The notes under the pieces: model-generated
Databases searched by the model: none
Told to the model about the DNA's origin: nothing
The model's input: only the letters and a program-made list of their open reading frames with translations
Part shown: positions 1 through 28,422 of the stretch, in pieces
Position numbering within the stretch: the stretch's first letter is position 1
Layout: every line of letters begins with the position of its first letter
Virus record (IMG/VR): IMGVR_UViG_3300020162_001668
Span: 1 to 28,422 of that record
DNA: 28,422 nt
Source of the DNA: a virus
Strand: one strand, 5' to 3'
Program-made: the position numbers and the translations under genes

Positions 1-635
1 CCAACTGCTATCTTGAAACCACGTTTAACGTCTCTGCCTAAATTAGACGCAAATCCTTTGGTGAGTTTTCCGATACCAGATGCACTTTTTTCAACTGGTT
101 CATTTTCAGCGTTCATACCAACTGAACGACCAAGGCGATTTAATAGTGTATCTTTCTCGCCAGTTAGAGTGTACCCCGATGCCTTTACTGCTTCATCACG
201 AGCGGTAGATTCCATCGTAGATCCGAGTTTTTGTAACGTAGGATTATTCGAGGATTGTAATTCTTTTGTGATACCAACAATCTTACCAATTGCTTTCTCG
301 AACTCGCCCATGTTTTTAGTCTGTAACTTGGTGATCTCTTCGATCATTGTTTTGATCAACTGTTTCTGATCATCATTAGTTTCATCTCGCATCTCAATTG
401 CTGATGCCTCAAATGTCTTCATGAAGGTTGAGATCATAGATTGTGTAGCAGTAGGATTTGCCTCTACCTTAGAACCTGGATTTACTGCAGCAGCAATCTT
501 AGAAAGTTGACTTTCTTTGCCGATACCTTTTTGTTGTGCAGTTCCAGACTGAGGGATGGTGCGGCCTTGTCCGACTCCTGAACCAGCAGTTCCTTTTTCA
601 TTTATTGGTCCAGTTTTTTCGTCTAATTCGTTCAT
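1..635 (-). CDS. Probable tail tape measure protein, N-terminal part (runs off the left edge)
   Basis: This leftward reading frame starts with ATG at 635-633 and stays open to base 1, giving at least 211 residues; the C-terminus lies outside the window. The start overlaps the stop of the preceding short ORF (TAATG), with an AGGA ribosome site just upstream. The visible sequence is Gly/Ser/Gln-rich for about 45 residues, then largely helical and rich in Lys, Glu and Gln (residues about 60-150), ending in a basic, amphipathic stretch with LGRDVKRGFKIAVG. No enzymatic motif is visible. The tape measure call is an inference from position: it follows a gp26-like chaperone and its frameshift-type extension, the place where the tape measure gene lies in most tailed phages (T4 gp29 counterpart). 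It could instead be another structural or hub protein. Confidence 0.55.
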   Translation of the reverse strand, partial: MNELDEKTGPINEKGTAGSGVGQGRTIPQSGTAQQKGIGKESQLSKIAAAVNPGSKVEANPTATQSMISTFMKTFEASAIEMRDETNDDQKQLIKTMIEEITKLQTKNMGEFEKAIGKIVGITKELQSSNNPTLQKLGSTMESTARDEAVKASGYTLTGEKDTLLNRLGRSVGMNAENEPVEKSASGIGKLTKGFASNLGRDVKRGFKIAV

Positions 636-781
636 TAGTCCTGATTCTCTGCTTTCTTTTTAAGATGCGCCATTAGCATCCCTATATAAACTTCCCTCTC
701 CCACGGCATCATATTCTCTAATTCAGTCAAACTGTATTTATGTTCATGCATTAAAATAAAGTTGATTTTATAGAAATTCAT
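635..781 (-). CDS. Short -1-frame ORF; C-terminal extension of the gp26-like chaperone, or separate gp51-like 48-aa protein
   Basis: The ORF encodes 48 residues from an ATG at 781-779 to TAA at 637-635, containing LTELENMMPWEREVY, a pattern resembling short tail-assembly proteins that follow gp26 in T4-like phages. It has no convincing ribosome site. Its frame is open upstream past the gp26-like stop, as far as the slippery run at 808-817, and lies exactly -1 relative to the gp26-like ORF. A -1 slip there would give a 284-residue fusion: gp26-like residues 1-227, a nine-residue junction (RITLSHDNL), then this ORF. This matches the lambda G/GT arrangement, and the next gene is tape-measure-like. 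The alternative is reinitiation at the TAATG overlap. The frames and lengths are read directly; the function is inferred. Confidence 0.7.
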   Translation of the reverse strand: MNFYKINFILMHEHKYSLTELENMMPWEREVYIGMLMAHLKKKAENQD

Positions 782-801
782 TAAGTTATCATGAGAAAGG
801 G

Positions 802-1488
802 TTATCCGAAAAAATTTTCTACACCTTCCACAACCACCGTGTTCTCAGTTTCGCATTTTACACATGTATACTCGATATTGTGGAAAATCTTCGGCGAAGT
901 GATAAAGAATTCTACGATTTTCTCAAACTGTTCACTTGTTAATCCTTCGATAAATTCTACGATTTCTTCAGTAGTTTGATCCTTCGCATCATGTATTTCA
1001 TCTTGTGTGAAGATTTTATCAATACATGATACAACCAAATCAAATATGGGCAAGTCATCATCAACCAAAACTTCTGCAGTTGGATATTTCATGATGACAC
1101 CAATATCGTCAGTGATCATAATTTTATTTTTGTGGTCAGGAGTTATCTGTAACTCAATCTGATCCAGATCCAAAATAGTTGGAGTCTTGTGACCACATTC
1201 ACCGCAAATCAAATTGAACTCTGAGTCTCTGCCGATAGACTGTGAACGTAATCTAATAAAGATGTTTTGTATGTCAAAGAATGGTAGATTCTCTGCGTCA
1301 ATTTTACCATCGGAGCAAGAATTAATAACTTGCTGCATGGATCGAATCATATCTGCTCGTTGATTTGATTCCGCCGCTAGAATCAAAATCTTTTCCTCTC
1401 TCACGAGAAATGGTCTCATTGATACCTTTTGTTTCGTTGAATATACTTCAACGTCAAATGTCGGTACTGATATTGTAGGTAATGCCAT
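802..1488 (-). CDS. gp26: T4 gp26-family baseplate hub/tail assembly chaperone
   Basis: The protein has 228 residues, close to T4 gp26 (208). It begins with ATG at 1488, preceded by a GGAG ribosome site. The N-terminal part carries the family pattern MRPFLVREEKILILAAES (24-41) followed by a D-x-LPFFD region (65-72) and LRSQSIG (80-86). Two CxxC pairs, C95/C98 and C209/C212, could bind one zinc ion. T4 gp26 was long listed as a hub subunit and is now often regarded as an assembly chaperone acting with gp51 on the tape measure/hub complex. It sits in the leftward operon between the tube-like protein and the tape-measure-like gene. The last codons contain a slippery run, AAAATTTTTTC, so part of the product may continue in the -1 frame. 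Confidence 0.85.
   Translation of the reverse strand: MALPTISVPTFDVEVYSTKQKVSMRPFLVREEKILILAAESNQRADMIRSMQQVINSCSDGKIDAENLPFFDIQNIFIRLRSQSIGRDSEFNLICGECGHKTPTILDLDQIELQITPDHKNKIMITDDIGVIMKYPTAEVLVDDDLPIFDLVVSCIDKIFTQDEIHDAKDQTTEEIVEFIEGLTSEQFEKIVEFFITSPKIFHNIEYTCVKCETENTVVVEGVENFFG
808..817 (-). other. Putative -1 ribosomal frameshift site
   Basis: Read on the minus strand, the zero-frame codons are GAA AAT TTT TTC GGA TAA. This contains two overlapping X-XXY-YYZ heptamers, A-AAT-TTT (817-811) and T-TTT-TTC (814-808). A -1 slip at either one gives the same peptide (NFF then RITL) and enters the short ORF ending at 635. A Shine-Dalgarno-like GGAAGG at 829-824 lies a few bases upstream, as at some bacterial -1 sites such as dnaX. 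I see no strong downstream stem-loop. Confidence 0.65.
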
Positions 1489-1505
1489 AATTTACTCCAA
1501 ATTAT

Positions 1506-2183
1506 TTAAGTGTCTTCAAATTCTGGGATGTCAGCGATGTCAGATTCAACATCATTGATAAACTGATCAGCGTCATCAGTATTATCTAATTCATTCAAAT
1601 TACTATATTCTACGCCCTCTGGTGTATATGCACTTATTACTTCCCATCTCTTATATGCGAAAGTCACAGGCATTCTGAGAACTTCTGAATTGGTTGCAGA
1701 AACAGTTATTGGTGCGATAGATCTTGGAAATGCTTCATGAATTCTCCAATGAGCAATAACTTCGTCTTCATTATTGAGAGATACTAAATCAATTTCTGAA
1801 TAGTAATCATCTGGGTAACTCACATATCTCGAGTATGGATTGATAATTTTGCGCATCCAATCTCCGAAGAAATCTTTTGCGGTCCAAGATGTATCACACA
1901 AAAACGTAAACGTGATAGAATCCCCACCAAAATCAATAGCATTTGCACGTTGTTCATTTAGATTGTTTAATCTTAGTGGTCTAGTTCCAACCAACAGTCC
2001 TGGGAACATTGCATCTTCAACCATCATAGAAATTATTTTTGGAGAATCTCCTTGACTTGTTCTATGCTCGCGCATGAACGAAGGTGCTAAAAACAGTGCT
2101 TCAAATCGACTAGATCTCGCAAAATCAGTTTTTCTAATCTGACCTAAAAAATCATTTATGTTATGGAACGTTGGTTGCGCCAT
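1506..2183 (-). CDS. gp54: gp54/gp19-family tail tube protein, likely baseplate tail tube initiator
   Basis: The 225-residue protein has the layout of T4-like tube-fold proteins: an N-terminal NDFLGQIRKTDFARSSRFEA segment (about 10-29), then MFPGLLVGTRPLRLNNLNEQ (58-78), ITFTFLCDTSWTAKDFFGDW (about 90-109), and a final strand pair with VLRMPVTFAYKRWEV (about 169-183). After that comes a very acidic tail of about 35 residues. Tube-fold proteins stack as hexameric rings; gp54 is the first ring, on top of the gp48 cap. The size is smaller than T4 gp54 (320), and a tail tube (gp19) identity is possible. I prefer gp54 because the neighbours are hub/chaperone genes and no sheath gene is nearby. The ATG overlaps the upstream stop (TAATG), with AGGAG as ribosome site. 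Confidence 0.65.
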   Translation of the reverse strand: MAQPTFHNINDFLGQIRKTDFARSSRFEALFLAPSFMREHRTSQGDSPKIISMMVEDAMFPGLLVGTRPLRLNNLNEQRANAIDFGGDSITFTFLCDTSWTAKDFFGDWMRKIINPYSRYVSYPDDYYSEIDLVSLNNEDEVIAHWRIHEAFPRSIAPITVSATNSEVLRMPVTFAYKRWEVISAYTPEGVEYSNLNELDNTDDADQFINDVESDIADIPEFEDT

Positions 2184-2755
2184 TAGAATTTGCTCCTAGA
2201 ATCTCTGAATACCTGTTCCTTTGTGGCACCCACAAAGTTCTCGATCGGCAAGAATATTGCTGCTTGCCAGTCTTCAGGATTGACTTTTAAGAATTGTGAA
2301 TTAACATGATTCGCCAGATAATGTTTGATGCATGGTTTGACTTCATTCGCATTCTTCAAGTTATTTAATAGATTGTATGACATGCGTAACTTGGTCGTTT
2401 CAGAATATGTCTTGGTTGTTTTGTAATCTAACAACTCACCAAGAACTTGTGCTCGTAACAGGTAAGGTAGATAATGTAAATTGATTCCATAGAATCCACC
2501 TTTTGCTGGACCAAATGGCAGCACTAATGGGAAGGTGTCGTAGAAAGGAAGTTCTTCCTTTAACTTTGGATCATAGAAATACATATACATCGAACCAATC
2601 TCAATATTGGAGTTTAATTCACCAATATCAGATTTCATTACGCTGCTCTGAGACAACCTCGCACCAACGAGGTTTTTCACATTACTCATATACCAATCCA
2701 TGGACTTTTGTCCATCACCTGCCTTGGCACGAAGTCTCTGAAACGGATTTGCCAA
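2183..2755 (-). CDS. Virion protein, probable gp2-like DNA end protector (TTG start)
   Basis: The protein has 190 residues. The frame has an in-frame stop immediately before the TTG at 2755-2753, and a good ribosome site (AAGGTAGG) precedes it. The TTG start yields ANPFQRLRAKAGDGQKSMDWY at the N-terminus, which looks like the conserved beginning of a family common in marine T4-like phages. Other distinctive segments are YFYDPKLKEELPFYDTFPLV (about 60-79), GFYGINLHYLPYLLRAQVL (about 87-105) and QAAIFLPIENFVGATKEQVF (about 164-183). I recall this family being labelled DNA end protector gp2. The adjacent gp4-like gene fits the T4 order 2-4-53, but I cannot run a search to confirm it. Treat the exact function as tentative; a virion or assembly role is likely. 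Confidence 0.55.
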   Translation of the reverse strand: MANPFQRLRAKAGDGQKSMDWYMSNVKNLVGARLSQSSVMKSDIGELNSNIEIGSMYMYFYDPKLKEELPFYDTFPLVLPFGPAKGGFYGINLHYLPYLLRAQVLGELLDYKTTKTYSETTKLRMSYNLLNNLKNANEVKPCIKHYLANHVNSQFLKVNPEDWQAAIFLPIENFVGATKEQVFRDSRSKF

Positions 2756-2911
2756 TTACCTACCTTGTCCTCTGTATGCTTTATAGTTTGCACGTTTACG
2801 TTTATTCATGGTTGAAAACTTAATCGAAGAGGCACTGCCACCAATTGTGGTCTTACCCTTTTTCTGATTAGTAAAGGAAATCTTATTGTTTCCACCACTT
2901 GCCTTTGCCAT
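2756..2911 (-). CDS. Small basic protein of unknown function (51 aa)
   Basis: This short leftward ORF runs from ATG at 2911-2909 to TAA at 2758-2756. It is well supported by a strong ribosome site (AAGAAGGAG, about 8 bases upstream) and by exact packing between the gp4-like stop and the following TTG start. The product is strongly basic and Gly/Ser/Lys-rich. It starts MAKASGGNNKISFTNQKKGK and ends with a KRKRANYKAYRGQGR tail. The composition suggests nucleic-acid or acidic-protein binding, possibly in head completion with its neighbours, but that is inference. Similar small basic proteins ending in YRGQG occur, to my recollection, beside gp4 in marine T4-like phages. No domain is recognised. 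Confidence 0.75.
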   Translation of the reverse strand: MAKASGGNNKISFTNQKKGKTTIGGSASSIKFSTMNKRKRANYKAYRGQGR

Positions 2912-2925
2912 AGATATTCTCCTTC

Positions 2926-3384
2926 TTATTTATTACGGATTCCCAACTCTTTTTCAGTCAGGATGATAAATTTCCATCCTCTATCTTCACAAAACTCAGT
3001 AGCAAATTTCCACTTTGCTTGGTTTACACCCCATTGCATAACTTCCTGTAGAAACTTCTTTGTTTTTCTAGCGGGAACTTTGGGTTCTTTAGTAAACTTC
3101 TGCGGTTTTACCTCAACCAGATACTTCTTTGTAACACCACTTTTTTCTTGAACCTTGATATAAAAATCCACGAAATATCTATGTACTCGATTATCTAAAG
3201 GAGAGATATATGGTATGGGCAACTCTTCAGATCCCCATTCCAATATGTTGTCGTTATTATCACACCACTTCATGAACTTCAGTTCCCAACTGGAGCGATA
3301 AACAATGTTGTTTGGATTACCAATATATTTTTTTGCATTCTGTATTTTATACAGACCTTTCAAAGATTCCTTACCATAACTCAT
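2926..3384 (-). CDS. gp4: gp4-like head completion protein (TnsA-type nuclease fold)
   Basis: The 152-residue product closely matches the T4 gp4 (gp50) pattern and length (150): KKYIGNPNNIVYRSSWELKF (18-37), WGSEELPIPYISPLDNRVHR (50-69), YFVDFYIKV (70-78) and YLVEVKPQK (88-96). The acidic and lysine residues E34, D73 and E91-V-K93 fit the catalytic set of PD-(D/E)xK/TnsA-type endonucleases. The T4 protein acts after DNA packaging and is needed for heads to become competent for tail joining. It is the first gene of the leftward operon. The start ATG at 3384 is preceded by a weak GGA site. Confidence 0.88.
   Translation of the reverse strand: MSYGKESLKGLYKIQNAKKYIGNPNNIVYRSSWELKFMKWCDNNDNILEWGSEELPIPYISPLDNRVHRYFVDFYIKVQEKSGVTKKYLVEVKPQKFTKEPKVPARKTKKFLQEVMQWGVNQAKWKFATEFCEDRGWKFIILTEKELGIRNK
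2927..2934 (-). promoter_or_regulatory. Possible late promoter (AATAAATA)
   Basis: AATAAATA on the minus strand is one mismatch from the T4 late consensus TATAAATA. It lies just upstream of the 51-aa gene, but the predicted start of transcription would fall inside that gene's ribosome site, so its use is doubtful. Confidence 0.25.
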
Positions 3385-3391
3385 ATAAATA
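3384..3391 (+). promoter_or_regulatory. T4-type late promoter for the rightward operon
   Basis: This is a perfect TATAAATA on the plus strand, 36 bases before the gp48 ATG. It overlaps the first base of the divergent gp4 start codon. Late promoters of T4 need only this -10-like box, recognised by the phage sigma factor gp55 with the sliding clamp. Confidence 0.65.
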
Positions 3392-3415
3392 TTCCAAACT
3401 CTATACTCAATAGGA

Positions 3416-3423
3416 TATTTATT
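3416..3423 (-). promoter_or_regulatory. Possible late promoter for the leftward operon (AATAAATA)
   Basis: This seven-of-eight match to TATAAATA on the minus strand sits 32 bases upstream of the gp4-like start, back to back with the plus-strand promoter. The spacing would give a leader of about 25 bases. Confidence 0.45.
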
Positions 3424-3427
3424 CTAG

Positions 3428-4687
3428 ATGGCATTAACTCCTGCACCCGCAGCCCCTACGCAAACTCCTGCTCCAGGAGCAACTACACCTGCTGCACCAA
3501 CAAAGGCACCTGAACCGAAAAAAGAAAGTAGGTTCAGCAGAGGAACTGCGCCTGTTAATTTCCTAGAAACACCGCTGGATAAAGACGGACAACGACGTTA
3601 TCCGTTAGATATTGGAAATTCCGACGAGTTTCCACATTATGTTGTTTTCTATCCTCTTGTTCGCGAAGGAACAAAACGAGGTAAAGAATTATTGGCAAGC
3701 GGTGGTGGAAGAATTTTCGACCAGACAGACCAAAATAGAGTTGATCCACAAAATGGTGAATTGGCGGTAGGAGCGGCAGGTGCAATTCTTGGCGCAGGCA
3801 TAGGTGCATCTACTGGAATTGGTGCTGCAGTATCTCTCGGTAATCGATTAAAATCAAATGGCGGTAATACAGTAAATCCGAATCCGAATGTCACAGGCGG
3901 TCCAGTTTCTATTATTACTAAATTGGCAGCAGGACTTGGAGGAGCACTCATTGGTGGGGCTGTGGGCGGTGCAGCAGGTGTTGCTGCTAGTGCTATCGCT
4001 GGAGAGCAACGTCTAGTAATTGGTAGCGACGAAATCGTTCTTCATATACCAGAAAAAATTGGATCAGCATATAATGCAAACTATGAAACAGCAGATCTCG
4101 GCGCACTCGTCGGTGGTCTTGCTTCAGGAAAGACATCACTATCAGGATTGGTTAAAGAAGGATCAGAAACTGCTGATTATCTTGTGAGAAAGGCAGGGCG
4201 AATCGCGAATATCGCTGGATTTGATCAATTTAATAATGCTCTGGAAGCAACTTCTAAGAAAGTAGAAAATCCATACAAGGAGCAATTGTTTAGATCCATG
4301 GGATTTAGAAAATTCTCATTTGACTATAGATTCGCGCCGAGAAATGCTGCTGAGGCAGAAATGGTTTTTGGATGGCCAACAGGAACGAATGGTATCCGAG
4401 ATTCAGGTATACTCAAATTATTTGCGATGCACATGCATCCAACCATGAGTCCCAATGGACTTTTCCTAACATATCCATCAGAATTCATGATAATCTATTA
4501 TCACAATGGTACTGAAAACACATATGTTAGAAAAATATCAAACTGTGTGTTGACAGACATGATTATTGATTATGGTGCAGAAGGGTTTACTACATTCTCA
4601 AATGGTTGTCCGACTGAAGCATTTGTTAGACTTCAATTCTCTGAATTGGAAACTCTGACTACCGAAAGAATTGATAAGGGATACTAA
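3428..4687 (+). CDS. gp48: gp48-like baseplate tail tube cap
   Basis: The 419-residue protein shows the C-terminal half of the T4 gp48 family clearly: ENPYKEQLFRSMGFRKFSFD (about 280-299), FDYRFAPRNAAEAE, LKLFAMHMHP, LTYPSEFMIIYYHNGTEN and a final FSELETLTTERIDKGY. In T4, gp48 forms the ring on top of the hub on which gp54 and then the tube assemble. The N-terminus (1-33) is Pro/Ala/Thr-rich. Two glycine-zipper-like hydrophobic segments at 112-137 and 165-191 resemble membrane-inserting helices, separated by an Asn-rich loop. T4 gp48 is 364 residues, so these segments account for much of the extra length. The start ATG has an AGGA site about 12 bases upstream. Confidence 0.85.
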   Translation: MALTPAPAAPTQTPAPGATTPAAPTKAPEPKKESRFSRGTAPVNFLETPLDKDGQRRYPLDIGNSDEFPHYVVFYPLVREGTKRGKELLASGGGRIFDQTDQNRVDPQNGELAVGAAGAILGAGIGASTGIGAAVSLGNRLKSNGGNTVNPNPNVTGGPVSIITKLAAGLGGALIGGAVGGAAGVAASAIAGEQRLVIGSDEIVLHIPEKIGSAYNANYETADLGALVGGLASGKTSLSGLVKEGSETADYLVRKAGRIANIAGFDQFNNALEATSKKVENPYKEQLFRSMGFRKFSFDYRFAPRNAAEAEMVFGWPTGTNGIRDSGILKLFAMHMHPTMSPNGLFLTYPSEFMIIYYHNGTENTYVRKISNCVLTDMIIDYGAEGFTTFSNGCPTEAFVRLQFSELETLTTERIDKGY

Positions 4688-4688
4688 T

Positions 4689-5201
4689 ATGTTTTTTTCT
4701 ATGTTCCCCAAATTGTTAGTCAATACTATCACACCAAACACAGCAACACTTGTAACTGATATATTTCGTAGAATCTCGCTCAATAAATTCAAAAGCAATA
4801 TAGTTTTATTACAAACAATTACTGTCCCAGATGGTTTTACGATTGAGCAAGTTTCTGATAAGTTTTACGATAGTCCAGACTATCATTGGGTAATAATGAC
4901 TATAAATGATATTGTTGACGTGCGTAAAGAATGGCCGATTGGTGATTCAGATTTAATAGCATATTGCAAAAAAAAGTATGGTGAAACTGGAATTTACTTG
5001 CCCCACCACTACAGAACAACTGATACTCCACCATTGATTGTGGATTATGATGCCACAGATTTAACAAATGGCGTAATTAATGTTGTTTCTAATTATCAGT
5101 ATGAAGAAGAACTAAATAATACAAAGAGGGAAATAAAGATGTTGGAGCCAAAATATTTGGCGGAATTCGTATCTTTATACTCGAGTTTGATTAGTAGGTA
5201 A
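4689..5201 (+). CDS. gp53: gp53-like baseplate wedge protein
   Basis: I chose the ATG at 4689, one base after the gp48 stop. It gives MFFSMFPKLLVNTI, matching the T4 gp53 beginning (MLFSFF), whereas an upstream TTG at 4671 would add six unsupported residues. The 170-residue product has the family core FYDSPDYHWVIMTINDIVDV, in which Y-W-V-I-M-x-x-N follows a conserved Y/D segment, and a C-terminal helical region with KREIKMLEPKYLAEF. T4 gp53 (196 residues) is the last wedge protein to bind and lets wedges join around the hub. An AAGGG site lies inside the end of gp48. Confidence 0.85.
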   Translation: MFFSMFPKLLVNTITPNTATLVTDIFRRISLNKFKSNIVLLQTITVPDGFTIEQVSDKFYDSPDYHWVIMTINDIVDVRKEWPIGDSDLIAYCKKKYGETGIYLPHHYRTTDTPPLIVDYDATDLTNGVINVVSNYQYEEELNNTKREIKMLEPKYLAEFVSLYSSLISR

Positions 5202-5207
5202 TTAATA

Positions 5208-7304
5208 ATGGCAGAACCGACAGCAGATCCAAGTAAATCTGCATCAACTAAAAAGGTATCAGGAGTCAGTGATGCATTGGCAAAACCAGGAGATGTAATT
5301 ATTGCATCTCTTGACTTAACCGTAATCTCATCACAACAACCATTAGATCTAAAACCGTTTATGATGGAAATAAATCTTTATGAAGATATTTTTTCACCGA
5401 CTTTACATGGATCAGTGGTTATTCGTGATTCTTTAAATCTTGTTGGAACGTTACCGATTGTCGGGGATGAAGTTCTCACTATTGATATACAGACTCCATG
5501 GGGAGAGATGGGTGGTTATTCGAAAGGCAATCTTGGAGCATTCGATCCAATTAACAAAATTCAGAAATCTTTCTCTGTTTATGCAGTAAAAAATCGCAAA
5601 CTTAATAATGATAGAGAGCAATATTACGAATTACTATTTTGCTCATTAGAAGCAGCTGCTGATAACGTTACAAAAATAAGTAAAAAATTTGAAGGAACAA
5701 CTGATGAGATTGTTTCTGAGATTTTTACAGAAAACATGAAATCAAAAAGATTTTTCAATAGCAAAGACGAAGTTGTTGCGGCACCCGTCCCGACGACAAC
5801 TGATGGAACCGAATCTTCTCAAGATGTAACTGACGAGACATTATATACGGAACTGTATATCGCTGACACTCCACACGAGACAGAGATAACATTTGTATCT
5901 CCAATGTGGTCACCAATCGAAACATTGAATTGGTTAGCAAAAAGATCTATTGGTAATCTACACAAATCTCCGACATTTTTATTTTATGAAACAACAAAAG
6001 GATTTTATTTTGCATCCATAGAAGCTCTTGTTAAAAATCAGTTAGAAAACGGAGATATTTACTCAGCGTTTGTATACAATACTAATCTACAAAATCTTGA
6101 TAAAGTTTCCTCAATGATCAAAGGATTTCAAACAATTGAGGCACTAGAATTTATTACAAATTTAGATATACTTCAAAGTCAAGACTTGGGGCATTTCGCT
6201 AGTACTATTCATTCATTCAACATGGTTAAGAAAGAATATACTGCATATCATTATGATCATGGGTTCAACTATAAACAATATAATCACATGGAAGATGGAA
6301 AATTGGATCCAGCAACAGGGGCATATACATTCCCTGACATTGATAGAGATGATCCTAGTAAAACCGACAAAAAATACAAGATGATTTTTCCAATTAATGT
6401 GATGCGTTCTGCAGATAGTAAACCATTTGTTTCAACGGTTAATCCTGGTGTGTTGGATTCAACAGTAGACTCTATCGATTTACGCCCTGAAGATTTTGTT
6501 TCACAGAGAAATAGCTCTTTGATGGACTTGACCACATTGAGATTACAAATAACAGTTCCTGGAAGAACAGATGCTGAAGTTGGTAGAATGATTAAATTAT
6601 ACTATCCATCTGTTGGGGAAAAAACTAAAGAAGATTCTGAAGCATTGATATGGGACAAATTTATATCTGGTATTTACATGATAACTGCGATACGCCATCA
6701 AGTATCACCACTAAGACATACCATGTTTTTAGAGATTTCTAAGGATTCATATGCACAACAAATATATGAGGTCGAAGAGATTGGTGGTTCAGTTAACACA
6801 GAAAATACAGGAACTCCGGCACCAGATCCTGCAGCAACTCCGGCAGATCCAGCAGCAACTTCAGCACCAGCAACGAATTCGGCAAAACCAGTTGGAAAGG
6901 GTTCGTTTATCGGTGATAGTATTGCACAAGGTCTAGGAAGTTCTGCCAAGAATGCAGCAACAAATGCTACTGTTGGTTGGAATACTGATAAAATTAAGAA
7001 AAATTATGTTGCCAAGGGTGGTTCCGATTATACAGTTATTTCAATGGGATCAAATGATAAGGGTTATCCAAATATTAAAACTGCTGAAAACGCAACTGCA
7101 GTAAGAGAATCTATTAAATCCCAAACTAAAAAGGTTATTTGGATTCTTCCATATGATAATACTATTGCACAGAAAATACAAGGTGTTGCATCTAAATACG
7201 GCGATAAAACTGTTAGACTATCAGAATTCCCCTCTAATGATGGATTACATCCAAAGAGTTATGCAAAGGTTCTCGAACGTGTTAACAGTGAGATAGGAAG
7301 TTAA
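5208..7304 (+). CDS. gp27: gp27-like baseplate hub protein fused to a C-terminal SGNH hydrolase domain
   Basis: The 698-residue protein joins two parts. Residues about 30-540 look like the T4 gp27 hub: LKPFMMEINLYEDIFSPTLH (about 49-68), GDEVLTIDI, a WSPIETLNWLAKRS segment and a C-terminal ISGIYMITAIRHQVSP segment (about 486-501). In T4 a gp27 trimer links the gp5 spike to the tube. A Pro/Ala/Thr linker (about 538-563) then leads to an SGNH/GDSL-type esterase domain. Its block I is GDS with Ser571, block III is GSND with Gly614 and Asn616, and block V is DGLH with Asp678 and His681; the block II glycine is less clear. SGNH enzymes cleave esters, often acetyl groups on glycans. The substrate here is unknown; peptidoglycan or surface polysaccharide would fit a tail-tip site. 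The gp5-like gene follows after three bases. Confidence 0.85.
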   Translation: MAEPTADPSKSASTKKVSGVSDALAKPGDVIIASLDLTVISSQQPLDLKPFMMEINLYEDIFSPTLHGSVVIRDSLNLVGTLPIVGDEVLTIDIQTPWGEMGGYSKGNLGAFDPINKIQKSFSVYAVKNRKLNNDREQYYELLFCSLEAAADNVTKISKKFEGTTDEIVSEIFTENMKSKRFFNSKDEVVAAPVPTTTDGTESSQDVTDETLYTELYIADTPHETEITFVSPMWSPIETLNWLAKRSIGNLHKSPTFLFYETTKGFYFASIEALVKNQLENGDIYSAFVYNTNLQNLDKVSSMIKGFQTIEALEFITNLDILQSQDLGHFASTIHSFNMVKKEYTAYHYDHGFNYKQYNHMEDGKLDPATGAYTFPDIDRDDPSKTDKKYKMIFPINVMRSADSKPFVSTVNPGVLDSTVDSIDLRPEDFVSQRNSSLMDLTTLRLQITVPGRTDAEVGRMIKLYYPSVGEKTKEDSEALIWDKFISGIYMITAIRHQVSPLRHTMFLEISKDSYAQQIYEVEEIGGSVNTENTGTPAPDPAATPADPAATSAPATNSAKPVGKGSFIGDSIAQGLGSSAKNAATNATVGWNTDKIKKNYVAKGGSDYTVISMGSNDKGYPNIKTAENATAVRESIKSQTKKVIWILPYDNTIAQKIQGVASKYGDKTVRLSEFPSNDGLHPKSYAKVLERVNSEIGS

Positions 7305-7307
7305 ATT

Positions 7308-8324
7308 ATGGCAATGAATAATATTACATCTAATAATAATGCAAACTTCTATTGGTGGTTCGGAGTGGTGGAAGATCGTGATGATCCACTACGACTGGGT
7401 AGATGTCGAGTAAGAATTATTGGATATCACACGGAAGATACTGAGACTCTACCAACAGAAGATCTTCCATGGGCGATACCAGTCATGCCAGCAAACTCAG
7501 CAGGTACTTCTGGTGTTGGGTGGTCTCCGACTGGTGCAGTAGAAGGTTCTTGGGTTGTTGGATTTTTCGCCGATGGCGAAAATGGTCAACATCCTATGTT
7601 TTTTGGATCTGTAGGATCAATTCCAGGAGGATTAGCATCAGCAGATTGCGCTCCTTCCGAGGGATCCGGATCTTCTGGTGATGCTGCAACAGGTAGCGGG
7701 GATTCTGGTTCTGCTGGCGATGTCGGTGATGTAGTACAACCAAGTGGTAATGCCAAAGATCTGGAATCTTACTTGGAATCTTGGTTAGATGCTAATGGTA
7801 GTAAAAAAATAAAAGGATATACTCCACTTGCCAAGGCTATGATCATGGCACAATGCGCCCACGAATCTGCTAACTTCACGAAAATGACAGAAGTGGGCGA
7901 CGACAATTATATTAATAATGGTAGACGCAAAAACGGGACAAAGGCTCATAGCGGTTATGATATTACAAGTATAGATCCAGAAGGTAGGAAAAGGGCGAGG
8001 TTAAATGGCAATACGCAACCAGGAGATGGAAAGAAATATCGCGGAAGAGGATTTTTGGGACTTACGTGGAAAATTAATTATCGAAACGCTGGAAAGTACC
8101 TTAACCAACCGCTGGAGCAAAATCCAGAGTTAGCAGCAACTAAAGAGGTCGCAGCATTAATACTAATTTACTACTTCAACAAAGAACGACCCAACATAGG
8201 CAAAAATAATAGATGGGGCGATGTCGAGTACGTATCTACAGCAATTAATGGTGTGGACCCTGCGTTGGGTCTTGCTGATAGAAGAAAGAGATTTGCCTTC
8301 TATAGAAATAAGTATAAGGTATAA
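7308..8324 (+). CDS. gp5: gp5-like hub protein: OB-fold domain plus GH19-type lysozyme
   Basis: The 338-residue product starts with the gp5 OB domain: FGVVEDRDDPLRLGRCRVRI (18-37), LPTEDLPWAIPVMP (48-61), TGAVEGSWVVGFFADGENGQ (75-94) and FFGSVGSIPGG (98-108). A Gly/Ser linker (109-147) follows. Residues 150-338 resemble glycoside hydrolase family 19: AQCAHESANF with likely catalytic Glu186, KYRGRGFLGLTWKINY (243-258) and a YVSTAINGV helix (308-316). Family 19 members in phages cut peptidoglycan or chitin-like polymers, so it replaces the T4-lysozyme domain of T4 gp5. The C-terminal beta-helix of T4 gp5 is absent here and is found in the next ORF, three bases downstream. An AGGAAG ribosome site precedes the ATG. 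Confidence 0.88.
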   Translation: MAMNNITSNNNANFYWWFGVVEDRDDPLRLGRCRVRIIGYHTEDTETLPTEDLPWAIPVMPANSAGTSGVGWSPTGAVEGSWVVGFFADGENGQHPMFFGSVGSIPGGLASADCAPSEGSGSSGDAATGSGDSGSAGDVGDVVQPSGNAKDLESYLESWLDANGSKKIKGYTPLAKAMIMAQCAHESANFTKMTEVGDDNYINNGRRKNGTKAHSGYDITSIDPEGRKRARLNGNTQPGDGKKYRGRGFLGLTWKINYRNAGKYLNQPLEQNPELAATKEVAALILIYYFNKERPNIGKNNRWGDVEYVSTAINGVDPALGLADRRKRFAFYRNKYKV

Positions 8325-8327
8325 CCA

Positions 8328-11300
8328 ATGAAAAAATATGATTCATCTACTCCATATTTTACGACAGTTGACAGTATCAACATGGCGGAAGACGAGACCA
8401 TTGGTTCTCTGACTCGCGATGATGTCGTTACGCTTCTGAAGCAAATTCAGAACGCCATGACCCTGCAGTATTATAATCGAGTATATAATTTTGGCGAAAC
8501 TCCGAAACAAGGATTTAATTTACTCGTTTCACCTGGATATATTGTTCCCGCTACAGCACCAACAGTAGTAGAGACTGCAGCAACAGTAACACCAACAGCA
8601 GCAGTAACTACTGCAACAACAGTTAATACTCCAGTTAAGAGAATATCAACTGATCCTGCAGATTTCGAAGATGCAGATCCATATATTCAAGATCAAATCG
8701 TCGAGATAGATGCAACAACACCACGATTGTGGGCGAAACTCAAAGATGGAAGAATTGTTGAACCTAATTTTCACACTAATATAGATGCTAACAATGATGC
8801 AAAAATCGCATATAGATTAACTCTAGACGCAGCGAATACTCCTGAGACATCAACAGTAACACCAACAGCAGCAGTAACACCAACAGCAGCAGTAACTACT
8901 GCACCAGTCGCTGTAACACCAACTGGCGATCAGTGGAAATTCAACGTCGTGCATGCGGATGGTGAATATGGTGTATATAAACTGGGTGTTACACAGTTAA
9001 TTGATGGAGGAATACTCGGAAGCGAATTGAACACCTGGATTAATGACAATCTACCAAATATTCCTGTACCATCAAGAGGTAACGAAGAATATGAAAGTTG
9101 GTATAGTCGGTTTGTGAAGTATAATTCCGGTAAGCAAACAAGAATAATTGAAGCGCCTGTAAGTGCAAGAAATAATGCATTATACTACATGCTCATACAC
9201 ATTATTAATGGTTCAGATTCAAGATTTAATGTTTCTTGTCATCCGGAAATCAAATCAGAAATAATTGTAACACCAGCACAACCAGTTAAGAGAATATCAA
9301 CTGATCCTGCAGATTTCTTACGCGCACATCCAGATATTCAAGATCAAATCGTCGAGATAGATGCGGATGAAATACCATTATGGGCAAAACTCAAAGATGG
9401 AAGAATTGTTGAACCTAATTTTCACACTAATATAGATGCTAACAATGATGCAAAAACCGCATATAGATTAACTCTACAAGCGCCGAATACTTCTGAACCA
9501 CCAAGAACAAGATTTCTTGATCCGAAAAATATGCATGATGCGTTCATTTTACAACCACATTTACAAGATATTGCTGCAGTAAATTTGCTCAAATTCACAT
9601 ATCAATTATTGCTGACTTCAAGAGCAATTAATGAGAGTGTTGATAAAAAGACTCTTGCTGGCGCATTGGGTATGTCGATTTGTTGGGATATCGACGCAAC
9701 TCAAAACTATTTACGGGGAAATGTTAAGACAGATGCAAATGGTGTATCTGCTAAATATTGGTTTGATGTTGGATTTAATGCTGTCGCGCTTCCAATAGAA
9801 CAGGTTGCAACTCCAGGACCGACTCCTGGAACGACCAGTATTGTCAAGGAAGAACAAATCACTCCTCCTGGAGTCCCAGGAGAAATATTAATAATAGGAT
9901 CAACTGACCCCGCAGATTTCGAAGATGCAAATTCATCTATTCAAGGTCAAATCGTTGAGATAGATCGATTCGGTGGTTGGGCAAGACTAAAAGATGGAAG
10001 AATTGTTGATCCGGATGAACCCACGGATGTAAGTTCGAATCTTAGTGCTAAAACTGCATATAGATTAACTCTAAAGGCACGTCAACAAGAACTGAATAAA
10101 CCTGCAACACCATCAACAGCAGGTGAAACTACACCAATAACTACAGCAGATACTGCAGTATCTGCTGCAGATACTGCAGTTTATGTTGTTCCCACTGAAA
10201 AACCAAAAATAGTAGGCGAGACTACAGTAGAGACTGCAGCAACATCTAATTCTCCATTGGAAACAAAGGAAGTTCCCAAAAAGATTGTTAGAACAATCAA
10301 TAATGGATCAATTACTTATGAACTAACGCCAACAGGAACTATATCTGCAAAGGTTGTGACAGGAATTAAGAGCACTCCTGCGCCTGCATCTGCATCTGCA
10401 TCTTCATCAGTAGCCAATCCATATGATTTTACTCAAAACGGAATACAAATTACTGCAGAACATGTTGGCACCGAAACGTATACTCTTCGTATTGTAGATA
10501 AAATTGAAAATAATAGAGAGTTATTCGCTGGTACCAATAAAGATTCAAGCGCATTATCTGCTGCAGCAATAACGACACTTACTCGACTGTCATTAACAGA
10601 ACGCGATTCTTTACATAACAGACCTTCTTTCGGTACTTGGTTACTTGCTATTGATGATACTACAGATTGGTTGATTGGAACCTATCCTTCCATTGCAGGT
10701 TCTGTCCAAGAATTAGCAAGCACAGATAAAAATTCTGCAGCAGATGACGCAGAAAGTAATAAGACTATTGCGTTTGATGATCCGGCCGATGTAGAAACTC
10801 TGATCAAGCAACTTGATACTAAGGCACGAGAAGCAGATAGATCAAAATTGACATTTACATATGTCGCATGTGTCTCAGCAAAAAATGAGATCCTATTAAA
10901 CTTTACTTCAGATACTGCAAGTATGTCTGCTGCTGTTTCTCAATCAACACAAACTGCATCAGATGGTAGTTCCACTTCTTCTGTTTCAACACTACAACCA
11001 TCAGGTGCTGTTACTACAATAACAACAACCACGGAATCAGATGGAACAGTGTCCCAAGGAAAGATTGTCGAGAAAGTAGAAGCACCATTAAAGGAACAAC
11101 CAAAATCAACTATTGATAATGGTATTTCTCATCCTGCGCAGGCAGCTGATGCAGTAAATACTGCAGTCAATGCACCAGACGCAGAAAATCTTCCAACAAA
11201 TGAAAATACTAATATTGCTAAGGAAGATGGCAAAGGATTCAAAGACCCAAAGAAGAACTATCCAAAACCAGACTACGTAAACAAACCAGATACTAATACT

Positions 11301-13325
11301 CTTGCGCTTGGTATCAATTCCCCTGGAATTAACCCAGACCCAAGAACATCTGCGGGCGATAAATCTTCTCAGTCATTAGGTTCTTCGCCAGCAGCAAGGA
11401 ACGCATCGAGAAAACGTGCGGTAAAGATGGCGGGTCGTTCTGGTTCTACATGGGAACAACCAGCAACTCCGTATGCTGCAAAGTATCCGTTTAACAAAGT
11501 TTTTGCAGGTGAATCTGGTCACGCATTAGAAATCGATGACACTCCTGGATTCGAGCGATTGAATATTGCTCACAGATCAGGAACCTTTACGGAGACTGGA
11601 CCAGATGGAACTCAGGTAAATAAAATTATCGGTAATGGTTATTCCATAATAGAAAAAGACGGGTATGTCCTTATTGAGGGTAATGCCAATGTCCATATCG
11701 CAGGGCAATGTAATGTGTTCATCATGAATGATACCGCATTAACTATGCATGGTAAAGTCAGTCTTGATATCCATAATGATGTTAATGTCAACATTGGCGG
11801 ATCGCTTGGTCTTTCAGTACAAGATGGTATCTACCTCAGAAACGAAGGTGACATTTCTGTTAAGAATGAAGGTAAGGTTGACGCTGAAATAACAGGAGCA
11901 GTAACTACCAAAACTACAGGTAAATATAACCTAACAACAGTCGCAGGATTGAATCTATCATCCAAGGTTAATACGCATATCAAATCTGGCGGAGCATTTT
12001 TCAATCATTCAACTGGTAACATGAACCTATGTACTGATGCAGAAATTCTTGCTAAATCTACTGGTGATATTAACTTGAAAACCGCTGCGATGATCAATCA
12101 AGAAGCAACTGGTAATGTTAATATTAAATCTGCTGCGATGATCAATCAAGAAGCAACTGGTAATGTTAATATTAAATCTGCTGGAACTATTAATGCAGAA
12201 AGTACAGGAAATATCAGTTTGAAGGCACCACTGGTTACTTCTTCGCCAATTGATACAGCAACTCTTGATGTTACAACTGCAAATATTACTACATTGAATG
12301 CAGGAACCACAAATCTCAAGGGAACACATAATACTCCAGATGATACTACCGATATAAAGGGTAATACCACTGCATCTATCACAGTTCCTGCGTCTGCTGG
12401 TTCTGCTGGTTCTGCTGAAGATGCAATCTGTGCAGTAGCAGCAAAACTTCCAGTGACATATGAATTAGAAAAACCTGTTTCTCTATCTGCGCCACAACCT
12501 GTCGAGAGAACAAATGATGCTGTTAAGACTGGATATAGTGGCGAAAACAGTAGTATGAATACTGATGGTGGTGAACCTGATGAAAATGGTAATGTTGAAG
12601 GGCAACTTTCTGGTGCTGAAGGTGGTGAAGATTGCGTCAACAATGGAGATCCTTCAACGAGCACTTCGTCTGATACATCAGGCGGAACATCAGGCGATGG
12701 TACTACTTCCTATCCTCCGCCAGCTGGAAAAAGTGGAATTCCATCAAAAGATTGTAATACATTGAAGGGAGTGAAACTTCCACCTCTTCCTCAACAGGGA
12801 CAAAAATATGATGGTACTTTAAAAATTTCCTCGAGAATAACACTGGCACAATTATGTAATGGCAGGGATGGTTGCCCTAATGGTGCTGCTGATCTTCGTG
12901 GGCATAAATCACCAGGAAGTAAACAAAATGAATATGAAATATTGAATAATCTTCGTTGTCTTGCGGTTAATGTCATCGAACCATTATTCGATAAGTACGG
13001 TAAAGTATCATGGTCTTGTGGATTTAGAAAGTATTATCCAGATGGCACAAAAACAAAACTGGATACCAATGCGCATGGTTGGGGATCTGCTGCTGATTTA
13101 AGTTTCCCTAACTTGAATCCAAAACAGTATATTGATGTTTGTCGGTGGGCAGCATCAAATTTGAATGGATATGATCAGATAATCTTGGAAAGAAATGCCC
13201 GTGGCAGTGTTTGGATTCATATTGGATACACGAACAGAGATGGAAAACAAAGAGGACAAACGCTTACAGCAACACCAGGTGGTAAAGGTATGGTTTATAA
13301 ATCTGGGTTTAGGCAAGTCGTCTAG
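8328..13325 (+). CDS. Giant spike protein: repeat-rich N-terminus, gp5-type beta-helix, C-terminal M15 zinc peptidase
   Basis: The 1665-residue protein has several regions. Residues 1-75 are helical. Residues 102-171, 319-388 and about 524-584 are three copies of a repeat with STDPADF, IVEID and KLKDGRIV motifs, joined by Thr/Pro/Ala linkers. Residues about 600-1060 include unrecognised and low-complexity sequence. From about 1060 comes the gp5 C-terminal spike signature (GHALEIDDTPGFERLNIAHR), then a beta-helix to about 1330 built of octad-type rungs. The C-terminus (about 1500-1665) is an M15-type peptidase with HGWGSAAD (His1583, Asp1590, the HxxGxAxD motif) and WIHIG (His1631) as predicted zinc ligands. 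T4 gp5 carries its beta-helix in the same chain as the lysozyme; here it is a separate gene. It probably forms the trimeric needle and cuts peptide cross-links. Confidence 0.82.
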   Translation: MKKYDSSTPYFTTVDSINMAEDETIGSLTRDDVVTLLKQIQNAMTLQYYNRVYNFGETPKQGFNLLVSPGYIVPATAPTVVETAATVTPTAAVTTATTVNTPVKRISTDPADFEDADPYIQDQIVEIDATTPRLWAKLKDGRIVEPNFHTNIDANNDAKIAYRLTLDAANTPETSTVTPTAAVTPTAAVTTAPVAVTPTGDQWKFNVVHADGEYGVYKLGVTQLIDGGILGSELNTWINDNLPNIPVPSRGNEEYESWYSRFVKYNSGKQTRIIEAPVSARNNALYYMLIHIINGSDSRFNVSCHPEIKSEIIVTPAQPVKRISTDPADFLRAHPDIQDQIVEIDADEIPLWAKLKDGRIVEPNFHTNIDANNDAKTAYRLTLQAPNTSEPPRTRFLDPKNMHDAFILQPHLQDIAAVNLLKFTYQLLLTSRAINESVDKKTLAGALGMSICWDIDATQNYLRGNVKTDANGVSAKYWFDVGFNAVALPIEQVATPGPTPGTTSIVKEEQITPPGVPGEILIIGSTDPADFEDANSSIQGQIVEIDRFGGWARLKDGRIVDPDEPTDVSSNLSAKTAYRLTLKARQQELNKPATPSTAGETTPITTADTAVSAADTAVYVVPTEKPKIVGETTVETAATSNSPLETKEVPKKIVRTINNGSITYELTPTGTISAKVVTGIKSTPAPASASASSSVANPYDFTQNGIQITAEHVGTETYTLRIVDKIENNRELFAGTNKDSSALSAAAITTLTRLSLTERDSLHNRPSFGTWLLAIDDTTDWLIGTYPSIAGSVQELASTDKNSAADDAESNKTIAFDDPADVETLIKQLDTKAREADRSKLTFTYVACVSAKNEILLNFTSDTASMSAAVSQSTQTASDGSSTSSVSTLQPSGAVTTITTTTESDGTVSQGKIVEKVEAPLKEQPKSTIDNGISHPAQAADAVNTAVNAPDAENLPTNENTNIAKEDGKGFKDPKKNYPKPDYVNKPDTNTLALGINSPGINPDPRTSAGDKSSQSLGSSPAARNASRKRAVKMAGRSGSTWEQPATPYAAKYPFNKVFAGESGHALEIDDTPGFERLNIAHRSGTFTETGPDGTQVNKIIGNGYSIIEKDGYVLIEGNANVHIAGQCNVFIMNDTALTMHGKVSLDIHNDVNVNIGGSLGLSVQDGIYLRNEGDISVKNEGKVDAEITGAVTTKTTGKYNLTTVAGLNLSSKVNTHIKSGGAFFNHSTGNMNLCTDAEILAKSTGDINLKTAAMINQEATGNVNIKSAAMINQEATGNVNIKSAGTINAESTGNISLKAPLVTSSPIDTATLDVTTANITTLNAGTTNLKGTHNTPDDTTDIKGNTTASITVPASAGSAGSAEDAICAVAAKLPVTYELEKPVSLSAPQPVERTNDAVKTGYSGENSSMNTDGGEPDENGNVEGQLSGAEGGEDCVNNGDPSTSTSSDTSGGTSGDGTTSYPPPAGKSGIPSKDCNTLKGVKLPPLPQQGQKYDGTLKISSRITLAQLCNGRDGCPNGAADLRGHKSPGSKQNEYEILNNLRCLAVNVIEPLFDKYGKVSWSCGFRKYYPDGTKTKLDTNAHGWGSAADLSFPNLNPKQYIDVCRWAASNLNGYDQIILERNARGSVWIHIGYTNRDGKQRGQTLTATPGGKGMVYKSGFRQVV
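8631..8840 (+). repeat. 70-aa repeat, copy 1
   Basis: This 210-base in-frame unit encodes spike residues 102-171. It is nearly identical in DNA to copy 2 over most of its length, including the KLKDGRIVEPNFHTNIDANN segment, indicating recent duplication. Confidence 0.85.
9282..9491 (+). repeat. 70-aa repeat, copy 2
   Basis: This 210-base unit (residues 319-388) is colinear with copy 1 without gaps. The main differences are in two short patches, around LRAHPD and DEIPL. Confidence 0.85.
9898..10078 (+). repeat. Repeat, diverged copy 3
   Basis: This shorter, more diverged copy keeps STDPADFEDAN, QGQIVEID, ARLKDGRIVDP and AKTAYRLTL. It lies after a Pro/Gly linker whose DNA contains two 7-bp inverted repeats. 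Confidence 0.75.
12084..12179 (+). repeat. Perfect 48-bp tandem duplication in the beta-helix
   Basis: Two identical consecutive 48-base units encode the same 16-residue rung (AAMINQEATGNVNIKS) twice. A diverged third unit follows at 12180-12227. Sixteen residues equal two octads of a gp5-type beta-helix. Confidence 0.9.
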
Positions 13326-13332
13326 AATCTGA

Positions 13333-13340
13333 TATAAATA
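13333..13340 (+). promoter_or_regulatory. T4-type late promoter directly before gp25
   Basis: A perfect TATAAATA lies only five bases before the gp25 ATG. With the usual -13 to -6 placement, the first transcribed base would be the A of the ATG. Confidence 0.65.
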
Positions 13341-13345
13341 ACTAT

Positions 13346-13744
13346 ATGACAACAAAAACAGTAAACAGAATCTACTCGGATCTAGATCTATCCTTCGCAA
13401 TGCATCCAATTACGGGTGACGTTGCGAGGAAGTTTGATGTCAATGCTGTAAAACAGGCATTGAAAGTTCTCGTTCTTACCAACTTCTACGAAAGACCATT
13501 TCAACCTAAAATTGGTTCGCCGATCTACGGTATGATGTTTGAGAACGTTGATATTGTTACTGCCAATTCTTTGAAATTAAGATTAGAGTTATTAATTAAT
13601 AAGTATGAACCCAGAGTTAGATCGCAACAGATAGATGTTGTGCCACTTTTTGACCAGAATGCGTTTAATGTATCTATATATTTTTATGTTGTCGGGGTTG
13701 TGGATCCCGTTTCATTTTCAACTGTTCTAAGAAGAAGTAGATAA
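13346..13744 (+). CDS. gp25: gp25-like baseplate wedge protein
   Basis: The 132-residue product is the same length as T4 gp25. The N-terminus VNRIYSDLDLSF matches the family start, ERPFQPKIGSPIYGMMFEN (49-67) is the core loop, and YEPRV (87-91) holds the EPR motif conserved in gp25 and type VI secretion TssE. gp25 is a wedge component and contributes to nucleating sheath assembly at the baseplate. There is no clear ribosome site, and a late promoter abuts the start codon, so the transcript from that promoter may be leaderless. gp6 follows one base after the stop. Confidence 0.92.
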   Translation: MTTKTVNRIYSDLDLSFAMHPITGDVARKFDVNAVKQALKVLVLTNFYERPFQPKIGSPIYGMMFENVDIVTANSLKLRLELLINKYEPRVRSQQIDVVPLFDQNAFNVSIYFYVVGVVDPVSFSTVLRRSR

Positions 13745-13745
13745 G

Positions 13746-15632
13746 ATGTCTCAACTTAATGTAACTGAATTAGATTTCGCAACCATCAAGGAAAATCTAA
13801 AAACCTTCATGCAATCACAAGAGGAGTTCCAAGATTACAACTTTGATGGCGCTGGTCTTACGATCCTTCTTGATATTCTTGCATATAATACGCACTATAA
13901 TGCAACTCTCGCGCATCTTCAAGCAAATGAAATGTTTATCGATAGTGCAGTTAAAAGAAACTCGGTTACTTCGATTGCGAAAACATTAGGTTATACGCCA
14001 ACTTCTAGAAAATCTGCTCGTGCAAATATCACATTGCAGATTGATCCACCTTCTACGTTTACCAATACAAGTTTAACTATATTACGCGATACACCGTTCA
14101 CTGCAAAGACAGCAAAAAACACATATACTTTCTTTCCAAAAGAGGACTATGTTTCTGGATTAGTAACTCTTGAAACTGGTCAAACAGGATTCACTTTCCC
14201 AATGGAACTGATTGAAGGTAAGCGAGTAACTAATACGTTCATTGTTGATCAATCTAATAAATCTGGCCCATTTGTTCTGCCGAATGTAAATATTGATACT
14301 ACTACCGTCAGAGTAAGAGTGCAGACATCATCTACGGTCACATCAGTTGTAACTTGGAATTTCTATGATGACATCATGGACGTCGATGAAACTACAAAGG
14401 CATTCTTTATCGAAGAAGGTCCATCAGGATTATATGAAGTTAGATTTGGTGATGATATTATCGGTAAGCAATTACAGGTCGGTAATATTGTTGGCATTGA
14501 TTATATCGTAAGTAGCGGATCAGCAGCTAACTCTATTCCTAACTTTTCACCATCAAAAACTTTTACTGCATCTGGGGAGACTAAAGTAGTCTATCTTGCA
14601 TCAGCTGCAACTGGTGGTCGTGAAAAAGAAAGTGTTGACAGTATTCGTTATAATGCTCCTAGATTCAATTCCACTAAAAATCGCGTTGTTACTTCTGATG
14701 ATTATGAGACATTGATCAGATCTAGATTTAATAATATCAATTCTATTGCTGTATGGGGTGGTGAAGAAAATGATCCTCCTGTTTATGGCAAAGTATTTAT
14801 ATCGATTCAACCATTACCTGGATCGATAGTCTCACAGGCAGACAGAGACATTATTGCTCGAGATATTATTCGACCAAGAAGTGTTGTTTCAATTCAACCC
14901 GAGTTCGTCGATCCAATCGAAACATACATCGGATTAAATATTTCAGTCAACTACAACAAAACAATTACATCTCTTACCTCCTCTAGAATCGAGTCCGAAG
15001 TAAGAGCAATCGTGCAAAGTTTCTTTACTAATAATGTAAATAAGTTGCAGAAAAACTTTTATTATTCTAAATTGCTTTCCGCAGTTGTTGGAACGACCCA
15101 GTCTATTTTCTCTGCTAGTATTCAAGTGTTAATGCATAAAAAAATACCGATATTATCGGGAGTTTATGAAGATTATGTGATAAGATTTAATGGTCCATTA
15201 GAACCCGAAACTCTGAGAACAACGACTTTCAATACAACCATTGGTGGACAAAACTATTCTGTATACATAACAGACCAACATGATGAAACGGCAGGGGACA
15301 TCGGAACTCTTACGATGAAGAGAGCTTCAGATGACACGATTCTTTTATCTGTTACTGGAAACGTTGATTATTCTACGGGTGTTGTAACTATTACAGATCT
15401 TTTAATTAATTCTGAGACGGAAGCAGAATTTAGAGTTTATGTAGAACCTTTTGGTGATGCTCCAAATATTCTAACATCAGATCTAACATCTACTACTAAC
15501 TCATCAACGGCAGCAGTTTTCCCTTACGCTGCTAGGAATACTGTTTTAACATTGGATACTAGTGCAGCGAATTCAGTATCAAATATTCCTGTGGGTCTGT
15601 CAGTTACTGCAATTGCTAACTCGCAAGAATAA
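13746..15632 (+). CDS. gp6: gp6-like baseplate wedge protein
   Basis: The 628-residue protein (T4 gp6 is 660) starts with the family pattern TELDFATIKENLKTFMQSQE, DYNFDGAGLTILLDILAYNT and VKRNSVTSIAKTLGYTPTS. It continues with a baseplate-J-type core around YEVRFGDDIIGKQLQVGNIV and a region ending in NFYYSKLLSAVVGT. Two gp6 copies per wedge form the dimeric core ring that holds the baseplate together in the dome state and rearranges on contraction. About 90 C-terminal residues (Thr/Ser-rich) look lineage-specific. It is tightly packed between gp25 and the gp7-like gene. Confidence 0.9.
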   Translation: MSQLNVTELDFATIKENLKTFMQSQEEFQDYNFDGAGLTILLDILAYNTHYNATLAHLQANEMFIDSAVKRNSVTSIAKTLGYTPTSRKSARANITLQIDPPSTFTNTSLTILRDTPFTAKTAKNTYTFFPKEDYVSGLVTLETGQTGFTFPMELIEGKRVTNTFIVDQSNKSGPFVLPNVNIDTTTVRVRVQTSSTVTSVVTWNFYDDIMDVDETTKAFFIEEGPSGLYEVRFGDDIIGKQLQVGNIVGIDYIVSSGSAANSIPNFSPSKTFTASGETKVVYLASAATGGREKESVDSIRYNAPRFNSTKNRVVTSDDYETLIRSRFNNINSIAVWGGEENDPPVYGKVFISIQPLPGSIVSQADRDIIARDIIRPRSVVSIQPEFVDPIETYIGLNISVNYNKTITSLTSSRIESEVRAIVQSFFTNNVNKLQKNFYYSKLLSAVVGTTQSIFSASIQVLMHKKIPILSGVYEDYVIRFNGPLEPETLRTTTFNTTIGGQNYSVYITDQHDETAGDIGTLTMKRASDDTILLSVTGNVDYSTGVVTITDLLINSETEAEFRVYVEPFGDAPNILTSDLTSTTNSSTAAVFPYAARNTVLTLDTSAANSVSNIPVGLSVTAIANSQE

Positions 15633-15635
15633 TAG

Positions 15636-18600
15636 ATGACTGAAACCACATCATATTATAAGAAGGTTGCTAGTGTAACTGTTACCGATGGCGGTTCAGG
15701 TTATACCTCTGCGCCAACAGTTACAATCAGCGGGAATGCAACAGCAACTGCTACAGTTTCTGGTGGTAAAGTTACCGCAATTACTTTGACGTCTGCAGGT
15801 TATAATTATCTTTCGCCGCCCACAATTACATTTTCAGGTGGCAGCGGATCTGGTGCTGCAGCAACTGCGAACATGGTTTATATTGATGATGCCTATAATG
15901 GGTTTAAAGAATCATTAAGTCATCTTATTGCAAACCAACTTCCAGATTTCGTCCGTGTCGAGTATCCTGTATTCGTTACGTTCCTAGAAAAATATTATGA
16001 GTTTCTAGATGAAGAAAATCAGGTAAACAATTTCCTTCTCAATTATGAGAAGAATTTCGATATCAACAGAACACTTGATACATTCCTTCCCAAATTTAAG
16101 AACCAGTATGCGCAGAACTTCCCGCTTACTGCACAGATTGATGATAGAAGATTAATCAAATTCATCAAGCAGTTCTATGAAGCAAAGGGTTCTGAGAAAG
16201 CAATCGAACTTCTCTTTAGAATCTTATACAACGAACGCACAGAAATCTTTTATCCATCTGAACAGGTGCTTCGTGCGTCTGATGGTATTTGGATTGAAGA
16301 CATAACATTAAAACTTGCAGTTGATACATCCATTACAGCAAATCCGTTTGATCTAAGCAGCAAAACAGCCAAAATTACATATTATGAGAATATTTCATCA
16401 GTAACATATGAGCGAACTGTTGAAACTAGCATAAGCAATGTAACTAAATTCGCATATGTATCCCCTGCAGTTTATGAGTTGGTAACAAATTTACCTAAAA
16501 CTGCAACGATTCGAGTTCCAGGCGCTGGTGCTTCTGCGAATGCTTTGGTTTCTGGTGGTCAAGTCAAGGCGATAGTCGGAGAAACTAGCAAGACATTTAG
16601 TAGCATTACGACAGCAGGAACTCTGGTAGCGACTGTTGCTACTTCTGGTGCTGCTGGTCAGTTTACTTGTGGCAATTCAACTCTATCTATCGGTGATCGA
16701 CTTACGATTACTGGCACACCTGGAGTTGCAACTCTGGCAGCGACTGTTGCTGTCTCCGGAACTGCTGGGCAATTTACTTGTGGCGCATCAACACTTGCAG
16801 TCAATGATCGCGTAAGGATTACTGGTACTAAGGGCGGTACTGCTACAATCACTGGATACACAACAGGAACTACATATAGAGTTTCTGCGGTAACTGGTAC
16901 CTCGCCGAGTGTTACTGGATTTACGCTAACAACTGAATCTGGTACCGCAATCGTAACTACTGCTGGTACGTTAACAGGTCTGACATATACAACCACAGGC
17001 ACTATCACTGGATATACATCAGGAACCACATATAGAGTTTCTGCTGTAACTGGAACTTCGCCAAATGTTACTGGATTTACGCTAACCACTCAATCTGGTG
17101 TTCCAATCGTAACTACTGCTGGTAAGTTAACAGGTTTAACATATGCGACTGCAACAGGTATTAACTTAACGAGTAATACTATTACTGTTCCTTCTCATGG
17201 GTATTCTACAGGTGATGTGGTTATCTATGATAAAAATGGTGGGACAATTATAACGGGTCTTACCAATTACGCTGTATACTTCGTCATAGTAGTTGATGTA
17301 AATACAATTAAACTTGCTACGAGTGCAGGAAATGCTACACTTGGCACAGCAGTTGATCTTACCATTGTGGGATCAGGAAGTCAACTATTGTATGCTCCTG
17401 TTATTGATACTGGTAATGGTTATTTTGCAACACCTGCAGTACAATTCACCTCAGCGACAGGAACATCTGCAACTGCTAGAGCAATCCTGGCAGATACTGG
17501 GGAAATATCACACGTAATAGTCATAAACGGCGGATCTGGGTATTCAACAGCACCTGCTGTTACGTTTTCCACCGAAGCAGTAAGAACTAAGGTTGAGATA
17601 GTTTCTGGAACTACAACAACTCTATATGGTTATATCGTTCGCCAACTTTCGACTGTTGAAGTTATTGATTGTTCCGGAACACCACCATGTGGGTTTTCAG
17701 TCGGTGATATTTACTCAATCGATGAATCTGGTTCAGTAGGTTCGTATACTGTAGAATTTAATTCCGCAACAACTGGAACTCTGGCAGCGACTGTTGCTAC
17801 TTCTGGTACCGCTGGTCAGTTTACTTGTGGCGCATCAACACTTGCAGTTAATGATCGTATAACAATTACAGGGACTCGTGCAGGTTCTGGTACCATTACT
17901 GGGTACACGACAGGAACTGTTTATAGAGTTTCTGCTGTAACTGGTGCCTCACCGAATGTTACTGGATTTACACTAACAACTGAAGCTAACGTCGCAATCG
18001 TAACTACTGCTGGTACGTTAACAGGTCTAACATATACGACGTCAACGCCTAGTAGTTCGGGATACTTTTTAAACAAATATAACGAAACTGACACTACGCT
18101 GAACCCATATACTCTTGTTGGCAGAGATAACAAAGCATCAATTAGAATTGATGCGATTGATGTTGATGGATGTCCAACCGCAGTAAGTATTTTTGATACA
18201 GGATTCGACTTCGAGCGTGGAACGTTCACAGTAGATATAGAATCGGCACTTGGGTGTACTGCTACTCTGTCGTTTACCACGGGCGCAGTAAACGTTAAGA
18301 CAGGTAGATTTAGAGACTCGCGTGGTATGTTGTCGAATGTCAACAAACTACAAGATAACTTCTACTATCAGAACTACTCATATGTTGTTCGTTCAAATGT
18401 TCCATCCAACAAATGGTTGGATATTGTCAAGAATACCACTCACCCAGCAGGTACTGCTATCTTTGGTGAACTTACCATTGAGCAGACGGTTGACTTTAAT
18501 CAATTCATTACAACACCAATACAACCTCTGCATATCTACGAGTTTGTGCTTGAAGAACTTACTGCGTCAGGTGGTATTACTCGCAATAACGAATTCTACT

Positions 18601-19448
18601 TCGCAGTGAACTTCATCAAAGTTCTTACTGACTCTGCGGCAGTAGCAGATGTAAACAGAAGTCATGTGTTCAAGGTATTGACTGATGCTGCTACAGTAGC
18701 AGATATAACATCTCTTGATTTTACTGTTGGTATCTATGGAACCGAAGATGATACTACAGAAACACTGGATGTGTTTGATCGTGTTGTCCAATATGTGAGA
18801 GAAGTAAACGAAACAACAATTACTGCTGAAAATGCAATTACTGATTTTGGTAAGGTGCTTGAAGAAACAATTTTCCTTCAAGATCCATACGCTGAAGATT
18901 TCTTTGATGAAAATTATGTTTCGGCAGATACCACTGAATTTGATTTTGCAAAGGTTATTTCTGACGCATCAAACACTACAGACTCACAAGCGTTTGGTAT
19001 AGATAAATCTCTGGTAGATACAGTAACTAACTCGGATGCATTCACTAGAACTGTGGAGTATTATAGAACGTTTACAGAATCCGTAATATCTAATGAGTAT
19101 GCCAATGCTGGTATCGAAAAACCTCAAACAGATGTAGCAACAGCGGCGGAAACTTCGATCAATCATCTATATAAATATTTGACTGATTCTGTTACGTCAA
19201 CTGATACCGTCGGTATAATTCCATATCTGGTTAAAACTGACAATGCAGGTGCAACTGAATTATTAATTGTCGCGAATGACTCTGTAACGATAGATTCTAT
19301 TGCTGCTACTGAACAATCGCTTATAAATATACTCAAAGGACTATTTGAAACAGTAACAGTCACCGAAAGTGGTATTATAAACATACAAGATTATGTTGAA
19401 GGTGAATTCGGTTCGGACTTTGTGGGTCAAGCAACTTATTTTAACTAA
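15636..19448 (+). CDS. gp7: gp7-like large baseplate wedge protein with multiple beta-repeat insertions
   Basis: The 1270-residue protein is recognised by [20 protein letters not shown] (about 102-121), [14 protein letters not shown] and [20 protein letters not shown] followed by [17 protein letters not shown], a pattern typical of gp7-position wedge proteins in marine T4-like phages. gp7 (T4: 1032 residues) starts wedge assembly with gp10 and reaches from core to periphery. Inserted modules are prominent: a GSGY-type repeat at the very N-terminus (about 13-80) and again about 590-640, A-type repeats near residues 328, 366 and 715, B-type repeats near 405, 457 and 754, and acidic repeats at 993-1255 with the pattern KVLTDSxxVAD. 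The protein ends in a Phe/Gly-rich tail ([12 protein letters not shown]). The exact T4 equivalence of the repeat parts is uncertain. Confidence 0.75.
15675..15875 (+). repeat. GSGY-type beta module in the gp7-like protein
   Basis: It encodes two successive strands with [15 protein letters not shown] and [20 protein letters not shown]. It is related to modules in the gp8-like and 2021-aa proteins. Confidence 0.75.
16619..17150 (+). repeat. Mosaic A-A-B-B repeat block
   Basis: A units (from 16619 and 16731) share [14 protein letters not shown] and DRxxITGT. B units (from 16848 and 17004) share [20 protein letters not shown] and GFTLTT, ending in [14 protein letters not shown] identity between units is high. 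Confidence 0.85.
17778..18040 (+). repeat. Second A-B repeat block
   Basis: One A unit (from 17778) and one B unit (from 17895) closely match those about 1 kb upstream, with long runs of identical bases. Confidence 0.85.
19170..19177 (+). promoter_or_regulatory. Possible late promoter inside the gp7-like gene
   Basis: This is a perfect TATAAATA, 288 bases upstream of the 149-aa gene. It could feed that gene but may be chance. Confidence 0.4.
19322..19329 (+). promoter_or_regulatory. Late promoter upstream of the 149-aa gene
   Basis: This second perfect TATAAATA lies 136 bases before the start of the small virion protein gene, within the 3' end of the gp7-like gene. Confidence 0.5.
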
Positions 19449-19464
19449 GAAGAAGGTAAATCAA

Positions 19465-19914
19465 ATGAAACTAATCGAAAACGTAAAAGGTACTAAGGGC
19501 GAACTAAACATCGTTCTTCGCGACGCAGCAGGAAATGTTACACAAGAAGTAACTGTTCCTAACCTTGTTGTTAACACTGGTCTTGCTTATATTGCTTCGC
19601 GCATGAAGGACACCACTCTTACTGCTATGACACACATGGGTGTTGGTTCGGGTACAACAAATCCAGCAGCAGGTGATACTGCTCTTGAAACCGCACTTGG
19701 TGCACGTGTTGCTCTGACTTCAACAACTGTAACAGCAAACGCAATTGAATATGTTGCTACGTTTGGTGCTGGTTCGGGTACTGGTGCTGTTACTGAAGCA
19801 GGTATCTTCAATGCTCTTACCAGCGGAACAATGCTTTGCCGCACTGAATTTGCTGTCATCAACAAGGGTGCGTCAGACAGCATGACTATCACTTGGACGG
19901 TTACGATCTCGTAA
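19465..19914 (+). CDS. Small probable virion protein, apparently highly expressed
   Basis: The 149-residue product starts at ATG 19465, chosen because a strong AAGAAGG site lies just upstream; a longer in-frame start inside the gp7-like gene lacks support. It is Ala/Thr/Gly-rich with NLVVNTGLAYIASRM (about 32-46), THMGVGSGTTNPAAGDTALE (about 53-72), GAVTEAGIFNA and a final SMTITWTVTIS, a beta-rich pattern seen in small phage structural proteins. Codon choice looks more C-ending and regular than in its neighbours, and two late promoter motifs lie in the preceding 300 bases. Together these suggest a high-copy protein. T4 has no obvious gene of this type between gp7 and gp8. The function is unknown; a baseplate or tail decoration role is a guess. 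Confidence 0.75.
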   Translation: MKLIENVKGTKGELNIVLRDAAGNVTQEVTVPNLVVNTGLAYIASRMKDTTLTAMTHMGVGSGTTNPAAGDTALETALGARVALTSTTVTANAIEYVATFGAGSGTGAVTEAGIFNALTSGTMLCRTEFAVINKGASDSMTITWTVTIS

Positions 19915-19920
19915 TATAAA

Positions 19921-21534
19921 ATGACACTTCTTTTACGGTCAGCAGGTCGCACAGAAATAGCAAGAAGTCTTTATCGTGATATTTACAACGAGAACGACTT
20001 CTACTATTTCTTTGTAGGCAGAACAACTGAATGGGATGACGAAGAATCACCCGAAGATCCAGTAGATTCTGTGCGTTATGCGAACACGTCAAGTAGAAAC
20101 ATGCTGTTTGTTAAACGTATTCAGTCGAGCGACACAGTTCTTATGATTCCTAGAATTAACTGGGCGTCAGGAACAGTTTATGATCAGTATGATGACAAAT
20201 ATGGCGAACTAGATGCTAATGGTGACGCATATGCTGCAAACAGTGGTGCTCTATCGCTCAAAGATGCAGAATTTTATGTGCTGACTGATGATGATCATGT
20301 CTATAAGTGTATCTTCAATAATAGTAATGCTCAAAGCACTACTAAACCCACAGGAACTTCCACTTCTGCAATTGAAACAGCAGATGGATATATTTGGAAG
20401 TTTATGTTTAAGGTCGAGGCATCAGATAAGACAAAGTTTCTCACACCAGAATTCATCCCTGTGAGAAAAATTGCAGGTTCTGGCGATCCTGCATTTGATG
20501 TAAATGGACAAATTGATACTATTGCTATTACTAATGCTGGTTCTTCATATGAAACTGCGCCAACCGTTATCATAAATGGTGATGGTACTGGTGCAGTTGC
20601 AACTGCTACTGTTAGTGCTGGTCTGGTTACTGCTATAACTATATCAAATTCAGGCGAAGGTTATAGTTTTGCGTATATCACATTCTCGGGCGGCGGTGGA
20701 TCTGGCGCTGCTGCTTCTGTTACATTGGGTGCTACTGAGTCTGGTACTGCACAACAAAACGTTGAGAATGCTGCTATTCCAGGAACAATTGATCGTATAG
20801 AAATTCTTTCTGGTGGCATCGATTACGTAGAAGGCGACGCCACCCTTTCAATCATTGGTGATGGTTCTGGTGCAGAAGCAACTCTAGAAATTGATCCAGA
20901 TGATGGAGCAATTCTTTCAGTTACCATAACAAATCGTGGCACTGGTTATAGTTTTGCAGATGTTACCATTGACGGCGCAGAAGGATCTGGTGCTAGTTTA
21001 ATCCCAGTGATCTCACCAAGAGCAGGTCATGGTGCCAATGCGCAGAAAGAACTGTTTGCAACCAATGTTGGATTCTCTGTCAATTTAACAAATGATACTG
21101 CCGATCTGTTTCTCAATAATGACTTCCGACAAATAGGATTGGTGAAAAATCCGTTAATTTTTGATACCAATAATAATTTCCAAGATTCCACGGGAACTTG
21201 CTGTTACGTAATTAACACTTCATCTCCTGCTAGTTATGCCTTAGATGATGTGATTACAACTGACAGTGGTGGTAAATTTATTGTTGTCCAAAAAGTTGAT
21301 GCTAATAACAATGGATCATTAGAAAGTATATACCTTCTTCCTATAATTCCACTAATAACATCTTCTAGTATACTCGCTAATGTTGACCAATCCTTGACTG
21401 GATTGACTATAAATAGTGTTGTAGAACCTGAAATTGACAACAAAACAGGTGAAATTATATATCTGGATAACAGAGAATTCATCGTTCGTCAAGAAGATCA
21501 GGTAGAGAAAATTAGAGCAATTCTAAAATTTTAA
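19921..21534 (+). CDS. gp8: gp8-like baseplate wedge protein with two inserted beta modules
   Basis: The 537-residue protein begins with a pattern typical of gp8 in marine T4-like phages: NENDFYYFFVGRTTEW (about 23-38), VLMIPRINWASGTVYDQYDD (about 73-92), AETADGYIWKFMFK-like sequence near 155-167, and a C-terminal EIIYLDNREFIVRQEDQVEK. In T4, gp8 (334 residues) is a dimer that joins the wedge arm by binding gp7 and gp10. The extra length lies mainly at about 198-272 and 293-363, two GSGY-type repeats with GSGAAA and GTGY motifs. No ribosome site is visible before the ATG (TATAAA only), so it may rely on coupling to the upstream stop six bases away. Confidence 0.82.
   Translation: MTLLLRSAGRTEIARSLYRDIYNENDFYYFFVGRTTEWDDEESPEDPVDSVRYANTSSRNMLFVKRIQSSDTVLMIPRINWASGTVYDQYDDKYGELDANGDAYAANSGALSLKDAEFYVLTDDDHVYKCIFNNSNAQSTTKPTGTSTSAIETADGYIWKFMFKVEASDKTKFLTPEFIPVRKIAGSGDPAFDVNGQIDTIAITNAGSSYETAPTVIINGDGTGAVATATVSAGLVTAITISNSGEGYSFAYITFSGGGGSGAAASVTLGATESGTAQQNVENAAIPGTIDRIEILSGGIDYVEGDATLSIIGDGSGAEATLEIDPDDGAILSVTITNRGTGYSFADVTIDGAEGSGASLIPVISPRAGHGANAQKELFATNVGFSVNLTNDTADLFLNNDFRQIGLVKNPLIFDTNNNFQDSTGTCCYVINTSSPASYALDDVITTDSGGKFIVVQKVDANNNGSLESIYLLPIIPLITSSSILANVDQSLTGLTINSVVEPEIDNKTGEIIYLDNREFIVRQEDQVEKIRAILKF
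20515..21010 (+). repeat. Two GSGY-type beta modules in the gp8-like protein
   Basis: Module 1 (about 20515-20735) and module 2 (about 20800-21010) share the order DxGSxY, GDGTGAxA, VTAITISNSGEGYSFA and GGGGSGAAA. Confidence 0.75.
21408..21415 (+). promoter_or_regulatory. Late promoter upstream of the 2021-aa gene
   Basis: A perfect TATAAATA in the 3' end of the gp8-like gene, 135 bases before the next start codon. Confidence 0.5.
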
Positions 21535-21549
21535 GAGAGAACATAAAAT

Positions 21550-24500
21550 ATGGCACTGAATTTAAATGTATCTCCATACTATGATGACTTTGACGATGCA
21601 AAAAATTTCAATCGAGTTTTGTTCCGTCCTGGTTATGCAGTACAGGCACGCGAACTTACACAACTACAGACTCTGTTGCAATCTCAAATCGGTAAATTCG
21701 GAAACCATATTTTCAAGAATGGTTCGGTTGTTCAGGGTTGTGAATTCAAACTGGATTCTCAAAGAGCATTCGTTAAGATCGTCGATGCGGGAGCAGATAA
21801 CGACACATTAGCAAACTATATTGGTGATATTGTAACTGGTGGAACATCAGGAATTACTGCAGTAATTTTAGATGCAGCAACTGGTACTGAAGCAGAATCT
21901 CCTGACTTGAAAACACTGTATCTTCGTTATACAAGTGGTGATGGATCTACGACTGCGGTTCACTTCACAGGGGGTGAAACTCTTACTGTAACTTCTACAA
22001 TTGCAGGCAGAAATGGTGATACATTTGTTGTTGATACCACATATGATGACGCAGAACCAATTAACAGTTACTGGGGTATTGCCTCCGCATTAACTGTTGA
22101 TGATGGTATTGTATATATTGATGGTAAATTCGTCAATCACGAAACACAAACAATCATACTTTCCAAGTATTCTAATCTACCATCTGTTAAGGTTGGATTC
22201 CAGATCGTAGAAAATACAGTTTCTTCTGAAGATGATCAAACTTTACTAGATCCTGCACAAGGATCTTTCAACTATGCTGCTCCAGGTGCAGATAGATACC
22301 AAGTTACAACCACTCTTGTTGCATATGAATCAACTGACACAATTCCTCCTACATTCAACCAATTAGTTGAAATTATAAACGGAGAAGTGCAAAGAGTTTA
22401 CACTGCAAATATCTATGGCGAACTCGGCAAGAACATGGCGAGACGCACATATGATGAGTCGGGTAACTATGCAGTAAGACAATTCCCTGTTCTGATTAAA
22501 GAGCATCTTGATGTTGACGGTAACAATGGTTTACGAACACTAAACACTGTCGATCCAGAACGTGGTGGCAATAAAGATCTTCTTGCTATCGGTCTTGAAG
22601 CAGGTAAGGCATATGTTCGTGGGTATGAACATGAAACATTCCAAACAGAATACGTTGTTGTTCCAAAGGGAACGACAACAGTCAATCAACAAGAAATTCC
22701 AATCAGTACTGCGTATGGTAACTATATTCTCGTAGACGAATTCTGCGGGATGTGGGATTTAAACACTGGCGATAAAGTCAGTCTTCGCAGCACAGCAGCA
22801 GGAGCAATCACTGCAACAACATTTTCTGCTACTGCAGCAGCGGGATCTGAAGTTGGTACTGCTCGTGTAAAGCAGATCGTATATGAATCTGGAACAGTTG
22901 GAACTGCTGCGGCAGAATATCGTTTATATCTCTATGACATTGCAATGTCAAGCGGGGATTTTAAGGATGTTCGTGGTATATACTATAATGATACTGCAGA
23001 TGGTCATGCTGATGTTGTTCTCGTAGGCGGTAATGCTGTTCTACAAGAAACAAGTTTCAACAAATCTCTTTATAGAATTCCTGCTCGAGCAACGAAAACG
23101 ATTGCTCCAAGTGCAGTTTACGATAACTCGTTTATCTATACCAAAGAATTCGACGGTGAACTTAATTCTTCTGGACAAGTAACTATCACTCTGACTGGTG
23201 ACGAGACTTTCCCATATGCAGCTGGTGGATTTACTTCTACGATCATCAACAACAACTTCACGATGATCATGAAAGAACCAGCAACAATCAACTCGGTTTC
23301 AAGACCAATCGGTTCTAATATTGCTCTTACATCTGCTGCTTTTACAAGAAACTCTGCACAATCCATCACAATAGATTTAGCAGGGGGAGTAACAGTTAAT
23401 TCGCCTGTAACACTTCCAGTTGATATTAAATTGTATGTAAATGTTCAGACTGCTAATGCGCAACCTATTTTAAAGGTTCTTCGTGAAGATCGTTACGCAA
23501 TTATCAATACGAATACTCACCCATCAACAAATACTGGTACGTATTCACTGGGTCTGTCGGACGTGTATCAAATTAAAAATATTTACACGTTCCCGCATAC
23601 TACCTTGGATGCTGATATAGTAACTGACATAACAAACAATAACGCCACAGACATTGCTTCTTCGTTTACTCTCGATAATGGTCAACGTGATAATGAATAT
23701 CGCAATGCCAGAATCATCAAGAAACCTAGCGCACCGTCACTTACGAATAAGAAATTGGTTGTCAAATTAGATTTCTTCACCCACGATGGTGCTTCTGCAG
23801 ACGGTACTTTCTTTGTTGTTGACTCATATCAGATTGATGATACTGGTGCGACTGCAGGAAAAATCAAGACACAGGATATCCCAGTCTATAGATCGCCGCT
23901 AACAGGCGAAACCTTTGACTTGCGCGATACTTTAGATTTCCGTGTTCGTTATGCAGATTCTGCAGCAAATTCTACCACTGTGGGATCTGCAACAACCAAT
24001 CCTACTGAGAGCACAACCTTATCTGCTCCTTCTGTTGGTATCACAAATCCAGTTCCAACGGAACAGTTTATTACTGATCTAGAGTATTATCTTGGAAGAA
24101 CAGATCGACTGATCATTGACTCTGAGGGTGTGTTCAGTACGATATATGGTACACCATCACTGACTCCTGGAATTCCTGCTGAACCTGACAATTGCATGTC
24201 ACTGGCAATCATAACAATTCCACCATTTCCATCACTTGCTCCTAATGTTGCGAAGAGCGTAAATAGACCAGATTATGGTGTAACATTTCGAAGCATTGAT
24301 AATCGTCGTTACACAATGCGCGATATCGGTGTCCTAGAACAACGAATCAACCGTCTTGAGTATTATACGTCTCTATCGCTACTAGAAAAAGCAGCGAGTG
24401 ATTTGTCTATACCAGATGGTTCTGGTCTTGATCGATTTAAAAATGGTATCCTAGTTGATGCGTTTACTGGGCATAATATCGGTAATGTTTTCGATAGTGC

Positions 24501-27500
24501 ATATCATATTTCAATCGATCCAGTAAAGAAAGAGATGCGTCCTTTCTTCCATCTGGAAAATATTGATCTCGCGTTTGATTATACCAACTCAACAAACGTT
24601 TATAAGACGGGTGACTTGATCACTCTTCCATATGTAAACGTTGAGATGACTAAAAATACATCTGCCTCTAAACCAAGAAATTGTGTCGGAGAGTTACTCT
24701 TTAACTACATCGGAAATATGGAACTAGATCCACCAGTTGATAACTGGACGGATACCGCAATCAAACCAGATGTAAGCGTAAACTTCGACGGAAATTATGA
24801 TGCTTGGGAAAACATGGCAGATGCATGGGGAACTCAGTATGGTGATTGGCAAGATGTAGTAACCGGAAGAACTGCCACAGGACAATCTTCACAAACTGTC
24901 GCTGGTAATACACAAATACGCGGCGATACACTATTCCAAGAACAAACACAAGTTATAACTACTACCACCGAACAACGCCAAACTCGCCAAGGTGTTTCTC
25001 TTTCAGTAACTCCGGAAACACAATCCCAGAGAATTGGTGCTCGCGTAACGGACACTTCTATCATCCCGTTCATGCGTTCAGTTGTTGTGACATTCATCGC
25101 AAAAAGAATGAAACCGAATACTAGAGTATTCCCATTCTTTGATGGTATTGGTGTCGCAACACATTGTAGACCACTGAGTTTTGATCCAACTACAAATATT
25201 ACACCTACGGATCCTGCAGCGTATTCTTCATATGCTATTGCTGGCAATTCGGGCGCTTATGGTGCCTCGCTAATTACAAATGCTCAAGGTATTTGCGTAG
25301 GACAATTTAGAATTCCAGCAGCGACATTCCGCACTGGTGACAAGAATTTCCGCCTCTGTGATGATCAATTTAACCGTGATGCATTCATAACAACTGCGTC
25401 AATGCAAACATGGTCAGCAAATGGATTGTCACAATCCGTTCAAGACACAGTCGTATCGACTCGTGTTGCTAACGTAACTGTCAATAACGTTTCAGATTCG
25501 AGATCAGTATTTGAAACTTCTACTACTGTAAATAGATTAGCGGATAGAAATGTTGGTGTTGTGCAAACAACAGTGAATAATACCTTCACGACGGTTAATA
25601 ACATAACAAATATTGAAAATACCGTGATTACACCACCACCTCCTCCACCGCCGCCGCCGCCAGGAACACCTCCTCCTCCTACGCTACCACCAGCTGTTAC
25701 TGCAGATCCTCCTGTTATTACACCAACTCCACCACCAACACCAACCCCACCTGTTGTGGTTATTGCTGATACTCCAACTCCAAATCCATGCGAACCAGTA
25801 ACAACCTGTTGGGAAGAATCAGAGTTCCAAATTGGCGGTTTAGGTGGTTTCGGTGGACTTATCAATGGAAGTTTAGAAACAATAATCATACCAGCTGGAT
25901 GCAACACCGTAAGTCCTTGCGCACCAGCTTTTCGCGGACGAGATCCTATCGCGCAGACGTTCTACGTCGAAGGTATGCCATTTGGTTGCTATGTCACTAA
26001 TCTTGACATATATTTCAGAACCAAATCATCTAGTGCACCAATTACTCTTCAACTAAGAGAAGTGGTAAACGGATATCCTGGTAATAGAGTTATTCCGTTT
26101 GGCGAAGTAACACTAAATCCTGGAGACGTTGTTGTCAGTGAAACCGCTGCAACGGCAACAACCTTCACCTTCCCGTCACCAGTATATCTGCAAAATAACA
26201 CAGAATATTGTTTTGTTCTTCTTCCTGCAGGTAATAATCCAGATTATAATATTTGGGTTTCTGAGTTGGGCGAGAACGAACTCGGTACAGAGAATAGAAT
26301 TTCTGAGCAACCTCATGTTGGTGTCCTGTTCACATCTGCCAATGATAGATCATGGACAGCACAGCAGGCAGAAGATATTAAGTTTACTTTACGCCGTGCA
26401 AACTTCGAAATTAATACAGTTGGTTCGCTTGTGATGAAAAACATGGACGTCGACTTCTTGAAATTCGATTCGTTTACGAACGGAAATTTTGAAGCAGGTG
26501 ATATAATTCACGGATTCTCCTTTGATATCACAACTGCAGGTTCCGGTTATACGAACGGAACTATTACACATACTCTGTCAGGCGGCGGCGCTACTACAAA
26601 TGCAACGGTTGCTGTAACAATTGCAGGCGGAGCAGTAACGAATGTCGTAGTTACAAATCCAGGAACGGGTTATACTAGTAACCCGACATTAACTATCTCG
26701 AGCGGCGGTGGTTCGAGCGCAGTAGTGGCAGTAACTTTAAATAGAGGATTCTTTAAACAATATGATCCTCTATATAATGTTGGAAAAACTCTAGTAAATC
26801 TAGGAACATTCACTGCTGCTGATATTATTGGTAACGGTGCATCTTATGCTGAAATTACTGAAATTGAGAACAAGCAACTAAACGTACTTGAAACTAATAT
26901 TGGTTCTATTGATCATACTCCTGCAACTATTGCTTGGTCAGTCGCACCAACTGCAACTGGTGCAGGTGCTGGCGGAACTACGTTTGAAGGAATCAACTTT
27001 GGGCAAGAGTATGAGTTATCATATGAAGCGCAGATCTATTCGTATTCAAATGAACAGGCAGATTTGGATGGGGATAAATCTCTGACAGTTAGAGCAGGTA
27101 TGATGACACAAACATCAACTGTTTCTCCTGTAATCGATACTAGAAAATGTTCTATAATCGCAATTGCCAATGATGTAAATAATCTTACTACTACTGAAAC
27201 TGGAAACAACGGTTCCGCTGCTTCCAAGTATATCTCTCGCAGAGTTGTTCTTGATGACGGGCAAGATGCAGAAGATCTAAAGGTATATTTGAGCAATCAG
27301 ATTCCTGTTGGTTGTGATGTTAAAGTATATGGTAAATTCCAAGAAGCAACGGATCCCTCAAACTTTGATGATCTTGCTTGGATTGAATTGGAGTCAATAA
27401 ATCCGCCGTTCAACAACACAGCAAAATCTGGTTATGTTGAATATCAGTATACAATACCTGCAGCAAATAAAAATGCTGGAGTTCTTGAGTATACGGTAGG

Positions 27501-27615
27501 AAGTGCTACTTACAGCGGATATAAAAGTTTCGCAGTAAAGGTTATTCCTCTGTCAACAAATAGTTCTGTGGTTCCTCGTGTAAGAGAACTTAGAGCGATT
27601 GCGTTGCAGGTATAA
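21550..27615 (+). CDS. 2021-aa structural protein with N-terminal DUF4815-like domain
   Basis: The protein begins with VSPYYDDFDDAKNFNRVLFR and RELTQLQTLLQSQIGKFGNH, the hallmark start of DUF4815-type phage structural proteins, which occupy a baseplate-periphery or fiber-attachment position after gp8 in marine T4-like phages. Middle parts include YTMRDIGVLEQRINRLEYYT (about 918-937) and VVVTFIAKRMKPNTRVFPFF (about 1178-1197). A Pro-rich linker spans about 1361-1420. The C-terminal third has a jelly-roll-like region starting DPIAQTFYVEGMPFG (about 1466), then a GSGY-type module (about 1662-1730). It may replace gp9/gp10 functions, linking fibers to wedges, but this is inference from position. 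A modest GAGAG site precedes the ATG, and a late promoter motif lies 135 bases upstream. Confidence 0.8.
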   Translation: MALNLNVSPYYDDFDDAKNFNRVLFRPGYAVQARELTQLQTLLQSQIGKFGNHIFKNGSVVQGCEFKLDSQRAFVKIVDAGADNDTLANYIGDIVTGGTSGITAVILDAATGTEAESPDLKTLYLRYTSGDGSTTAVHFTGGETLTVTSTIAGRNGDTFVVDTTYDDAEPINSYWGIASALTVDDGIVYIDGKFVNHETQTIILSKYSNLPSVKVGFQIVENTVSSEDDQTLLDPAQGSFNYAAPGADRYQVTTTLVAYESTDTIPPTFNQLVEIINGEVQRVYTANIYGELGKNMARRTYDESGNYAVRQFPVLIKEHLDVDGNNGLRTLNTVDPERGGNKDLLAIGLEAGKAYVRGYEHETFQTEYVVVPKGTTTVNQQEIPISTAYGNYILVDEFCGMWDLNTGDKVSLRSTAAGAITATTFSATAAAGSEVGTARVKQIVYESGTVGTAAAEYRLYLYDIAMSSGDFKDVRGIYYNDTADGHADVVLVGGNAVLQETSFNKSLYRIPARATKTIAPSAVYDNSFIYTKEFDGELNSSGQVTITLTGDETFPYAAGGFTSTIINNNFTMIMKEPATINSVSRPIGSNIALTSAAFTRNSAQSITIDLAGGVTVNSPVTLPVDIKLYVNVQTANAQPILKVLREDRYAIINTNTHPSTNTGTYSLGLSDVYQIKNIYTFPHTTLDADIVTDITNNNATDIASSFTLDNGQRDNEYRNARIIKKPSAPSLTNKKLVVKLDFFTHDGASADGTFFVVDSYQIDDTGATAGKIKTQDIPVYRSPLTGETFDLRDTLDFRVRYADSAANSTTVGSATTNPTESTTLSAPSVGITNPVPTEQFITDLEYYLGRTDRLIIDSEGVFSTIYGTPSLTPGIPAEPDNCMSLAIITIPPFPSLAPNVAKSVNRPDYGVTFRSIDNRRYTMRDIGVLEQRINRLEYYTSLSLLEKAASDLSIPDGSGLDRFKNGILVDAFTGHNIGNVFDSAYHISIDPVKKEMRPFFHLENIDLAFDYTNSTNVYKTGDLITLPYVNVEMTKNTSASKPRNCVGELLFNYIGNMELDPPVDNWTDTAIKPDVSVNFDGNYDAWENMADAWGTQYGDWQDVVTGRTATGQSSQTVAGNTQIRGDTLFQEQTQVITTTTEQRQTRQGVSLSVTPETQSQRIGARVTDTSIIPFMRSVVVTFIAKRMKPNTRVFPFFDGIGVATHCRPLSFDPTTNITPTDPAAYSSYAIAGNSGAYGASLITNAQGICVGQFRIPAATFRTGDKNFRLCDDQFNRDAFITTASMQTWSANGLSQSVQDTVVSTRVANVTVNNVSDSRSVFETSTTVNRLADRNVGVVQTTVNNTFTTVNNITNIENTVITPPPPPPPPPPGTPPPPTLPPAVTADPPVITPTPPPTPTPPVVVIADTPTPNPCEPVTTCWEESEFQIGGLGGFGGLINGSLETIIIPAGCNTVSPCAPAFRGRDPIAQTFYVEGMPFGCYVTNLDIYFRTKSSSAPITLQLREVVNGYPGNRVIPFGEVTLNPGDVVVSETAATATTFTFPSPVYLQNNTEYCFVLLPAGNNPDYNIWVSELGENELGTENRISEQPHVGVLFTSANDRSWTAQQAEDIKFTLRRANFEINTVGSLVMKNMDVDFLKFDSFTNGNFEAGDIIHGFSFDITTAGSGYTNGTITHTLSGGGATTNATVAVTIAGGAVTNVVVTNPGTGYTSNPTLTISSGGGSSAVVAVTLNRGFFKQYDPLYNVGKTLVNLGTFTAADIIGNGASYAEITEIENKQLNVLETNIGSIDHTPATIAWSVAPTATGAGAGGTTFEGINFGQEYELSYEAQIYSYSNEQADLDGDKSLTVRAGMMTQTSTVSPVIDTRKCSIIAIANDVNNLTTTETGNNGSAASKYISRRVVLDDGQDAEDLKVYLSNQIPVGCDVKVYGKFQEATDPSNFDDLAWIELESINPPFNNTAKSGYVEYQYTIPAANKNAGVLEYTVGSATYSGYKSFAVKVIPLSTNSSVVPRVRELRAIALQV
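25629..25790 (+). other. Polyproline linker coding segment
   Basis: The segment encodes an uninterrupted run of ten prolines followed by mixed Pro/Thr/Val, bounded on the C-terminal side by a Cys-containing segment (NPCEPVTTC). Such runs form stiff extended helices and stall ribosomes unless EF-P acts. Confidence 0.85.
26515..26745 (+). repeat. GSGY-type beta module in the 2021-aa protein
   Basis: The segment encodes TTAGSGYTNGTITHTLSGGG and NPGTGYTSNPTLTISSGGGS, the same module type as in the gp7-like and gp8-like proteins. Confidence 0.75.
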
Positions 27616-27616
27616 C

Positions 27617-27826
27617 ATGACAAGAATTAAACTAACTGATACGACAAAGTATGAACGTGATGGTCATTCGAAGGCAATACTTTCGAATGACCTGCCTGCA
27701 CTCAAGGCATACAAGTCTCGCAAACAACACATGAAACAAATAGAATCATATGGAGACGATATAAATAACCTTAAGAATGAAATGATTGAGATTAAAAACT
27801 TACTAACACAAATACTACAGAAATAA
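27617..27826 (+). CDS. 69-aa conserved-looking coiled-coil protein of unknown function
   Basis: The ATG at 27617 lies one base after the preceding stop, with an AGGT site. The product is charged: residues 1-35 contain TTKYERDGHSKAILSNDLPA and a LKAYKSRK segment, and residues about 45-69 form a short heptad-like helix (INNLKNEMIEIKNLLTQIL). Similar small proteins starting with KxxDTxKYxRDxHSKAIL occur, to my recollection, near the structural genes of marine T4-like phages, with no known role. A fiber chaperone or attachment peptide would suit the position and coiled coil, but that is only inference. The gene contains a striking 11-bp hairpin and, near its end, a late promoter for the next gene. 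Confidence 0.75.
   Translation: MTRIKLTDTTKYERDGHSKAILSNDLPALKAYKSRKQHMKQIESYGDDINNLKNEMIEIKNLLTQILQK
27662..27692 (+). other. Perfect 11-bp stem-loop inside the coiled-coil gene
   Basis: GGTCATTCGAA (27662-27672) pairs perfectly with TTCGAATGACC (27682-27692) across a 9-base loop. A 5-bp stem (27693-27697 with 27705-27709) follows directly. No T-run follows, so it is not a standard intrinsic terminator. Confidence 0.6.
27770..27777 (+). promoter_or_regulatory. Late promoter for the fiber-type gene
   Basis: A perfect TATAAATA 60 bases before the ATG at 27838, inside the 3' end of the coiled-coil gene. The spacing gives a leader of about 55 bases with an AAGGA ribosome site. Confidence 0.6.
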
Positions 27827-27837
27827 GGATATAAAGC

Positions 27838-28320
27838 ATGAGCACACTTACCCTTAGATCTGTAAAGGGGACTCCGCTGACAAATACTGAAGTTGATAAT
27901 AACTTCAGCAATTTGAATACAGATAAGTATGAATCTGGCGCTAGTCCTTCTTTTGCAGATTTAACACTTACAGGAACCCTGACCAAATCGGTTTCAGGCA
28001 CAGTTACAGCGGCGGGAACTACTCAAGGCACTGCAACTGCACTGACAAAAACCATTAACATGATCACAACAGCAACAGCAAGTCAGGGCGTAAAACTCCC
28101 ATCTGCTGTAGCAGGTTTGACCATCAAGGTTATCAACACCACAGCAGTTACTATTGTTGTGTATCCAAATACCTCAGATGTTATTGACGGTGGAACTGTC
28201 AATGTTGGTGTCAATTTGGCACCATACTCGTCTGTTGAATTGGTTGCGCAAGATGCTGTAGATTGGTATCGCGTAACAAGTTTAATTGTTTATGACTCGA
28301 GTGGTAACAGGTTAAACTAA
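27838..28320 (+). CDS. Probable tail fiber or virion surface protein (160 aa)
   Basis: The protein starts with LTLRSVKGTPLTNTEVDNNF, an N-terminal motif recurrent in fiber and virion proteins of marine T4-like phages, probably used for attachment. The remainder is Thr/Val/Ala-rich and beta-strand-like: KTINMITTATASQGVKLPSA, INTTAVTIVVYPNTSDVIDG and SVELVAQDAVDWYRVTS. This resembles small decoration or head-type domains where a short fold caps a fiber. No enzyme motif is present. Its own late promoter (27770) and AAGGA site point to strong late expression. The precise role is inferred. Confidence 0.65.
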   Translation: MSTLTLRSVKGTPLTNTEVDNNFSNLNTDKYESGASPSFADLTLTGTLTKSVSGTVTAAGTTQGTATALTKTINMITTATASQGVKLPSAVAGLTIKVINTTAVTIVVYPNTSDVIDGGTVNVGVNLAPYSSVELVAQDAVDWYRVTSLIVYDSSGNRLN

Positions 28321-28321
28321 A

Positions 28322-28422
28322 ATGAATCCTCTAAAGGTCAAGGCAACAGGGTCCCCAATCACTTCTGCAAACATCAGCGGTTTGCAGACCATGACCGATG
28401 CAGAGGTAAAAAATTATATTGC
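28322..28422 (+). CDS. Start of another fiber/structural protein (cut by window edge)
   Basis: The ATG at 28322 follows the previous stop after one base, with AGGTTA upstream. The 33 visible residues (MNPLKVKATGSPITSANISG then LQTMTDAEVKNYIA) resemble the attachment-type N-terminus of structural proteins next to fiber genes. The frame is open to the end of the window, so the size and function cannot be judged. Confidence 0.6.
   Translation, partial: MNPLKVKATGSPITSANISGLQTMTDAEVKNYI

Follow-up and report, generated by a model that had tools for sequence, protein, structure and literature searches.

The predicted hub protein of a T4-like contractile phage was found to carry at its C-terminus a small, apparently intact esterase domain of the SGNH type, and this end of the hub is a recombination slot, at which that domain, a second SGNH-type domain or nothing is swapped among relatives. 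We identified the protein (698 aa) in a stretch of 28,422 nucleotides of viral DNA (positions 1 to 28,422 of IMG/VR record IMGVR_UViG_3300020162_001668; hereafter, the window). Fusion of a hub to an esterase has precedents; what is new here is its occurrence in a contractile T4-like phage, the minimal size of the SGNH domain and its exchangeability, and the rapid exchange of enzymes is more informative than the fusion itself.

The window contains a T4-like tail module, with a tube cap, gp53, the hub, gp5, a long spike, gp25 and gp6 in that order:

3428-4687, + strand: baseplate tail tube cap, gp48/gp54 type (PHROG 230)
4671-5201, + strand: baseplate wedge gp53 (Pfam Phage_gp53, PHROG 232)
5208-7304, + strand: hub protein, 698 aa (gp27-type body, Pro/Ala linker and C-terminal SGNH domain)
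5283-6764, + strand: gp27-type hub body, residues 26-519 (PHROG 350; T4 gp27 by Foldseek)
6783-6893, + strand: Pro/Ala/Thr-rich linker, residues 526-562
6894-7301, + strand: mini-SGNH domain, residues 563-698 (Ser571, Gly590, Gly614/Asn616, Asp678, His681)
7308-8324, + strand: gp5 homologue with an OB domain and a GH19-like lysozyme/endolysin domain (Pfam, PHROG 430 and 181)
8328-13325, + strand: long spike protein, 1665 aa, with a beta part rich in repeats and, at the C-terminus, an endolysin-like domain
13346-13744, + strand: baseplate wedge gp25 (Pfam GPW_gp25, PHROG 261)
13746-15632, + strand: baseplate wedge gp6 (Pfam Gp6-like_1st, PHROG 219)

We called the hub gp27-type, as had been proposed earlier, because of its match to PHROG 350 (residues 26-519, E 7e-73), its place between gp53 and gp5 homologues within the baseplate operon, and the fold predicted for it. 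The full-length model was of moderate confidence (mean pLDDT 59.7), and its best Foldseek match in the PDB was T4 gp27 (2z6b_D, E 2.4e-13), followed by other hubs and VgrG proteins. A hub profile compared with PDB sequences did not find gp27, but the fold search did, and the whole hub used as a single sequence against the PDB gave nothing useful. T4 gp27, which acts with gp5, shares the body fold and the position in the baseplate operon with the window's hub. However, it has no enzyme domain, as the earlier note had stated, and its structure chains comprise 361-375 residues, in comparison with 698 aa here.

The neighbors of the hub are predicted wall enzymes, in agreement with the earlier description of this locus. 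The gp5 homologue matched Gp5_OB (E 1.7e-14) and Glyco_hydro_19 (E 2.6e-5, just under the cut-off). The spike protein had no Pfam match; its C-terminal part matched an endolysin family (PHROG 894, E 1.8e-10) and appeared M15-like by eye, and the protein contains three copies of a module of ~65 aa (STDPADFEDA...DGRIVEPN...AYRLTL). A 1270-aa protein of the baseplate region (15636-19448) also has long internal repeats, with a unit of ~100 aa.

The catalytic motifs of the C-terminal domain lie where the earlier note had placed them, downstream of the Pro/Ala linker (here found to be rich in Thr as well): Ser571 of GDS (codon 6918-6920), Gly614 and Asn616 of GSND, and Asp678 (7239-7241) and His681 (7248-7250) of DGLH. 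The block II glycine, not named previously, is Gly590 in the sequence TVGWNT. Against Pfam, the isolated domain matched Lipase_GDSL_2 with E 1.4e-4 and 22.8 bits, missing the curated cut-off of 32.9, which is a search threshold and no biochemical criterion. NCBIfam contained no meaningful match for the domain, and as a single sequence against the PDB it gave nothing useful; only profile and structure comparisons gave matches. A profile built from 19 homologues matched the acyltransferase SGNH domain 5ug1 (E 1.2e-5) and also 5ufy, with weaker matches to 6wn9 and 6vjp, and the GDS and Gly/Asn blocks were aligned in these matches. When stand-alone SGNH genes and whole hubs were aligned together, the first residues of the former came out scattered, and this alignment was excluded from folding; the AlphaFold model of the domain, computed with 18 homologues, had a pLDDT of 91.8 and a pTM of 0.89. 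The flavodoxin-like SGNH fold, a claim that had been staked on the prediction not turning out unlike SGNH, held up well: the first 31 PDB matches found by Foldseek were all SGNH-fold proteins (best E 4e-5). The top matches were PAF acetylhydrolases, a peptidoglycan O-acetylesterase and PatB were among the 31, and Ape1 stood at rank 35. Both parts of the proposed fusion, gp27-type hub and SGNH domain, were thus recovered by fold and profile searches. With 136 aa, against 175-218 residues in the best solved matches, the domain is short for an SGNH fold, and we regard it as a divergent, minimal member of the SGNH/GDSL hydrolase superfamily.

Ser571, Gly590, Gly614, Asn616 and His681 did not vary among 19 sequences with identities as low as 28%, and Asp678 was kept except in proteins of the L052/L056 type. 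In those two the aspartate of the DxxH motif is replaced (ADSLGIHP), and an Asp is found two residues earlier. The catalytic residues were kept in every complete hub copy that we read, and pairwise dN/dS among hub-borne copies was 0.05-0.15; the hub-borne domain is under purifying selection. The domain likely has esterase activity.

Within IMG/VR the domain was present on 26 hub contigs, two of which have hubs identical to that of the window and one of which (L012) has a disrupted end. The closest family outside hubs consists of mini-SGNH genes that stand alone in phages and on alphaproteobacterial plasmids (28-43% identity); they have the length and invariant residues of the hub domain, but whose products are free rather than fused. 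The divergent homologues include stand-alone phage genes of ~130 aa, a phage protein joining a domain of this family to a downstream endolysin part (L056), a domain inside a different large protein of a phage (L047), and plasmid-borne genes of sphingomonads, Roseomonas and Methylorubrum. One plasmid gene, annotated as hypothetical (L063:7974-8420), stands at the end of the trb conjugation operon of a Sphingopyxis plasmid, two genes past an SLT transglycosylase gene; most of the plasmid homologues inspected have no wall-enzyme neighbors. A general tie of these homologues to conjugation operons was considered and dropped: trb and SLT genes occurred in one of six neighborhoods, another lay some genes downstream of a relaxase, and the others had neither.

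Among GenBank phages, the domain matched only two records, in both as a stand-alone gene; one of the two resembles a conjugative element, with a TraG-like neighbor recognized by eye. The hub body matched 337 GenBank phage records, none of which covered 80% of the query, and the product of the annotated hub gene has 394-483 aa in the seven records that we inspected, which leaves no room for an SGNH domain. In cultured phages, too, gp53 precedes the hub homologue. The gene psbA, used as a test for a cyanobacterial host, was not found in 14 related contigs, all of them fragment records.

A different domain of ~165 aa follows the linker in four hubs (L073-L076), with the motifs GDSIG, GASN and DG[LI]HP; a separate scan for this second SGNH-type domain found only these four contigs. 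Its profile aligned with that of the first type in hhalign with a probability of 93%. It had no match among GenBank phages, and a sequence search for a solved relative gave none that was convincing. The genome of one of these hubs (L075) contains, away from the hub gene with its second-type domain, a stand-alone mini-SGNH gene that belongs to the first family (L135:4242-4661). Other relatives lack an SGNH domain altogether and stop at the start of the linker or within such a linker: six hubs (L013, L015, L017, L018, L021 and L071) end just past the body, and those of L077-L100 end inside a Pro/Thr tail. The gp5 gene lies directly downstream of the SGNH-lacking hubs wherever this could be read.

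These three states are found on closely similar hub bodies. Over the aligned region of the body, L020 (first type) does not differ from L078 (none); body identity is 93-95% among L019 (first type), L076 (second type) and L077 (none), and 93% between L005 (first type) and L013 (none). A maximum-likelihood tree of 34 hub bodies required at least eight changes among first type, second type and none, and DNA comparisons of related hub loci showed sharp borders. In the window itself we recognized one exchanged block from a comparison with L020, as its DNA identity of 86% contrasts with a protein identity of just 53% between the hub bodies:

6820-7640, + strand: exchanged cassette (linker, SGNH domain and start of gp5)

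The gp5 enzyme is itself exchanged on the same OB domain: GH19-like, Phage_lysozyme2, Phage_lysozyme (GH24) and SleB-like domains were seen in a comparison of 7308-8324 with L077, L078, L085, L087, L074 and L019. We also asked whether the esterase depends on a particular kind of gp5 enzyme, and saw no tie between the two. As near-identical hubs lack the domain, it is dispensable in some phages or hosts. The earlier interpretation was only partly upheld: an SGNH domain does stand on a gp27-type hub beside wall enzymes, but near-identical hubs without the domain and a gp5 enzyme type that varies independently do not fit a general requirement of the domain for lysozyme action, and the fusion is not unprecedented.

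The architecture seen here, in which a gp27-like hub at the N-terminus is joined to an SGNH/GDSL domain at the C-terminus, is described for Gp44 of Staphylococcus phage phi11 and the 80alpha tail-associated lysin (Tal, gp59) in the relevant passages of two reports, which drew on sequence comparison and at that time treated the activity as unestablished (PMC4876445, PMC7048315). These are non-contractile siphophages of Gram-positive hosts with an SGNH domain of ~240 aa, whereas the domain here has 136 aa and belongs to a contractile T4-like phage; domain exchange, which we observed, is not described in those passages. A second precedent, the diffocin hub-hydrolase CD1368, belongs to a contractile particle and likewise bears, on a flexible loop at the C-terminus of a gp27-like hub, a part that degrades the wall, but its enzymes are a lytic transglycosylase and an endopeptidase rather than SGNH, and its target is Gram-positive (PMC10996793). 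Ape1 and related SGNH esterases of the CE3 type share the fold and catalytic residues of the hub domain, which is far smaller and only 14-17% identical to them in structural alignments. In the open-access literature, with most subscription papers outside the scope of the search, we found no report of an SGNH domain on the hub of a T4-like or other contractile phage.

We consider it somewhat probable that the hub esterase enters the envelope and strips ester-linked acyl groups there to help open the wall, with the hub C-terminus as an exchange slot. In T4, gp27 is a trimer. By analogy, we infer that each virion would have three esterase copies on flexible linkers beside the gp5 lysozyme at the center of the tail tip, and that tail contraction would carry them with the hub and spike into the envelope. 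The groups removed would most plausibly be the 6-O-acetyl groups of MurNAc that block lysozyme, with acetylated peptidoglycan as the presumed substrate, after which the GH19-like gp5 domain and the endolysin-like spike domain could open the wall. Both lysozymes and lytic transglycosylases are blocked by O-acetylation (PMC6174289). A link to wall enzymes is supported by the gp5 and spike neighbors, the SGNH-endolysin fusion of L056 and the position of the L063 gene near an SLT gene; the structural neighbors of the domain include peptidoglycan O-acetylesterases and PatB. Against this reading stand the PAF acetylhydrolases as best PDB matches, the acyltransferase SGNH domains as closest profile matches, the near-identical hubs without the domain, an SGNH presence that does not follow gp5 enzyme type, and the plasmid homologues, most of which do not adjoin wall enzymes.

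The frequent swapping is typical of surface-directed modules, and tail spike proteins were among the BFVD structural matches of the domain. Both observations would also fit an esterase that removes acyl groups from a polysaccharide of the cell surface (O-antigen, capsule or slime), either ahead of penetration or in the course of it, and acts as a host-range determinant, like esterase tailspikes; the portions of two reports that bear on this describe, for other phages, SGNH esterases in tail fibers and structural polysaccharide deacetylases (PMC11058221, PMC8471582). However, the domain is borne by a hub rather than a tailspike, its neighbors are wall-degrading enzymes, and some relatives are fused to or near wall enzymes, so that we judge this explanation possible but rather improbable. 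The best PDB matches would suit a lipase or phospholipase, by which the outer membrane would be loosened where the tail punctures it. This is unlikely, as TM-scores to the PAF acetylhydrolases (0.65-0.72, normalized to query length) were no better than those to other SGNH esterases, identity to them was just 15-20%, and 136 aa would leave little space for a pocket holding a long acyl chain.

It is more doubtful still that the domain has lost catalysis, or is an acyltransferase or binding module serving as a lectin-like or structural appendage that, for example, holds the pre-contraction baseplate. The closest profile matches are indeed acyltransferase domains, and in diffocin the hydrolase lobes are said to hold the baseplate before contraction as well (PMC10996793), but the retained catalytic residues and the low dN/dS of the hub copies argue against this, an acyl donor is not expected outside the cell, and domain-free hubs exist and are presumably functional. 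Finally, all of the related hub loci come from metagenome contigs, several of them short, but it is very unlikely that the changes of state reflect mis-assembled or chimeric contigs, since the states recur across many independent samples with open frames, in-frame linkers and gp5 directly downstream, and the domain copies diverge under purifying selection.

Returning to the hub esterase as an enzyme of wall entry, its repeated swapping suggests that different envelope-softening enzymes are mounted on the tail tip to suit different hosts, the exchange presumably matching the host. More tentatively, the slot may be a dedicated one, at which otherwise near-identical hubs exchange SGNH enzymes drawn from two or more lineages to match the ester modifications of host walls; if so, the host bacteria shield their envelope by O-acylation and the phages counter this at the tail tip. 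What a tail-tip esterase does can be tested directly on this naturally occurring set of near-identical hubs, which bear the first SGNH domain, the second or neither: the enzymes could be produced and tried on the peptidoglycan of candidate hosts, and phages that differ mainly at the slot could be compared for host range. These findings point to O-acylation of the wall as a possible, little-studied barrier against phage entry.
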